64,000 nucleotides of DNA, taken from positions 80,158 to 144,157 of the forward strand of contig JAJDBX010000046.1 of the NCBI GenBank assembly GCA_029261135.1, given 5' to 3'. A model generated the notes under the pieces. The model was not told where the DNA came from, searched no databases, and saw only the letters and a program-made list of their open reading frames with translations. This document shows, one piece after another, positions 1 to 64,000 of this stretch. The position numbers and the translations under genes are program-made. How positions within the stretch are numbered: the first letter of the stretch is position 1; each line of letters begins with the position of its first letter. This stretch comes from Nitrospirota bacterium. GTDB lineage: Bacteria; Nitrospirota; Nitrospiria; SBBL01; JAADHI01.

Positions 1-50
1 ATGTCTGCCTTATTTTTTCTTCAAGGAAGTGGGATAACTGCCGACGCGGA

Positions 51-815
51 TCATACCCTTCCGAGTGATAAGTACCAGCTAAAAATTCCGTTTCCCCAAA
101 ATAAAGAGGTCAGCGCACCGAAGGCCAAGTAAGGGCCAAATGGGATCAAGTCTGCCCGGTTTTTTCCGCGAAAGATGATCATCAATATTCCGATGATTGT
201 ACCCGACAAAGAGGCCAGAAAAATGGTGAGCAGAACCCCCTGCCATCCAAGAAAAGCCCCGATCATTGCGATCAATTTAATATCACCCCCTCCCATCCCT
301 TCCTTCTTAAGGAGCTTAAGGGATAAGACGGCAACAAGATAAAATATTCCACCGCCTAAGAAGAGCCCGATGACTGAATTTAAAAATCCTGAAGGAAGAA
401 TTGTTGATCCAGCAAGGACGCCAATGATCATGCCTGGCAAGGTAATCACATCAGGGATAATTTGGTGGGATAAGTCAATAAATATGATTGCAATCAGTGC
501 TGAAAACAAGGGCAAGTAGACTGCAGTCTCGTAAGAAGGTCCAAATTGGCGGAGTATAAAAAGGAAGCCAATCCCATGAAGTAGCTCTACCAGAGGATAC
601 TTCCAATGGATTTTGCCTTTACAAGAATGACATTTACCCAGTAACAACAAAAAGCTGACGATCGGGATATTATGCCAAGGTTTTACCGGTGTCTTGCAAG
701 CGGGACAATGTGAAGAGGGAAAAACGATGGATTCGTTTCTTGGGAGTCGATAAATACAGACATTAACAAAGCTCCCAACAACAAGCCCGAAAAGAAAAAT
801 AGAGAGATCAATCAT
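51..815 (-). CDS. pilD: Prepilin peptidase (type IV leader peptidase, A24 family)
   Basis: Inner-membrane aspartic protease that cleaves type IV prepilin or pseudopilin leaders and usually N-methylates the new N-terminus. Seen: an N-terminal cytoplasmic zinc-type domain with two CxxC pairs (CPAC and CHSC), several hydrophobic segments, and the two catalytic aspartate regions (FIDLSHQIIPD and GMGGGDIK). The length of about 254 residues is normal for the family. The ORF track begins ten codons upstream at 845, but the ATG at 815 is preceded by GGAGG with 7-nt spacing and gives the usual short periplasmic N-terminus, so it is chosen. No other pilus genes are visible in the window. Confidence 0.93.
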   Translation of the reverse strand: MIDLSIFLFGLVVGSFVNVCIYRLPRNESIVFPSSHCPACKTPVKPWHNIPIVSFLLLLGKCHSCKGKIHWKYPLVELLHGIGFLFILRQFGPSYETAVYLPLFSALIAIIFIDLSHQIIPDVITLPGMIIGVLAGSTILPSGFLNSVIGLFLGGGIFYLVAVLSLKLLKKEGMGGGDIKLIAMIGAFLGWQGVLLTIFLASLSGTIIGILMIIFRGKNRADLIPFGPYLAFGALTSLFWGNGIFSWYLSLGRV

Positions 816-1116
816 AGGACTTCCTCCATTAAAAAAGGATAACACAAGAGATTCTCACCAGCAATATGTTCACCTCGCTGGATTTGTTAGGATTGATTGA
901 AGCCTATGATTTATTTTTATGAAGAAAAAAGCGATGTTCCTCAGTTTTCTGGGGGAAATTATGGCAAAAGTTTCACTTCCTAATGCCTTACTGTTGGACT
1001 ATACTTCCGAGAGAAAATGAGATTGCCTCAAATTTAGTTTTGACGCATGTTGGATACCTTTTTTGAGGACGACTCCAGGTGCTTTTATTGCACAATTGGC
1101 TCAAATAAGGAGTCTT

Positions 1117-1524
1117 GTGTCACAAGCTTTTTCAAATGGGAAAATAGAGACGAACCGTCCGGTGCCCTATGACCTGATTTTTTTCGGGGTATTGATGGTC
1201 GTTTCAGGGGTAATGGATATCTACATTATATTCGCGAACCCTGATTACCGTCTTCCCGTTTTTGGAATGAAACTGGAGGGCCCAGAGGGCTGGTACCTCA
1301 ACCTGGTTTTCCCTCTGTTTCATTTTTTTATCGGCTATGGTTTGGTTTTTGCTCGAAAATGGGCATATCGCCTCTTTGTCGGGTTTACCATCTATGGTAT
1401 TTTGAGTGCGTCAGTGAATTTCTTACGACTTCCACCACCTCATAACATCAGAACGATTTTCATCATCATCAGCCTTGCAGTGCTTGGGTATCTTTATGCG
1501 AGAAGGGCGCACTTTAACCGTTGA
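1117..1524 (+). CDS. Small integral membrane protein of unknown function
   Basis: I do not recognise this protein. Seen: about four hydrophobic segments (LIFFGVLMVVSGVMDIYIIF, a second and third around the middle, and TIFIIISLAVLGYLYARR at the end) joined by short polar loops, ending in a basic tail. The ORF track starts at a TTG (1063) without a Shine-Dalgarno. An in-frame GTG at 1117 has AAGGAG 4 nt upstream and is preferred, though neither start is certain. It stands alone between divergent pilD and the tRNA-Leu gene, so context gives no function. Confidence 0.6.
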   Translation: MSQAFSNGKIETNRPVPYDLIFFGVLMVVSGVMDIYIIFANPDYRLPVFGMKLEGPEGWYLNLVFPLFHFFIGYGLVFARKWAYRLFVGFTIYGILSASVNFLRLPPPHNIRTIFIIISLAVLGYLYARRAHFNR

Positions 1525-1589
1525 GAAAGCGCTCCAATTTTTAGAAATAGTCGTTATTTTCATCCATGTTAATCTTTCCCCATAGATTC

Positions 1590-1618
1590 TTGATTTAAAA
1601 AATAAGATGTGCTAGAAA
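1590..1618 (+). promoter_or_regulatory. Putative sigma-70 promoter of tRNA-Leu
   Basis: TTGATT (-35-like), 17-nt spacer and TAGAAA (-10-like) lie about 11 nt before the first base of the tRNA. The -10 is a poor match, so this rests mainly on spacing and position. Confidence 0.35.
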
Positions 1619-1628
1619 AAGGGTCTTT

Positions 1629-1711
1629 GGGCGCGTGGCGGAATTGGTAGACGCAGCAGTCTCAAAAACTGCCGGGGTTTCCTCGTGCCAGTTCGATTCT
1701 GGCCGCGCCTA
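1629..1711 (+). tRNA. tRNA-Leu (anticodon CAA)
   Basis: Folded by hand. The acceptor stem is GGGCGCG/CGCGCCT (first pair G-U). The D arm contains GAATTGGTAGA with stem GCG/CGC. The anticodon stem is GCAGT/ACTGC around CTCAAAA, giving anticodon CAA. A long class II variable arm follows, and the T arm is GCCAG-TTCGATT-CTGGC. The discriminator is A and the CCA end is not encoded. The long variable arm and anticodon agree on leucine (UUG codons). Confidence 0.95.
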
Positions 1712-1798
1712 CAAAACATAACTGAGTTACTCGACGGGACTTAAATGTCAGTAAAATAGTAAGATAAATAGGCTTAATTATTGTTTTTAAAGGGTTTA

Positions 1799-1827
1799 TT
1801 GACACTAAAATACCCCTATGGTAGGCT
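1799..1827 (+). promoter_or_regulatory. Putative sigma-70 promoter of the M23 gene
   Basis: A perfect -35 TTGACA, 17-nt spacer and TAGGCT as -10, placed 28 nt before the ATG at 1855, which has its own GGAG. The perfect -35 and ideal spacing make it the best sigma-70-like site I noticed in the window. Confidence 0.55.
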
Positions 1828-1854
1828 TTTTTAATGGATTTCTGGAGTAATTAA

Positions 1855-2754
1855 ATGGCAAAATCCGGGGCCTCATATACTGTTGTTGTTTTCTCAGGTT
1901 CGAATACTTCAGAACCACGCCGATTTTCCATCAAAAAAAAGGTCTTGAAGTTCTTTTTAGGGGCTTCAGTTGTTTTTTTTGTGGGTCTCACAGGTTTTTC
2001 TGTCCACTACTATCTCATCTCAGAAGAGATGGAGGAATTCCATGTCCTCCGCAAAGAAAACAAAGCACAAAAAATCCAGATACAAAACTTTACCTCGTCC
2101 ATTGACGATCTAAAAGGTCAAGTGGTTCGTCTCGTTGAGTTTGATCGAAAACTACGTGTCATGACTGATATTGACCCTCCTAAAGGAAGTGTCAACTCAT
2201 TTGGGGTTGGGGGAGCAGAAGACCAAAAATCGCTTGCAGCCAACCTTCACTTGCAAGATGCCATGCGGAGAGATTTAGAGTTGCTCCAATCTCATGTAAT
2301 TGAACAAGAAAAGAGCTTTCAAGAACTTGAGGAGGTTGTTCAGGAGAGACATTCACTTTGGGCCTCTACCCCATCGATTTGGCCCACTTCGGGGTGGCTC
2401 AGTTCTAGTTTCGGCAAGCGCGTTTCTCCATTTACGGGGCGCCTTTCAAACCACAACGGCATTGATATTTCGGCACGCCCTGGCACACCTATTATCGCGC
2501 CAGCATCCGGGGTTGTCAGTTCTTCCCGATTCAACGGCGGTTTTGGCCGCTTTCTTAAACTCAACCATGGCTTTGGCATTGTCACCCAATATGGCCATCT
2601 ATCCAAAGTCGCTGTTAAGGTCGGGCAAAAAGTAAACCGAGGAGACATTATCGCTTATGTGGGCAATACTGGACTTTCTACCGGCCCACACCTCCATTAT
2701 GAAGTTTCTGTGAATAAAGTATCGATCGATCCGATGAGATATATACTTAATTGA
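1855..2754 (+). CDS. M23 family metallopeptidase (MepM-like murein endopeptidase)
   Basis: Envelope protein expected to cut peptidoglycan cross-links or to activate another hydrolase. Seen in order: a basic cytoplasmic tail, one membrane segment (about residues 28-52, FFLGASVVFFVGLTG), a periplasmic coiled-coil-like region (about 60-170), and a C-terminal LytM/M23 domain. Zinc-ligand motifs are intact: HNGIDIS gives the HxxxD part and HLHYEV the HxH part, so it is probably catalytic, unlike the EnvC-like protein at 47619. The ATG is preceded by GGAG and a good promoter. It is monocistronic; a csp gene follows after about 155 bp. Confidence 0.9.
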   Translation: MAKSGASYTVVVFSGSNTSEPRRFSIKKKVLKFFLGASVVFFVGLTGFSVHYYLISEEMEEFHVLRKENKAQKIQIQNFTSSIDDLKGQVVRLVEFDRKLRVMTDIDPPKGSVNSFGVGGAEDQKSLAANLHLQDAMRRDLELLQSHVIEQEKSFQELEEVVQERHSLWASTPSIWPTSGWLSSSFGKRVSPFTGRLSNHNGIDISARPGTPIIAPASGVVSSSRFNGGFGRFLKLNHGFGIVTQYGHLSKVAVKVGQKVNRGDIIAYVGNTGLSTGPHLHYEVSVNKVSIDPMRYILN

Positions 2755-2771
2755 AGGAACTGAACTCTGTT

Positions 2772-2789
2772 CAGGGGAAGTATCCCCTG
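2772..2789 (+). repeat. Small inverted repeat after the M23 gene
   Basis: CAGGGGA-AGTA-TCCCCTG forms a 7-bp stem with a tetraloop 18 bp after the M23 stop codon. No T-run follows, so it may be a weak terminator, an mRNA-end stabiliser or part of the csp 5' leader. Confidence 0.4.
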
Positions 2790-2909
2790 GTGCAAGACAA
2801 GAGGAAGTTGGGATGGAAGTCTCCGACCTTTCTCTTGAATTATCAACTCTAATATGGCGCACATCAAAGTGGCATGCCATATTTGGGAAAGAGGAGGTTT
2901 GGGGGACAG

Positions 2910-3116
2910 ATGGCGGTCAAAGGGAAAGTAAAGTGGTTTAACGAGAAAAAAGGATTTGGGTTTATCGAGAGAGATGAAGGAGACGACGTCTTTGTCCATT
3001 TCTCGGCGATTTCAGGGGAAGGGTTTAAAACATTAACAGAAGGACAGACGGTTGAGTTCGAGGTAATTAAGGGAGAGAAAGGGCCACAAGCCGCCGATGT
3101 CATTCCGTCCGATTAG
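2910..3116 (+). CDS. Cold-shock domain protein (CspA family)
   Basis: Single-stranded nucleic-acid binding RNA chaperone of one OB-fold cold-shock domain. Seen: RNP1 KGFGFI and RNP2 VFVHF with the usual aromatic residues, and a length of 68 residues, exactly the family size, when translation starts at the ATG at 2910 ([10 protein letters not shown]). The ORF track's earlier ATG at 2874 would add twelve residues with no family match. GGAGG lies 12 nt upstream of the chosen start. A strong intrinsic terminator follows, so it is transcribed separately from secA. Confidence 0.95.
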
Positions 3117-3141
3117 ATTCCTGAATTGAGTAAATTGCGTT

Positions 3142-3177
3142 ACCCCGGCAAGGTTTAACTTGTCGGGGTTTTTTTTT
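3142..3177 (+). terminator. Rho-independent terminator after csp
   Basis: ACCCCGGCAAG / CTTGTCGGGGT stem (one G-U pair) with a six-base loop GTTTAA, followed by nine T residues. Separates csp from secA. Confidence 0.92.
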
Positions 3178-3246
3178 GCAATGGCAAGAAGAAATACCCT
3201 ATGTTAAAATAGTTCGATATATCGTGCTTTTATTAAGGGGAAGTCA

Positions 3247-5937
3247 ATGTTAGGCGTTGGAAACATTGTTCGAAAAGTATTTGGCAGTCGAAATGACCGA
3301 GAGCTGAAACGACTTTGGCCTGTTGTGGCACAAGTGAATGACTTGGAAGAAAAGACTTCTAAGCTCTCTGATCAAGAATTGCGCGAGAAAACCTCTGAAT
3401 TTCGACAAAAACTTGGTCTTCCTGAAACAGGAGATCTACCTGAAACCTATGACACAAAAGCCCTTGCTGAGGGCTTGGATGAAATCATTCCGGAGGCTTT
3501 TGCTGTTGTCCGTGAGGCCTCTAAGCGTGTCCTCGGTATGCGCCATTTTGATGTTCAGATTTTAGGGGGCGCAGTTCTTCATGAAGGAAAAATCGCTGAG
3601 ATGAAAACGGGAGAAGGGAAAACCCTTGTCGCGACCTTGCCCGTTTATCTAAACGCATTGACTCGAAGAGGGGTTCATGTCGTAACAGTAAATGATTATC
3701 TTGCGGGTCGCGATTCGGAATGGATGGGGCAACTTTACCGCTTTTTAGGATTAACCGTCGGGATTATTCAACATGATTTATCCGATGAGGATCGGCAACT
3801 CGCCTATAATGCCGATGTGTCTTACGGCACGAATAACGAATTCGGTTTTGATTATCTCCGGGATAATATGAAATTTGACCCCAAAAGTTGGGTTCAGCGG
3901 AAACCTTATTTTGCAATAATTGATGAAGTGGACAGCATCTTAATTGATGAGGCAAGAACCCCGCTTATTATTTCGGGCCCGGCCGAAAATTCTACAGAAC
4001 TCTATTATCGCGTGAATCAGATTATTCCCCGCCTGAAAAAAGAAGTTGATTACACCATTGAAGAAAAAACGAAAACCGCGACCTTAACCGAAGAGGGCAA
4101 TGCAAAAGTCGAGACATTGCTGGAGGTTGATAATCTCTACGATTTGTCCAATTTATCACTTGTGCACCACGTCATGCAGGCGCTAAAGGCGCATGTCCTT
4201 TTCAAACGTGATGTGGATTATGTCGTCAGAGATGGCGAAGTCATTATTATTGATGAGTTCACCGGCCGTATGATGGCAGGAAGGCGTTGGAGTGATGGCC
4301 TTCACCAAGCAACAGAGGCGAAAGAAGGCGTGAAAATTGCCAATGAAAATCAAACCTTGGCTTCAGTCACCTTCCAGAATTATTTTAGACTTTATGAAAA
4401 ATTAGGGGGTATGACCGGAACAGCAGACACCGAGGCGGCAGAGTTTCATAAAATCTATAATCTCGAAGTCATTGTGCTGCCACCCAACCGACCCTTAATG
4501 CGCGTGAATGATCCTGATGTCATTTACAGAACGGAAAAAGAGAAATTTAACGCGATTGTTGAGGAAGTGACTGAACTGAATAAGTCTGGGCACCCCGTTC
4601 TGGTCGGGACAATCTCCATTGAAAAGTCGGAGCAGATTGCAGCTATTTTGAAACGAAACGGAGTACATCATTCCGTTCTGAATGCTAAATATCATGAAAA
4701 AGAAGCGGATATTATTGCGCAGGCTGGAAGAAAAGGCGCAGTCACCATTGCAACAAATATGGCCGGACGAGGCACTGACATTCTCCTGGGGGGAAATGCG
4801 GAATTTTTATTCAAACAATACGAACACCAACATCCTGATGCGACCCCGGAAGCCTTAGAAGAGGCAAAAAGAAAAATTGAAAAGGGAATCGAAACCGAGA
4901 GACAAGAGGTTCTTGATCAAGGTGGCCTTCATATTATTGGAACGGAGCGTCATGAGTCTCGTCGGGTAGATAACCAATTAAGGGGCCGCGCGGGTCGGCA
5001 GGGTGATCCAGGTTCTTCACGCTTTTTTCTGTCGCTTGAGGATGATCTATTACGGATTTTTGGCTCAGATAAAATTTCAAAGCTAATGGCTCGCCTTGGC
5101 ATGGAAGAAGGGGTGCCGATAGAACATGGCATGGTGACCAAGGCCATAGAAAGTGCACAAAAAAGAGTCGAAGGTCACAACTTTGATATTAGAAAACAAT
5201 TACTGGAATATGACGATGTGATGAACAAACAGCGAACAGTGATCTATGATCGTCGTCGCGAAATCCTTTCAAAACCCGAAATTAGCGAAGATATCCAAGA
5301 GAAGATTGAAGAACAAATTGACGAATTGCTTGAGACCTACTGCCCTGAACAGGCGTATTCTGAGGCTTGGAATGGCACAGGCCTTTCTGAGGGACTCTTC
5401 CACCAGTTTACACTGGTGTTTGACAAAGAAGAGGATTGGTTTTCGACGATGGGAAGAGAGGCTCTCAAAGAGGAGATCCAGACTCAAGTTCGAGCGATTT
5501 ATAAAGAAAAGCAAGAAGCGATCGGGGAAGAACTGCTCCATACCCTGGAGAAACAAATTTTTTTGCGCATGATCGACACTCATTGGAAGGATCACCTTTT
5601 AGCGATGGATTCTTTGAAAGAAGGGATCGGCTTACGCGGATATGGTCAAAAAGAACCGCTCAGTGAATATAAAAAGGAAGGCTTCGAAATGTTTTCCATG
5701 ATGATCGATCGCATCAAAAGGGATACGATTGAACAACTTTTTCATGTCCAAGTGGTCAGTCAGGCTGAAAAAGAACACCAGGTTCACTCTGTTTTCCAAA
5801 AAGCACAGTCGATGCAAATGAATCGCGGAGAATCGACCGTGACGCAAACGGTAGCGCGCCAAGAAAAGAAGGTGGGTCGAAATGACCCCTGTTCTTGTGG
5901 TAGTGGGAAAAAATATAAAAAATGTTGCGGCAGATAA
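3247..5937 (+). CDS. secA: Preprotein translocase ATPase SecA
   Basis: Motor of the Sec pathway that pushes unfolded preproteins through SecYEG. Seen: Walker A GEGKT near residue 122, the DEAD-type [18 protein letters not shown] segment, helicase motif [10 protein letters not shown], the [13 protein letters not shown] motif, and a C-terminal zinc SEC-C tail ([16 protein letters not shown]) that binds SecB or ribosomes. The length of 896 residues is typical. The ATG follows AGGGG at suitable distance. The last 16 bp overlap the start of the downstream GAF-GGDEF ORF in another frame. Confidence 0.98.
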
Positions 5938-7073
5938 GTGTGAAAAAAAGAGCTTCAAATCCTAAAGCCTTGAGAAACACTCATCATCAAAGCACACGGT
6001 CTCTACTTCAGCGTGGTAAAGATTTGAAAGAAACGCTGCGCCAAAAAGAATATGAGTTGGATTTTTTTATTAAAACAGGGAAAGCACTGACAGAATCCCT
6101 GGAATTCAAAAAAGTACTCCGTGTGATTTTATCTGCGGCAAGAAGGCTTGTTCGCTGTGAAGACTGGGCCCTTCTTTTACTGGATAATTCTGGAAAATCA
6201 CTGCATTACTCAGTGGGAAAAACCGCCTCACTGAAGGTACTGAAAAAGGTGCGCTACAAAATGGGGGAAGGCCCTGCAGGATGGGTCGCGAAAAATGAAC
6301 AGGCACTCCTCATCCCCGATTTTTCAAAACAGACCCAGTATAAGAAGGAAGAACGCTTTTATCCCCATATCATAGTACGAAACCTTCTTTGTCTGCCCAT
6401 TGTTTGTAATAACCAGGTCATCGGAGTAATCCAAGTCCTCAATCGCATTGGACAAAACCAATTCTCTGAAAATGATTTGGATCTATTAGAAAAACTCCTT
6501 GATCTCTCCTCTTCTGCTATCGCGCGATCAGACCTTTACCAAAAAATGTCTGATCTTGTCACAACTGACGATCTGACACACCTTTATAACCTGCGTTACC
6601 TAGACCATGTGTTAGATGTCGAAATGAAACGAAGTCGCCGCTACAAAAGTTTCCTTTCGCTCATTTTCATTGATTTGGATTTTTTTAAACAGGTGAATGA
6701 TAACCACGGTCATCTCATGGGGAGCAAAGTCCTTGTAGAGATGGCCAGTATCTTGATTGAAAGCCTGCGTGCTGTTGATGTGATTGTGCGCTATGGAGGT
6801 GATGAGTTTGTTGTTCTACTTCCCAATACAGACCTGAAAAAAGCCAGCCGGGTTGCAGAACGTGTCCGTATTGCGATTCATGAATTTGATTTTTTGAAAG
6901 AAGAAGGTTTGTCCTTGAAGATTACGGCCAGTTTTGGGATTGCTTGCTACCCCAAACATGCAAACGCCCGAAATGACTTGATCCACCTGGCCGACCGTGC
7001 AATGTATGTATCTAAGACAAATGGCAGAGATATGATCTCCGTGACAATGAATGACAAATTAAAAACCCTCTGA
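5922..7073 (+). CDS. GAF-GGDEF diguanylate cyclase
   Basis: Predicted cytoplasmic c-di-GMP synthase with a GAF sensor. Seen: a basic N-terminus with a short helical stretch, a GAF-like domain (about residues 50-200), and a GGDEF domain (about 210-370) with intact active site RYGGDEF and a canonical inhibitory I-site RAVD exactly five residues upstream. No membrane segment. The assigned ATG lies inside the end of secA; an in-frame GTG at 5940 would remove most of the overlap. Neither has a clear Shine-Dalgarno, so translation may be coupled to secA. The 3' end overlaps convergent rqcH by 15 bp. Confidence 0.9.
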
Positions 7074-8519
7074 TGAAACCTTTAATAAGCGACCTTGTAA
7101 GATCTTGGACAATCGGTTTTTTTCAATTTCGAGATAGAGAGTCTTTTCCTGAGAACAGATGACTGAGCCGACCCTTCCTTTTTTAGGCCTCTGGATGTAT
7201 TTTTTGAATGTATACATCGCTTCTCCTTTTCCTTCTTTTTTATAGCGACTAAAATAAAGTGCCAAAGTAGCTGCTTCAAGCAGCGTCTGAGGGGGAATAT
7301 CCTTTCGCTGCGCCATTTTGACTAATACATGTGCACCGGGAACACCGCGTGCGTGAAACCAAAGGTCATTTCCACGGGCGATATGAAAAGTAATCTCCTC
7401 ATTTTCCCGGTCGTTACGTCCAACCAACAATCGCATATCATCGGACGAGAGATAAGTCGCCGGGCTTTTTTGAGCCGATTTTCGGGTTTTTATTTTTTGG
7501 CGTGGATGAAGTGGATAATCGTCCAATTGAATAGACTTTCCTTCCATCACCACTTTTTGTCCTGTTTCGAGTTGAAGCAGCGTGTTTTTTGTTTCTTCCA
7601 TCAGCTTAAGGAGTAAGGGCTTTCCTGATACACTTTTCTTATATTTTTTGAAGAAGTGACCCATGTTTTCGACCGCAGACAATGCAGGATCAAGCCGGAC
7701 AACAGTCCTTTGTGGATCGGAGCCTGTTTGTTCTACTTTAAAGTAGATAAAATGATCGGCTCCCGCTTCGATGGCCTGTAAATGGCATTTCAGATATTCC
7801 CCATATTCCTGATACTTTAAAGATTCCTCTGCCTCACGGACTTGCGCGGTAAACCGCTTAAGCCTCCTTTCCTGACGTCGAATGCTTTCAGAAAACTGAG
7901 CAAGCAGATCTTTTTTTACGGTATTGGCCTCTTCTTCCTTTTCCAACTCAGAGAAATAAATCTCTAAAGAAAGGTTTAATCTAAATGGGCTTGGGCCCGC
8001 TAAAGGGATCTGGGGCTCTTTAAATACGTGTGCCGGCCTTATCTCCGGGAGATGATAGGGATCACCAATTGATAGGGATCGAGAGACTGGGGGACGGGTG
8101 AGTGTACCTAGAATGCACTCTTTTGAATCGATCAGAAAAAAATTAGAGGCCAAACCAGTCAACTCGGCTGAAAAGGTGAGCGGCTTGAGGTCATCTCCTG
8201 ACCATGCAGCGGTAATTTGAATAATGCGATCCCCTTCAAGCGCTTTGATCGACTGAATTCTTTTATAGCGAAGGTGAGACCGCAATAACTGGCAAAAATG
8301 TGGCGGCATTTTGGGGTTGGGGTATTTTTTCTGGATGAGGTGGCAGCGTGAAAATTGCGGGTGCGCTGAAAAAAGAAGGCGTAAACGTTGCCGATTTTTC
8401 TCGATTTCAAAGAGAATCATTTTTGGATGGGGCTGATCAATGCGTCGAATCATGCCTCCAACAAGCTCTATGTTAAATTCTTCAATGACTTGATTCAGTT
8501 GTTTGATGCTTAATCCCAT
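7059..8519 (-). CDS. rqcH: Ribosome quality control protein RqcH (NFACT / Rqc2 homologue)
   Basis: Binds 50S subunits with stalled nascent chains and adds C-terminal alanine tails using tRNA-Ala. It is often annotated as fibronectin-binding protein. Seen: an NFACT-N domain with LLRSHLRYKRI and the GDR (Asp-Arg) signature needed for tRNA use in the family, a long charged coiled-coil middle (about residues 180-330), and an NFACT-R domain with VGRNDRENEEITF and DLWFHARGVPGAHV. The length of 486 is slightly shorter than Bacillus RqcH (about 570). It is divergent from the Smr gene across 115 bp and convergent with the GGDEF gene. Confidence 0.9.
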   Translation of the reverse strand: MGLSIKQLNQVIEEFNIELVGGMIRRIDQPHPKMILFEIEKNRQRLRLLFSAHPQFSRCHLIQKKYPNPKMPPHFCQLLRSHLRYKRIQSIKALEGDRIIQITAAWSGDDLKPLTFSAELTGLASNFFLIDSKECILGTLTRPPVSRSLSIGDPYHLPEIRPAHVFKEPQIPLAGPSPFRLNLSLEIYFSELEKEEEANTVKKDLLAQFSESIRRQERRLKRFTAQVREAEESLKYQEYGEYLKCHLQAIEAGADHFIYFKVEQTGSDPQRTVVRLDPALSAVENMGHFFKKYKKSVSGKPLLLKLMEETKNTLLQLETGQKVVMEGKSIQLDDYPLHPRQKIKTRKSAQKSPATYLSSDDMRLLVGRNDRENEEITFHIARGNDLWFHARGVPGAHVLVKMAQRKDIPPQTLLEAATLALYFSRYKKEGKGEAMYTFKKYIQRPKKGRVGSVICSQEKTLYLEIEKNRLSKILQGRLLKVSSEGF

Positions 8520-8634
8520 TGGACTTGTTTGATCCCTGTCCTTCTGTTATTTTGTCCCCGAATCAAATGGGAATTCTAAACAGACAGCGCAAATTCCGCA
8601 AGTGAGGCTCGGATTGGGCATAGAGGAGTGATAA

Positions 8635-8901
8635 TTGAGCTTGGACGATTTTGAAGCAACGATTGATTTACACGGAGAATTTGTTGAAGAAGCAATTGAG
8701 CGACTGGATCGCTTCCTCGATCAGGCCATATTATCCACTCAAAATGATGTTAAAGTCATTCACGGTCATGGTGGCGGACGCTTGAAATCTGCCGTGCGTG
8801 CCTACCTTAAAACATCACGTTATGTCTCCGATTCACATACTGGTGAGCCATGGGAAGGGGGAGATGGCGTAACAATCGTAACATTGAAGGTAGATCAGTA
8901 A
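8635..8901 (+). CDS. Stand-alone Smr domain protein
   Basis: Small protein consisting only of the Smr domain found at the C-terminus of MutS2 and in SmrA/SmrB, where it acts as an endonuclease; SmrB cuts mRNA at collided ribosomes. Seen: the DLHG motif (IDLHGEF), the VKVIHGHGGGRLK loop and the C-terminal GGDGVTIVTLK strand. 88 residues is the bare domain. The start is TTG with AGGAG 7 nt upstream, the only well-placed site. The divergent neighbour is rqcH, which supports a ribosome-rescue role, but this is inference. Confidence 0.87.
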   Translation: MSLDDFEATIDLHGEFVEEAIERLDRFLDQAILSTQNDVKVIHGHGGGRLKSAVRAYLKTSRYVSDSHTGEPWEGGDGVTIVTLKVDQ

Positions 8902-8965
8902 CACGTTTCCCCCCTCTTTTGGGGGTGTTGACCATGAAGGTCTCGGCTTGTTATCTTTCTCTGAT

Positions 8966-9676
8966 ATGAACTGCACAAAAAATAATCAGACACTTATGTC
9001 AATTTTTACCGTTTCTATTGTATTGGCATTGCTATTGGCCTTACACAACGATTTGTCAATTCCCGGGCCCTTACCCGAATCTAAAATTCTCGTTTATCAA
9101 GCGAAAGAAAGGACAAAGGCAGCTAAAAAGAACCGCTTTCGTAAAGAAAATATGTCACAAATTCTTGCGGGCCATCATACGGGTTTACTTCCGACTGAAG
9201 ATCGAAAACTCGTCGATTTTATCGTCCAAGAGAGTCGACAGTATGGGTTTGACCCTGAGTTGATATTGGCCTTGATTTCAACCGAGAGCTCTTTTTATAA
9301 CTGGTCAGTTTCAAACAAAGGGGCGCTTGGCATGATGCAAATTGTTCCCGAAACTGGGAAGGCACTTGCAAAATCGACTCAAATTGCCTGGAATGAACAG
9401 AATCAACGGCTTTTTGATCCTTATGTGAATATCCGACTGGGGATTCATTATCTCCATCGGCTCAAAAAACGTTTTGGGAATATCCATGTTGCACTCGCGG
9501 CCTATAACGTTGGTCCCACTAAAATTCAACGGTGGATTCGACAGGGAAAACCCATGCCCAGACAATATGCGAATAAAGTAATGCGATTCTACAAATCTTA
9601 TCTTGCACTCAATATTGAACGCCAAAAGACCCATAAAGTCACTTCTTCAAGCATTTCTGTCCCAAGCGACACATAA
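8966..9676 (+). CDS. Lytic transglycosylase, SLT domain
   Basis: Peptidoglycan lytic transglycosylase that would cleave MurNAc-GlcNAc bonds in the periplasm. Seen: an N-terminal hydrophobic segment (IFTVSIVLALLLALH) acting as signal or anchor, a basic linker, then a C-terminal SLT domain with the catalytic glutamate (ALISTESSF), GALGMMQIVP and the AAYNVGP motif. The track starts at a TTG (8948); the in-frame ATG at 8966 is used here, and another ATG at 8996 just before the hydrophobic segment is possible. None has a strong ribosome site. Confidence 0.88.
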   Translation: MNCTKNNQTLMSIFTVSIVLALLLALHNDLSIPGPLPESKILVYQAKERTKAAKKNRFRKENMSQILAGHHTGLLPTEDRKLVDFIVQESRQYGFDPELILALISTESSFYNWSVSNKGALGMMQIVPETGKALAKSTQIAWNEQNQRLFDPYVNIRLGIHYLHRLKKRFGNIHVALAAYNVGPTKIQRWIRQGKPMPRQYANKVMRFYKSYLALNIERQKTHKVTSSSISVPSDT

Positions 9677-9745
9677 AACAGGAAAACAGTGGCCCTGGAG
9701 CCTCTTCCGCTTGCCCGATTTCCACCTTTTGTCATAGTATATGGG

Positions 9746-10753
9746 ATGCAACTTCCGCATACCCAAGCCCCTCAGTTTAAATTTTCTCAGAAAAAACAAA
9801 ATATGACATCGCCCCATTTTAGTAGCCTCATTCGCCCTTATGAGGGAGGAAAAGTTGACATCGGCCTCTTGGGAGTACCCTCCGACACCGGCGTAATCCA
9901 AGGAGGGGGGCGCGCGGGTGCCGCCCTCGGCCCGGATGCGATCAGAGAAGCCCTAAGCCGGTACGGTACCCGCTATAATATTGAGCGGGATATCGATCTT
10001 TCGTCCCTTAAAATTGCTGACTTTGGCAACCTTGTTTGTGATGCAGGTTCTGTAGAACAGACCCATCAATGCCTTACGGAGGCCGTTTCTGAGTTGATTC
10101 GTCTTGGGGTACTGCCCATTTTATTTGGTGGAGGCCATGACCTGACTTTTGGCGGTGTGCGAGGATTGGCAAAAGCGCGACCATGCCCGATTGGAGGCAT
10201 TACACTCGACGCCCATTTTGATGTGCGCGAGGTCATCGATCGTAAAATTACCAGTGGCACCCCTTTTAGAAATATTTTGGACCATATAGAGGAAGTGCTT
10301 GGGTCAAAATTCGTTGAAATTGGGATCAATGGCCTTATTAATGACAAAAAACACTTAGTCTACCTTGAAAAGAAAGAGGCCTGCATCTTTTCTCTTTCTG
10401 AAACACGCCAAAAGGGAATGGCCACCGTGCTTGAAAAAGGCTTGCAGGTTGCCTCAGATGAAACAGAAAAGATCTTTTGCTCGATAGATCTTGATGCCGT
10501 CGCGCAGGCCTTTGCACCCGGGACTTCAGCGCCCTCTCCCGAAGGACTGACGCCGGAAGAGGTTTCAATGGCGGCCTATCACTTTGGTCTCCACAAAAAA
10601 ACAGCGTATTTTGATATTATGGAGCTGAATCCCAATTTTGATCAGGATGGCCGGACCGCCCGATTGGCGGCCGCGCTTGTACTTCATTTTGTCACGGGCT
10701 TTGCGCAACGGGAAAATAAGCGAGAAAACCCCATCGGATTTCGGATGCTTTAA
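9746..10753 (+). CDS. Ureohydrolase family protein, probable formimidoylglutamase
   Basis: Arginase/agmatinase fold binuclear manganese hydrolase. Seen metal-binding motifs: GGGHDLT, DAHFDVRE and SIDLDAVAQAFAPG; these are the family set. Specificity cannot be read from them, but the stop codon directly abuts the GTG of hutU, so conversion of formimidoylglutamate to glutamate plus formamide (HutG) is the likely job; agmatinase-like activity is the alternative. Start is uncertain: the track uses GTG 9689; ATG 9746 (MQLPHTQ) and ATG 9803 (MTSPHFSSL) are in frame, and none has a convincing Shine-Dalgarno. Confidence 0.82.
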   Translation: MQLPHTQAPQFKFSQKKQNMTSPHFSSLIRPYEGGKVDIGLLGVPSDTGVIQGGGRAGAALGPDAIREALSRYGTRYNIERDIDLSSLKIADFGNLVCDAGSVEQTHQCLTEAVSELIRLGVLPILFGGGHDLTFGGVRGLAKARPCPIGGITLDAHFDVREVIDRKITSGTPFRNILDHIEEVLGSKFVEIGINGLINDKKHLVYLEKKEACIFSLSETRQKGMATVLEKGLQVASDETEKIFCSIDLDAVAQAFAPGTSAPSPEGLTPEEVSMAAYHFGLHKKTAYFDIMELNPNFDQDGRTARLAAALVLHFVTGFAQRENKRENPIGFRML

Positions 10754-12466
10754 GTGCTGAACCCCTCCAACAAACAAACTCAATCTCGACCCCTGTTTGA
10801 AGACTTATGCCCCTTGGAACCAATTCGTCCGCCTTTGGGCAAAAAACGAAGCTGCCGGTCGTGGGATAGCGAAGCCGCGCTGAGGATGTTGCAAAACAAT
10901 CTGGATGATCGAGTCGCCATCGATTGGAAAAATCTCATCGTTTATGGTGGCACAGGCCGAGCCGTACGCAATTGGCAAGAATATCACCGTATTGTTGCCG
11001 CGCTGCGTGATTTAGGCCCAGATGAAACGCTCTGTATACAATCGGGAAAGCCGGTTTATATTGCGAAAACAGACCGGAAATCTCCGCGTGTCATCATTGC
11101 AAATTCCAATCTTGTACCTGCCTGGGCAACCCCTGAACACTTTGACCATCTTGACCGCTTGGGACTCACCATGTACGGCCAAATGACCGCAGGCAGTTGG
11201 ATCTACATCGGAACCCAAGGCATATTACAAGGCACCTATGAAACCTTTGCGGCGGTAGCGCGACAATCCTTTCAGTCTGAATCACTTCGTGGCAAATGGA
11301 TTTTGACTGCGGGCATGGGTGGGATGAGCGGAGCACAACCCCTTGCGGGCGTCATGAATGAAGCGGTCATTTTAGATGTTGAGGCACGGCCAGAGCGAAT
11401 CAAACGTAAAGTAGATGAAGGTTTTTGTGACCGCATGACGAACAGTTTGGATGAGGCTTTGAATTGGCTTAAAACCGCCCTAGGGACGGAAACGCCACTT
11501 TCGATTGGACTCCTTGGGAATGCTGGCGAGATTTTCCCGGAACTGGTGAAACGTGGGGAAGTCCCAGATATTGTGACCGACCAAACCTCAGCACATGATC
11601 TACTATCCTATATTCCACTTGGAAATCTTACTGAGATCGATCAACTTCGTGAGAAAAAACCAGAAATTTACCGGGAAAAATCACTTCAAACAATAAAACG
11701 TCACGTGAATGCGATATTGTCAATGCAGCAGCAGGGAGCAGTCTGCTTTGATTATGGGAACAACCTCAGGGCACAAGCGGCTTTAGCTGGCGTAAAAATC
11801 ACACAAAAAGATGGCAGCTTTAAATATCCAGGGTTTGTCCCGGCCTACCTCCGACCGCTTTTTTGTGAAGGAAAAGGGCCTTTTCGATGGGCGGCACTTT
11901 CCGGTGATCCCAAGGACATTGCCCGGATTGATCAAGCCCTGCTTCGTGCTTTTCCAAAAGATATCGCCCTGAAACGGTGGATTAAACTTGCCCAAAAAAA
12001 AGTGCCCTTCACGGGACTTCCCGCGCGCATTTGCTGGCTGGGTTATGGCGAACGTGCAAAGTTCGGCGCGGTCATTAATGACCTCGTCATGAAAGGCGAG
12101 GTTTCAGCACCCATCGTCATTGGACGAGACCATCTCGATTGTGGATCTGTCGCATCACCACACCGTGAAACAGAAGGGATGGCCGATGGCTCTGACGCGA
12201 TTGCCGATTGGCCCTTGCTTAACTTTGCCCTAAATGCTGTCTCGGGGGCCTCTTGGGTTTCCTTCCATCATGGCGGGGGAGTTGGCATTGGAAATTCACT
12301 CCATGCCGGGATGGTGATTGTTGCCGATGGCACAAAACAAAGGGCCAAGCGGATTGAACGCGTTTTGACCGTTGATCCGGGCATCGGCGTCGCACGCCAT
12401 GTGGATGCCGGTTATGAAAAAGCAAAGAAGACTGCAAAGAAAAAAAAGGTTGCCATCCCTAAATAG
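10754..12466 (+). CDS. hutU: Urocanate hydratase
   Basis: NAD-dependent enzyme of histidine breakdown, urocanate to imidazolone propionate. Seen: [20 protein letters not shown] and [12 protein letters not shown] near the N-terminus, the NAD-binding [35 protein letters not shown], and near the C-terminus [16 protein letters not shown] and [15 protein letters not shown]. 570 residues is typical. The GTG start begins at the base after the upstream TAA, so the two genes form one translationally linked pair. Neither histidine ammonia-lyase (hutH) nor imidazolonepropionase (hutI) is in the window. Confidence 0.95.
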
Positions 12467-12494
12467 ATTCTTTCTGTTCTGGATTGTCTTAAAT

Positions 12495-12785
12495 TTAAAG
12501 ACCTAGTATTTTAAGTAAATACATTCCTTTCGGTTTGTTTAAAATAAGTTGCTCTTTTTTTTGTTTTGACATTTTTTTGATGCAGAACTCTGCCTTTAAG
12601 GCCTTGGCATGACTTCCGATCTTTGTCTGATACACCAAGTCAAAGGGCCCTTTTGAACGTAAGTATTTTGCACCTTTTCCCTTTTCAGTGCTGTGCTCGG
12701 TAAATCGTCGATCGACATCTCTTGTGATACCCGTGTACAAGGTATTCAACCGAGTTCGAATCATATACAAATGCCATTGATCCAT
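12495..12785 (-). CDS. GIY-YIG domain protein (UPF0213 / YhbQ-like)
   Basis: Small single-domain GIY-YIG nuclease-like protein; the family's role is poorly defined. Seen: the first strand HLYMIR, the diagnostic LYTGIT with the following DVDRRFTEH helix, and a lysine-rich C-terminus. The ATG at 12785 (MDQWHLY) is preceded by AAAAGG at 7 nt and gives 96 residues, the normal size. The ORF track adds eleven upstream residues to 12818. It is convergent with hutU with a 28-bp gap. Confidence 0.85.
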   Translation of the reverse strand: MDQWHLYMIRTRLNTLYTGITRDVDRRFTEHSTEKGKGAKYLRSKGPFDLVYQTKIGSHAKALKAEFCIKKMSKQKKEQLILNKPKGMYLLKILGL

Positions 12786-13040
12786 ACGATGACCTTTTAA
12801 TTTAGACTCACTTAACATTCATCCCAAAATAGGATGAGTCGTCATTTACGACTGAATAAAAAACCACTGAAAGTGGCATTCAGATTGCCCAAATTGCTCA
12901 AGGCTTCTGCTGACAGAATATTTCGCGTCATCGGGATGGGACAAATATCGAATGCTATTTTTTGAGAAAGAGCGTACTTCCGCTGAATTGATAGAGCCTG
13001 TTGGGTTGTAAATGTTGAGGGCTATGGTTTTGCCTGTCGG

Positions 13041-13080
13041 ATATGGTCGTGAGGAAACGACACCTCCCCCACGACCATAT
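13041..13080 (-). repeat. 11-bp perfect inverted repeat after the HU gene
   Basis: ATATGGTCGTG and CACGACCATAT flank an 18-nt loop, 3 bp beyond the HU stop codon. Position suggests an mRNA 3'-end structure or terminator, but no T-run follows on the minus strand. An alternative smaller hairpin GTCGT/ACGAC can form inside. Confidence 0.5.
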
Positions 13081-13083
13081 TAA

Positions 13084-13371
13084 TTACAAGCTTGCTTTTA
13101 AGACCGTGGAAGGTTTAAATCGAATTGATTTTGAGGCTTTGATCTTGATGGGTTCACCGGTTTGAGGATTTCTCCCTTTTCTTGCAGAGCGCTTTGTTTT
13201 AGTAAATGTTCCAAAACCGGGATAGCTATAGCGACCTTCTTTTTTTATAGCTTTCCCGATTGTGGCAAAAGCTTCTGAAATCACTGCTTCGACCATTTTT
13301 TTCGTGACCTCACTTTTTGTGCTTTTCGCCACTGACTTTGAGACTTTTTCGATCAGTTCACTCTTTTTCAT
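13084..13371 (-). CDS. HU/IHF family DNA-binding protein
   Basis: Histone-like nucleoid protein that bends and compacts DNA as a dimer. Seen: MKKSELIEKV start, the alpha-helical dimerisation half, GFGTFTKTKRSARKGRNPQTG of the beta-arm region and the SIRFKPS C-terminus. 95 residues from the ATG at 13371, which has GGGAGAA about 8 nt upstream; the track's upstream start at 13401 adds ten residues not found in HU proteins. HU versus IHF cannot be decided from this alone. Confidence 0.93.
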   Translation of the reverse strand: MKKSELIEKVSKSVAKSTKSEVTKKMVEAVISEAFATIGKAIKKEGRYSYPGFGTFTKTKRSARKGRNPQTGEPIKIKASKSIRFKPSTVLKASL

Positions 13372-13648
13372 GTGCTTGTTCTCCCTGTTTGCTTGGCCCA
13401 ATTCGCGAAAGATAAAAAAACTGTAGCCGACTATTCCGAAAATGTCAAAAGTTAAAGCACTTTTTTAGATTATTTTACTGAAAAATAGGAATTTACTTTC
13501 CAGAACCCTGGTGGATGAAAGATTTCGTAGCCCACTTTAAGGCGGATGAATCCGATCAAGAGAATTCCACTTTAGCAATCGTCATGATAATATAGTCGGA
13601 TGATGATCGATCAGTAAAATCATATCCCAATAAGAGATCAAAGTACAA

Positions 13649-14575
13649 ATGCCTTCATTTCCTGAATCCCCTATTATCGTTCCTGATGAAAACAACCCTG
13701 AACGGATTGACCGTTATCTCATTAAAAAAGGCTTCCCGCTCACCCGATCTCGCATTCAGCGCCTGATCGTTGAAGAACAGATTTTGATCAACGGCACACC
13801 GACCCGGGCCAGTTATAAACCCAAAAAAGGGGATAACATTCAGATTACGGTTCCGTCGCCAACGCCACTTGATTTAATCCCAGAAGATATTCCACTCGAT
13901 ATACTGCATGAGGACAAAAGCCTAGTGGTGCTTAACAAAGCGGCGGGCATGGTGGTACACCCCGCTCCGGGGCATTATGATGGAACAATGGTGCATGCCC
14001 TCTTGTTCCATTGCAAAGATCTGACCGGGATCGGAGGACGAGAGCGGCCAGGGATTGTACATCGCTTGGATAAAGACACCTCAGGGGTAATGGTGATTGC
14101 AAAAACAGATGAAGCCCACCGCTTTCTTTCAAAACAGTTTAAAGACCACTCGATCGACCGGGAGTATTTCGCTCTCGTATGCGGAAAGGTCAAAAAAGCC
14201 GACAAGGTAAACCTAGCGATCGGTAGGGATCGCATCCATCGTAAAAAGATTTCTGCCCGGACATCCAGCCCCAGAGCTTCGGAGACACACTATCGGATTA
14301 AGGAACGTTTTAAGATCGCGACGTTTTTAGAAGTCAGACCGAAAACGGGCCGAACCCATCAAATCCGCGTCCATATGGCACATATCGGACACCCCATTGT
14401 CGGAGACAAAGAATATGGGGGTAAAATGTCAAAATCCATCGGTCTCAAAGCCGAGCGACAGATGCTTCATGCCGCCACCCTTGGGTTCATCCACCCGGTC
14501 ACGAAAGAAAACCTTTTTATCTCGACACCTCCGCCGGCAGATATGGCCGCTTTGCTCCAAGCCTTACGTCAATAA
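13649..14575 (+). CDS. RluA/RluD-family 23S rRNA pseudouridine synthase
   Basis: Isomerises uridines in 23S rRNA, in RluD itself at helix 69. Seen: an N-terminal S4 RNA-binding domain (about residues 15-75, IDRYLIKKGFPLTRSRIQRL), a catalytic domain with IVHRLDKDTSGVMVIAKT carrying the catalytic aspartate, and RTHQIRVHMAHIGHPIVGD. 308 residues fits RluD. Family assignment is certain; the exact target position is not. uvrA follows on the same strand after 81 bp. Confidence 0.92.
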   Translation: MPSFPESPIIVPDENNPERIDRYLIKKGFPLTRSRIQRLIVEEQILINGTPTRASYKPKKGDNIQITVPSPTPLDLIPEDIPLDILHEDKSLVVLNKAAGMVVHPAPGHYDGTMVHALLFHCKDLTGIGGRERPGIVHRLDKDTSGVMVIAKTDEAHRFLSKQFKDHSIDREYFALVCGKVKKADKVNLAIGRDRIHRKKISARTSSPRASETHYRIKERFKIATFLEVRPKTGRTHQIRVHMAHIGHPIVGDKEYGGKMSKSIGLKAERQMLHAATLGFIHPVTKENLFISTPPPADMAALLQALRQ

Positions 14576-14656
14576 AGAATTGACCCTAATTGTCACAGAA
14601 ACATTCCCCGTGTTATGGTTTGAGGTTCAATTCAAAAGGATTTTAAGGTCTTATAA

Positions 14657-17482
14657 ATGAAGGAACAAAGCATTCAGATTAAAGGTGCGCGTGAGCACAA
14701 CCTGAAAAATATCGACTTGGACATTCCGCGCGACAAGCTCGTGGTGATTACCGGCCTTTCCGGTTCGGGGAAGTCGTCCTTGGCTTTTGACACGATTTAC
14801 GCCGAAGGGCAACGACGGTATGTCGAATCGCTCTCAGCCTATGCCCGCCAGTTTTTGGATAAGATGGACAAGCCAGATCTTGACGCGATTGAAGGGCTAT
14901 CCCCTGCGATTTCCATTGAGCAAAAAAAAACGAGCAAAAACCCGCGCTCAACAGTTGCAACCGTGACCGAAATTTACGATTACTTGCGACTCCTATTCGC
15001 CCGTATTGGTCACCCCTACTGTTATCAATGCGGAAAAGAGATTACTTCGCAAACCATCCAACAGATGGTCGATGCCATTATGCAATTTCCACTGGGAGAA
15101 AAAATCCATATCCTGGCCCCGATTGTTCGAGGGCGAAAAGGAGAATATAAAAAAGAGCTGCGCTCGGTTCGGGAAAAAGGATTTATCCGGGTTCGAATTG
15201 ATGGGAAAATCATCGACCTCTCTCAGGAAGAGCAAAACGTCACACTGGAAAAAAACAAAAAACATGACATCGAAGTGGTCATTGATCGTCTCATCGTTAA
15301 AGAAAGCCTCGAACGGCGGCTGGCGGACTCTTTGGAATTGGCTGCAAAAATGGGGGATGGCATTGTCCTGATTCTAAAAGGGGATGAACTCCTTCTTTTT
15401 TCAGAACATCTTGCCTGTATCGACTGTGGGGTCAGTTATCCCAAAATAGAACCACGTTTGTTCTCTTTCAATTCACCGCACGGCGCTTGTCCTATTTGCG
15501 ATGGCCTCGGCACCAAATTGGATGTGGATCCTGATCTCGTCGTGCCTGATAAAACGCTCTCATTACGGGATGGCGCGATCAAACCCTGGGCAAAACGAGG
15601 GTCTTTTTATTACGATCAGATCATGGAAGAAATTTCTGAGCATTATGGCATTGACCGGATTAAAGCATTTAAAAAAATTGCCCCAAAACATCAGAAGGTG
15701 CTGCTTTATGGCTCAGGAAATGAGCGCATTACATTCACCGGGATGCGTGACGGGGAACTCGTTTCCTATCAACGGCCCTTTGAAGGCCTGATCCCGAATT
15801 TGGAGCGCCGATACAAAGAAACCGATTCAAACTATATCCGGCAGGAAATTGAACTTTACATGGCAAAACACCCCTGTCCTACTTGTGAAGGCCGTCGTTT
15901 AAAACCCGAGAGTTTGGCCATCAAGGTGGGTGAACAATCCATCGCTGAGATCACACATCTTTCGATCAAAGCCGCCCTTGAATTTGTGGAAACACTTATA
16001 TTGACAGAGCGTGAGACTTTAATCGGAGAGCGCATTTTAAAAGAGATTCGAGAGCGCCTGGGTTTTTTAGTGAATGTGGGTGTCGATTACCTCACGCTGG
16101 ATCGCACATCCGGCACCCTCTCCGGTGGAGAAGGGCAGCGGATTCGCCTTGCAACACAAATCGGCGCGTCCCTTGTGGGCGTCCTGTATATTTTGGATGA
16201 ACCCAGCATTGGTCTTCACCAGCGAGACAATCTCCGACTTTTAGACACCTTGTGCCATTTACGAGATATTGGCAACACCGTGATCGTGGTCGAACATGAT
16301 GAAGAAACGATTCAAAGCGCAGACTGGGTCATTGATATGGGGCCGGGTGCCGGGATTCATGGGGGCCTTGTCGTTTCTGAAGGGCCTCCGGAGACGATTA
16401 TCGCGGATCCACAATCAGGAACCGGCTTATATCTATCAAAAAAACTTCGAATTACCTTGCCGGAGAGAAAGCGCAAAGCCAAAGGCTTCATTAAAATTAA
16501 GAATGCAGTGGCGCATAATTTAGATGGGATCAATGCCGAATTCCCGCTGGGTCTTTTTACCTGTGTCACAGGCGTTTCGGGTTCCGGAAAATCGACACTG
16601 GTACTCAAAACCCTCTATAAAAACATGGCGCAGCACATTTATAAAAATACTGAAAAACCGGGCGACTGTGAACAAATCACCGGCGTGAACCAGATTGATA
16701 AAGTCATCCACATCGATCAAACGGCCATTGGCCGAACCCCTCGCTCAAATGCGGCCACCTATACAGGGGTCTTTACCTTTATCAGGGAACTATTTTCGCA
16801 ACTGCCAGAATCTCGTGTACGTGGGTACAAAGCGGGGCGTTACTCCTTTAATGTGAAAGGAGGGCGGTGTGAGGCCTGCCAGGGAGACGGGGTCATCAAA
16901 ATTGAGATGCATTTTTTACCAGACGTCTATGTTATGTGTGAGGTCTGTAACGGGAGACGCTACAATCGCGAAACCCTAGATATCCTCTATCGCAGTAAAA
17001 GCATTGCCGATATACTGGACATGACCATCGATGACGGAACTACTTTTTTTAAAGCCATTCCATCGATCTATTCGAAGTTAGTCACGCTTCAAGAAGTGGG
17101 CCTGGGTTATATCAAGCTCGGACAATCGGCCACAACACTTTCAGGCGGAGAAGCGCAACGAATCAAGCTCTCAAAAGAGCTTTCCAAACGGCCAACAGGA
17201 AAAACCCTGTACATTTTGGATGAGCCGACGACGGGACTTCATTTTTCCGATATCCAACGGTTGCTCGATGTCTTAAACCGTTTTGCCGAATCTGGGAATA
17301 CCGTTGTTGTCATCGAACATAATTTGGATGTGATCAGAAATGCCGATTGGCTGATCGACCTCGGCCCCGAAGGCGGAACCGGCGGCGGAAAGATTGTCGC
17401 AACGGGAACCCCGGAAATGGTATCAAAAGTAAAAACATCGTATACAGGGCAATTTTTGAAAAAAATGTTCGCCGATCAATAA
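14657..17482 (+). CDS. uvrA: Excinuclease ABC subunit A
   Basis: Damage-recognition ATPase of nucleotide excision repair. Seen: two ABC ATPase modules with Walker [13 protein letters not shown] near residue 31 and [10 protein letters not shown] near 640, two signature motifs ([13 protein letters not shown] and [12 protein letters not shown]), and two four-cysteine zinc motifs (CIDC...CPIC and CEAC...CEVC). 941 residues is full length. The ATG has AAGG 9 nt upstream. Confidence 0.98.
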
Positions 17483-17612
17483 ACCTGCCCCTGATCTCGC
17501 CTCGCTTTCTTCAAGCTTACCGAAGTCAAAGCGTGTTTGGACAGCTCTTTTCATTAATGTTAAAATGTATTGCCCTTTGTTTTGTACAAAATAAACAAGG
17601 TCTTCGGTCACA

Positions 17613-18275
17613 TTGAGGGATGTTTTGAATCACAGAATGTCATTAAGAAAAGATGAGTTTTTGAGCAGATCTTGTCGATACAATATCTGCTCAATCCCTT
17701 CATTCAGAGTACTTTTTTTTGCGATTTTATTCATTTTTGTTCTGGTTCCCTCGGTCAATGCGAGAGGAAGAGGGCGCATTCAAAATGTCACAGTCGACAC
17801 GGTCGATAAAAATGTTTTTGTCTCTGCGAGATTAAACGGTGGATTTAGAAAAGAGATTGTGAACGATATTCACAATGGTATTCCGAAAGAGTTTTATTAT
17901 TACCTTGTACTGAAGCAAAAAGAGAAAAATTGGTTTGATGAAGAGATCCTTTCTAAAACAATCCGATATACCGTGAAATATGACACCCTCAAAAAAAACT
18001 ACCTCGTGACGCAAGGCTCGAATGGAGAATCCGTCGAACAACAGGTCGACGGATTTAAAGCGATGAAAGACATCGTGACGCAGGTTCACAAAATACAAAT
18101 TGTCTCAACGGACAAACTAAAGCGGGGAGAAGAATATTTCGTCAGCGTACAATCTCAGATGCAAGCCGCAAAACGCCCATTTTATTTAGACTACTTTCTC
18201 TTTTTTATTCCTTTCCTTGAAATCGATACCCCTTGGGAAAATTCGCCACAAATCTCTTTTCCCAGTTTAAAATGA
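17613..18275 (+). CDS. DUF4390-like exported protein upstream of NtrYX
   Basis: Exported protein resembling the DUF4390 family, which is often encoded next to NtrY-type kinases; function unknown. Seen: a signal sequence (LFFAILFIFVLVPSVNA) then a soluble region rich in beta-strand patterns, including DKNVFVSARLNGGFRKEIVND, and a C-terminal PFLEIDTPW motif. The track starts at TTG 17613; TTG 17625 with GAGGGA 4 nt upstream and ATG 17637 are alternatives. The kinase gene starts 18 bp downstream, so the three genes form one operon and the product may be part of its sensing. Confidence 0.75.
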   Translation: MRDVLNHRMSLRKDEFLSRSCRYNICSIPSFRVLFFAILFIFVLVPSVNARGRGRIQNVTVDTVDKNVFVSARLNGGFRKEIVNDIHNGIPKEFYYYLVLKQKEKNWFDEEILSKTIRYTVKYDTLKKNYLVTQGSNGESVEQQVDGFKAMKDIVTQVHKIQIVSTDKLKRGEEYFVSVQSQMQAAKRPFYLDYFLFFIPFLEIDTPWENSPQISFPSLK

Positions 18276-18293
18276 GGATTTCACACATTTTAA

Positions 18294-20549
18294 ATGTATC
18301 GATTCTCTCGGTCTGAGCCAATGGAAACATCCCTTCATCATTCCAGCCCGGACACAAAGAACGTAAGACCACAAAGGACCTTTCGTCCTGTATGGATTAC
18401 AGCACTTTGTTTGACACTGTCTATTTCAATTACTTTCCTTCTCTTTCAAGGGATTGAACGCCCCTCACTTTTTTCTACAAATATTCTTGTGGTCACTATG
18501 GTCAACCTGAATATTACACTCGCGATTTTACTCGTCCTATTGCTTTCCAGAAACCTGATTAAGCTTTATTTTGAAAGAAGGCTGGAGCCGAATAAATCAA
18601 GCCTCAGGAGCAAACTGGTTGCCGGATTGATTGGACTTTCGATGATCCCCTCCATTCTTCTGTTTGTTGTCGCAAGCGGACTTCTCACCAGCAGTATTGA
18701 AAACTGGTTTTCAATACAAGTTGAAAAATCACTTGATCAATCTTTAGAAGTCGCCCAATACCATTATGAAGAAGCAGAACAGGATGTTTCTGCCATTTCA
18801 GAACAAATTGCGAATCGCTTAATGAATGGAAATCGTCTGAAAGGCTCTCTTTCTCGATTATCAAAACAGCTTCGTGACCGGAAAGAAGAACATCGACTAC
18901 ATCAGATTTATCTTTTCACACCGAAATACCAAGAGATGGCAGACACACTTGATCAAGATCTGGAAGCATCAAGCGATCCTAATCGCCCCACCCCCCAAGA
19001 CTTACAGCGGGCCTTAGAAAACAACGATGGCATATCGGAAAGGGATACAAAAGAACCGATCTTGTCGATTCAATCGACCCCTCAGGGAGATATTGTCCGA
19101 GGGATTCTCCTTCTCAAAAAACGTGGCCGGACGGAGGCTATCCTCGTAGTGGATCATTTAATCCCTTTACTCTTAGTGAGCAAAATGGAGGGGATTAAAA
19201 AATCGGTTGAAGAATACAAACAGCTCAAAGCCTTTAAAAACCCGATTAAAGGCAGTTATATTATTTCCTTTTTGATTATCGTATTTCTCATCATTTTTTC
19301 AGCAACGTGGTTTGGCTTGTATCTTGCGAAAAATATTACGATTCCCATTCAAAAATTAGCAGAAGGGACACAAGCGGTCGCACATGGAGATCTTAATTTT
19401 CAAATTGACGTCCGTGCAACGGATGAATTAGGTGTTCTGGTGGACTCCTTTAACACGATGACAGCAGACTTAAGGGAAGGTCAAAAAAGGGAACTTGAAG
19501 GGAAAAATTCCCTGGTTGCATCTAATAGAGAACTTGAAGGGGTACTCACCAATATTGCGGCGGGTGTGATCTCGGTGGATGAAGAAGGGGTCATCACCAC
19601 CTTCAACCCCTCGGCAGAAAAAATTTTGGAAGTGAAAGCAGAAGACGCCATTCATGAAAATTACACGGATTTTTTTTCAAATCGAGGGATGAAAACCATC
19701 ACAAGTCCGCTTCAAAAAATCCAGGAGAGCGGAAAAGAGTCCTTAGAAGAAGAGGTGACTTTAGAGGTTCATAGTAAATTTGCAAGCTTGCGCATGGTGC
19801 TTTCGGTCTTACATGGAACCGATGAGCGCTTACTCGGACATGTGATAGTTTTTGATGATTTGTCGGAGCTGATCCGGGCACAAAAATTAGCGACTTGGCA
19901 AGAAGTGGCGCGTCGGATTGCGCACGAAATACGAAATCCGCTGACACCGATTCAACTTTCGACGGAGCGCCTCCGTAAAAAATATGCACAAAAATCGGAG
20001 GATTTTGATCGGATATTTGATGAATCGACTCAAATTGTGATCAATGAAGTCCATGGTCTGAAAACCTTGGTAGATGAATTTTCTGATTTTGCGAGAATGC
20101 CGCCTCCTCGAACCAAACTGCAAGACATTGAGCCGATATTGCAAGAGGTGATCTCACTTTACCAAACCGGTCATCACAAGATCTCGATACGTTCAGACCT
20201 TGATGCATCAGTGCCTGAAATGAGATTAGATCGTGGTCAGATCAAACGCCTTTTGCTAAACCTTTTTGAAAATGCCGTTGAAGCGATGCAGGGGCATGGC
20301 GCGATTTTGGTCACAACGATTTATGATTCCGTCCAAAATAAAGTGCGTGTCGGAGTGGCCGATGAGGGAATCGGTATCCGACCTGAAGATCTTGATAAAC
20401 TCTTCCTCCCCTATTTTTCACGATCAAAAACGGGGACAGGATTGGGCTTGGCTATCGTTAACCGGATTGCGACCGATCACAATGCTCAGATACGTGTAAC
20501 ACCGAGACAACCCAAAGGAACCATTATTACCATAGAGTTTTCTGTATAA
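18294..20549 (+). CDS. ntrY: NtrY-type membrane sensor histidine kinase
   Basis: Sensor kinase of a two-component system, expected to phosphorylate the NtrX-like regulator encoded 8 bp downstream. Seen in order: two N-terminal membrane segments (about residues 28-85), a third at about 110-130, an extracytoplasmic region, a fourth segment at about 322-342, HAMP (about 343-395), PAS (about 410-510), HisKA with RRIAHEIRNPLTPI (phospho-acceptor near residue 543), and a C-terminal HATPase with NLFENAVEAM, DEGIGI and GTGLGLAIV. 751 residues fits NtrY. An in-frame ATG at 18321 is an alternative start. Confidence 0.92.
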   Translation: MYRFSRSEPMETSLHHSSPDTKNVRPQRTFRPVWITALCLTLSISITFLLFQGIERPSLFSTNILVVTMVNLNITLAILLVLLLSRNLIKLYFERRLEPNKSSLRSKLVAGLIGLSMIPSILLFVVASGLLTSSIENWFSIQVEKSLDQSLEVAQYHYEEAEQDVSAISEQIANRLMNGNRLKGSLSRLSKQLRDRKEEHRLHQIYLFTPKYQEMADTLDQDLEASSDPNRPTPQDLQRALENNDGISERDTKEPILSIQSTPQGDIVRGILLLKKRGRTEAILVVDHLIPLLLVSKMEGIKKSVEEYKQLKAFKNPIKGSYIISFLIIVFLIIFSATWFGLYLAKNITIPIQKLAEGTQAVAHGDLNFQIDVRATDELGVLVDSFNTMTADLREGQKRELEGKNSLVASNRELEGVLTNIAAGVISVDEEGVITTFNPSAEKILEVKAEDAIHENYTDFFSNRGMKTITSPLQKIQESGKESLEEEVTLEVHSKFASLRMVLSVLHGTDERLLGHVIVFDDLSELIRAQKLATWQEVARRIAHEIRNPLTPIQLSTERLRKKYAQKSEDFDRIFDESTQIVINEVHGLKTLVDEFSDFARMPPPRTKLQDIEPILQEVISLYQTGHHKISIRSDLDASVPEMRLDRGQIKRLLLNLFENAVEAMQGHGAILVTTIYDSVQNKVRVGVADEGIGIRPEDLDKLFLPYFSRSKTGTGLGLAIVNRIATDHNAQIRVTPRQPKGTIITIEFSV

Positions 20550-20557
20550 GGAATCTG

Positions 20558-21952
20558 ATGACTGAAACGATTCTAATTGTAGACGATGAACCGGGCATTT
20601 TAAGCACGCTTTCCGGGATTCTTTCCGATGAAGGCTATGAGGTGCAAACCGCCGAAAGTGGGCTTGAAGTCATTCCCATGGTCCAAGCCAAGCCACCTGC
20701 ACTGGTACTGCTCGATATCTGGATGCCGGAGCCGGACGGGATCGAAACCCTTCAGCGCTTGAAAACCTTCATCCCAGACCTCATTGTCATCATGATGTCA
20801 GGACACGGCTCGATTGAAACTGCCGTCAAAGCCATTAAGTTGGGGGCCTATGACTATATTGAGAAACCCCTTTCGCTTGAAAAAGTCGTCTTGATGGTCG
20901 AACATGCCTTGAATGAATTTCGTCTTCAAGAAGAAAATCGATCACTCAAACGTCTGGTCGAAAAAAAATATGAAATGGTCGGAGCCAGCCGAGCCATAAT
21001 GCACCTGAAAGAAGAAATCCGTCTGGCGGCTCCCTCTCAAAGCCGTGTGCTGATTTCTGGTGAAAATGGTACGGGAAAAGAATTGATTGCGCGAACAATC
21101 CATTCAAGCAGCCCCAGACGCAATGCCCCCTTTTTAGAGGTGAACTGCGCCGCTATCCCTGAAAATCTCATCGAAAGCGAGCTCTTTGGTTATGAAAAAG
21201 GGGCATTTACTGGTGCGGCTCAACGGAAAAAGGGACAGTTTGAACTGGCAACAGGCGGAACCCTCTTTTTGGATGAGATTGGTGATATGACCCTGCAAAC
21301 ACAAGCAAAAGTACTAAGAGCTTTACAGGAACAGGCATTCATGCGCGTGGGGGGGCATGAGCGGGTTCATGTGGATGTTCGTGTACTTGCAGCATCAAAC
21401 AAGGATCTCCCTTCTGAAATTAAAGCAGGACGTTTTAGAGACGATCTTTATTATCGCTTGAATGTGATCCCTTTACACGCTCCACCCTTAAGAGAGCGGA
21501 TTGATGACATCCCGGTACTCATCTCGTATTTTATCAAGGAAGTTTCTGAGGAGCAGGGCATTCGCCCCAAACGCTTGACGCCAGAGGCTTTCGATCTCTT
21601 AAAACAGTATATTTGGCCAGGAAATGTGCGAGAACTCAAAAACATTGCAGAGCGGCTCTTGATTATGGCGCCGACGTCTATTATTTCATCGCATGATCTG
21701 CCAGTCTTCCTTAAAGAAGGGAAATCCATTCCTGAAACACCGTTACCGGCTTTAAGTCACGAAAACAGTCTAGGCTCACAACCCAAACCGCTCAAGGAAG
21801 CGAGAAGTTCATTTGAGCGGGCGCATATACTTGCTGAGCTGGAAGCAAAAGATTGGAATATTTCTCAGACAGCAGATGCCCTGCAAATTGAACGCACACA
21901 TCTCTACCGAAAAATGAAATTGCTTGGTATCAAAGCCCCTTCCGAGGGCTGA
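20558..21952 (+). CDS. ntrX: NtrX-type sigma-54-dependent response regulator
   Basis: Activator of sigma-54 promoters controlled by phosphorylation. Seen: receiver domain with phospho-acceptor aspartate near residue 53 (LLDIWMPEPDG), AAA+ domain with Walker A GENGTGKE and the sigma-54-contacting ELFGYEKGAFTGA loop, and a C-terminal Fis-type helix-turn-helix (NISQTADALQIERTHLYRKM). 464 residues is typical. AAGGAA lies 5 nt before the ATG. The window contains two good -24/-12 promoters in front of nitrate-assimilation genes, which are reasonable but unproven targets. Confidence 0.93.
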   Translation: MTETILIVDDEPGILSTLSGILSDEGYEVQTAESGLEVIPMVQAKPPALVLLDIWMPEPDGIETLQRLKTFIPDLIVIMMSGHGSIETAVKAIKLGAYDYIEKPLSLEKVVLMVEHALNEFRLQEENRSLKRLVEKKYEMVGASRAIMHLKEEIRLAAPSQSRVLISGENGTGKELIARTIHSSSPRRNAPFLEVNCAAIPENLIESELFGYEKGAFTGAAQRKKGQFELATGGTLFLDEIGDMTLQTQAKVLRALQEQAFMRVGGHERVHVDVRVLAASNKDLPSEIKAGRFRDDLYYRLNVIPLHAPPLRERIDDIPVLISYFIKEVSEEQGIRPKRLTPEAFDLLKQYIWPGNVRELKNIAERLLIMAPTSIISSHDLPVFLKEGKSIPETPLPALSHENSLGSQPKPLKEARSSFERAHILAELEAKDWNISQTADALQIERTHLYRKMKLLGIKAPSEG

Positions 21953-22309
21953 ATGCTAGATTTAATTAAACATAAATATATTTATTACTGTTTCTGTGCC
22001 GTATTCATGTCACATTCTTATTCTATTTATATTGATGCTGGGTTAGCCATTATGATAGCATCTAAAGTTGTTTCGTATTTTCAGCATTCAGAAGACAGCA
22101 TGATTCTGTACGTAATGCCCTTGGTCGAACCGTCAAATTGAGGAATGCGAGGAAGAATAGTCAATTGTTGTGGTCTTACATAAGGATATTCCGATTACAG
22201 CACCATCTCTTCACCTTTACAAGACTCTCCCCCAGAACAGGTAAATAATCTGAACTCCTTTTGGCGCAAAGTTGACCCTTTCCTTTTTAAATTGTCTTGA
22301 GGAAATGCT
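21953..22309 (+). other. Non-coding spacer between ntrX and the acyltransferase gene
   Basis: 357 bp. The track offers a 62-residue ORF (21953-22141) starting directly at the ntrX stop; it has no ribosome site and no recognisable pattern, so I do not call it. No clear terminator or promoter was found; GAGGA at the right end is the Shine-Dalgarno of the next gene. Confidence 0.5.
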
Positions 22310-23047
22310 ATGGTCGCCGATCACTTTAACCAAAATTTTGAAATCATTCCGGTCAATACAGATGCATTACTCGAAGAAGTTCTCCGATTACGATACCAAG
22401 TCTATTGCGTCGAAAATCCACTCGCTGATCCAAATAGCTATACAGATTGCAAAGAACACGATTTCTATGACACACACTCCGTTCACCGCCTTATCCGACA
22501 TAAATTAACAGGCATATTTGTCGCTTCGGTTAGATTGATTCTACCGAACCCCGATGATTGGGCAACCTCCTTTCCTATGGAGGCATATTGCGGCGAGTTT
22601 TTTTATCGTGATACGATTCCTTTAAAACAAATTCCCAGGGAATCGTTTGCAGAGGTCTCCCGTTTTCTTGTTTCAAAAAAACGGGAGCGGCAGATAAAGG
22701 ATATATCTGTTCGAAACATGAAGCGGGATGGCTCGGATATTGTTTATACAAAGAGGGATGGTCAGTTCTGTTACCTTCTGCTCTTTGGGCTTTTTTCTGC
22801 AGTCGTGTGCATGACGATACAATATAACACCTCCTATTGGTATGCCGGTGTGGAACCCGCTTTTCATCGATTACTCAAAAGGTTTGGGATCGACTTTCCT
22901 CAGATTGGCCCACTCTTCGAGTATCACGGCAAAAGAATCCCCTGTCTCGGATCAACAGAATCTATTTTGTCAGGCATTCATAAATATCGTCCTGAAGTAT
23001 GGAAATTTATCACTCAAAACGGCAAGCTTGTCCCGTCTAGGAAATAG
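22310..23047 (+). CDS. PEP-CTERM/exosortase system-associated acyltransferase (GNAT-like)
   Basis: Resembles the exosortase-associated putative acyltransferase family, related to N-acyl amino acid synthases (FeeM) and acyl-homoserine-lactone synthases. Seen: LRLRYQVYCVENPL near the N-terminus, SVRLILPN and ESFAEVSRFLVSKKRER in the middle (the Arg and Glu/Ser-Arg pattern of these synthases), and WYAGVEPAFHRLLKRFGIDF with GPLFEYHGKRIPC towards the end. 245 residues is normal. The ATG has GAGGA 6 nt upstream. No exosortase or PEP-CTERM protein is visible in the window. The acyl acceptor is unknown. Confidence 0.82.
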   Translation: MVADHFNQNFEIIPVNTDALLEEVLRLRYQVYCVENPLADPNSYTDCKEHDFYDTHSVHRLIRHKLTGIFVASVRLILPNPDDWATSFPMEAYCGEFFYRDTIPLKQIPRESFAEVSRFLVSKKRERQIKDISVRNMKRDGSDIVYTKRDGQFCYLLLFGLFSAVVCMTIQYNTSYWYAGVEPAFHRLLKRFGIDFPQIGPLFEYHGKRIPCLGSTESILSGIHKYRPEVWKFITQNGKLVPSRK

Positions 23048-23094
23048 TATGGCCTTGAGAGGATGTCAGGGAAAGAGGGAATGATTTCACTGAC

Positions 23095-23517
23095 ATGAAG
23101 TCTTTTTTTATATTCATCATGATGCTCCTATTGATGTTTGGGACGATACTGGGTGTAGAGGCGCAAGAGGTTGTTGTTCACCCCAGTGTCAGCCAAGAGA
23201 CAATCTCAAGGAATACCTTGCGAGCAATCTTTGGCATGCGTCTCCGCCGATGGCCTGACGGAAGTGTCGTTAAGGTTTTTGTGCTTCGGGACGATGCTGA
23301 ACTCCACAAAAAGTTTTCAAAGTCGATTCTCCATTTATTTCCTTATCAACTACGGCGGGCATGGGATCGACAAGTTTTTTCCGGAACAGGTCAGTCGCCA
23401 CAAGAGGTCATCTCATTAGAATCGATGAGAGCAAAGATCACCCATACACCCGGGGCTATTGGCTATTTACCAATTGGAAATACTGAAATAGGGATGAAGA
23501 TCTTAAATGTCCGATAA
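23095..23517 (+). CDS. Small exported PstS-like periplasmic protein
   Basis: Signal peptide (FFIFIMMLLLMFGTILGVEAQ) followed by a short domain like the first lobe of phosphate-type solute-binding proteins: VSQETISRNTLRAIFGMRLRRWPDG and, near the end, TPGAIGYLPIG. At 140 residues it is about half the length of true PstS, as in the small family often annotated as phosphate ABC transporter substrate-binding protein, and no ABC transporter genes are near. It overlaps the porin-like gene by 11 bp, so the two are translationally linked. A role in ligand sensing for the downstream GGDEF-EAL protein is a guess from context. Confidence 0.72.
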   Translation: MKSFFIFIMMLLLMFGTILGVEAQEVVVHPSVSQETISRNTLRAIFGMRLRRWPDGSVVKVFVLRDDAELHKKFSKSILHLFPYQLRRAWDRQVFSGTGQSPQEVISLESMRAKITHTPGAIGYLPIGNTEIGMKILNVR

Positions 23518-24715
23518 GTTTATTTATGGATTAAAGCTGTTCTTTGTGTTTCTCTGCTTTTTAATAGAAGGTGTGGCTTCTTCTATCTTCGGTGCTGAAT
23601 TGCCAGATTCGCTCCAAATACATGGTTTTGCGACCCAGGGTTTTATCCTAACATCAGATAATAATTTTTTTGGGAAGAGTAAAGATGGAAGTTTCGACTT
23701 CACTGAACTGGGAGTGAATACATCGATTCGTCCCATTCTAGACATGCAAATTTCAGCACAAGTTATTTCACGCCGGGCAGGGGAGGGGAATGACAGAGAC
23801 CCCCAATTAGATTATGGTTTTTTGGATTATAGCCTCATTTCGAATGCATCAAGAAAACTCGGCATCCGACTGGGGAGAGTAAAAAATCCGCTCGGTTTTT
23901 ACAACGACACACGAGATGTTGCCTTTACAAGACCCAGTATATTTTTACCCCAATCGATCTATTTTGGTCGGACGCGGAACCTGGCCCTTTCATCGGACGG
24001 ATTAAACATTTATGCAGAATATCGCAAAGGTTTTGCAAACCTATTTTACGAACTTGAAGTGGGCTACCCGAAAGTTGACGACAGAGAAACAGAGCTCGCT
24101 TTTCTTGGCCAAAAACTCCAAACACAGGGTGGACTTGATGAACGCCTTTCATACATCAGTCGCTTCATCATTGAGCCTACTGGTGGGAGAATTCGTATTG
24201 CTCTGAGCGGAGCGCTTGTCAATATCATATTTGAGCCAAAAACAAGTGCTGTAAAAACAGGCACGATCCGTTTCACCCCTTTAATTTTTTCGGTACAGTA
24301 TAACACCGAATTCTGGAGCCTAAGCTCTGAGTATGCCCTTCGCTATTCCAGATATCGAGACGTTGGACCACTCAGTTTCAACAATACGGGAGAGAGCTAC
24401 TACCTTCAGGGAAGCTATCGCATCTCGGAGCAGTTAGAGGCCGTGCTTCGCTATGATGTTCTCTTTCAAAATCAGGATGATCGATCCGGAACAAAATTTT
24501 CCGCAGCATCCACTACAGGGGCTCTCGCACATACCCGCTTTGCAAAGGATTCGACCGTGGGCTTGCGGTGGGACATCACGAGTGCATGGATGTCGCGCAT
24601 CGAATATCACTATATCGATGGGACTGCCTGGCTTCCACTTTCGGACAATCCTGTGGCATCCGCGACAGAGCGGTACTGGGATCTATTCTCTATTCTCGTC
24701 TCATTTCGTTTTTAA
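23507..24715 (+). CDS. Porin-like outer-membrane beta-barrel protein
   Basis: Exported protein (signal peptide ending near SSIFGAE) with a body of alternating short amphipathic strands rich in aromatic residues and Ser/Thr/Asp turns, e.g. LGIRLGRVKNPLGFYNDTRD, and a C-terminus ending in phenylalanine (LVSFRF), the usual signal for barrel insertion. 402 residues would fit a porin of about 16 strands. Substrate unknown. It overlaps the PstS-like gene and is followed after 32 bp by the GGDEF-EAL gene, consistent with one operon. Confidence 0.78.
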   Translation: MSDKFIYGLKLFFVFLCFLIEGVASSIFGAELPDSLQIHGFATQGFILTSDNNFFGKSKDGSFDFTELGVNTSIRPILDMQISAQVISRRAGEGNDRDPQLDYGFLDYSLISNASRKLGIRLGRVKNPLGFYNDTRDVAFTRPSIFLPQSIYFGRTRNLALSSDGLNIYAEYRKGFANLFYELEVGYPKVDDRETELAFLGQKLQTQGGLDERLSYISRFIIEPTGGRIRIALSGALVNIIFEPKTSAVKTGTIRFTPLIFSVQYNTEFWSLSSEYALRYSRYRDVGPLSFNNTGESYYLQGSYRISEQLEAVLRYDVLFQNQDDRSGTKFSAASTTGALAHTRFAKDSTVGLRWDITSAWMSRIEYHYIDGTAWLPLSDNPVASATERYWDLFSILVSFRF

Positions 24716-24747
24716 CGATGAGTTTTTAAACTAAAAAGTACTGATAA

Positions 24748-27633
24748 ATGACACTTCTTTCTCATAAAGTTCAGCGATTCTTAAGCTTAAAATGGAAGGC
24801 CTTGATTTTATTTAGTATGGTACTTTTTGTAATCAATGCCTCTTTCCCCTTTTTCAGCCATCAAAACTTAATGGAACATTATGATCAACGTCGAGAAGCT
24901 GAACATGCGCACTTTACAAAAGAGTTTGACGGACTCATGGAACATATGCTTAAACGCTCACTTCAGTTCAGTGAGGTCATTCCCTTGCTTGACGGCGTCG
25001 AAGAATCCTTGGTGAGCGGGAAAAATGAAACGATTCGTTTGGCTTTTGACGGTCATTGGTCTTTGTTGCAACTCGATATGGGTATTGACCTTGTTCGTTT
25101 TCATTCTGTCTCAGGCAGAGAATTGGGTCGCTGGGGTCATTCAACTTTTATTGCAGAGGAGGAACTGCTGATTACAGGTTGGATCGAAGAGGTCATTCGA
25201 AAAGAACGTCCCATCACGGCACTTTCCTGCATCCGTATCTGCACACAATATGTCATGGCACCCCTTCTTTCGGAAGGGGAAAAAATCGGGATCATCTTGT
25301 TGGGTAGTTCTCTGGCCGAAGTCATTATCAACCTTCAGCAGATTTCCGGGCGGGAAATCGGCGTTCTCATTGACAGAAAGGGTGAGGAAATCCATAAGCC
25401 CTCAGAAAATTTGACACAAGGCAGAATGATCTCCTCTTGGAATAAAGAGATTATCGCCTTAACCAATATGAACCTTACCTTGCCACTACTTCGATCCGTC
25501 GTGCAGAAAATACCTTCTTTTGATGACATCATCAAAGGGAAAAAAGTGGGTTTCGAAAACAGAAATTATGAATTAGGCGTCATTCCCTTACAGGGGCTTG
25601 CCAATCCTGGGGCAGGACACCTCATAGTGATTGACGATATTTCCAAGACACTATTAGAAATTCGGAGGGCAACCCGAAAAAGTTTAATCGCCGGAATCAT
25701 TGGGCTTCTGTTTTCTGAAGGGATCTTATTGGCTATTTTATGGACGCCAATCTCACGTCTTCGCCTCATTACAGAAACATTACCCTTGCTCGCCCAGGGT
25801 AAATTTAAGCAGGTAAGGCGCGCGTTCTCAACGAGACCTCAAAGCTTGATGAAGGACGAGATCGACATACTTGATGACGCGGCCATTGCCCTTTCTCATC
25901 AGTTGGAAATGCTGGAAACAGAGGTCAAAATAAGGACTAAGACGCTTGCGGCCAGAATGGAAGATCTGGCCCATGAAAAGGATTTCATCGCGCATTTACT
26001 GGACACGGCCCGTGTGATTATTCTTACACAGGACAAAGATGGAAAGCTCATGATGCTGAACCAACATGCTTGCCATATAACAGGCTACAAGAGAAATGAA
26101 CTCACGGGCATGGGTTTTGCCGATCTTTTTTCTGAGGGAGACTTGACGATTGAAATGATGGATGATTTAGGAAGAATTTGTTCTGGTCAAAGAGAATATG
26201 TCTCACACGAATCGGTGATCACTTGTAAAAATAGATCATTGCGACATATCGTCTGGGTGCATTCTCGCCTGGCGCGAAAAAAAGAAAATGAGCCTGTCAT
26301 CCTGTCGGTGGGTTTAGATTTCACTGCCCGGAAACAGGCAGAATTACGACTTTCGTGGTTGGCCGACCATGATCCACTCACGAGTTTATTTAATCGGCGT
26401 CGTTTTCAAAGTGAACTGGAGAACATACTTGCTAAATCAAAAAAATCCGGGCAGGCTGGCGCTCTTTTTTACTTCGATCTAGATCAATTTAAATATGTGA
26501 ATGATACGCAAGGCCATCATGCGGGAGATACACTGCTGAAGGTAATCGCCAGTCAGCTTTTTCGATTTGTTCGTACAACAGATATTGTGGGTCGTTTGGG
26601 TGGGGATGAATTTGCCATCGTTGTTTCTGAAATAAATGAAACGGGCGCACTTCAGATTGCACATAAAATTACGCAATATTTGGATAATGTTGAAGTTTCA
26701 GTACTTGGACCCGCATTCAAAATTTCTGCCAGCATTGGTATCGTCCTTTTTCCTGCACATGGGGAAACACTGCAAGAACTGCTTTCCAATGCAGACCTTG
26801 CGATGTACCAGGCAAAAGAAAAAGGGCAGGGCTCTTGGCATCTCTTTACAGGATATGAACCCATTCGAGCACGGATGAAAGAGCAGGTATATTGGAAAGA
26901 TCGGATTAAACAAGCACTCGATAACGATCTTTTCGTCATGTATTTTCAACCCGTTCGAAATATTCATAACGGATCCATTTTTTGTTACGAAGCCCTGATC
27001 CGAATGCGTGATCAAGATGAAACCTTGATCTCTCCAGCTGCATTTATTCCTATTGCAGAAGAAAGTGGGCTCATTTATGAAATCGATCACTTGGTGCTCG
27101 ACAAAGTGATTTCCCGTCAGGCGGCACTTTCCGCCCAGGGGATTCATCTGACCTTTACACTGAATCTTTCCGGTTACGCATTCAATGATCCCGCATTATT
27201 GTCTCATCTTAAGCGAACCTTAACAGAAACGGGAGCAAATCCAGAAAACATTGTGATCGAAATAACAGAAACAGCCGCTGTTTCTGATTTGGTTGCAGCC
27301 TGTTGTCTCATGAACGAAATTAAAGATCTAGGTTGTTCTTTTGCACTGGATGATTTCGGAACGGGCTTTGCCTCTTTCAATTATCTGAAGGAGCTTCCAG
27401 TGGATATCGTCAAGATTGGAGACACTTTCATCAAAGAAATAGTGACACGTCCCGACGATCAAATCTTTGTGAAATCTCTGACTGAAGTGACGAAAGGCTT
27501 GGGTAAAAAAACCATCGCAGAAGGGGTGGAAAATGCAGAAATACTATCTTTATTAAAAGAATACGCTGTCGATTTTGCCCAAGGCTGGCATGTGGGAAAA
27601 CCCGTCAGTAAGCTCCTCGAAGAAGGACCTTGA
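24748..27633 (+). CDS. Membrane sensor with PAS, GGDEF and EAL domains
   Basis: Likely bifunctional c-di-GMP enzyme. Seen in order: membrane segment (about residues 15-33), periplasmic sensor region of about 260 residues resembling Cache/CHASE types, second membrane segment (about 310-335), a HAMP-like linker and coiled coil, PAS (about 415-530), GGDEF (about 545-700) with RLGGDEF and I-site RTTD, and EAL (about 730-955) with YEALIR, EITETA, LDDFGTG, VKIGD and AEGVENAE. The active-site residues of both catalytic domains look intact. Upstream PstS-like and porin genes suggest an envelope-borne signal. Confidence 0.93.
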   Translation: MTLLSHKVQRFLSLKWKALILFSMVLFVINASFPFFSHQNLMEHYDQRREAEHAHFTKEFDGLMEHMLKRSLQFSEVIPLLDGVEESLVSGKNETIRLAFDGHWSLLQLDMGIDLVRFHSVSGRELGRWGHSTFIAEEELLITGWIEEVIRKERPITALSCIRICTQYVMAPLLSEGEKIGIILLGSSLAEVIINLQQISGREIGVLIDRKGEEIHKPSENLTQGRMISSWNKEIIALTNMNLTLPLLRSVVQKIPSFDDIIKGKKVGFENRNYELGVIPLQGLANPGAGHLIVIDDISKTLLEIRRATRKSLIAGIIGLLFSEGILLAILWTPISRLRLITETLPLLAQGKFKQVRRAFSTRPQSLMKDEIDILDDAAIALSHQLEMLETEVKIRTKTLAARMEDLAHEKDFIAHLLDTARVIILTQDKDGKLMMLNQHACHITGYKRNELTGMGFADLFSEGDLTIEMMDDLGRICSGQREYVSHESVITCKNRSLRHIVWVHSRLARKKENEPVILSVGLDFTARKQAELRLSWLADHDPLTSLFNRRRFQSELENILAKSKKSGQAGALFYFDLDQFKYVNDTQGHHAGDTLLKVIASQLFRFVRTTDIVGRLGGDEFAIVVSEINETGALQIAHKITQYLDNVEVSVLGPAFKISASIGIVLFPAHGETLQELLSNADLAMYQAKEKGQGSWHLFTGYEPIRARMKEQVYWKDRIKQALDNDLFVMYFQPVRNIHNGSIFCYEALIRMRDQDETLISPAAFIPIAEESGLIYEIDHLVLDKVISRQAALSAQGIHLTFTLNLSGYAFNDPALLSHLKRTLTETGANPENIVIEITETAAVSDLVAACCLMNEIKDLGCSFALDDFGTGFASFNYLKELPVDIVKIGDTFIKEIVTRPDDQIFVKSLTEVTKGLGKKTIAEGVENAEILSLLKEYAVDFAQGWHVGKPVSKLLEEGP

Positions 27634-27649
27634 TGGATTAGCTTCATCT

Positions 27650-27931
27650 CTAAGTCTGCTCAATGTACTTGGGCGAGGATTCAGCACCCAAGCGGTGTAA
27701 TCGGACATAAGAATCAGTGTCTTGCAACGCTTGAATTATGGGATCGAACATACGTGCATCCAAAAGAATGAATAAATCCAGAATAGCTCGCTGATGCTCG
27801 AATGCACTTTTACTTTATTAAGGACACTAAATACAGATCGAATTTTTCTTTTTCACCCGCGAAGGACTTACTGCCTTGGAAAAATAAAAAGAAAATAACC
27901 AAGATCAAACCCAATAAGATTTTTTTCTCAT
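27650..27931 (-). pseudogene. Frameshifted small secreted protein (HEAT-like C-terminus)
   Basis: Not in the ORF track; read by hand on the minus strand. ATG AGA followed by an A-run leads, after restoring one A, into a clear signal peptide (KKILLGLILVIFFLFFQGSK then SFAGEKEKFDLYLVSLIK). A second frameshift near 27811 is needed to continue into about 50 residues ending at 27650, including ILDLFILLDARMFDPIIQAL and DTDSYVRLHRLGAESSP, which resembles a HEAT-type helical repeat. Two frame breaks in 280 bp imply decay, unless the A-run is a sequencing error or phase-variable. Confidence 0.5.
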
Positions 27932-28010
27932 AAAGACCATGACCTAAGTTAAATTTTGAGAGTCATCATTAATTTGAGTTTCCCCTCCCCACTTGCTAAA
28001 TCCCGGGCAT

Positions 28011-28800
28011 TCAATACGGGAAATACCAGGCTTCCGAATGTTCTGGGATTTCCCAGGTCAGTGGCAAGCGATGGCTCTTTTCACTGAGAAGACCCTCATC
28101 GCGAAGTTGCGCCAAAAAACGGCGCACTGAGCGTTCAGACATTCGACAAAGTTCAAGCGCGAATGAGCGCATCTTGGCTCAACAATCCTCGCCCGTCGTG
28201 ATCTCCTTGCCTCGACACATCTGCAGCTTGCAGCATCGTTTTATACTCCACTGAGGCGCGCACAAGACCACGACTTAAACAGCAAATACCGACACTTACC
28301 ATCCCATTTTTTAAATGACGAATTGGTCAATAAGCGCATCACACGCCCATTCCTATCCGCAAAGGGATGAATCCACGCAAAGCGGTGATGTGTACAGATG
28401 ATCGCGATAACCTTCTGAGGATCAAATGATTAAGGGTGTGGCCCGAATTATTTTTAATGTACGCAGGGACTCGGGAACATGACGATAGAATTCAATATGA
28501 ATTGCTCGAATAAATTCGCGTGAATACAAAGTGTCATGATCTGGAGCCTGATCGGTAAAGCATTGCTGGACTTTAATATGTGCAATCGTTTGAACTAAAA
28601 ATCTCTTTTGGCGAGGTCTTTAGAAAAGTCGCCCCTTTGCGCCGCACGAATTTCATAAGGCTACGTGTGATTTCCTTCGATGAGATTTGTGTAATAGAAA
28701 TTGATGACTTCCATATGACGGGAGATGACATTTCGGATTTCTGGCGAGACACTTCCTACCAGCTTCGCCGTGGCAACAGATAATGAAACAGCTTTATGCT
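28011..28800 (-). pseudogene. Decayed Fic/DOC family gene
   Basis: No intact ORF, but hand translation of the minus strand recovers a Fic-family protein nearly end to end across several frames. Pieces in order: MEVINFYYTNLIEGNHT, then an in-frame TAG, PYEIRAAQRGDFSKDLAKRD, FIRAIHIEFYRHVPESL, the Fic active-site region [37 protein letters not shown] and a C-terminal winged-helix part (SERSVRRFLAQLRDEGLLSE). At least three frameshifts and the stop inactivate it. The core motif also has Arg where HPFxDGNGR has Gly. In active members the domain transfers AMP or another group to target proteins. Confidence 0.86.
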
Positions 28801-28844
28801 GGAAGCATTGAGGTTTTTAGAGAACTGTCATCGGGAATAAAGGG

Positions 28845-28907
28845 AGAACAATTATGGCTTATTGACAGCAGATTAATAATCTGCTGTCAATAAGCCATAA
28901 TTGTTTT
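28845..28907. repeat. Long near-perfect palindrome (29-bp arms, 1-nt centre)
   Basis: Left arm AACAATTATGGCTTATTGAC continuing to GATTA (28847-28875), one central A, and the exact reverse complement (28877-28905); a G-U and an A-T pair extend it by two. It sits between the 5' end of the Fic pseudogene and the zinc-ribbon gene. Flanking sequence does not continue the symmetry, so it is not a simple fold-back assembly join. Confidence 0.9.
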
Positions 28908-29117
28908 AATAGTTGAATATAAAACATTAAATTAAAATATATGCAAGAAATATTTAAAGTTTGGCCGGTTGAAATCTACCGCAGATTGATATCTCCTCAG
29001 GGATGAAATCAAGGAAGGTATTGGTAAAGGGAAGTCGTCTGTGTGTTTTAAAGGTTCTTGAACCCTCAATGCCAAAACCCCAAGAAAATGACAAGGAATG
29101 CTCAGTTCAGAAAAAAC
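28908..29117. other. AT-rich spacer without visible genes
   Basis: 210 bp after the palindrome, very AT-rich for its first third. I see no ORF with a ribosome site, no hairpin with a T-run and no RNA gene. Confidence 0.4.
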
Positions 29118-29516
29118 TTAGCGGTTTTGAACCATGCGTTTTGTGCCATTCTCAAAGATAACTTCTACTTTGCTGCGGTTAATAACCGATGAAATAAAAC
29201 CGATGCCAAAAGTCGCATGCTCAATCATCTGATTGGCCTTAAAGTTCCCTTTTATACTATATTTTTTTGCACCGCTAAGACCACCCTCATCGACTTTCGC
29301 CATCAAAATCTGGTATTCCGATTTTTTTGTTTTTCGGGTACCCGGCGTTTTTTTCTCAGGTTCTTTTTCACGGTAGTTATGGTGTCCGTTACAAGTCTTA
29401 CACTTTACTTTTTTAGGAAGCGCATCAACCAGAGCAGAAATCGTATGATCCAACATTAATTTGCATTTTGTGCACCACGATACAATGTCTGTCCCAACTT
29501 CATAAGTATTTTCCAT
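29118..29516 (-). CDS. Zinc-ribbon protein with C-terminal Tudor-like domain, unknown function
   Basis: Not assigned to a named family. Seen: two CxxC pairs (WCTKCK and CKTC, about residues 15-42) forming a probable zinc ribbon, a lysine-rich linker (about 48-66), and a C-terminal 45-residue segment, IEHATFGIGFISSV and KVEVIFENGTKRMVQ, similar to the small beta-barrels (CarD/UvrD C-terminal, Tudor-like) that bind RNA polymerase or nucleic acid. The ATG has AGGAAG 7 nt upstream. It is monocistronic, next to the nir genes but separately arranged. Confidence 0.7.
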   Translation of the reverse strand: MENTYEVGTDIVSWCTKCKLMLDHTISALVDALPKKVKCKTCNGHHNYREKEPEKKTPGTRKTKKSEYQILMAKVDEGGLSGAKKYSIKGNFKANQMIEHATFGIGFISSVINRSKVEVIFENGTKRMVQNR

Positions 29517-29672
29517 GGATTATCTTCCTAATTTTGTTCTAAAGGGTTGTCTTTACAAGTGTTTCATTATCCGCTATTCGTACTTCGGAGTCAAGAAATC
29601 CTTCTCTTCTCTATAAAACAACAGCAAGAAAGGGCCTTGTGTGATGGAATTTATTGTGGTGATCAGGCAGAC

Positions 29673-32171
29673 TTAGCCATTATTTTCTGCTTCTTGAAGC
29701 ACTTCAATGAGCTGAGGGCCGTCAAACTGAAAAGGGTAGACAGGATCTTCGGCTTCCTTCCACGGATCTTTGTAAGCATCAACGGCCTCTTGCATTTTCG
29801 ATTCAAGATTCAAACAAATGCCCATATTATCGTCGATTAAAATTCCTTTGAGCAGGTCGATTCCGATGCGTTCAACAAATCCATAGGTTCGCTCTAAATA
29901 TTTTGCATGTTCCCGATAATATTCAAGAAAGCGACTCGTGTATTGAATCACGGCTTGAGGGTTGTCTACGGTACAGAGCAGATCTCCCTTTCGAATGGTG
30001 CTTCCTGCCGCACCACCGATGTAAATTTCCCATTGGCCCCCTTCGATCGCCACGACACCCACATCTTTAACCAAAGCTTCTGCACAATTTCGAGGGCAAC
30101 CCGTGACCGCCATTTTCACTTTATGAGGCGCTTCTACGCCTTGAAAACGCATTTCAATTTCTTTTGCCAGAGAGATCGAATCCCCCAGACCAAATCGGCA
30201 AAAATCAGTACCCACACAGCTTTTCACCGTACGAAAGGCCTTGGTATAGGCATGACCGCTCGGCAAACCGATGTCTTTCCAAATATTCGGGAGATCCTCT
30301 TTTTTGATTCCCAAGAGGTCGATCCGTTGTCCCCCGGTAAACTTCACCATTTTTGCTTTATATTTTACGGCGGCTTGCGCAATGCGAAGCAATTCTTCGG
30401 GCGTAGTTACGCCACCGATAATTCTGGGGACGACAGAAAAGGTCCCATCTTTTTGGATATTCGCATGCACGCGATCATTAATGAACCGTGCATCCCGTTC
30501 ATCTTCATATTCTTTCGGCCAAAGTGTTTTAAGCAGAGAGGCCAAGCCTGTCTTCGTGGTAGGATCTTCCTGTCCTCCCCCCAATGTCGCTAAGACCACA
30601 CTGACCGATTTTAAACCGTTGGAACGAATCTCACGAACAAGTTGTGATTTTTCAAAGGGAATACCTGGAACATAATAATGCTCACTGGCATCGTAGGATA
30701 CTTCTCCGACCACGGATTCTATGACCTGCGCAATAAATCCACGGCAGGAACCGCAACCCATGCCTGCCTTTGTTTTTGCCCCGACCGCAGCCACACTACT
30801 ACAATTTCCATTTTCTATGGCGGAAACAATCTCACCTTTACACACACCGTTACATCCACAAATTTGCGCCGAATCGGGTAAGTCTCCCGCATCCAGCAAT
30901 TTTGATCCATCAATAGAACCAAAAAGAATCTCTCCGCGATTTTCTGGGAGCTCTTTTTCGTTCATAAAAAGTTGCATGAGGCTGTCACTTAATCCAGTAT
31001 CCCCGAGTAAAATAGCCCCATGTATTTTATTTTCCCGTACAATCAGTTTTTTATAAATGCCCCGATTGGGATCACGATAAACAAGCACTTCGTCATCATT
31101 CTCATCTGTCTCTTTTTCTCCCATAGAGGCAAGATCAACCCCCATCACTTTTAACTTGGTGCCTGTTTTTGAACCGACATACCGTGTTTCCGAATTGACC
31201 CCGGTTAAAATATCGGCCATCACACCGACCTGCTGCCAGATGGGCTCAACCAGACCATAGGTTAAACCACGATGTTCAATACATTCTCCCACCGCAAAAA
31301 TATGAGGATCTTCTGTTCTCATTTGGTCATCACAAAGGATGCCTTTATTGGTTTTTAAACCACTCTTTTCAGCCACCTCAGTCATCGGAACAATGCCCGC
31401 ACTAATGACCACGATATCGGTCTCTAGAATTCCGCCATCCTTAAAAATGAGACGGGAAACCCGTCCATCCTTTGCGACAATTTGAGAAGTAAAGGTTTTC
31501 GTGAAAACGCGAAGTCCCATCGCACCCATCGCGCGTTCCAAGAGATTGGCCGATTCGAGATCCAGTTGAGAAGGCATGAGTTGGTCTGCGGCTTCGATGA
31601 CAGAAACTTCCAGGTCATGTGTCATGAGTCCCCGTGCGGCTTCAAGACCTAACAAGCCTCCACCAATAACCACTGCTTTCTGGCACCCTTTTGCATAATC
31701 TGCAATCTGATCACAGTCCTCTATCGTCCGGAATAAAAAAACACCAGGCAGTTCACTGCCTTTGATCCGTGGCACGAAGGGTCGTGAGCCTGTCGCAATA
31801 ATGAGCTCATCGTAAGGCACCTCAACAAAATGATCCCCATCAATCCCTTGAATCGCTTTATTGTAAGGAATGTCCTCGGCTGAGAGCTTCAGGGCAAAGA
31901 CTTTTTTCGACACTCTATCGATATGTGTCACCTTCATGCCGACATGCAGCGTAATATTATTTTCTTGATACCATTCCAGTGTATTTAGAAAAATCTCACT
32001 CGGACTTTGGGTCTGATTGAGGACATTGCTCAGCAAAATCCGGTTATAGTTTCCATAAGGCTCTGCGCCAAACATCAGAATATCGAAGGCCTCGGGGTCT
32101 CGTTTTAAAATTTCTTCCACCGCCCTCGCACCCGCCATCCCATTGCCGATAACAACAAGTCTTCTTTTCAC
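29673..32171 (-). CDS. nirB: Nitrite reductase [NAD(P)H] large subunit
   Basis: Cytoplasmic assimilatory-type nitrite reductase that takes nitrite to ammonium with NADH. Seen: N-terminal FAD/NAD(P)H-binding module (RRLVVIGNGMAG; second nucleotide fold AVVIGGGLLGLEAARG), a BFD-like [2Fe-2S] domain (CGCNGVCKGE...CGSCRG), and a siroheme/4Fe-4S module with CVGTDFCRFG and TGCPRNCAEA. The GTG at 32171 (MKRRLVVIG) is preceded by GGGAG and matches family starts better than the track's GTG at 32183. It follows nirD after 45 bp on the same strand. Confidence 0.95.
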   Translation of the reverse strand: MKRRLVVIGNGMAGARAVEEILKRDPEAFDILMFGAEPYGNYNRILLSNVLNQTQSPSEIFLNTLEWYQENNITLHVGMKVTHIDRVSKKVFALKLSAEDIPYNKAIQGIDGDHFVEVPYDELIIATGSRPFVPRIKGSELPGVFLFRTIEDCDQIADYAKGCQKAVVIGGGLLGLEAARGLMTHDLEVSVIEAADQLMPSQLDLESANLLERAMGAMGLRVFTKTFTSQIVAKDGRVSRLIFKDGGILETDIVVISAGIVPMTEVAEKSGLKTNKGILCDDQMRTEDPHIFAVGECIEHRGLTYGLVEPIWQQVGVMADILTGVNSETRYVGSKTGTKLKVMGVDLASMGEKETDENDDEVLVYRDPNRGIYKKLIVRENKIHGAILLGDTGLSDSLMQLFMNEKELPENRGEILFGSIDGSKLLDAGDLPDSAQICGCNGVCKGEIVSAIENGNCSSVAAVGAKTKAGMGCGSCRGFIAQVIESVVGEVSYDASEHYYVPGIPFEKSQLVREIRSNGLKSVSVVLATLGGGQEDPTTKTGLASLLKTLWPKEYEDERDARFINDRVHANIQKDGTFSVVPRIIGGVTTPEELLRIAQAAVKYKAKMVKFTGGQRIDLLGIKKEDLPNIWKDIGLPSGHAYTKAFRTVKSCVGTDFCRFGLGDSISLAKEIEMRFQGVEAPHKVKMAVTGCPRNCAEALVKDVGVVAIEGGQWEIYIGGAAGSTIRKGDLLCTVDNPQAVIQYTSRFLEYYREHAKYLERTYGFVERIGIDLLKGILIDDNMGICLNLESKMQEAVDAYKDPWKEAEDPVYPFQFDGPQLIEVLQEAENNG

Positions 32172-32216
32172 ATCCACTCCCACTTTTTCAAATAAACATG
32201 TCCTGCAATAAGGCGC

Positions 32217-32558
32217 TTATAACACCACTAACTCTGGTGAAGTCGTACTATAGTCAATATAAAGTTCCCCGTTTTCAATCCATGCCGGGAAAGAACGAAC
32301 CGATTCATTTCTATCACAGCCTTTTCCCGTACTCAGATCAAATTGATGCCCATGTAAAGGGCAAACCACCTTCCCTTCGCCAATGATTCCTTCGGCAAGA
32401 GGGCCATTTGCATGTGGACACTTATTTTCAATCGCGCTCACTTCTCCCGCTCTTGATCGAAAAATGGCGATCTCTTCTCCTTCCACAGAAAAACTAAGGC
32501 CTTGCCCCATTGGGACGGCTTCTATTGATCCTAATTTCACTTTAAAGGGTTTATTCAT
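32217..32558 (-). CDS. nirD: Nitrite reductase small subunit, Rieske type
   Basis: Rieske [2Fe-2S] partner of NirB. Seen: both cluster motifs, CPHANG and CPLHGHQFD, in a 113-residue protein of normal length. It is first in the nirD-nirB unit. A strong terminator hairpin and a sigma-54-type promoter lie just upstream (32579-32677), so expression probably needs terminator read-through. Confidence 0.92.
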   Translation of the reverse strand: MNKPFKVKLGSIEAVPMGQGLSFSVEGEEIAIFRSRAGEVSAIENKCPHANGPLAEGIIGEGKVVCPLHGHQFDLSTGKGCDRNESVRSFPAWIENGELYIDYSTTSPELVVL

Positions 32559-32578
32559 GGTGATATCTCCAATGTTAT

Positions 32579-32619
32579 ATAAAAAAAGGCGCCTAGATCC
32601 ATTCGATCTAGGCGCCTTT
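32579..32619 (-). terminator. Leader terminator/attenuator in front of nirD
   Basis: On the minus strand AGGCGCCTAGATC-GAATG-GATCTAGGCGCCT (13-15 bp stem) is followed by seven T. It ends about 20 nt before the nirD ATG and downstream of a sigma-54-type promoter, so it lies inside the nirD leader. It could also end transcripts from the upstream nas genes. Confidence 0.9.
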
Positions 32620-32626
32620 GCCTAAA
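32607..32626 (-). promoter_or_regulatory. Candidate antiterminator hairpin in the nirD leader
   Basis: TTTAGGC-AAAGGC-GCCTAGA forms a 7-bp stem (one G-U) with a hexaloop carrying A at position 1 and G at position 4, the ANTAR-target signature. It uses the 5' arm of the terminator, so the two structures exclude each other. Inference from hand folding. Confidence 0.45.
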
Positions 32627-32661
32627 ATATCTGCTAGCGCTTCAACTCTCTTCTTAACTTA

Positions 32662-32677
32662 AGCAATCGACATACCA
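32662..32677 (-). promoter_or_regulatory. Sigma-54 (-24/-12) promoter of nirDB
   Basis: TGGTATG-TCGA-TTGCT on the minus strand: GG and GC separated by 10 nt as required for RpoN. Predicted start near 32651, giving a leader of about 90 nt. The same element precedes nasA. Confidence 0.72.
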
Positions 32678-32825
32678 AGAAGTGGAGTCAGGCACAAACA
32701 ATAAAAAACATAAATTTTTCAATATGTTAATGCACTATTCTGGGCTTCACCTCAAAACAAGTCAGCAAAACACCCAACATTATTGTCGTATACTGTACAA
32801 AAAGAGAGATGTATTTAAGGACAGC

Positions 32826-34682
32826 CTAATGGTCTTCGAAAAGAACACCCACTTGAGGCCGCTGGGCCAGTCCCGTTTTTCGTGCGAGATTTTCGAAGCT
32901 TTGGTTTCCCCAAAAGAAAGCACGGGGAACGGTCGTGGGAACAACCGAGACATAAAAGAGCGCACGGCCAATCACTTCATGCATAAGGGCAAGCAAGGTC
33001 ATCAAAATCCAGACCAGGAAGCCCGAATCGCTTACGGGAGGAAAAAAAGAAAACCAGAGGGCTAAAATAATGAGGACTATACTGCTGATCTTCCGGGCAC
33101 TTGTTGTTTTTCCAAAAACCTCTATCATCAACATCTGTGAGACCGCCGCCTCCTCTCCTTTTTTGTTCAAATAGCGAAGATGAGTATAAAGTGCCACGCG
33201 CTGAATAATTAATCCGAATAATAAAAAAAGCGCAAAAAGTGAAAGGAGAGGTCTTGTGTCACTGTCTTTCAAAAGACCCATTGTCGCGCTGACCAATCCA
33301 ATGATACTACTACCTAAGATCAATCCGCTCGAAAAAAAAGCCCCGCCAGAATGCCAATGATCCCAAAAAGGACGTGCCGGAATGCGATAACATCGGTACA
33401 TGCAATAAATCGCAAGTGGACCTAAAAGGGAGGCACTCCAGCCGAAAAGGGCAGGCAGTGGGTTTGAAATAAATTCCGGCAACCACGCGATGAGACCGGG
33501 GAAAATATTGACCACGCTATAGGCTGTGAGTAATCCATAAAATCCCCCCATCGCTGCAATTTCACGACTGACCCAAGAATGACGCAAGTTATTCATGGCG
33601 CGATAGAAATACTGAGGTTTCCCGAGGTGTAAAGTCGATAAAACCAGCGCGAAGGTTTGGAGGCCGATCAAGCTCAGCATTAAACCTGCCATCGTGACAG
33701 GATGGCTTTGAAATGAAAATAGAGAAGCGGCCGGCTCACGCCAAAGTGGGAACAGAAAAATAAAAAGAAAGGCGCCCACAACAAATTGAGAAATGAGTGT
33801 GAACAAAACAAGCGGATCTTCCCGCGACCGAAGCTTGTTCAAACCCCAAGTAATCTTTGAAGGATTCCCTTTTGCTTTGATTTTATAGGAGGATTGAGAC
33901 ACATCCATTTTTCCATCCGAATAATTCTCTTTGGAATTCTCTTTATGATAAGAGAGTGGAACATCATCTATTCTGTGGAATTCGTCTGGAAGACTTTGAT
34001 TAAGCTGAAATCGAATATTGGGCCTGGAGATGCTCGGGTCGGTAAAAGAAGGGATAGTCAGATCTGCTGTTTGCTGTTTTTGGGGAATCTCATCAATAAC
34101 ACCGAAATCCAGTGCGTTGCCAAGACAGGCATCCACACAGGCGGGCTGTAAACCGACTTCGAGCCGGTCAATACACATATTACATTTCTGGACTTGTCCT
34201 TTTTCTGTATCGAGCTGAGGCGCATTGTAGGGACAAACCCATGTACAATATCCACACCCAAAACAGATTTCTGGATCTTGGAGCACAGCGCCGTATTCTA
34301 AATATTTTGTATAGGCCCGTGTCGGACAGCCTTTCAGACAGACGGGATCTTCGCAGTGATTGCAGGCCATCGAAATATTGATGCGCGTGACATCAGGGTA
34401 GGTGCCGCCCTCAATGGCACCCACACGACGGTAGGCCATGTGAGGTGCCAGATCATTTTTTTCAGAACAGGCCGATTCACAGGCATGACAGGCGATACAG
34501 TTGTCTGCATTAAAGTGAAATCCATGTTGTTTGTATCGATTGGGATTTTTATGGTTATTTGAGCCACAAGAATGCGAATTGATCTCCAATGGCATGTCCG
34601 CCAAATTGGGGTAAAGGACATCCAGCGCGATCTCTGTCCCGTGCTGGCTTTGTTGAGGAATTTCAGTATTATTCTCATTCAT
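32826..34682 (-). CDS. Fused Fe-S electron-transfer subunit and DmsC-like membrane anchor
   Basis: Residues 1 to about 210 are a DmsB-type protein with four cysteine clusters (CIACHACESAC, CEDPVCLKGC, CFGCGYCTWVC, and CNMC...CVDAC). After a linker of about 70 residues comes a DmsC-type anchor with about eight membrane segments (starting LFTLISQFVVGAFLFIF, with LSTLHLGKPQYFYRAMNNL). These are normally two genes; here they are one 618-residue ORF. It follows the nitrate reductase catalytic gene by 18 bp, so quinol-derived electrons would reach that subunit through it. Topology and partner are inferred. Confidence 0.88.
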   Translation of the reverse strand: MNENNTEIPQQSQHGTEIALDVLYPNLADMPLEINSHSCGSNNHKNPNRYKQHGFHFNADNCIACHACESACSEKNDLAPHMAYRRVGAIEGGTYPDVTRINISMACNHCEDPVCLKGCPTRAYTKYLEYGAVLQDPEICFGCGYCTWVCPYNAPQLDTEKGQVQKCNMCIDRLEVGLQPACVDACLGNALDFGVIDEIPQKQQTADLTIPSFTDPSISRPNIRFQLNQSLPDEFHRIDDVPLSYHKENSKENYSDGKMDVSQSSYKIKAKGNPSKITWGLNKLRSREDPLVLFTLISQFVVGAFLFIFLFPLWREPAASLFSFQSHPVTMAGLMLSLIGLQTFALVLSTLHLGKPQYFYRAMNNLRHSWVSREIAAMGGFYGLLTAYSVVNIFPGLIAWLPEFISNPLPALFGWSASLLGPLAIYCMYRCYRIPARPFWDHWHSGGAFFSSGLILGSSIIGLVSATMGLLKDSDTRPLLSLFALFLLFGLIIQRVALYTHLRYLNKKGEEAAVSQMLMIEVFGKTTSARKISSIVLIILALWFSFFPPVSDSGFLVWILMTLLALMHEVIGRALFYVSVVPTTVPRAFFWGNQSFENLARKTGLAQRPQVGVLFEDH

Positions 34683-34700
34683 ATGCGTTTGTTTCCCTTT

Positions 34701-36881
34701 TTAATAGCTCCGTAATTCCAGAAGACTTTTTTCTGCTTCATCTTGATCCATAAGTTTATCGATGCGAACGGTCGATTGTTTATAGGCCGGTTGCCTTGAA
34801 TAGGGGTCGAGTTCCCCTTTCACAAGCCGATTGACACAGTTGTAATAGTGCATCGGGATAAAAATAGCGTCCTCCGAGACCCTTTCCGTGAGCTGGGCCA
34901 GCACAATTGCTGATGATCGTCGGGAGATCACACGGACAAACTCCATCGCCTGAATACCCAATTTTTTTGCAGTTTTGGGATTAATCTCCATAAAAGGCGT
35001 TGGGCTGAATTTATTCAGATTTCCGATTTTTCCAGTTTTGGTTCGTGTATGCCAATGCTCAACGAGACGCCCGGTATTGAGCCAAAAGGGGTAATCTTCG
35101 TCAGGCATTTCATAATTTTCAACGAAAGGGAGAGGGATGAGTTTCGCTTTGCCATCCGGGAATTGAAATACACCATCAGCATAAATCCGTTGACTCCCGT
35201 TAATATTTTGTTCATTGCAAGGCCATTGAATGCCACGGTTTTTTTCGATTTTTTCGTAGCTCATTCCGGAATAATCACAAAGACGCCCTTTAGAAACGCT
35301 TCGCATTTCATCAAAAACCTCGGCTGGCGATTCCGCAAAGGTCATTCCTTTTGCCCGATCAAAACGCTTGGCTAGTTCAATAAAAATCCATAGATCCGGT
35401 TTCGCATCCCCTGGAGGTTCCACCACTTTTCGAACCACGTTCACACGCCGTTCTGTATTAGTAAAAACCCCTGTTTTTTCACCCCAAAGGGCAGCAGGAA
35501 GATACACATGGGCTGATTCCACCGTTTCAACATTGGCATAGGCATCTTGGACAACGAGAAATTCAAGTTGATTCAGTATTTTTCTAATCTTTGTGCTGTC
35601 GGGCATCGAAGTCATCGGATTGGTTCCAATCAGCCAAAGTCCTTTGATTTCACCCCGCTCAATGGCTGGGAAAATATCCGTCTCAGTCAACCCCCGTTTT
35701 TCAGGAAAGTGATGTGCTTCGACCCCCCAAAACTGAGAAGTAAAAGCGCGATCTTCTGCATTTTCGAGTAAACGATATCCAGGTAATCCCGAACAGGAAG
35801 AGAATTCTCGTGTGCCCATGGCATTGCACTGACCTGTAATCGAAAGGGACGTACCCCCGGGTTTACCGATATTTCCTGTGATTAAATTTAAATTATTAAT
35901 TGCGACGACACCGTCGGAGCCATGGGTCGACTGGTTAATGCCCATGGTCCAAATGGTCATGGCCGCGCCTGCATCGCCATAAATTCGCGCGACTTTCCGA
36001 ATCATCTTAGCGGAAATACCACAAACTTTTTCAGCCATTTCCGGGCTGTATTGGGCCACCAATGACCCAAATGCTTCGAATCCATTTGTGTGGAATTTAA
36101 TATAGTCTTGATCTGCCAAGCCTTCTTCTAAGATAACGTGAGCCATTGCATTGAGCAGAACCAAGTCTGTCCCAGGCTTGATTGGCAGGTGAATATCGGC
36201 CATTTGTGCAAACATCGTGACTCTGGGATCCACCACAATGATAGGAAAACGACGACGATCGTACGCTTCTTTTAAACGATAATAAATAATCGGGTGTTGT
36301 TCCGGTAAATTCGATCCGATAGCAAGCAGACATCCCGTATGCTCAAAATCATCATAACACCCTGGCGGGCCGTCACTGCCAAACGACCTCTTATAACCTG
36401 AGACAGCCGAAGCCATACAAAGGGTCGTATTCCCGTCATAGTTATTTGTTCGAATAACACCCCGAGCGAGCTTACCCAAGGTATAAAATTCTTCTGTATA
36501 GATCTGTCCTGTCGAAACAATGGCAAAGCTGTCGCGTCCGTATAAGGCTTGGATACGACCAATCTCACTGGCTGTTCTATTTAGGGCCTCATCCCAAGTG
36601 GTCTCGGTGAAAAGGTCTGGACGATCTTTACGAAGCAGTGGTGTTGTACCGCGATTCTCTGATTCAAAAACCTCATATTCATAGATCCCTTTCAAACAAA
36701 GCTTCCCTCGATTAACATCGGCATCAGCCACCCCCCGGGCGGTGACGGCCTTACCAGCCTGATTGACTCCAACTTCTATCGAGCAGCCTGTCGAGCAATA
36801 GCCACAGGTCGTATAAACCCATTTCTCAACGGGTTTTACCGGAAGTTGAATCTCATTTTTAAACCGTCGTCCAAATAACAT
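34701..36881 (-). CDS. Assimilatory-type nitrate reductase catalytic subunit (NarB/NasA-like)
   Basis: Molybdopterin oxidoreductase of the DMSO-reductase superfamily, expected to reduce nitrate to nitrite. Seen: 4Fe-4S site CGYCSTGCSIEV with its distant fourth cysteine (KLCLKG), the TTLCMASAV segment with the likely molybdenum-ligand cysteine, GSNLPEQHP and GTNPMTSMPD cofactor loops, and the C-terminal NTGRLVEHWHTRTKTG motif typical of NarB/NasA. No twin-arginine signal, so cytoplasmic. 726 residues matches NarB. Another family substrate cannot be excluded, but nirBD nearby supports nitrate. The ATG has GGTGA 6 nt upstream and a terminator 13 nt upstream. Confidence 0.88.
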   Translation of the reverse strand: MLFGRRFKNEIQLPVKPVEKWVYTTCGYCSTGCSIEVGVNQAGKAVTARGVADADVNRGKLCLKGIYEYEVFESENRGTTPLLRKDRPDLFTETTWDEALNRTASEIGRIQALYGRDSFAIVSTGQIYTEEFYTLGKLARGVIRTNNYDGNTTLCMASAVSGYKRSFGSDGPPGCYDDFEHTGCLLAIGSNLPEQHPIIYYRLKEAYDRRRFPIIVVDPRVTMFAQMADIHLPIKPGTDLVLLNAMAHVILEEGLADQDYIKFHTNGFEAFGSLVAQYSPEMAEKVCGISAKMIRKVARIYGDAGAAMTIWTMGINQSTHGSDGVVAINNLNLITGNIGKPGGTSLSITGQCNAMGTREFSSCSGLPGYRLLENAEDRAFTSQFWGVEAHHFPEKRGLTETDIFPAIERGEIKGLWLIGTNPMTSMPDSTKIRKILNQLEFLVVQDAYANVETVESAHVYLPAALWGEKTGVFTNTERRVNVVRKVVEPPGDAKPDLWIFIELAKRFDRAKGMTFAESPAEVFDEMRSVSKGRLCDYSGMSYEKIEKNRGIQWPCNEQNINGSQRIYADGVFQFPDGKAKLIPLPFVENYEMPDEDYPFWLNTGRLVEHWHTRTKTGKIGNLNKFSPTPFMEINPKTAKKLGIQAMEFVRVISRRSSAIVLAQLTERVSEDAIFIPMHYYNCVNRLVKGELDPYSRQPAYKQSTVRIDKLMDQDEAEKSLLELRSY

Positions 36882-36892
36882 ATGTACTCACC

Positions 36893-36930
36893 CATAAAAA
36901 AAGCGTCTAGACTAAAAAAATCTAGGCGCC
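36893..36930 (-). terminator. Leader terminator/attenuator in front of the nitrate reductase gene
   Basis: Minus strand GCGCCTAGA / TCTAGACGC stem (one mismatch) followed by seven T, ending about 13 nt before the ATG. It is more than 300 bp from the end of the upstream PilZ gene and inside the leader, so control of the downstream gene is the natural reading. Confidence 0.83.
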
Positions 36931-36936
36931 TTCGCC

Positions 36937-36964
36937 ATTCAACCCACATCCTTGTGTCTTGAAT
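36937..36964 (-). promoter_or_regulatory. Candidate ANTAR-type hairpin in the nitrate reductase leader
   Basis: ATTCAA-GA-CAC-[AAGGAT]-GTG-GG-TTGAAT: six base pairs, a 2x2 internal loop, three base pairs and a hexaloop with A1 and G4. It begins about 3 nt after the predicted start site and is followed directly by a GGC[GAAGGC]GCC element that overlaps the terminator. Hand-folded; function inferred. Confidence 0.5.
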
Positions 36965-36977
36965 ACTCTCCTAGTTA

Positions 36978-36993
36978 AGCAATCCATATGCCT
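36978..36993 (-). promoter_or_regulatory. Sigma-54 (-24/-12) promoter of the nitrate reductase operon
   Basis: AGGCATA-TGGA-TTGCT on the minus strand with exact GG-N10-GC spacing. Predicted start near 36967. The core GATTGCTTAA is identical to the nirD promoter. Confidence 0.72.
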
Positions 36994-37247
36994 TTTCTTA
37001 AAAAGGTGTATTTAGAGAGAATCTACATTAAAAACAGCCTCTTATTATTTAATAAATATTAAAATCATAAAATTAAAATAAGTGAGAGACGACAATTTTG
37101 TTTATATCCCAACGAAAAAGAAAGGATCGAAAATAAAAAGTCCCTGCCCTTTGAATGCTTCTGCATATTCGAATGTGCTTATTTATCATCGATGCAAAAG
37201 ACTCATTATCAAACGAGGAGGTCAATTTAAAGAAGTGTTTCTTGAGT
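36994..37247 (-). other. AT-rich upstream region of the nitrate reductase promoter
   Basis: About 250 bp between the -24 element and the PilZ stop codon. Very AT-rich between 37021 and 37080, as expected for a DNA-bending region upstream of a sigma-54 promoter. I found no NtrC-like GCACC-N5-GGTGC palindrome and no gene. Confidence 0.4.
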
Positions 37248-38222
37248 CTATTCGACAGGTGTCCCTATTTGTTCAAAAAGATCTAAAAGCGCCGTATTTT
37301 TTATTGTTTTGGCAAATTTAATTCCAAGAACCTGTGAATCCTCAGAATTAAACTGCCTTTTGTAGCGAACAAGCCCAAATATCCGCACCTTAAACTCATG
37401 AATTGCTGCATTCTCATTTTTTGAAAATAGTGAGGGGAGCTCGATATAAACCAAACGGCCGACCTGCGGGGCTTCCTCTCCTTTGGGGATAACGATCGCA
37501 AGACCTGACACCGAGATATCATGGATAAGAACAGCCGTTTTATATTTTGATAAACTCACAACAAAGCGAGTCTCTTCTTCATAATCAAAAACAAGCACAT
37601 CCAGTTCCTGATCAGGTTCCGGCTCCAATTCAACATTCGAACAAGGGATATCTTCTATCGTCAAGATAACCGGCATTTTTTGTTTGACGCCCTTCCCCTT
37701 CTTAAGCTCTTTTGAACGGGCTTCTTCCTCGGGGTTGATCTGTTCGCTTCGCCTGACGAGTTGAAGCTCTCTGTTTCTAAACAGCGTCACCAATACTTCA
37801 GGAACAAGGGAGATAGATACAGGGATCGCCAGATCAATGCGCCAACGCGTCCCGAACCTCGGGTCATAATAGGCCAAAGAAACAAAGGGATGGAGAATTT
37901 TTTTTACAAATCCCTGAATGACATAATCATTCCCTTCGGCAGAAAAAATCACTAAAACATGATCCGCATAACCAATGTTAAAGCAATCTGGCAACCGAAC
38001 CACCAGTTCATTGGCATCCACTCTGACAATATCAGTCATGTGTATTTTTCGATCACCGGTGATAATCTTTATTTTTTTTTCCCGTTGCTCAAATTCTTTC
38101 AGGATTTTCTGGTTAATTTTTTTCGGATGGCTGATTTGATGCACATTATAATCACTCGAAATATTCAGTGCTTGTGCGATGTTGATAAAAAAAGTACATT
38201 GATTGATGCTGAAGCTTTTCAT
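37248..38222 (-). CDS. PilZ-like protein with an insertion in the PilZ domain
   Basis: Probable c-di-GMP receptor. Seen: an N-terminal beta-rich domain (ITGDRKIHMTDIVRVDANEL) like those preceding PilZ in YcgR-type proteins, an RxxxR-type motif (RFGTRWRIDLAIPVSI), then about 85 extra residues, then the D/NxSxxG motif (IHDISVSGLAIVIP) and PilZ-like C-terminal strands (VLGIKFAKT). The long insertion between the two binding motifs is unusual. The ATG at 38222 (MKSFSINQ) avoids overlap with the upstream gene; the track's start at 38303 overlaps it by 59 bp. Confidence 0.68.
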   Translation of the reverse strand: MKSFSINQCTFFINIAQALNISSDYNVHQISHPKKINQKILKEFEQREKKIKIITGDRKIHMTDIVRVDANELVVRLPDCFNIGYADHVLVIFSAEGNDYVIQGFVKKILHPFVSLAYYDPRFGTRWRIDLAIPVSISLVPEVLVTLFRNRELQLVRRSEQINPEEEARSKELKKGKGVKQKMPVILTIEDIPCSNVELEPEPDQELDVLVFDYEEETRFVVSLSKYKTAVLIHDISVSGLAIVIPKGEEAPQVGRLVYIELPSLFSKNENAAIHEFKVRIFGLVRYKRQFNSEDSQVLGIKFAKTIKNTALLDLFEQIGTPVE

Positions 38223-38244
38223 ATTGAACGACCGATGGCCCGGA

Positions 38245-40140
38245 TCAAGGGCTTGTGAGTTGAATCTCATAGGAACCCAGCTTTCCCGCAGAGGACGGCG
38301 CATTTGGGGCCTGAGTCACCTCAGCCGTAAAAGTCCCTGTTTCTGTTGCTGTAAAAGTGACAGAGGAAGCAAGGCTCGTTGCATCATTTTTTGGACAAGT
38401 ACTGACACAGGTCAAAAAATTACCATCGCTCGGATTGTCATTCGTATCTACTTCAATTCCGCTCGGATTTTTAATTGTCAAAAAAGTATCAGCCCCATTG
38501 GAGAGGTTTAAAGTACTTACCGTGTAGGTCGTACTAAAAGTCGCAGAAAAAGAGATCACATCAGTATCGTCCGAATGATCGGAGGCATCCAAATAGAGCG
38601 TATGTTTTTGTGTGCTTGTATCGTTCACGATAAGTGGCGTTTCCGAGGTTTCACCCGTATCTTCAAAGAGATTAATCTTACGGGCTTTTAATATGGTTTG
38701 GAAAACACTGTTCGATGAAGAAGTTGTACTTCCGACTGAGAATTGTGTCCAGAAAGTCTCCATTGTGGTCGGTTTGGTCAACGGAAAAGCCAAAACAGTT
38801 TGAAAAATATCCTTGAAGCTCAAATCAAGAGAATCACTTTCACTCACATCAACCGCATCTAATACATCCCATAAAGTCCCGGAGACTGCAATCTCGCTCG
38901 TGGTATAAATGGCAACAGATGAAAGCCCGGAAATCCCTGAATAGGTCTCCATGTCAAAAGAAGCACCGACCCCGCCTTCTATGGTATCCACATAAATGGG
39001 AGACTCTAAAACGGCAAAAGCAAAAAAATTTGCCCATCCTTCTGACCAACTCAGTCGAATGTCTTGATCGTTTTCCAGTATGCTGTGTGTGCCACCGGGT
39101 GAATTGTCCCCTGAAAATTTATCGAGAATAAAATGGCCGTATTCATGCGCAATCACAACATCGTCGTATTCATCGCTATCCAGATCAGAGGTTCCACCGC
39201 CTAAGAGCGTGATGGCATCCACGGTGCCATCAAAAAAAGTGCCTTCCGAACTTCCCGGCTCCCAGTACACTGTAATCAAGGGTGGCACACATCCTGTGTT
39301 GGTGGGATCTGGACAAGGACCTGCCGTTTGGACAAGGGCGCTGGCTTCAGTCAAGACATCAAGAATATTAAAAGCACCACCAATATTTGACGATACTGTC
39401 GCAAGGAGATTTTTTGTTTGCAAAAAAGGATCGGAAGTACTGTCGTCAATGACAGAAGAAGTCGCAGCAAAGAAAGATCGGCTAGAGTTATTGTTGCGAA
39501 TTTCGATTTTTGTATTTGTCGTTGTATCTGTTCTGCTCACCACCCGAAGGTAAACACCCCCTCCGTTTGCACTATTATCGGCTGCCACATTAAAGATCCC
39601 ATCTGAACCTGTAACACCAGTCCCAATCACCTTGAAACCATCAATGGCCACCACTTCAACAATCGCGCCTGGAATGGGTTTTGGATCAAGAACTCCGGTA
39701 AATCCATTTTGATTAAAGGCACGATCCTCGTAAGTAGCGGTTCCAGAAAGCGTAAGACTCGCCGCCCCCGAACTCCCACTCACCACCCCAACCCGGGTGC
39801 TGGCGGAATAGGTTATAGAATCAATCACTGTTGTTGCGGTGATACTCGTCACTTCCACCCCCACACCCGTTGCAAGCCCGGTGGCATCAACAGTCACAAC
39901 AGAAGTATCCACCGACGCCCATGTAAAGGTCGGGTTTTCTACAGTACTCCCATCCGATAAAAATAATGTGGCTGAAAGCTGAACAGCACTTCCTCCCACA
40001 GTGACATTCACTGGACTTGGAGAAATCGAAACCCTGGAAATGGTCGGCGCCGTCGGCGTCGTCGTTGAGCTGCTACTACTATTACAGGCTACAAAAAAAA
40101 GCACAGACAATACCGTGCTGTAAGCGACCCATCTCTGCAT
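38245..40140 (-). CDS. Lipoprotein with Ig-like domain and HEXXH zincin motif
   Basis: Predicted lipoprotein (lipobox LFFVAC then a Ser/Thr linker). Seen: a bacterial Ig-like (Big_2) domain (about residues 35-120, ISPSPVNVTVGGSAVQLSAT), a carboxypeptidase-regulatory-like stretch, then a central region with VVIAHEYGHFILDKFSG, a zinc metallopeptidase HEXXH motif, and a C-terminal domain resembling bacterial pre-peptidase domains. I cannot name the peptidase family. It is preceded 5 bp upstream by an exported protein gene, so the two are probably co-expressed. GAGGAG lies 10 nt before the ATG. Confidence 0.78.
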   Translation of the reverse strand: MQRWVAYSTVLSVLFFVACNSSSSSTTTPTAPTISRVSISPSPVNVTVGGSAVQLSATLFLSDGSTVENPTFTWASVDTSVVTVDATGLATGVGVEVTSITATTVIDSITYSASTRVGVVSGSSGAASLTLSGTATYEDRAFNQNGFTGVLDPKPIPGAIVEVVAIDGFKVIGTGVTGSDGIFNVAADNSANGGGVYLRVVSRTDTTTNTKIEIRNNNSSRSFFAATSSVIDDSTSDPFLQTKNLLATVSSNIGGAFNILDVLTEASALVQTAGPCPDPTNTGCVPPLITVYWEPGSSEGTFFDGTVDAITLLGGGTSDLDSDEYDDVVIAHEYGHFILDKFSGDNSPGGTHSILENDQDIRLSWSEGWANFFAFAVLESPIYVDTIEGGVGASFDMETYSGISGLSSVAIYTTSEIAVSGTLWDVLDAVDVSESDSLDLSFKDIFQTVLAFPLTKPTTMETFWTQFSVGSTTSSSNSVFQTILKARKINLFEDTGETSETPLIVNDTSTQKHTLYLDASDHSDDTDVISFSATFSTTYTVSTLNLSNGADTFLTIKNPSGIEVDTNDNPSDGNFLTCVSTCPKNDATSLASSVTFTATETGTFTAEVTQAPNAPSSAGKLGSYEIQLTSP

Positions 40141-40145
40141 CTACG

Positions 40146-40616
40146 CTATTCTCCTCTAAACTCGATCACCGAATCCTGATTTCCTTTCCTCTTGATCGGC
40201 GGGAGGGGCCTCGGTTTTTTTTCAAGGGCTTGATTCAGAATAAATCGCCTTTTTTGTACAAAAACCACGCCATTCGACAAGCGAATAGATGCCTTTCCTT
40301 CAATAAGGGATTGGAATCCTCCGCTGTTCTCGATGACCAGTTCAATGTTGTGTGTTGAGCCGGCTTGAAGTGGCCCTTCCCAGTTTTTTTCACCGCCAAT
40401 GACAAAAACATCAAAGGGTAGATCAATAACAAGTGTCAGCCATTCGGTATCCACATTGACTTTTGCGCTTAGGGTAATGCGTGTTTCATCTTTGGAAAAA
40501 TCCTGTTGCTGAAAAATCAATTGAACAGGCGGACTGGGTTTTATCGCTTTTGCTAAATCAGGCGGTGAAAAAATAAAAAAGATCAGAATAAAAAAGAACC
40601 TTCGTCTGACCAACAC
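40146..40616 (-). CDS. Exported protein of unknown function
   Basis: 156 residues with a signal peptide (FFFILIFFIFSPPDLAKA) and a soluble beta-rich region (RITLSAKVNVDTEWLTLVID, THNIELVIENSGGF) that may be one Ig-like sandwich, ending in a basic proline-rich tail. Start is GTG with AAGGAG 6 nt upstream. Its stop codon lies 5 bp before the ATG of the HEXXH lipoprotein gene; a helper or partner role is possible but not shown. Confidence 0.65.
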   Translation of the reverse strand: MLVRRRFFFILIFFIFSPPDLAKAIKPSPPVQLIFQQQDFSKDETRITLSAKVNVDTEWLTLVIDLPFDVFVIGGEKNWEGPLQAGSTHNIELVIENSGGFQSLIEGKASIRLSNGVVFVQKRRFILNQALEKKPRPLPPIKRKGNQDSVIEFRGE

Positions 40617-40684
40617 TTCACACTCCTTTTTTATTTAAGATGCAAATCGGGGAAGACCCCTGAACATTATTTTATTTCTGGATA

Positions 40685-41647
40685 TTATTCTACCACATTG
40701 GAGGGCATCTGCCCTTTAAAGCACGACAAAAGGTTATCGATAACCATAAATCCCATTTTCACCCGTGTTTCAAAAGATGCCGAACCAATATGAGGAAGCG
40801 TGACCACGTTTTCCATCTGAAGCAGTTGAGGCGAAATTCCCGGCTCTGCTTCAAAGACATCAAGACCGGCACCTGCAATTTCTTTTTCTTCCAGTGCATG
40901 ACATAAGGCCTTTTCGTCAATAATTGCCCCCCGTGAGGTGTTGATCAAAAATGCGCCAGGCTTCATTCTCTGTAGGGCTTTTTGATCAATCAAATGAAGT
41001 GAGTCCTCATTTAATGGCAGGTGGAGAGAAAGGAAATCTGAACCTTCAAGCAGCTCAGAAAACGAGAGATAGGAGACCCCTAGTGCCTCTTCGCTTTTTT
41101 CGGAAAGTCGATGGCGGCAATAATAAAAAATCTGCATCCCGAACCCGGCTGCTCTGCGGGCGACCGCTTGTCCGATTCGACCCATGCCAAGCAGTCCAAG
41201 GGTCTTTCCATAGATATCGGCACCCATCAATTCTGTAGGGGACCAGCCGGCCCATTTCCCGGATTTCACCCACTGATTGGCTTCTGGGATACGCCTCGCC
41301 ACAGCCATAAGCAGCGCCCAAGTGAGATCAGCCGTCGTTTCTGTTAAAACACCCGGGGTATTGGTGATAAGCACTTGTTTTTCTTTTGCGGCGGAAAGAT
41401 CCATATTGTTGTAACCCACAGCATAGTTCGCAACAATTTTGAGTTGAGAAGCGGCTTCCAGAACCTCACGGTCTATTGAATCACTCAACATCGAGATCAT
41501 TCCATCAGCATTTTTTACCCCTTCCATCATTTTAGCGCGGCTCAAAGGGATATCTGCCTCATCAAATTGAAGATCAAATTCAATGTTCAAACGTTCCATC
41601 ACAGGTAAGGGGAGCACACGGGTTAAAAATATACGGGGGAGAGACAT
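40685..41647 (-). CDS. D-2-hydroxyacid dehydrogenase (glyoxylate/hydroxypyruvate reductase type)
   Basis: NAD(P)H-dependent oxidoreductase. Seen: Rossmann motif LGLLGMGRIGQAVARRA, the catalytic arginine (NTSRGAIIDE), glutamate (GLDVFEAEP) and histidine (LPHIGSA). 320 residues fits GyaR/GhrB-type enzymes; substrate is inferred. GAGGA lies 7 nt before the ATG. Confidence 0.88.
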   Translation of the reverse strand: MSLPRIFLTRVLPLPVMERLNIEFDLQFDEADIPLSRAKMMEGVKNADGMISMLSDSIDREVLEAASQLKIVANYAVGYNNMDLSAAKEKQVLITNTPGVLTETTADLTWALLMAVARRIPEANQWVKSGKWAGWSPTELMGADIYGKTLGLLGMGRIGQAVARRAAGFGMQIFYYCRHRLSEKSEEALGVSYLSFSELLEGSDFLSLHLPLNEDSLHLIDQKALQRMKPGAFLINTSRGAIIDEKALCHALEEKEIAGAGLDVFEAEPGISPQLLQMENVVTLPHIGSASFETRVKMGFMVIDNLLSCFKGQMPSNVVE

Positions 41648-41696
41648 CGAGTCATCCTCATTACCAGGTGGAGGCTGCAGCCCTGTGCTTTGATCG

Positions 41697-43334
41697 TTAT
41701 TTTGCGCTGATCATCTCTTTTGCGTGACGACGTGTAAGGGCTGTAATCTCAACACCACCGAGCATTCGAGCCAATTCTTCAACGCGCTCTGTTTCAGAAA
41801 GTTCCCGAATCGTGGTGACAATACGATCATCAAGCGACTTTTTTTCAACAAAGTAGTGATGATCTGCAAGAGAGGCGATCTGAGGCAAATGGGTGATACA
41901 CAAGACTTGATGGTTCGCAGACAAGGCAAAGAGTCGTCGGCCCACGCGCTCGGCAATCCCGCCACCCACTCCGGCATCGACTTCATCAAACAGGAAAGTT
42001 GGTACCGGATCCACTTCTGCCAATACCACCTTTAAGGCGAGCATGATACGGGACAACTCACCCCCAGAAGCAATTTTGGCTAAGCCACGTGGAATCTCCC
42101 CCTGCAGTGCAATCAAAAATTCGACCTGATCAATGCCAAAAATCGTCGGTAGGCTTGGATGAAGTACCACCTGAAATCGGGTCTTCTCCATCCCAAGCCC
42201 CCTTAATTCCAATTGAACCTTTTCTTGGAGCTTGAGGCTTTGTTTTTTGCGTGCTTCACTCAGTTTTTTGGCCGCAAGGCGTAAATCCTCTTCAAAGGCT
42301 TTCAGAGCGATCTTAATTTCTTCAAGCCTCACTTTATTCTCTGAAGCCCCTGAGAGTAAGGTTTCAAGTTCTTGCTGATAGGCCAAAAGTTCGGAGACCG
42401 TCCGCTGATATTTTCGCTTCAGCTGGTGAATGAGAAAAAGACGAGAGGCCACCTCTTCCAAACGTTCCGGAAAATATTCCTCATCCTGTAATCGCATACG
42501 GAGTCGTGAGGCCAGTTCTTTTAGAGAGATTTGTGATGCTTCCCAAAGGCCCATTTCTTCATCTGCATCTTCAGTCATCCGATTGAGGTCAGAAACAGCG
42601 TGTCCTAAGGCATCCAATTGATTCAAAAACTCCCCCTCATTAGAGAGTTGGGCCTGCGCGATTTGAGTTGTCGAGACGATGCTTTCCCACTGTTTTAGCC
42701 TGCGTTCTTCACCCTCTAAAACCGTTTCTTCGTCTGCATCCAGTTTGGCATCCCGGATTTCTGAAAGTTGAAAAGAAAGCAATTCTGACTGATGGCTTGA
42801 TTCAGACTGTTGTTTTTCTAATAAAGTAGCCTCTTCTTTGAGTCGAGCCCATTTCTGGTAGATCCGCTGGTAGGCTTCAAGTTCATTAGATAATGACCCG
42901 AAGTTATCTAAAAGGGAGCGTTCGTATCCGAGTTGGGTCAAGTGGTGTTGGCCCTGTTGGCCATGCACTTCTATCAAAGCGCGTCCGACACGCTTCAACA
43001 TGCCGAGGGTCGCCATGCTCCCGTTAAGGTAAGCACGGTTTTTTCCGTTTTGACTGAACACCCGCCTGAGGATGATAAGATCAAGATCCTCATCCTCAGG
43101 GTTTAAATCTGGGAAAGAAGAGGGGGGATCAAAAGCAGCTTCGATGATCGCCTCTTCCGATCCCTGGCGAATACCTTCGAGTGAAGACCGCTCTCCAAGT
43201 ACCAATGAAAGCGCCCCGACTAAGACTGATTTCCCAGCCCCGGTTTCGCCAGTAATAACGTTAAAGCCATCAGATAACTCAAGAGAGACTTCATCAATAA
43301 TCGTATAATTCTTGATATGAAGCGCTCTGATCAT
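41697..43334 (-). CDS. recN: DNA repair protein RecN
   Basis: SMC-like ATPase acting in double-strand break repair. Seen: N-terminal Walker A (VITGETGAGKSVLVGAL), a long coiled-coil middle (about residues 150-370), signature ASGGELSRIMLALK and Walker B FLFDEVDAGVGG, then LCITHLPQIAS. 545 residues is the usual length. It lies 16 bp downstream of trxA on the same strand. Confidence 0.96.
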   Translation of the reverse strand: MIRALHIKNYTIIDEVSLELSDGFNVITGETGAGKSVLVGALSLVLGERSSLEGIRQGSEEAIIEAAFDPPSSFPDLNPEDEDLDLIILRRVFSQNGKNRAYLNGSMATLGMLKRVGRALIEVHGQQGQHHLTQLGYERSLLDNFGSLSNELEAYQRIYQKWARLKEEATLLEKQQSESSHQSELLSFQLSEIRDAKLDADEETVLEGEERRLKQWESIVSTTQIAQAQLSNEGEFLNQLDALGHAVSDLNRMTEDADEEMGLWEASQISLKELASRLRMRLQDEEYFPERLEEVASRLFLIHQLKRKYQRTVSELLAYQQELETLLSGASENKVRLEEIKIALKAFEEDLRLAAKKLSEARKKQSLKLQEKVQLELRGLGMEKTRFQVVLHPSLPTIFGIDQVEFLIALQGEIPRGLAKIASGGELSRIMLALKVVLAEVDPVPTFLFDEVDAGVGGGIAERVGRRLFALSANHQVLCITHLPQIASLADHHYFVEKKSLDDRIVTTIRELSETERVEELARMLGGVEITALTRRHAKEMISAK

Positions 43335-43350
43335 GAGGCTTCAGTCTCCC

Positions 43351-43680
43351 TTATGTTGAAAGAATGGCGTCAATCTTCTCTTTAAATTGTTTTTTAGACG
43401 CAGCGCCGACAATTTTGTCGATCACTTTACCTTCTTTAAAAAATAAGAGAGAAGGGATGCCCATAATTTGGTGTTGGCTCGCAATATCGGGGCTATCATC
43501 TGTATTCAGTTTACAGACTTTCATTTGCCCATTATATTCTTCCGCAAGCTCTTCAATGGTAGGCGCAATCATCTTGCAGGGTCCACACCAAGCCGCCCAA
43601 AAATCAACCATCACGGGAGTAGAAGAGTTTAAAACTTCCTGATCCCAGCTTTGGCTTGTGACATTCACTGCGTTTCCCAT
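43351..43680 (-). CDS. trxA: Thioredoxin
   Basis: Cytoplasmic disulfide reductase. Seen: WAAWCGPCKMIAP active site, cis-proline region MGIPSLLFF and 109-residue length. AAGGAG lies 5 nt upstream of the ATG. Confidence 0.95.
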   Translation of the reverse strand: MGNAVNVTSQSWDQEVLNSSTPVMVDFWAAWCGPCKMIAPTIEELAEEYNGQMKVCKLNTDDSPDIASQHQIMGIPSLLFFKEGKVIDKIVGAASKKQFKEKIDAILST

Positions 43681-43810
43681 TCGTACTCCTTATCAAAAAT
43701 GTCGTTTAAAATTAGTTGAAGCCTAATAAAACAGTGCTTTTTTCTATTGTCATTCTAAAAAAGTAATGAAGCGATGTCAATCAATCAGATTAGCATGCGC
43801 TGTCACACTA

Positions 43811-43856
43811 AATAAAAAGGCCCTCCATCTCGATGAAAAAAAGAGGAGGGCCTTTT
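43811..43856 (-). terminator. Bidirectional-looking terminator after groEL
   Basis: AAAAGGCCCTCC / GGAGGGCCTTTT stem with an 18-nt loop; on the minus strand it is followed by TTTTTATT. Lies 24 bp beyond the groEL stop codon. Confidence 0.88.
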
Positions 43857-43879
43857 GGATTGAAAAGGGTATGGCTAAT

Positions 43880-45526
<1,647 letters not shown>

Positions 45527-45580
45527 TCATTCCTCCTAAAGTGATTTAACGATCATCTATTCCATCGAGTTGATTGTGTT

Positions 45581-45862
45581 CTACTCGGTGACACCCAAGA
45601 TATCTTCTTCTTTCAGAATCAAGTACTCTTCGTCATCAATGTTAATTTTGCTGCCGGAATACTTGTCGAAAAGAACAGTTTCCCCAACCTTGACGTCCTT
45701 CACTTCGCTTCCAATCGCTTCAATGATGCCTCTTTGTGGTTTTTCTTTGGCGGCGTCAGGAATATAAAGACCACTCGCTGTTTTTTCAGCTTCTGCCTCA
45801 TAGCGAACAAAGACTCGCTCCTTTAAGGGTCTAAATTTAACTGCCGTTTTTGTGTCTGCCAT
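45581..45862 (-). CDS. groS: Co-chaperonin GroES (10 kDa)
   Basis: Lid of the GroEL chamber. Seen: FRPLKERVFVRYEAEAEKTA start, the mobile loop TASGLYIPD, VKVGETVLFDKYSG and DEEYLILKEEDILG. 93 residues is normal. GGAGG precedes the ATG, and a CIRCE operator lies 115 bp upstream. Confidence 0.97.
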   Translation of the reverse strand: MADTKTAVKFRPLKERVFVRYEAEAEKTASGLYIPDAAKEKPQRGIIEAIGSEVKDVKVGETVLFDKYSGSKINIDDEEYLILKEEDILGVTE

Positions 45863-45976
45863 TTTATCTTTCCTCCTTCTGTTTCAAATGATGGGCTCTA
45901 TGTTAATACATCTGCGGCTCACCTTGTTTTAAAGCACCTTTGGCAACCCGAATCAGTCAATGAGAGATGCTAGGTC

Positions 45977-46003
45977 TTAGCACTCTCATATCCTGAGTGC
46001 TAA
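45977..46003 (-). promoter_or_regulatory. CIRCE operator (HrcA binding site)
   Basis: TTAGCACTC-N9-GAGTGCTAA, a perfect match to the CIRCE consensus; the symmetry extends outward as AGGTC/GACCT. HrcA repression of groES-groEL is expected; hrcA itself is not in the window. Confidence 0.97.
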
Positions 46004-46008
46004 GACCT

Positions 46009-46036
46009 TATATAACAATCAAAATATTTAAATCAA
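46009..46036 (-). promoter_or_regulatory. Sigma-70 promoter of groESL
   Basis: TTGATT, 16-nt spacer, TATATA on the minus strand, ending 5 bp before CIRCE, so HrcA bound at CIRCE would block the start site. Confidence 0.65.
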
Positions 46037-46119
46037 GGGGGAAGCTGATTTTTTTTTTCTTGGATGATAAATGTTTGTTAAAACTGAAGTATTTCGTTGA
46101 GATACTGACTTTATTGCTA

Positions 46120-47472
46120 TTATTTTTGTGCTGAGATGACAGCAGGATCCATCTCTTTAAAGATCTGCCATCCCTTTAAAAGGTCGACTGCTTTTTTCAA
46201 TTGCGTATCAACGGGTGTTTCTAAACTTTCCCGATCTACAGAAGCATCCTCACCCTCCTGAGATGGAACAGGGTCGATCCGATCAGGATCAGGAGTTAAT
46301 TCATTGCTGAGATGACGCGCAAGATCTCTCTCTCTCAATATGGGGGAATTTTTAACTTCCTTGACCGCTTCCGGTCGGATGATAATATCGGGTGCGATAC
46401 CTGTATTTTGGATCGAGCGTCCGCTCGGGGTGTAATATTTTGCAGTGGTTAGACGAACGGCCGAGCCATCTGATAATGGGAGAATCGTTTGAACAGAACC
46501 TTTCCCAAAGGTCTGTGTGCCGACGACAACACCGCGCTTCCAATCCTGCAAGGCACCTGCAACAATTTCTGAGGCACTTGCACTGCCTTCATTGACCAAT
46601 ACGATGATGGGTATTTTCCCTAAACGGCTACTGCGGCTTGCGATAAATTCATCTTCTTTCCCGTCACGTGACTTAATGGAAACAATCAATTGCCCGCTTT
46701 CAAGAAATTGTTCAGAAACTTCTTTCGCAGAAGTCAAAAGCCCCCCCGGATTGTTCCTAAGGTCAAGCACCAAGGAATGGATATTCTCATTGAGGAGTTT
46801 TGTAATCGACCTGGAGAGATCCCTGGCCGTATGTTCTTGAAATTGGGTCAAATGAATGTAACCGATGCCCGGTTCAAGGATCCTCGATTTGACACTTTTA
46901 ATACGAATCACATCTCTAATCATCGTAAGAACCAAAGACTCAGGCTCCGATTTTCGAAAGAGGGTGAGCGTCACGGCTGTCCCTTTTTTCCCACGCATCT
47001 TCTGAACCGCATCCATCAAGGTTGTTTCTTCCGTCACCATATAATCATCAACTTTAAGCACAATATCACCCGGTTTGATCCCCACTTTTGCTGCAGGGGT
47101 ATCGGCAATCGGAGCAACTACAACAAGTTTTTTATCTCGAATACCGATCTGAAGACCCAGTCCACCAAACTCACCTCTCGTGTCCACCTGCATCTCTTTA
47201 TAAACTTCCGGCGGCATGAAGGCAGAATGGGCATCCAAAGTATTCAGCATGCCTTTGATCGCACCATAGACCAACTCCTTGGTGTCAACCGTTTCAACAT
47301 AACTTTTATTCAGTGCCGCAAGGACTTCCGAAAAAATCTTGAGGTCTTTATAACCATCTGTTTCCGCAGAAACTTTTGTCTCTAAACCGCGACCCACAAA
47401 AACAATGACACCTAAAAAACCAAACATCGCCATGAGTAAAAAGGCCAGTCGCATTTTTTTCTTAAATAACAT
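46120..47472 (-). CDS. C-terminal processing protease (S41A, CtpA/Prc family)
   Basis: Periplasmic serine protease. Seen: N-terminal membrane segment (LAFLLMAMFGFLGVIVFVG), a PDZ domain (about residues 90-170, GLGLQIGIRDKKLVVVAPI), and the S41 catalytic domain with serine in NEGSASASEIVAGAL and the general-base lysine in TFGKGSVQT. The ATG at 47472 has GGGGGA 9 nt upstream and is preferred to the track's TTG at 47502. The adjacent upstream gene is the EnvC-like gene on the same strand, an order often seen with ftsEX. Confidence 0.92.
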   Translation of the reverse strand: MLFKKKMRLAFLLMAMFGFLGVIVFVGRGLETKVSAETDGYKDLKIFSEVLAALNKSYVETVDTKELVYGAIKGMLNTLDAHSAFMPPEVYKEMQVDTRGEFGGLGLQIGIRDKKLVVVAPIADTPAAKVGIKPGDIVLKVDDYMVTEETTLMDAVQKMRGKKGTAVTLTLFRKSEPESLVLTMIRDVIRIKSVKSRILEPGIGYIHLTQFQEHTARDLSRSITKLLNENIHSLVLDLRNNPGGLLTSAKEVSEQFLESGQLIVSIKSRDGKEDEFIASRSSRLGKIPIIVLVNEGSASASEIVAGALQDWKRGVVVGTQTFGKGSVQTILPLSDGSAVRLTTAKYYTPSGRSIQNTGIAPDIIIRPEAVKEVKNSPILRERDLARHLSNELTPDPDRIDPVPSQEGEDASVDRESLETPVDTQLKKAVDLLKGWQIFKEMDPAVISAQK

Positions 47473-47618
47473 TGCTAAAATCCCCCAAAACGGCTTGGCC
47501 AAACGCGTGTAAAAAAAAAGTGTTGGTCATAAAAAAGATACTCTACTTAAATGGTTCACCACAATTATAATAATAATTCTACCACAGTGTTACAAAGGTT
47601 GACAGAGTGTAACATGGC

Positions 47619-48818
47619 TCACCGTCTTTTTTGAAGCCAGGCGAGCGGATTTGTGGGTGCTCCCTGGTGTCTGATTTCAAAATAGAGTTTCGGTTTGTGG
47701 GAGAGGCCTGTTAAACCGACTTCACCAACCATCCGGCCTTTTTTCACGAGGTCTCCCACACCCACCAACAACTTCCCTAAGTGGGCGTAAAGGGAGTAAT
47801 AATTTTCGCCATGGTCGATCATGACCATCATCCCATACCCACGAAACCAGTCGGCGTAGACAACAGTTCCATCAAAAATACTCCTGACTTCTCCCGCTCC
47901 GGCAGGAATGATTTCAATCCCTTTTCGATAAATGGTTTCATTAAATTTCGGGTGTTTTTGACGCCCAAACAGCGCAGCGACTTTTCCATTATTTGGCCAG
48001 ACCAATTGGCCTTTTGTCGTCGAGAACTTCTTTAAAATAATGGTGCTGAGCGCTTCTTTCTTATTCTCCAATGTTTTAAGAAGAGCCTGGATTTCCTTTG
48101 AGGCTTCTGTCATTTCTACAATGGCCCTTTTATACAATGTCCGATCTTTTCGAATCCGGGCAAGTAAGCGATCTTTTTTCTTTCGTTCAGTTCGGCTTTG
48201 CACTAGTTTTTTTGCCAGAGCCTCACGATCATCCATCATACGTTCGACCACTTCATTCAATAATATATTCTTATTCTCAAGTTCTTTTTGCTGCGCTTTG
48301 AACTGAATCAGGATCTCCTCCTCTTTCTGCGCAACCGTCCGAACATATTGAATTTTTCGTAGGAGATCAGGATAGTCTCTAGAGGCAAACAATATTTTTA
48401 ACGAAGCACCCTGTTTCTCTTTGTAAAGCGATTTCACCCGTCCGAGAATTATCTTTTTCCCTTTTTTAATGTCTAAGGTGACTTCTTTAATCCTTGCAGT
48501 CAGTGATTTTTCTTCTTTTTCTTTTTTATTGATTTCTAATTCGAGTAAGGTCGCTTCCTTTTTGAGCAGGCTATAGCGTCGGTCTACGATTTCCATATCG
48601 GTTAGCAGTGAACGTTCTTTTTTTTCAGAAGCAATTGTTTCTTTTACATTTTTTTCGATCTCCGCTTCTATTTGTTCGAGCGCCTTTTTCTCCTGTTGAA
48701 TTTGTTGATCCATTTCAAAAGCAGTCTCTGCATTTGAAATGTGAATCCCAGTGAAAAATACCGGAATTAAAGTTAGAAAAAACAATCCTGTCGATTGAAA
48801 ATACGTTCTATTTTTCAT
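47619..48818 (-). CDS. EnvC-like murein hydrolase activator (degenerate M23)
   Basis: Exported coiled-coil protein that in the EnvC family is controlled by FtsEX and activates cell-wall amidases. Seen: signal peptide, about 220 residues of coiled coil, and a C-terminal LytM domain whose zinc ligands are lost: RKGIEI where enzymes have HxGxD, and KLYFE where they have HLHYE. It therefore should be an activator, not a hydrolase. The ATG overlaps the ftsX stop by 4 bp. Length 399 residues. Confidence 0.88.
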   Translation of the reverse strand: MKNRTYFQSTGLFFLTLIPVFFTGIHISNAETAFEMDQQIQQEKKALEQIEAEIEKNVKETIASEKKERSLLTDMEIVDRRYSLLKKEATLLELEINKKEKEEKSLTARIKEVTLDIKKGKKIILGRVKSLYKEKQGASLKILFASRDYPDLLRKIQYVRTVAQKEEEILIQFKAQQKELENKNILLNEVVERMMDDREALAKKLVQSRTERKKKDRLLARIRKDRTLYKRAIVEMTEASKEIQALLKTLENKKEALSTIILKKFSTTKGQLVWPNNGKVAALFGRQKHPKFNETIYRKGIEIIPAGAGEVRSIFDGTVVYADWFRGYGMMVMIDHGENYYSLYAHLGKLLVGVGDLVKKGRMVGEVGLTGLSHKPKLYFEIRHQGAPTNPLAWLQKRR

Positions 48819-49717
48819 CCTGAATTACGGAGCCTCAAAAGATGTTTCATCGAAAGGTAACTTCCTATTCCTCCCAGGGCACTGCCGCCGATCAGTAAAG
48901 CACATAAAATATTGAGGGGTAAAAACTGCAATCCTTCTAAAGATCCCATCGTTCCTAAAAAACCTTCAATATGTTCTTTAGTGTAGTAAAAAATCAAAAA
49001 AAGCAGAACAATAGAAAATCCACTACTGATGATCCCCATGAGGATGCCTTCAATGAAGAATGGAATTTTAATAAATCCATGCGTTGCACCCATCAGCTTC
49101 ATGATTTCAATCTCATCACGTCGATTGTAAAAATGGAGTCGAATGGTATTCGCAATATTCGTCATAATGGCCACGACCAAAAATCCTCCGATCCCCACAC
49201 CAATGACCTGAAGCAACTTTAAAAATAGGTTCAAATTCTCCAGCCATTCAGAGCCATACTGGACTTCTTCGACACCACCGAGCCCCTTAAAGTCATTAAT
49301 GATTTCTTCGAGTAATACCACTTTTTGAAAATCGTTTTTAACCACCACCTCAAATGAAGCCGGCAAGGGATTTTCTCCAAGACGGTCAATGAGGGTCTTG
49401 TCCTGAAATGACTCGTTAAATATTTCTAAGGCCGCCTCTTTCGAAATATAGGTCGCAGAAAAAATACGCGTATCCCCATTAAGGGTGTCTTTGATCGTTT
49501 GGAGCGATTTTGCATCAATTCTTTCTTCCAGGTAGATACTAAACTGAACACTTTCCCGCATTTTCTGAGCAAAGCCTTGCATGTTGTTATAAAAAAGGAG
49601 AAAGACACCAAAAATCATCAGGGTTAAACTCAAAGAAAACAAAGAAAAGAAACCCATCATTTTATTGATTTGAATATTTTCAATCGCTGATTTAAAGTGG
49701 TAAAAAAATTGTCTCAT
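48815..49717 (-). CDS. ftsX: Cell-division ABC transporter permease FtsX
   Basis: Membrane partner of FtsE. Seen: four membrane segments (about residues 22-45, 170-195, 220-245, 265-290), the large periplasmic loop between the first two, and the FtsX segment NTIRLHFYNRRDEIEIMKLMGA. 300 residues. ATGA overlaps with both ftsE and the EnvC-like gene show tight translational coupling. Confidence 0.95.
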   Translation of the reverse strand: MRQFFYHFKSAIENIQINKMMGFFSLFSLSLTLMIFGVFLLFYNNMQGFAQKMRESVQFSIYLEERIDAKSLQTIKDTLNGDTRIFSATYISKEAALEIFNESFQDKTLIDRLGENPLPASFEVVVKNDFQKVVLLEEIINDFKGLGGVEEVQYGSEWLENLNLFLKLLQVIGVGIGGFLVVAIMTNIANTIRLHFYNRRDEIEIMKLMGATHGFIKIPFFIEGILMGIISSGFSIVLLFLIFYYTKEHIEGFLGTMGSLEGLQFLPLNILCALLIGGSALGGIGSYLSMKHLLRLRNSG

Positions 49718-50382
49718 TCCGGCATTCCATCAGAGACAATTTTGCCATTGTGCAAAATCAATTTTCGCCTTGATATTTTAGAAAAAAGGTGGCGGTCATG
49801 TGTCGCCACAATCACAGTCGTTCCAGCCGTTTGAATATTCCGCAATAAATCAACAATATCCAGTGCGAGGTCTTCATCCAAATTCCCAGTGGGTTCATCT
49901 GCGAGCAAGATTGAAGGCCGATTCACGAGGGCACGCGCGATAGCAACACGTTGCTGCTCTCCTCCCGAAAGAAAAGAAGGGCGTTGATTTTTCCGATGTT
50001 CAATGCGCACATTTTTCATCACTTCGTGGACTCTTTTTTTGATATCGCTACGTGAAGTCCCGATAATTTCTAGAGGTAAGGCAACATTCTCAAAAACAGT
50101 TTTACGCTGAATCAGTTTGAAATCTTGAAAAACAAAACCGATATCTCGTCGAATGAATGGAATCTGAGCCTCCTTCAAGCGAGAAATATTTTTTCCACCA
50201 ATCAGAATTTGTCCTTGGTCTGCGCGTTCCTCACAGAACAACAATCTAAGCAATGTGGATTTTCCAGCTCCGCTTGATCCGGTCACAAAAACAAACTCAC
50301 CTTTTTCGACCTTCAGGTTGATATCTTCTAAGGCGAGAAAATCATTCCGGTAATATTTATAAACATGAAACAGTTGTATCAT
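49714..50382 (-). CDS. ftsE: Cell-division ABC transporter ATPase FtsE
   Basis: Cytoplasmic ATPase that drives FtsX. Seen: Walker [15 protein letters not shown], signature [15 protein letters not shown], Walker [12 protein letters not shown] and the switch histidine (VATHD). 222 residues. First gene of ftsE-ftsX-envC. Confidence 0.96.
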
Positions 50383-50508
50383 GACTTATATTAAAAACCT
50401 CTGATGAGAGTAAGCACAATTTGTTCGGGAAGATTGATTTCGATTCAAAAGAAAAATCTTAAGGGTTCTTCAGCAATGGCTTATACCTACCCTGCCGAAT
50501 CTTCGGGG

Positions 50509-50892
50509 TTAAACGTGTACAACATCCTTTTTAGAAAGATAATCAGAAATTAAACGGTCAAGCCTTTCATTTTTGGGAAACGCGCTTGTTGGGTGAAGCG
50601 TTTCTTTCGCTTCCATCTTTTGCTCCTGAGGCTGAGCTGAGCCTATTTCAACTTTCCCACCCACCAATTCACGGAGCATTTGTTTATGTTGCTCTTGCAT
50701 CATCTCTTTCACTGTTTCTTCATAGGAAGCCGATTTAGATATCTCGAGATAGCTACTTTTTTTTGAAGAAAGGATCGCACCATTTTTAAATAAGATGGTT
50801 GTGAGTGTGTGTTGATCTAAACCACCATCTTCTGTCTGAACATGGAAGGTCTCACCTTTATGCTGTATGTTTGTATTGATCCCGATAATCAT
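50509..50892 (-). CDS. Conserved small protein of unknown function
   Basis: 127 residues with no assigned function that I know; the N-terminal pattern (INTNIQHKGETFHVQTEDGG then FKNGAILSSKKSSYLE) looks familiar from uncharacterised proteins of deltaproteobacteria and related groups. Soluble: a beta-rich first half and a helical, charged second half. It sits between yraN and ftsE, all on the minus strand. Confidence 0.68.
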   Translation of the reverse strand: MIIGINTNIQHKGETFHVQTEDGGLDQHTLTTILFKNGAILSSKKSSYLEISKSASYEETVKEMMQEQHKQMLRELVGGKVEIGSAQPQEQKMEAKETLHPTSAFPKNERLDRLISDYLSKKDVVHV

Positions 50893-50913
50893 GAAATTCA
50901 GTATACCGCTTTT

Positions 50914-51309
50914 TTAAAAATTTATCGCCATTTCAAAAGCATTTCGGATCAATTCCACATGATACCCTTTAAGGTTTTTCTTTACGGCAACCACATCAAA
51001 ACGACATAGGGCGGGTGCTGATTTTAAATCGCTGAGATAACTCAGGGCCACACGCGTAATTTTTGATTGTTTTTTAAAATCAACCGCTTCTTGAGGGAGA
51101 CCAAAGTCGTATCCCGTTCTTGTCTTGACTTCAATAAAAACAAGGGCCTCTCCTTCAAGCGCAATAAGATCGATTTCCCCCAAAGACGTCCGGTAGTTTT
51201 GTGAAACAATCTTGTATCCTTCTTTTTTTAGAAAACGTGCCGCAATGGCTTCTCCTTTTTCTCCCGTGATTAGATGACGCCGCGAAACGTTTTTCGGTGC
51301 AAACGACAT
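50914..51309 (-). CDS. YraN family protein (UPF0102, nuclease-like fold)
   Basis: Small protein with restriction-endonuclease-like fold motifs: GEKGEAIAARFLKKEGYKI, GEIDLIALEGEALVFIEVKTR (the D and ExK residues are present). Function not settled. Its start overlaps the end of rnhB by 40 bp, a usual pairing. Confidence 0.88.
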   Translation of the reverse strand: MSFAPKNVSRRHLITGEKGEAIAARFLKKEGYKIVSQNYRTSLGEIDLIALEGEALVFIEVKTRTGYDFGLPQEAVDFKKQSKITRVALSYLSDLKSAPALCRFDVVAVKKNLKGYHVELIRNAFEMAINF

Positions 51310-51875
51310 GAGCCAAACTCCTTAATATTGTTTAAATGTTCTCGCGTGCCGTACCCTTTATGGCGAAAGAAATTATATTGAGGAAAGTCTTCATGATACT
51401 GACACATCAAAGCGTCTCGTGTCACCTTTGCGATCACAGAGGCTGCAGCAATACTGATCGAAAGATCATCACCATGAATGATCCCTTTTTGAGGAATTGA
51501 AAGATCCGGCAGTGTTAAGGCATCGATTAAGAGATAGTCTGGCTGGACAGCAAGTGTATCAAGGGCTTGACGCATTGCAAGTAAGCTGGCCTGTAAAATA
51601 TTGATCTGGTCAATGGTTTCATTGTCAACAATGCCGACCGACGTTGCATAGGCAAGCTGTTTAATCTGACTAAAAAAGATTTGACGGCGTTTTGGGGACA
51701 GTTTCTTTGAATCGCGCAGACCTTCAATAAAACAGCCCCGAGGTAAAATAACCGCAGCCGCCACAACGGGTCCCGCAAGCGAACCACGACCTACTTCGTC
51801 AATCCCGCAAATGGATTGATACCCCGCAACAGAAAGGGCGCGTTCAAAGGAAGTCATTTTCACTCGAAATGACAC
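51270..51875 (-). CDS. rnhB: Ribonuclease HII
   Basis: Cuts RNA in RNA-DNA hybrids. Seen: catalytic CGIDEVGRGSLAGPVV, the LIDALTLPD aspartate and ASVIAKVTRDALM. 201 residues is normal. It lies 17 bp downstream of rplS on the same strand. Confidence 0.95.
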   Translation of the reverse strand: MSFRVKMTSFERALSVAGYQSICGIDEVGRGSLAGPVVAAAVILPRGCFIEGLRDSKKLSPKRRQIFFSQIKQLAYATSVGIVDNETIDQINILQASLLAMRQALDTLAVQPDYLLIDALTLPDLSIPQKGIIHGDDLSISIAAASVIAKVTRDALMCQYHEDFPQYNFFRHKGYGTREHLNNIKEFGSCRLHRKTFRGVI

Positions 51876-51892
51876 ATGTCCCGATGGCCTAT

Positions 51893-52318
51893 TTAATTAT
51901 TTTTCGGTTGAGCCTCTGAGTCCGTCGGAGTGACTTCTTTCGACGCCTGCACGGGTTTCTTTTTGGTGGGGTAGACCCGTTCCTTTTCAGAAATACGGGC
52001 AGCACGCCCTGTTCTTGAACGGAGATAGTAAAGCTTCGCCCCTCGAACCTTGCCCTTCTTCAGCGTTTCTACTTTATCAATAAAGGGAGAACTGAAAGGG
52101 AAAATTCTTTCGACCCCTATCCCAAAAGATGTTTTACGCACCGTGAATGTTTTTCGATTGCTCGACCCTTTAATCCGAATGACAATCCCTTCATAGACCT
52201 GGATGCGCTCTTTTTCCCCTTCTTTAATCCGAACATGGACACGCACTGTTTCACCAATATTTATTTCTGGGGCATCCTTTTTTTTCAGGCCCTCTTCTAA
52301 TCGTTCTAAACGGTTCAT
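51893..52318 (-). CDS. rplS: 50S ribosomal protein L19 with C-terminal extension
   Basis: Seen: [51 protein letters not shown] and [19 protein letters not shown], all typical L19. At 141 residues it is about 25 longer than usual because of a Lys/Pro/Glu-rich tail after [14 protein letters not shown] precedes the ATG. Confidence 0.96.
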
Positions 52319-52388
52319 CTTGTCTACTCCCTTTTTTCTAGCTTGGCACGAAGAAAACAGTAGTGCGCTTTGCTCGGCTGTTCTTTTC

Positions 52389-53135
52389 TTAAGCTATTTC
52401 ACTCTCATTTAATAAATTAAGTTGCTCTCGTTCACCAAAAGTCAAAACCGCATCTGACAATAAATCCGGCCTTTTTTGGTGGGTATTGATAATGGCATGT
52501 CTTCTTCTCCAGGCTTTGATTTCAGCATGATTTCCCGAAACGAGCACTTCAGGAACCTGCATGCCCTTAAACTCGAAGGGTCTCGTATAATGGGGATATT
52601 CTAAAAGTGAATCCTCAAAAGACTCCTCTTCAATAGATGCGGCGGAACCGAGTACCCCTGGAAGGAGTCTGGCTGCAGCATCAATCATCGCAATGGCAGG
52701 GAGCTCACCCCCCGTGAGTACAAAATCACCAACAGAAACTTCTTCGAGAAAGAGCCCTTCGTTGACACGTGCATCAATTCCTTCGTAATGACCACAGATA
52801 AAAACCAAGGCTCGGCTTTCTCTCGAAAATTCTTCTGCCAAGCGCTGGTCAAAAGGCTTTCCCTGCGGCGTGGGCATTATAATGCGGATGTCATTCCCTC
52901 GTAATGCATTCACCTTTTCAATCGCAGCAAAGATGGGTTCAGGTTTAAGCAACATCCCTCCGCCCCCGCCATAAGGCACATCATCTGTCATATGATGTTT
53001 ATCATGTGTAAAATCTCTCAGTTGATGGGTCATCACCTCTAAAAACTGACGCTCTTGCGCCCGCTTTAGAATGCTCTCCCCTAATACAGCCTTTACCATC
53101 TCCGGAAATAAGGAGATGACATCGCATCGCATCAT
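52389..53135 (-). CDS. trmD: tRNA (guanine-N1)-methyltransferase TrmD
   Basis: Makes m1G37 in tRNA. Seen: [13 protein letters not shown], the AdoMet-binding knot regions [13 protein letters not shown] and [13 protein letters not shown], and [11 protein letters not shown]. 248 residues. The start overlaps rimM by 4 bp. Confidence 0.97.
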
Positions 53136-53653
53136 AAATCTAACAAGCCTTCAATGGGATCAATCCAAATCAGGTTCTGATCAAGATCCACCTTTTTTAC
53201 AAATCTTTTTATTGCGGGGATGAGGGATTCTCCTCCGTCCCTTTTCACAACAAGAATATCATTGCTTCCTGTTTCAAGAATTTCAATGACCTCTCCTAGG
53301 GCACCATCCCCTTCGATACACACATTCATCCCAATTAAATCAGAGTGAAAATAGCTCCCTTCCGGAAGCTCAACCCGCTCTGACTCCGGGATCAAGAGAA
53401 GACCACCCCTTAAAAATTCAACACCACTTCGATCTGTAAATGTCTCAAAAGTCAGATAAACATATGCCGATGCAAATCGTCGCTTTTTGATATTACACTT
53501 TAAGACTTCTCCCTGACTTGTTTTGACCATAACCTCCTGAAGGTCGTTAAATCGCTCAGGAAAATCAGTCAGGAGTGTGACCTTGACCTCCCCGTGAAGC
53601 CCAATCGGTTTGATAATCTTCCCGATTGTAATGAGATCTTCCTCAAGGGACAC
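53132..53653 (-). CDS. rimM: 16S rRNA processing protein RimM
   Basis: 30S maturation factor. Seen: N-terminal IGKIIKPIGLHGEVKVTLLTDFP (RimM domain) and a C-terminal PRC-barrel (LIPAIKRFVKKVDLDQNLIW). 173 residues. GTG start directly follows the khpA stop codon. Confidence 0.94.
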   Translation of the reverse strand: MSLEEDLITIGKIIKPIGLHGEVKVTLLTDFPERFNDLQEVMVKTSQGEVLKCNIKKRRFASAYVYLTFETFTDRSGVEFLRGGLLLIPESERVELPEGSYFHSDLIGMNVCIEGDGALGEVIEILETGSNDILVVKRDGGESLIPAIKRFVKKVDLDQNLIWIDPIEGLLDL

Positions 53654-53884
53654 CTATTCGAGTATCTCAAGCACGCATCTTTTTCCTATTTTTGTTCCCG
53701 CGGCATTCAAAATAGTCCGCATCGCCCTTGCAGTACGACCTTGTTTCCCAATTACCTTGCCTAAGTCTTCTTGAGCAACCCTCAGTTCAATGATCGTTGT
53801 TTTCTCACCTGCAGTATCTTTAACAACAACACTTTCTGGTCGATCCACTAACGATTTCGCAATATACTCAATCAAATCTTTCAT
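53654..53884 (-). CDS. khpA: KH domain RNA-binding protein KhpA
   Basis: 76-residue single KH domain with the GxxG loop ([18 protein letters not shown]). Usual place between rpsP and rimM. GGAGG lies 7 nt before the ATG. Confidence 0.93.
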
Positions 53885-53953
53885 CGACGCTACCTCCGTT
53901 GGAGTCTCAGGAGAGAGGGATCTTTATGGGATAAAACCCACCTTACCCGATGG

Positions 53954-54223
53954 TTACGATGCTTTCTGTTCTGACGCCAGTTTAAATAATTGCGATTTTT
54001 TGAAAATTGATTTTACAGTATCTGACGGTAGGGCCCCTTTATTTAACCAATGCACTGCTCGCTCTGTATTGATTTTAACTGCAGCTTCTTCAACAAGCGG
54101 ATCATAAGTTCCTAATATCTCAATGAACTTTCCATCTCTTGGTGCCTCCGAATCCGCAACGACCATCCGATAAAATGGGCGTTTATGCCGTCCTATCCGC
54201 GTTAATCTAATTCTAACTGCCAT
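53954..54223 (-). CDS. rpsP: 30S ribosomal protein S16
   Basis: Seen: [19 protein letters not shown] start, GTYDP and [15 protein letters not shown]. 89 residues is normal. GAGGA precedes the ATG. ffh lies 119 bp upstream on the same strand. Confidence 0.97.
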
Positions 54224-54342
54224 TTAAACATCCTCAATGTTATAGATAATACCTTCAATTGTTTTTAGACTTTGTACAAGCTACAGTACCCTTTAATTTG
54301 GTCTTAATCTACTTGAAAAGTAAGCAAAACCTCATTTTTGGC

Positions 54343-55680
54343 TTAAAAAGGCATCATACCTTGACCCATACCCCCCCTTTTCCCTTTACCGGACGACATG
54401 CGCTTCATCATTTTCTTCGCCTGATAGAATTGCTTTAATAGGCGGTTGAGCTCTTGGACAGATGTCCCGCTTCCTCTTGAAATTCGTTTTCTCCGACTCG
54501 CAGCAATGATGCCTGGATCTCGCCGTTCCCGAAAGGTCATCGACGAAATCATCGCTTGAACTGATTTCATTTCCCGATCAATTTTTTCTTGATCTGGAAG
54601 GGCTTTCATCCGCTGCATCCCTGGGATCATCCCCATCAATTTTGCGGCACCCCCCATCTTTTTCATCTGTTTGATTTGATCGCTAAAATCATCCAGCGTA
54701 AATTGATCCTTCCGCAACTTTTGACTTAACTGGACGGCTTCCTCTTTGTCCACATTTTGTTCTGCAAGCTCGACCAAAGAAAGCACATCCCCCATGCCAA
54801 GAATTCGGGAAGCCATCCGATCGGGGTAAAAAAGTTCAAGCGCATCTAATTTTTCACCCGTACCAATAAAACGAACGGGTGCTCCCGTTACCGCACGAAT
54901 CGACAAAATAGCGCCGCCACGGGCATCCCCTTCTGTTTTTGTTAAAACCACGCCAGTCAGACTCAGTTTTTTATGGAAGGTTTCAGCCACATTAACTGCA
55001 ACTTGGCCTGTCATGGCATCTGCAACCAACAAAATTTCATCGGGGGAAATTTCGTCCTTCATGCGAGAAAGTTCATCCATCAAGGCTTCATCGACTTCAA
55101 GACGTCCTGCCGTATCAATGACAACGACATCAAAGCCATGTTCTATTCCGTAGGAGATTCCTTTTTTTGCTGCTTCTACAGGGTTTTTCTCATGCATTGG
55201 CAGGACAACAGGAACCTCTATTGATTTTCCGAGGGTCTCCAATTGATCTACCGCAGCAGGACGCTGAAGGTCTGCGGCAACCAACACAACGCGCTTTTCT
55301 TTTTCACGAAAAAATCGTGCGATTTTACCGGCAGTGGTTGTTTTTCCTGAACCCTGCAAGCCAACCAGCATGACGACAGTTGGCGGTTTGGAGGCCAAAG
55401 CAATGCCTTTTCCCTTGCCTCCCATGAGTTCGGTCAGCTCTTCGGATACGATCTTTACAACTTGCTGACCTGGCGTCAGACTCTCTAATACAGCCTTTCC
55501 GACCGCCTTCTTTCTTACCCCTTCACAGAAAGATCTCGCCACTTTAAAGTGAACATCCGACTCTAAAAGTGCAAGCCGCACCTCACGGAGCGTTTCGTCA
55601 ATATTCTCTTCAGTGAGGAGACCCCGACCCCGGATTTTCTTAAAAAGTTTATCGAATCGTTTCGTAATATTTTCTAACAT
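54343..55680 (-). CDS. ffh: Signal recognition particle protein Ffh
   Basis: GTPase of the SRP that binds signal sequences with 4.5S RNA. Seen: N-domain helices, P-loop GLQGSGKTTTAGKIA, DTAGRLEVDEALM, TKTEGDARGG and a methionine-rich M domain with SRGSGTSVQELNRLLKQF. The ATG at 55680 (MLENITKRF) matches family starts; the track adds 17 residues to 55731. Confidence 0.97.
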   Translation of the reverse strand: MLENITKRFDKLFKKIRGRGLLTEENIDETLREVRLALLESDVHFKVARSFCEGVRKKAVGKAVLESLTPGQQVVKIVSEELTELMGGKGKGIALASKPPTVVMLVGLQGSGKTTTAGKIARFFREKEKRVVLVAADLQRPAAVDQLETLGKSIEVPVVLPMHEKNPVEAAKKGISYGIEHGFDVVVIDTAGRLEVDEALMDELSRMKDEISPDEILLVADAMTGQVAVNVAETFHKKLSLTGVVLTKTEGDARGGAILSIRAVTGAPVRFIGTGEKLDALELFYPDRMASRILGMGDVLSLVELAEQNVDKEEAVQLSQKLRKDQFTLDDFSDQIKQMKKMGGAAKLMGMIPGMQRMKALPDQEKIDREMKSVQAMISSMTFRERRDPGIIAASRRKRISRGSGTSVQELNRLLKQFYQAKKMMKRMSSGKGKRGGMGQGMMPF

Positions 55681-55847
55681 CTTAAGGCGCAACACCCCCG
55701 CGAAAAATTGGAAAATTATAGAGGATCTCAAAGTCTAAAGTCAAGAAAACCACAGCGCCTTTCTTTCTGGATCAAATTGTCAAAATCTTGTATGATATGT
55801 TCTACTTCAAATGTGGGAAATCTGTTTTCTTGAAATAGAGCTGATCT

Positions 55848-56606
55848 ATGTCAGATCCACAACTGAAACAGTTACCTAAAGACAAGAAATATCCCCTGAG
55901 CAATATCGATCTTACAGAAGCAATCCACCTCATTTGCCACGCAGGTTATCCGGATCCCAGTTTAGAAATTCCAGAGAATGACAGGGAAAAACTACTGCAA
56001 CGGGTCGTTGATGACTTATGCGCCTTATCCATGCACGATGGTCTGACCGGCCTCAGCAATCTTCGATATTTTCAAATCGCCCTAAAACGAGAAGCCCATC
56101 GCTCTGCTCGGGATGGAACCCCTTGTTCGCTGCTCATGTTGGACATCGACCACTTTAAGTCCATCAATGACAACTACGGACATCCTGCCGGCGACAGGGC
56201 ACTTCAGACAGTGGCTCAGCACCTCAAAAAAGAGTTAAGACCGGGCGATACCTTGTCCCGTTACGGCGGAGAAGAATTTACGGTCATATTGCCCAATTGT
56301 GCATTGGGATATGCCATTCAAGCGGCAGAGCGACTGAGGTTAGCTATCTCTGAAAAGCCGATCGCCATCACAGAAGAAACCCAGAGAACAATTACAATAA
56401 GTATTGGCATCGCCGAAACAAGATCCTCTTCGGAGCCGGATCTAATTGGCTTTGTCAAAATGGCCGATGAAAACCTCTACAAAGCCAAAGCATTGGGCCG
56501 AAACCAAGTCTGTTACATCCCTTCAATTACGACAGAAGTCTCTTCCAAAGAAAAGGCCGCGCTTTTCAAGAAACAAAGAAAAACAAAAGCCAAGAACAAA
56601 AAGTAA
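55848..56606 (+). CDS. Soluble GGDEF diguanylate cyclase
   Basis: 252 residues: about 60 N-terminal residues without a recognised sensor, then a GGDEF domain (about 65-225) with intact RYGGEEF and an I-site RPGD five residues upstream, and a lysine-rich tail. No membrane segment. It is divergent from ffh and convergent with mutY (6-bp gap between stops). Confidence 0.92.
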   Translation: MSDPQLKQLPKDKKYPLSNIDLTEAIHLICHAGYPDPSLEIPENDREKLLQRVVDDLCALSMHDGLTGLSNLRYFQIALKREAHRSARDGTPCSLLMLDIDHFKSINDNYGHPAGDRALQTVAQHLKKELRPGDTLSRYGGEEFTVILPNCALGYAIQAAERLRLAISEKPIAITEETQRTITISIGIAETRSSSEPDLIGFVKMADENLYKAKALGRNQVCYIPSITTEVSSKEKAALFKKQRKTKAKNKK

Positions 56607-56611
56607 AGATT

Positions 56612-57715
56612 CTAAAATAAGATGCTTTGTTCTTCTCCCTGAGGGAGTCCAGATATAATCTTTTGATGCGCTGACGAAAAAGCATATCCTGAAAGTGATG
56701 TTTTACTCACCCACTTTAGAGGGGGTTTAACGCTCACTGGCTTTTTAAGATGAAAAGAAAAAACATGTAAGGTCATTTTGAAGTGAGTAAAGGCATGACG
56801 AATAGTCATGTAGTGCCGAGGGTTCGGCACATCCGTATCGATCTGCCTGCGAAGAAACTGTTCGCAGGATGCAGCGACTGAAGATAACGCAGTTTCCACA
56901 CGTTCTCCAGGAAACTCCCACAAGCCCGCCAATAACCCTTTCAGCGGTCTACGCTGAATTAAAACAGTATCATCACATTTGATCACTGCAGCAAAATAAT
57001 CAAAATGAGGGACTTTTTTCCGTGGCGTTTTGACTGGTAAAATATGCTGGAGATCTTTTTTAAATGCCTCACAGGATCTCGCCACAGGACAGGGAGTACA
57101 GCTGGGTTGTTTGGGCGTACAGACCGTCGCACCAAAATCCATAATGGCCTGCAAATATGTTGCAGCATCTCGATGGGGTAAAAGGGTCTCAGATGTATGC
57201 CAAAGCCAATCCTTCACCCATTTTTCGCGAGGATCTTTCGTTATCCCAAAAAATCGGCAGAGTACCCGGCGAACATTGCCATCTAAAATAGGATATCGTT
57301 TTTTATGGGCGATGGTTAAAATCGCGCCAGCCGTCGATCGACCAATACCGGGCAAAGCATTCAATTCCTGATATGTCGAGGGGACTTTTCCGGAAAATCG
57401 TACAAGCACCTCTCCAGCTGCTTTGTGGAGATGACGTGCTCGCGCATAATAACCGAGTCCTTGCCACAATTTTAAAACCCTCTCCAGATCTGAAAGGGCA
57501 AGTGCTTGAATGGTTGGAAAAATTTTTAAAAACCGATGATAATAGGGAAGTACAGTCGCAACCTGCGTTTGCTGCAACATAATTTCCGAGACCCAAATCG
57601 CATAAGGATCACAGGTTAAGCGCCAGGGAAGATCGCGGCCTGCGGAACGGTACCATTGAAGGAGTGGACGAGTAAATCGTGGCCGTGTCTTATCATCAAT
57701 GTTTTTTTTCGTCAT
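56612..57715 (-). CDS. mutY: A/G-specific adenine glycosylase MutY
   Basis: Removes adenine mispaired with 8-oxoguanine. Seen: [24 protein letters not shown], helix-hairpin-helix [13 protein letters not shown] with the catalytic aspartate in LDGNVRRVL, the 4Fe-4S cysteine cluster [17 protein letters not shown] and a C-terminal NUDIX-like domain. The ATG at 57715 is preferred to the track's TTG at 57736; it overlaps the end of cysE by 20 bp. Confidence 0.94.
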
Positions 57716-58370
57716 CGGGTTCCGACATGGGGACAACTTTTTTCGGATGTATTTTGTGGACTTCGTGCTTTAATTCCAAGAGTTGAATCTCGAGTATTTT
57801 GAAACGGTCGGCAATAGGATCTCTCATCTTGGCATGATCCAGATCATCCTCTTCACTTTTTCTCCGGACAACCCTTCCCGGAATCCCCACAACAGTTGAA
57901 TGATCCGGTATCGCTTTCAATACCACAGAATTCGCACCAATGCGAACATGGGATCCCACAACAATGGCCCCCAGTACTTTTGCCCCTGCTCCGACAATCA
58001 CATGATCTCCGAGCGTGGGATGTCGCTTTCCCACTTCCCTGCCCGTCCCACCCAAGGTCACCCCTTGATAAAGGGTCACATGATCTCCTATTTCTGTGGT
58101 CTCTCCAATCACAACGCCCATGCCATGATCAATAAAAAATCCGTGGCCAATGACCGCCGCCGGATGAATTTCTATCCCCGTCACAAAACGGGAAAAATGC
58201 GAAAGGAGTCGGGGCAATACAGGGATATGCAAAAAATGAAGGAGGTGCGCCACACGATGAAGCAAAACCGCATGCAACCCTGGATAGGCCAGAAATATTT
58301 CAAGAAGACTTCTCGCGGCAGGATCGCGTTCCCTGACAGCCTGAATATCTCCTCTAACCGTTTTGAACAT
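57696..58370 (-). CDS. cysE: Serine O-acetyltransferase
   Basis: First step of cysteine synthesis from serine. Seen: helical N-terminal domain, catalytic-region [20 protein letters not shown], left-handed beta-helix hexapeptide repeats ([19 protein letters not shown]) and a charged C-terminal tail. 224 residues. It overlaps ispF by 17 bp and mutY by 20 bp, so the genes are packed in one operon. Confidence 0.93.
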
Positions 58371-58854
58371 CTTCTTTCAATGCTGAATGAAGTAGACAGA
58401 CCGCCTGCGCAGCAATGCCTTCTTCCCGACCGACAAAACCAATCTTCTCATTGGTGGATCCCTTGATATTGATATCCTCAGGGCGCATTGCCAGCGCATG
58501 GGAAATTTTTTGCTGCATTTTTTCAACATAAGGGAATATTTTTGGTGCTTCTGCAATCACGACACAATCACAATTGATCACACGATACCCTTTTTCAGAA
58601 AGCATCTTAGAAACAATTTCAAGGAGTTTCAAGCTTGAAATTCCTTTCCAACGTGGATCTCCTTCACGAAAATGACGACCGATATCACCTCCACCCAGCG
58701 CACCAAGAATTGCATCAGAAATAGCATGGGTCAAGACATCGCCATCAGAATATCCTTTTAAGCCTTTTTCATGTGGGATTTTAACCCCGCCGATAATACA
58801 AGGGATGCCGGGTTCAAGCGGGTGAACATCATAACCCATTCCCACTCTCATCAT
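58354..58854 (-). CDS. ispF: 2-C-methyl-D-erythritol 2,4-cyclodiphosphate synthase
   Basis: Non-mevalonate isoprenoid pathway. Seen: GMGYDVHPL (zinc ligands), [25 protein letters not shown] and the C-terminal [20 protein letters not shown]. 166 residues. Its ATG overlaps the ispD stop by 4 bp. Confidence 0.97.
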
Positions 58855-59558
58855 GGTTTTACCCCTTCAACAGTCTGTTTTTTCAGAAAATATTCTGCCC
58901 AAGACAAATCTAAGGCCTCTGTAATCTTGATGTTTTCAGGAGGACCTTCAATACACGTAATCGAGACACCTAAACGTTCGACCAACATCGCGTCATCACT
59001 CGCAATAAAGTGATCGGAAGCGCCTCTTCGGTAAGCCTTCGCTAAAATCGAAAGCCGAAAAACTTGCGGGGTTTGCATAGCCCAAATCCTATCTCGTGGC
59101 ACACTGTTTTGTATCACACCTTCTCTAGAAACGACTTTAAGTGAATCCGTCACATACCGACCCGCCACAGCCCCGCCACTGACTTTCGCTTGTTGAACCA
59201 AGATTGAAATCAAGGTTGTCGTAAGTAAAGGTCTCGCCGCATCATGAACCAAAACGATGTTATCAGGGGATTGTTTATTTTCAAGATAATTAATCGCCGC
59301 CGCAGCGGAATCTTGACGTTCCTTGCCTCCAACCAACACTTTCTTCACTTTGCTTAAGCAATATTCAGAGATTAAATCTTCAGTAAAACGCTGATCTTCC
59401 TTTGGAATCACACAATAGACATCGTCTACACAAGCCGCCTCTTGAAAAGAGACTAGGCTATGGACGAGAATCGGCTTACCTGCAAGATCTAAAAACTGTT
59501 TTTTCCCCCCAAAACGTTGACCTGAACCCGCAGCAAGGACGATGGCATGAACCGTCAA
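58851..59558 (-). CDS. ispD: 2-C-methyl-D-erythritol 4-phosphate cytidylyltransferase
   Basis: Transfers CMP to methylerythritol phosphate. Seen: VLAAGSGQRFGGKKQF nucleotide-binding loop, VHDAARPLL, and IKITEALDL. 235 residues. ATGA overlaps on both sides link it to the PIN-TRAM gene and ispF. Confidence 0.96.
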   Translation of the reverse strand: MTVHAIVLAAGSGQRFGGKKQFLDLAGKPILVHSLVSFQEAACVDDVYCVIPKEDQRFTEDLISEYCLSKVKKVLVGGKERQDSAAAAINYLENKQSPDNIVLVHDAARPLLTTTLISILVQQAKVSGGAVAGRYVTDSLKVVSREGVIQNSVPRDRIWAMQTPQVFRLSILAKAYRRGASDHFIASDDAMLVERLGVSITCIEGPPENIKITEALDLSWAEYFLKKQTVEGVKP

Positions 59559-60652
59559 CGATTTTCTGCCATTCGGCTTTCTGACTCTGGATTGACTTCG
59601 TGTGTCGGAAAGTTGGAAGAAGAAATCGATCCTCCATTTGTTTCGCCATTCAAACTAGAACGAAACCGACTGAAAATCATCCGTCCAGCAGGGGTTTGAA
59701 GTACGCTCGTTACCGTAATCTGAATTGTTTTTCCGAGCGACTTACGCGCGTCATCGATCACAATCATTGTCCCGTCGTCCAGATAAGCAATGCCTTGCCC
59801 CATCTCTTTTCCTTCCTTCAAGACAAAAACACGCATCACTTCTCCAGGGAGGACGACAGGTTTTAAAGCGTTGCAAAGCTGATTGATATTGAGTACCCGA
59901 ACTCCCTGCAATTCTGCCACTTTGTTGAGGTTCAAATCATTTGTAATGACCTTTGCATTGATCGCTTTTCCGAGCGCAACAATTTTAGAATCCACTTCTC
60001 GAATTTTTGGAAAATCGGTCTCTACAATCTGAATTTTGATATCAGGCATCTGCTGCAATCGATGTAGGACATCCAAGCCCCGACGCCCTCGTGCCCGTTT
60101 CATTGAATCAGAAGAATCGGCAATATGTTGTAGTTCCAAAAGAATAAACTGAGGGGTGATAAAAACACCCTCTAAAAAGCCAGTCTCGCAGAGATCGGCA
60201 ATTCTTCCATCAATAATCACACTGGTATCCAGTATTTTAAGGCTTTCAGGAGCGGTTTCCGAAGGAAGGCTCTCTTGAGCATTTTTCAAGAAAAACCCCG
60301 AATCGACTTCAACCCTTAAACCCACCAAGGTTCCCACATAAGAGAAAAAGAGCAGTGAAAGCCCTTTTAGAGCAAAAGAAGCCATGGGTGCAACCCCAAG
60401 AAAAGGCTCAATGGATGTATTCACCAGCGTACCGGCAAGCAATCCGCCGACAAAACCGATCGCACCCCAACACAAGCGTTTTATATTGTTTTTCTTTAAG
60501 AAAATAGAAAAATAAATCAGTCCAAACCCTACAACAAGACCAAGCCCGGCCCCGGGATACGCCAAATGTTCCCCATATTCGGAAGAAACCGCATATCCTG
60601 AAAACGTACTCGCAAGTAATAAACTCAAGTAAATAATAAAATCTATCTTCAT
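59555..60652 (-). CDS. Membrane PIN-TRAM domain protein (YacL family)
   Basis: Membrane-anchored putative ribonuclease. Seen: four N-terminal membrane segments (about residues 1-115), a PIN domain (LDTSVIIDGRIADLCETGFL, further acidic residues in FILLELQHIADSSD and VITNDLNLNKVA), then a TRAM-like domain (VFVLKEGKEMGQGIAYLDDG). The ATG at 60652 has AAGGGGG at good spacing; the track's start is at 60670. The gene often precedes ispD, as here. Confidence 0.9.
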   Translation of the reverse strand: MKIDFIIYLSLLLASTFSGYAVSSEYGEHLAYPGAGLGLVVGFGLIYFSIFLKKNNIKRLCWGAIGFVGGLLAGTLVNTSIEPFLGVAPMASFALKGLSLLFFSYVGTLVGLRVEVDSGFFLKNAQESLPSETAPESLKILDTSVIIDGRIADLCETGFLEGVFITPQFILLELQHIADSSDSMKRARGRRGLDVLHRLQQMPDIKIQIVETDFPKIREVDSKIVALGKAINAKVITNDLNLNKVAELQGVRVLNINQLCNALKPVVLPGEVMRVFVLKEGKEMGQGIAYLDDGTMIVIDDARKSLGKTIQITVTSVLQTPAGRMIFSRFRSSLNGETNGGSISSSNFPTHEVNPESESRMAENR

Positions 60653-60750
60653 TCTCATGCCCCCTTGCAATTAAAATGAAAAGATAAGATCCCGAATTGT
60701 GCTTTTATGAAAATCATTGCTCTACTACCTTTCTAAAACTCATGCCACTT

Positions 60751-62220
60751 TCATGGTGATACTGTTAAAAATAATGTTCGATCTTGTCGCCGAATCAAAA
60801 GAAGGATCGGCATGTCTTTATCCGCATGTGAAATCTGTTGCTCATAGTCATCAATATTGTCAACAGACTCCCGATTGACCTCAATGATCAGATCTCCACG
60901 CTGAAGACCCGATTCTGCGGACTTGCTTCCCCGCTCAACCGTCATCACCACCACACCTTTCAAGTCCGCCTCAAGATTCAGCTCTTGAGCCAGGTTTTCG
61001 GTTAAGGTGCTGACGGTAATGCCTCCTAATAACGCACTTGTATTTCGTTCCGATTCCTGTGAGCGGCTTCGTTTTACAAATAGATCTTTCGGCTGTACCT
61101 CAATAATCACTTTCAGGGTGATCATTTTACGCTCTCGGATCACTTGCACTTTGAGATGATCTCCCGCCAAGGCCTTAGCAACAATATGCCGCAATTGGTT
61201 TGTATCTTTTACCGCTTGCCCGTTAAAAGACAGGATCACATCTCCTGTTTGGAAGCCCGCTTTTTCAGCAGGGCTACCGGCCATCACTTCGCTCACCAGA
61301 GCACCTTTGGCCTCCTGTAAACCCAGCCCTTTTGCGATTTGAGGCGTAACCTCTTGAATGGCGACACCCAGCCAGCCCCGAACCACCTTGCCCGATTTCA
61401 CTAAACTCCCGACAACAGATTGCACCATGTCGCTGGGAACGGCAAAGCCGATCCCCATATATCCGCCGCTTCGTGTAAAGATGGCCGTATTAATACCGAC
61501 CAGCTCACCCTGAATATTTACCATCGCGCCACCAGAATTTCCCGGATTAATCGCTGCATCCGTTTGAATAAAGTCTTCATATTCTGCCAGTCCGATATTT
61601 GCCCGACCAACCGCAGAGACAATCCCCATTGTCACAGTCTGCGTTAAGCCAAAAGGGTTACCCACGGCGAGGATATACTCACCCACCTGAAGCCTTGAAG
61701 AAATACCCCAGGGAATTGTGGGTAATCCGCTTGCATTAATCCTCACAACGGCCAAGTCTGTTTTTGGATCGGTGCCGACCACCGTTCCAATAAATTCCCT
61801 CTTATCTGAAAGGAGGACTTTTATTGAATCGGCATCTTCAATCACGTGATTGTTTGTCACAATCAATCCATCAGACTGAATGATCACCCCGGAGCCGGAA
61901 CCATCTCCCTTTCGGTCGTGCGGTCTTCCAAATTTATCACCAAAAAACCGGCGCAGCGGCCCCTGAAATGGAAAATCAGAGGAGTCCTTCTCCTCGGTTT
62001 TGGTACGGCGGGTTATCGAAATATTGACGACTACTGGCGTCACCGCTTTAGCAACGGTGACAAAGGCCTGCTCACTCTTGACCACGCCATTGGGTTTTGG
62101 CGAAAGGCTTTGTTTTCCGACCGCTTCACCCGAAGGGACAATACGAAAATTAGAACTCAGCACGACACCGAAAACGATACCCGCTAATAATAAAAAAGCG
62201 GAAAAGACAAATCGCCTCAT
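60751..62220 (-). CDS. Do/DegP-like periplasmic serine protease (HtrA family)
   Basis: Envelope quality-control protease and chaperone. Seen: signal anchor (FVFSAFLLLAGIVFGVVLSS), trypsin-like domain with catalytic histidine (VTNNHVIEDAD), aspartate (TDLAVVRINAS) and serine (NPGNSGGAMVN), followed by two PDZ domains. About 489 residues. The ATG at 62220 has GGAG 4 nt upstream; the track begins at TTG 62262 and a GTG at 62244 is also possible. Confidence 0.93.
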   Translation of the reverse strand: MRRFVFSAFLLLAGIVFGVVLSSNFRIVPSGEAVGKQSLSPKPNGVVKSEQAFVTVAKAVTPVVVNISITRRTKTEEKDSSDFPFQGPLRRFFGDKFGRPHDRKGDGSGSGVIIQSDGLIVTNNHVIEDADSIKVLLSDKREFIGTVVGTDPKTDLAVVRINASGLPTIPWGISSRLQVGEYILAVGNPFGLTQTVTMGIVSAVGRANIGLAEYEDFIQTDAAINPGNSGGAMVNIQGELVGINTAIFTRSGGYMGIGFAVPSDMVQSVVGSLVKSGKVVRGWLGVAIQEVTPQIAKGLGLQEAKGALVSEVMAGSPAEKAGFQTGDVILSFNGQAVKDTNQLRHIVAKALAGDHLKVQVIRERKMITLKVIIEVQPKDLFVKRSRSQESERNTSALLGGITVSTLTENLAQELNLEADLKGVVVMTVERGSKSAESGLQRGDLIIEVNRESVDNIDDYEQQISHADKDMPILLLIRRQDRTLFLTVSP

Positions 62221-62323
62221 TCCGCTCCGATCCTGTTTCGGCACGCCCCCCCTTTTAATCAATTTGTTTTGGGATTATACTACAGCCTTTTTCTTATTGT
62301 AAAGTACAGGAATAACAAGCCTT

Positions 62324-63709
62324 ATGCCCGACAAACTTGAAGAACCCCTTAATATCAAAAAAAAAGACCAGCACTTCATCTGGCATCCCTTCACCCAAAT
62401 GAAAGAATGGGAACAAGAACCACCCACCATCATTGTAAAGGGAGACGGGGTAACCCTCACCGACATCGAAGGAAAGCACTACCTCGATGGGACCTCTTCC
62501 TTATGGGTCAATATTCACGGGCACCGGCATCCGCATATCGATCAAGCATTGCTTGCGCAGATCAATCAAATTTCACACTCGACGCTCTTAGGGCTTGCCA
62601 ACCTCCCCTCAATAACGCTGGCAGAAAAACTCCTTCAAATCGCGCCAACTTCCGAATCGCCCCCTGAAAAACTCGCAAAAGTGTTTTACTCCGATAACGG
62701 CTCTACGGCGGTGGAGGTTGCTCTGAAAATCGCCTTCGGTTTTTGGCAATACCAAGGAAAGAATGAAAGGAGAAAAAAGCTTTTCATTTCCTTCGAGAAT
62801 GCCTATCACGGCGATACCATTGGCTCAGTCAGTTTGGGCGGCATTGACCTTTTCCACCAAACTTATGGCCCCCTTTTATTTGAGACGATTAAAGTCCCCG
62901 CGCCGACCTGCTATCGCTGCCCGATTGGGCTTCAATATCCTTCGTGCAACATGGCTTGCATTGATGAGGTCGAAAAAACCATGCAAGCGCATCAGCATCA
63001 ATGTGCCGGCCTCATCATCGAGCCCCTCATTCAGGCCGCCGCAGGCATGTTGACTGCGCCGCCCGGCTACCTCAAAAAGATCCGTGCGCTCTGTACCCGA
63101 TACAACATACTCATGATCGCCGACGAGGTCGCCACCGGATTTGGACGCACCGGCAAAATGTTCGCCTGCGAACATGAAGGGGTCGTGCCCGACCTCATGG
63201 CACTTTCCAAGGGGATTACAGGGGGATATCTTCCGCTCGCGGCAACACTCACCACCCAGCGTATTTATGATGCTTATCTCGGAGAATACGCTGAATTTAA
63301 AACCTTTTTTCATGGCCACAGCTACACGGGGAACCCTTTGGGCTGTGCCGCCGCCATCGCCAATTTGGAGGTCTTTGAAAAAGAAGAGACCCTAAAAAAC
63401 CTTCAAGCTAAAATTCAATTTGTGAAAGAAACAATCGATCCCTGGAAACACTGGACGCATGTCGGAGAAATCCGGCAGGCCGGGTTCATGATCGCCATTG
63501 AACTCGTTTCTGACAAAAGGACAAAACAGCCCTATGCTTTAGAAAAAAGAATGGGTGGCTTGGTGTGTCAGGAAGCAAAAGAACGTGGACTGATCTTACG
63601 TCCCCTCGGCAATGTCGTGGTCTTGATGCCCCCTTTATCCATTGAAATGGCTGATTTAGAAACGATGGTTTCAATTGTGGGGGACGCGATTAAAAAAGTG
63701 ACGGCTTGA
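62324..63709 (+). CDS. bioA: Adenosylmethionine-8-amino-7-oxononanoate aminotransferase
   Basis: PLP enzyme of biotin synthesis. Seen: HFIWHPFTQMKEW start region typical of BioA, YSDNGSTAVEVALKIA, IADEVATGFGRTGKMFACEH, the PLP-lysine segment LMALSKGITGGYLPLAATL and HSYTGNPLGCAAA. 461 residues. Divergent from the htrA-type gene. No other bio genes are in the window. Confidence 0.94.
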   Translation: MPDKLEEPLNIKKKDQHFIWHPFTQMKEWEQEPPTIIVKGDGVTLTDIEGKHYLDGTSSLWVNIHGHRHPHIDQALLAQINQISHSTLLGLANLPSITLAEKLLQIAPTSESPPEKLAKVFYSDNGSTAVEVALKIAFGFWQYQGKNERRKKLFISFENAYHGDTIGSVSLGGIDLFHQTYGPLLFETIKVPAPTCYRCPIGLQYPSCNMACIDEVEKTMQAHQHQCAGLIIEPLIQAAAGMLTAPPGYLKKIRALCTRYNILMIADEVATGFGRTGKMFACEHEGVVPDLMALSKGITGGYLPLAATLTTQRIYDAYLGEYAEFKTFFHGHSYTGNPLGCAAAIANLEVFEKEETLKNLQAKIQFVKETIDPWKHWTHVGEIRQAGFMIAIELVSDKRTKQPYALEKRMGGLVCQEAKERGLILRPLGNVVVLMPPLSIEMADLETMVSIVGDAIKKVTA

Positions 63710-64000
63710 GGAAGAAGAAACACGAATACTTATTCGCTCTATTCCAATTCCACAGACAATCTTTTCTTTTCCCCGTGCTCAATTGAAAATCTTAGAGGCG
63801 AAAAAGAAATAGCTTTCTCCCTAAACCCTTGTCAGGAACCGATTAAAATCGGTTCCTGAGTTGCAATAATAAAAGTCAAACAAAAACTTGATCCCTATTA
63901 CTCAGGGAAATTACTTACGCTACAGCTGTAAATCTAGTGGGCTTATCTTCTAATTTCTAAACTTGATAATAAACAGATACCTGCAATTTCTTTATTGACA
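63710..64000 (+). other. Terminal non-coding region
   Basis: 291 bp to the window edge with no ORF bearing a ribosome site. It holds the inverted repeat described separately; the last bases TTGACA could be a -35 element of a gene outside the window. Confidence 0.4.
63833..63858 (+). repeat. 12-bp perfect inverted repeat downstream of bioA
   Basis: CAGGAACCGATT-AA-AATCGGTTCCTG. The two-base centre is too tight for a normal RNA loop unless inner pairs open. No T-run follows on either strand, so a protein-binding dyad or weak terminator are both possible. Confidence 0.6.

Follow-up and report, generated by a model that had tools for sequence, protein, structure and literature searches.

The window, the 64,000-nucleotide stretch of Nitrospirota DNA analysed here as a whole, contains an acyltransferase gene (acylT, abbreviated A) followed by genes for an exported PstS-like protein (P), an outer-membrane barrel (B) and a membrane-bound GGDEF-EAL sensor (G) (Table 1). 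All four genes are carried on the forward strand with gaps of 47, -11 and 32 bp, in agreement with the sequence-only reading, which had placed acylT directly before P with its neighbours on one strand. The four genes (A-P-B-G) are best explained as a single operon-like c-di-GMP signalling module. The operon promoter presumably lies in the gap between ntrX and acylT, in which no convincing sigma-70 or sigma-54 site was recognised. A sigma-54 promoter upstream of acylT was considered and discarded, such sites not being enriched among module members, and an Rfam scan of the module region gave no match. Downstream of the module, the Fic-like motif looks like a decayed Fic gene, and the inverted repeat that separates this remnant from the next gene looks terminator-like in both directions.

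Table 1. Position of the four module genes and of flanking features in the window.
Feature	Position	Strand	Description
Intergenic gap ntrX-acylT	21953..22309	.	357 bp
acylT (A)	22310..23047	+	245 aa, ATG start; TIGR03694 acyltransferase
P	23095..23517	+	Exported 140-aa single-lobe PstS-like protein
B	23507..24715	+	Outer-membrane beta-barrel; 11-bp overlap with the P gene
G	24748..27633	+	Membrane sensor: periplasmic dCache_3, then PAS, GGDEF, EAL
Fic-like motif	28320-28400	-	No long open frame around it
Inverted repeat	28853-28899		Perfect 20-bp repeat, 7-base loop

The acyltransferase and its three neighbours

The window acylT matched TIGR03694 over the full length of the model (228.2 bits against a cut-off of 111.95; model positions 2-238 of 241), and at twice the cut-off its earlier placement in the exosortase-associated acyltransferase family stands. 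It also matched Pfam Acetyltransf_5 (43.4 bits, cut-off 22.4), and a genome search identified it as the single TIGR03694 acyltransferase of the window genome. The proposed kinship with FeeM and LuxI was upheld by fold: the best PDB folds returned by Foldseek for the AlphaFold model (36 sequences, mean pLDDT 91.3) were TofI, FeeM, RpaI and LasI. Because the protein scores below the cut-offs of the Pfam models for FeeM (PF21926; 21.3 bits, cut-off 27) and Autoind_synth/LuxI (PF00765; 17.7 bits, cut-off 24), it is fold-kin of both families and a member of neither. With FeeM (PDB 2g0b), TofI, LasI, RpaI and EsaI it shares the fold and an E-x-S-R catalytic-type motif, the spacing of which is similar to that of acyl-homoserine lactone (AHL) synthases; it is, however, longer than FeeM and the LuxI-type AHL synthases. 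Residues R28, D54, R75, E115, S117 and R118 were invariant in 120/120 family sequences, with E49 conserved in 118/120 and D51 in 119/120. The active-site layout of AHL synthases is well established and, by analogy with it, the invariant residues would form the active site of acylT. The invariant residues are shared with 36 non-module members of the family. A phage origin was rejected (no PHROG match). Members of TIGR03694 have reportedly been assigned as N-acyl amino acid synthases, and the putative product of acylT is an N-acyl amino acid.

P had been described from sequence as a PstS-like exported protein, of which the export and the PstS fold were borne out, but the protein consists of a single lobe and carries no phosphate loop. 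Its model (pLDDT 94) corresponds to one PstS lobe (TM 0.67 on the query), the second lobe is missing and no ABC transporter genes adjoin; the match to PF12849 (PBP_like_2) reached 16.8 bits, under the cut-off of 27. The segment aligned to the S-S-G-T loop of Vibrio PstS reads D-x-x-L-H, none of the 43 P proteins has S/T-G-T at this site, and SGTGQxP forms a new invariant motif of these proteins. Plain phosphate sensing by P is unlikely because of the loss of the S-G-T loop, and as a strong claim it was rejected.

The porin-like barrel named in the sequence-only reading is B, an outer-membrane barrel. The window B had no family match over cut-off, Porin_O_P included; a Nitrosovibrio ortholog matches Porin_O_P, the model of the phosphate-selective porins OprO/OprP (29.6 bits, cut-off 20.9). 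The GGDEF-EAL sensor of that reading was likewise recovered, with its full domain order. In G both the GGDEF and EAL catalytic motifs are intact and the RxxD I-site is present; among 80 G proteins the GGDEF signature is intact in all, the EAL-site residues E, N, E, DD, K and E are kept in 79-80, and the I-site occurs in 75. Two cysteines of the periplasmic sensor domain, C161 and C165, are at least 90% conserved across the 80 relatives and might possibly form a disulphide or a metal/redox site.

Conservation and history of the gene order

The A-P-B-G order was found in all seven Manganitrophaceae-type genomes of the window's family with a full-length enzyme; two genomes have two copies. In G003 (contig C32; L022 / L099) the A-P-B unit is duplicated in tandem (A-P-B-A-P-B), and behind it come a truncated fragment of a third barrel and a single GGDEF-EAL gene. 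Only three of the Manganitrophaceae-type genomes have NtrYX ahead of the module, and in the rest of the phylum no TIGR03694 member was located near P, B or G.

A single-protein scan of the genome contigs returned no relatives, whereas a scan with a barrel alignment did find them, resulting in 327 relatives, from which 79 loci, mostly of Nitrosomonadaceae, were kept and supplemented with Halomonas PA16-9 to give 80. The exact order A-P-B-G was present in 58 of these 80 barrel-selected loci, and acylT adjoined the barrel in 72/77 of those not cut there by a contig end. Since this set had been chosen by barrel similarity, we also took an unselected class sample of 369 Gammaproteobacteria (GTDB sense). 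TIGR03694 scored over its cut-off in 47 of these genomes and the barrel occurred in 38, with both in 22 compared to 4.8 expected (a roughly 4.5-fold excess). Among these 22 genomes, 13 have the two genes no more than 4 kb apart; at least four arrangements occur, acylT being placed upstream, divergently, downstream or as part of a split module. Twelve of the 13 were inspected as longer regions, which contained P and B in every case and G in all except those truncated by a contig end; in one genome (G410) the G gene lies upstream of acylT. The four-gene order is thus strongly conserved, so that the loss of gene order in relatives, which the sequence-only reading had named as counting against it, does not apply, and the link that the sequence-only reading drew between acylT and its three neighbours gains from an order kept across phyla and from independent rearrangements. 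That the four genes cluster by inheritance or chance, with no functional tie, would suit the fact that most barrel-selected loci belong to the mutually related Nitrosomonadaceae; however, the varied arrangements in distant lineages, the tandem A-P-B duplication and the 13/22 co-location in the unselected sample refute this for practical purposes, and we consider it extremely improbable.

The sensor genes also occur by themselves. P-B-G was present without acylT at 8 of the 20 class-sample loci inspected, and in five of those genomes no TIGR03694 gene was detected. These loci show that the P-B-G sensor can be present in a cell that does not make the ligand itself and, since some of the genomes have no detected TIGR03694 gene, that an N-acyl product of the same cell is not its obligate ligand.

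In the acylT tree (support given as SH-aLRT only, from a quick search) the window protein groups with the gammaproteobacterial module members (SH-aLRT 96), whereas the other Nitrospirota members form a separate clade (SH-aLRT 97), and this placement suggests that the module was transferred between phyla. To explain the same tree, acylT must have switched between module and non-module positions about six times, and no fewer than three times by starred branches; taken with the varied positions of acylT, these switches indicate that the link between acylT and the module was made more than once. In the barrel tree, acylT was gained or lost repeatedly.

Relation to exosortase systems

The surroundings of the acylT locus contain no recognisable exosortase or PEP-CTERM gene. 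A search of the window genome (G000), however, identified a single exosortase along with three PEP-CTERM proteins. One PEP-CTERM protein is encoded about 80 kb from the acylT locus on the same contig (C41), and the exosortase lies on another (C56), on which no acyltransferase is found. The description of the acyltransferase as an orphan is therefore accurate for the locus and not for the genome. An exosortase cluster elsewhere, named in the same reading as an observation that would count against it, exists in the window genome but is missing from others. The exosortase of C56 (L025:10100-13863, minus strand) is a 526-aa exosortase-EpsI fusion that is XrtD/XrtA-like, with a score against XrtD of 403, barely over the cut-off of 400. 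A PrsK histidine kinase gene adjoins it, with no acyltransferase nearby.

Non-module TIGR03694 members are commonly located 10-16 kb from an exosortase, usually in exopolysaccharide clusters, whereas the window acylT sits in a c-di-GMP module, and many module members belong to genomes without any detectable exosortase. In the class sample an exosortase went undetected in 7/13 module genomes compared to 6/34 genomes whose family members lie outside the module (Fisher p = 0.026), which supports the absence of a tie between acylT and an exosortase locus. Of the seven genomes, G601 and G508 each consist of a single contig and are close to complete; the others are draft assemblies. From the co-location in 13/22 genomes and the missing exosortase in 7/13, it therefore follows that acylT belongs to a c-di-GMP module that is not dependent on an exosortase. 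Whatever its mechanism, the exosortase-defined family has a second, exosortase-free genomic home.

The enzyme could alternatively serve the PEP-CTERM/exosortase system encoded elsewhere in the genome, for instance by attaching lipid to the sorted proteins or by producing a lipid of the matrix, with its place beside P-B-G a matter of regulatory convenience. The exosortase with EpsI domain, PrsK kinase and three PEP-CTERM proteins of the window genome would accord with such a role, as would the usual distance of non-module members from exosortases and the presence of an exosortase in 32/35 module genomes of the barrel-selected set. The difference between module and non-module genomes in the class sample, which includes the near-complete G601 and G508, speaks against it, and we regard this role as unlikely.

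A candidate signalling circuit

The leading mechanism, to which we give slightly less than an even chance, is that the acylT product is the ligand of the module and that the output is made through c-di-GMP. The enzyme would take a long-chain acyl group from acyl-ACP and attach it to an amino acid or a similar amine, and the resulting N-acyl amphiphile would partition into the envelope. There, P and B would capture the compound or pass it on, either alone or in a complex. The dCache domain of G would translate occupancy into a rise or fall of c-di-GMP, a change that would in turn affect attachment or matrix production. The product class, the N-acyl product as the sensed ligand and the direction of the c-di-GMP response are all inferred. 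A-P-B-G suggests an undescribed chemical-signalling circuit; in its full form, with an N-acyl amino acid sensed outside the cytoplasm via B and P and converted directly to a c-di-GMP signal by G in ammonia oxidisers, putative manganese oxidisers and other gammaproteobacteria, we propose it tentatively.

N-acyl amino acids could also serve as structural compounds or surfactants instead of signals. In an alternative reading, P-B-G would sense an oxyanion or metabolite entering via the OprO/P-like barrel, and acylT would be an effector that makes an N-acyl surfactant or envelope lipid for a c-di-GMP-driven attached state, an arrangement that we find somewhat less probable than the ligand role, although the two are close. 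P-B-G is the more constant core and is present without acylT, B is a distant relative of phosphate-selective porins, as P is of PstS, and other family members lie 10-16 kb from exosortases in what are mostly exopolysaccharide clusters, all of which fits an effector role. In Methylomonas LW13, furthermore, deletion of a family member led to the loss of a polysaccharide band that was restored by complementation (PMC11072679). This phenotype may, however, be independent of the A-P-B-G module, because among methanotroph-family genomes carrying the enzyme only 1/21 has it beside P and B. Against an effector role, the phosphate S-G-T loop is lost in 43/43 P proteins, which makes plain phosphate sensing unlikely. 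That acylT was recruited repeatedly and independently to a sensor whose input is periplasmic also agrees with its product being the ligand.

The enzyme family and each single domain of A-P-B-G are already known; a description of the four-gene module was not found in the open-access papers searched. NspS-MbaA-type systems consist of a periplasmic binding protein and a membrane GGDEF-EAL partner. A-P-B-G likewise pairs a relative of binding proteins with a membrane GGDEF-EAL sensor, but its binding protein is a half-lobe, and the module further includes an outer-membrane barrel dedicated to it and a synthase for a small molecule. In LuxI/LuxR quorum sensing an N-acyl synthase acts together with a cytoplasmic transcription-factor receptor; A-P-B-G similarly links an N-acyl synthase to a candidate receptor, which would in this case be a set of envelope proteins with a c-di-GMP output.

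If the signalling mechanism is correct, chemolithotrophs with a central part in nitrogen and manganese cycling possess a route from signal to c-di-GMP for which the synthase, the periplasmic and outer-membrane components and the readout are all identified, and exosortase-associated acyltransferases gain a testable role. It would also add a candidate to the sources of N-acyl compounds in Nitrosomonas, for which acyl-homoserine lactones have been reported (Burton 2005, as cited in other papers).

Three loci of Methylococcaceae-type genomes (L143, L152 and L175) contain P-barrel pairs without acylT or a GGDEF-EAL gene, so P and B can occur without both partners. Each pair follows a short open reading frame (MIDADGYRLNVG...), whose product we take to resemble RppH.

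Follow-up and report, generated by a model that had tools for sequence, protein, structure and literature searches.

Two predicted ANTAR-type attenuators before nitrate and nitrite reductase genes of a Nitrospirota bacterium

Two leaders and the genes behind them

The window, by which we mean the whole 64,000-nt stretch of DNA analysed here, belongs to a genome of the Nitrospirota, class Nitrospiria, related to Candidatus Manganitrophaceae. Its minus strand carries a nasA-type molybdopterin oxidoreductase gene (34701..36881, ATG at 36881), probably encoding the catalytic subunit of a nitrate reductase, and, in the same unit, a gene for a fused Fe-S and DmsC-like membrane subunit (32826..34682). 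On the same strand lie nirD (32217..32558, ATG at 32558), for the Rieske-type small subunit of nitrite reductase, and nirB (29673..32183), for the NADH nitrite reductase large subunit. NirB scored 834 bits against TIGR02374 (cut-off 578) and NirD 67.6 bits against TIGR02378 (cut-off 74.65). Because the nasA-type protein scores too low to pass the NCBIfam cut-off for formate dehydrogenase (Fdh-alpha) or that for nitrate reductase (NasC), its substrate was inferred from the nirD-nirB neighbors, and "NasA" is used as a label. The fusion of an Fe-S protein with a DmsC-like membrane anchor (32826-34682) beside a nitrate-reductase-like gene is unusual in an assimilatory enzyme. Elsewhere in the window (28853-28899), an inverted repeat whose 20-bp arms match perfectly around a loop of 3-7 nt was seen on both strands.

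A sequence-only reading of this DNA had proposed that nasA and nirD are each preceded by a leader ending in an intrinsic terminator, with hexaloop hairpins of the ANTAR type, and that nitrate or nitrite induces both genes by antitermination. Reading the minus strand confirmed all of the reported strings, the leader layout and the position of both terminators just before the start codons. The nasA-type leader begins with a sigma54-type promoter element of the form GG-N10-GC, GGcatatggattGC (36979..36992, minus strand), from which the start site is predicted. It continues with the hairpin P1, ATTCAAGACAC[AAGGAT]GTGGGTTGAAT (36937..36964), the hairpin P2, GGC[GAAGGC]GCC (36925..36936), and a terminator with a U tract (36896..36933), which lies 14 nt ahead of the start codon and whose 5' arm is overlapped by P2. 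Two successive hexaloop hairpins are therefore present, with G4 in both loops, A1 in P1 and G1 in P2. The nirD leader, also on the minus strand, has its own sigma54-type element, GGtatgtcgattGC (32663..32676), a single hexaloop hairpin P2 with A1/G4, TTTAGGC[AAAGGC]GCCTAGA (32607..32626), which is an alternative to the terminator, and a terminator of 15 pairs with a U tract (32581..32619), 22 nt ahead of nirD. The weak points that the reading had itself named, the missing P1 in the nirD leader and G1 in the nasA P2 loop, are real. A GG-N10-GC box occupies a comparable position in 20 of the 22 leaders of the order, and the host genome has an rpoN gene, which fits the sigma54-type boxes.

Both leaders are more stable than shuffled sequences (z -3.4 to -4.5), and in both P2 overlaps bases of the intrinsic terminator. 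The calculated energies of terminator and P2 are -14.8 and -2.8 kcal/mol in the nasA-type leader and -27.3 and -7.6 kcal/mol in the nirD leader; the terminators are thus stronger than the competing hairpins, so that termination would be the default. The nasA P1 has an energy of -7.6 kcal/mol as a hexaloop, or -9.5 kcal/mol with A1 paired to U6.

P1 of the nasA-type leader is found in all five members of the genus (the window species and four sister species), where A1/G4 is invariant and the stems vary: GAAGCAC[AAGGAA]GTGTTTC, GAAACAC[AAGGAC]GTGTTTC, CAAAACAC[AATGTC]GTGTTTTG and AAAACAC[AGCGTC]GTGTTTT in the four sisters. Two of the findings that, by the sequence-only reading, would have refuted its proposal are thus not borne out: loop positions 1 and 4 are conserved in relatives, and the genome does have an ANTAR gene (below). 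Within P2, AAGGCGCC is retained in three of the four sister nasA-type leaders; loop position 1 of P2 is G or T in sister species. The terminator is retained in sister species with a changed stem sequence; in one sister, G004, P2 is altered (GAACTG) and no clear terminator was seen by eye.

Leader models and a single ANTAR regulator

Related leaders, sought with covariance models only, turned up across the class. Model R1, comprising P2 and the terminator without P1, retrieved leaders from further genera of the order, and the strongest hexaloop upstream of these had G4 in 5/5 and A1 in 4/5 independent groups with a clear P1. For the 11 two-hairpin leaders of the order, unforced RNAalifold folding yielded P1 and P2, and the alignment contained 14 two-sided changes, compared with 4.6 in shuffled alignments (0/500 shuffles reached 14). 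The closing pairs of P1, AC/GU, are invariant across the 11 leaders; closing pairs of the same letters are conserved in eut leaders (Ramesh et al., PMC3369931). Model R2, representing the two-hairpin form, retrieved further leaders. In the window it matched the nasA-type leader with an E value of 3.5e-12, the leader's own sequence being in the R2 seed, and the nirD leader, with P1 missing, with an E value of 8e-4. R2 matches inside coding sequence (L183-L187 and L285) were rejected, as was the R1 match at G000:C53:64467, a two-way terminator without P2. The bare pattern GGCNAAGGCGCC was useless as a leader finder in 58 genomes, where control counts were similar, and Rfam scans of the leaders gave no match at gathering scores and only weak, chance-like matches (E up to 10).

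A blind scan of 1.37 Mb of fetched sequence found 139 terminators, 42 of them with an overlapping hexaloop hairpin. A1 together with G4 occurred in 23 of these 42, against an expectation of about 2.6 if the chance is 1 in 16; the 23 are not independent, since they consist mostly of orthologous leaders and of leaders next to ANTAR genes. In Nitrospira, Ca. N. defluvii among them, the same scan revealed leaders adjoining the ANTAR gene.

The host genome contains one ANTAR gene (C41:69405-70667, about 9.5 kb before the window start). It encodes a 420-residue GAF-GAF-ANTAR protein, and not a NasR or NasT, the examples for which the sequence-only reading had suggested a search; its ANTAR domain scores 79.6 bits (Pfam cut-off 27.3). 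Pfam detected neither a NIT domain nor a receiver domain in the protein, which has two N-terminal GAF domains instead, and this rules out a regulator of the NasR type or of the NasT type, NasT being a receiver-ANTAR protein. Among the named entries of the genome collection, Nitrospirota and Candidatus Manganitrophaceae MAGs are the nearest relatives, followed by Nitrospira. In an alignment with EutV, whose contact-residue roles we took from Walshe et al. (PMC8934654), 7 of the 11 RNA-contact residues are identical (R142, K143, K149, E160, M172, N173 and R175), 2 are conservatively replaced (K147 by R, Y164 by F) and 2 differ (R168 and R177).

The occurrence of leaders follows that of the ANTAR gene. 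In the order, a leader was found in 16/16 genomes with an ANTAR gene and in 0/2 without; in family f6, in 13/13 with and 0/9 without, all nine of the latter being 99% complete; and within one genus, in 4/4 with as against 0/9 without. Counting arrangements, the f6 pattern would arise about once in 497,000, ignoring relatedness. The Nitrospira leaders next to the ANTAR gene served to build model R3. Since most of the R3 seed came from loci adjoining ANTAR genes, the presences it counts are in part a matter of design; the absences are not, and they are therefore the independent part of this evidence. In Nitrospira and in family f10, leaders adjoin the ANTAR gene itself. One exception is G020 (85% complete), in which a leader (L307, G020:C96:10638-10686) precedes a glutamine-synthetase-like gene and no ANTAR gene was found.

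Taken together, the single ANTAR gene, the A1/G4 hexaloops, the compensatory stems and the co-occurrence of leader and ANTAR gene strongly support antitermination by an ANTAR protein. We consider it very probable, on these comparisons, that both leaders are attenuators under the sole GAF-GAF-ANTAR regulator, the nasA-type leader via P1-P2 and the nirD leader via P2 alone. Transcription would begin at the sigma54-type promoters, at the predicted start sites, and would by default halt at the terminator that immediately precedes the gene. An active regulator would use its ANTAR domain to bind the hexaloop hairpins, at the usual P1-P2 pair in the nasA-type leader and at the lone P2 in the nirD leader, and hold P2, thereby blocking the terminator; RNA polymerase would then enter the nitrate-reductase unit and nirDB.

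The predicted regulon and its signal

The genes headed by such leaders reach well beyond nitrate and nitrite reduction. They include genes for molybdopterin oxidoreductase and PII-like proteins, with a NarK-type transporter and nitrite/sulfite reductase fusions; porin-Amt-PII, behind tandem leaders; formamidase; and an NMT1-like ABC binding protein with a CBS protein. In family f10, leaders before PII and a GAF-sigma54 activator adjoin the ANTAR gene. The Nitrospira leaders precede urea transport and urease genes, NAD synthase-Amt-PII, and NirC with cyanase, and glutamine synthetase (glnA) leaders occur in further families. In one locus of the Nitrospira family (L321 and L322, G049:C6:526500-556500), the ANTAR gene is part of a cluster in which leaders head the porin-urea transport, NAD synthase-Amt-PII and NirC-cyanase genes. 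The host genome has a third ANTAR-type leader (L328, G000:C10:117480-117537), before the gene for a sigma54 activator of 332 residues that lacks a sensor domain, and orthologous leaders occur in the four sister species and in G007. As a guess, this activator could act on the sigma54-type promoters of the leaders.

This breadth suggests a general nitrogen-status signal, which is probably what the regulator reads, rather than nitrate or nitrite specifically. That nitrate or nitrite is the direct signal of the antitermination, as for NasR and NasT, would accord with the nitrate- and nitrite-reduction genes behind the window leaders and with the finding that RNA binding by NasR depends on nitrate or nitrite (PMC7496416). 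However, the regulator lacks a NIT or receiver domain, leaders of its orthologs precede amt, PII, urea transport, cyanase, formamidase and glnA genes, and its GAF1 domain is closest to the GAF domain of PtsP/EINtr, in which glutamine binding is needed for control (PMC4848567). We therefore regard a direct nitrate or nitrite signal as unlikely. Glutamine binding by the GAF-GAF-ANTAR protein may be inferred by analogy, and a ligand resembling glutamine or 2-oxoglutarate, bound by the GAF domains, would be likelier than nitrate. Of the earlier proposal of nitrate or nitrite induction by antitermination, the antitermination is strongly supported; the nitrate or nitrite signal is less so, given the GAF-GAF sensor and the leaders before ammonium, urea, cyanate, formamide and glutamine-synthetase genes.

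Leaders with one hexaloop, and known ANTAR systems

The nirD leader is the less typical of the two in the window. No P1 with G4 was found within reach of its P2 in the window species (G000) or in G001, and in G003 the sole P1 candidate has T1 and overlaps the promoter. The leader occurs in two of the four sister species (G001 and G003); in the other two, nirD directly follows the upstream gene. It could be a constitutive internal terminator, that is, a polarity element separating the reductase genes from nirDB, with a hexaloop arising from the GGCGCC palindrome, while the nasA-type leader is an ANTAR attenuator. The missing P1, the very strong terminator (-27.3 kcal/mol), the lack of the leader in 2/5 species and the tendency of GGCGCC alone to form a small hairpin are in keeping with such an element. 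On the other hand, TTTTAGGCAAAGGCGCCT of the nirD leader is the same in the window species, G001 and G003, amid diverged upstream sequence, and the terminator stem covaries between species. The part TTTTAGGC, 5' of the terminator and dispensable for termination, is identical in the three species; being conserved yet outside the terminator, it points to the alternative hairpin. Moreover, the leader has its own sigma54 box and an A1/G4 loop, and one-hexaloop leaders elsewhere precede ANTAR-associated genes (moco_G007, the sigma54-activator leaders and glnA in G028). On balance, a mere polarity element before nirD appears quite improbable.

That the attenuators respond instead to a small molecule as riboswitches, to translation of a leader peptide or to a different RNA-binding protein is highly implausible: the Rfam scan leaves room for an undescribed RNA family, but the roughly 20-30 nt before P2 are too short for a long aptamer, the leaders gave no Rfam match, what is conserved in them is characteristic of ANTAR targets, and leader presence tracks the ANTAR gene within family and genus.

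Compared with known ANTAR targets, the nirD leader agrees only with the minimal motif of one hexaloop described in PMC8934654 and not with the two-hexaloop type. It has counterparts: the usual hexaloop P1 was not seen in the nirD leader of the three species, moco_G007, nasA_G006, the sigma54-activator leaders or glnA of G028. The P2 loop has A1/G4 in the nirD leader, moco_G007 and nasA_G006, and G1/G4 in the sigma54-activator leaders of the five genus members. EutV requires both hairpins in vivo (PMC3369931) and binds each hexaloop singly, the role of single hexaloops having been left open (PMC8934654); the affinity of NasR for one hairpin is about 12-fold weaker (PMC7496416). We suggest tentatively, as a reading with a little under an even chance of being right, that nirD and similar leaders are working single-hexaloop antiterminators for the GAF-GAF-ANTAR protein, without an upstream recruiting hairpin and contrary to the EutV requirement. 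The one-hexaloop leaders may also be explained by a P1 that has degenerated, by transcription from a different start site or by simple termination. These leaders would be natural test cases for the single-hexaloop role left open in 2022 (PMC8934654).

Among known systems, the NasR/nasF leader of Klebsiella oxytoca shares with the present one a one-component ANTAR regulator, a two-hexaloop leader overlapping a terminator and nitrate-assimilation genes (PMC7496416); unlike NasR with its NIT sensor, the regulator here has two GAF domains, and its predicted targets include a one-hexaloop nirD leader and many more nitrogen genes. The eut leaders of Enterococcus faecalis likewise have A1/G4 hexaloops, AC/GU closing pairs and a P2 that is exclusive with the terminator (PMC3369931, PMC8934654), whereas EutV is a phosphorylated response regulator that needs both hexaloops and a linker of 5-12 nt; here the linker is about 3-10 nt and P1 is sometimes missing. 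In the nasA leaders, P1 and P2 are only about 4 nt apart, less than the range that works for EutV; as these limits are known for EutV only, the short linker is a difference from EutV and not a proof of non-membership. NasS-NasT of Paracoccus and Bradyrhizobium also controls nitrate-reduction genes by ANTAR antitermination (PMC3795266, PMC5424462, PMC6759348), but NasT is held by the sensor NasS, and the regulator here has no receiver domain. Ramesh et al. (2012) predicted comparable nitrogen regulons with PII, ammonium and urea transporters, glutamine synthetase and nitrite reductase; its main text makes no mention of Nitrospirota, and some leaders may stand in the supplementary tables (PMC3369931). 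The mechanism is thus known, while the GAF-GAF-ANTAR regulator, the class-wide nitrogen regulon and the one-hexaloop leaders appear to be undescribed in the literature searched, with possible overlap in earlier survey tables. In a 2020 paper, NasR and PAL are the sole one-component ANTAR proteins listed as characterised (PMC7496416), so a sensor of two GAF domains would be of a new type.

The predicted RNA-level regulon of one GAF-GAF-ANTAR protein would span much of nitrogen assimilation in the Nitrospiria, including Nitrospira, with its central nitrite oxidisers and complete ammonia oxidisers. Some leaders are doubled: tandem pairs about 105-110 nt apart ahead of one transcription unit were seen at L145, L133 and L134, and at L321 near 529401-529560. 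A two-hexaloop leader (L193, G011:C7:287870-287911) also precedes circularly permuted ATP-grasp and Alpha-E genes.
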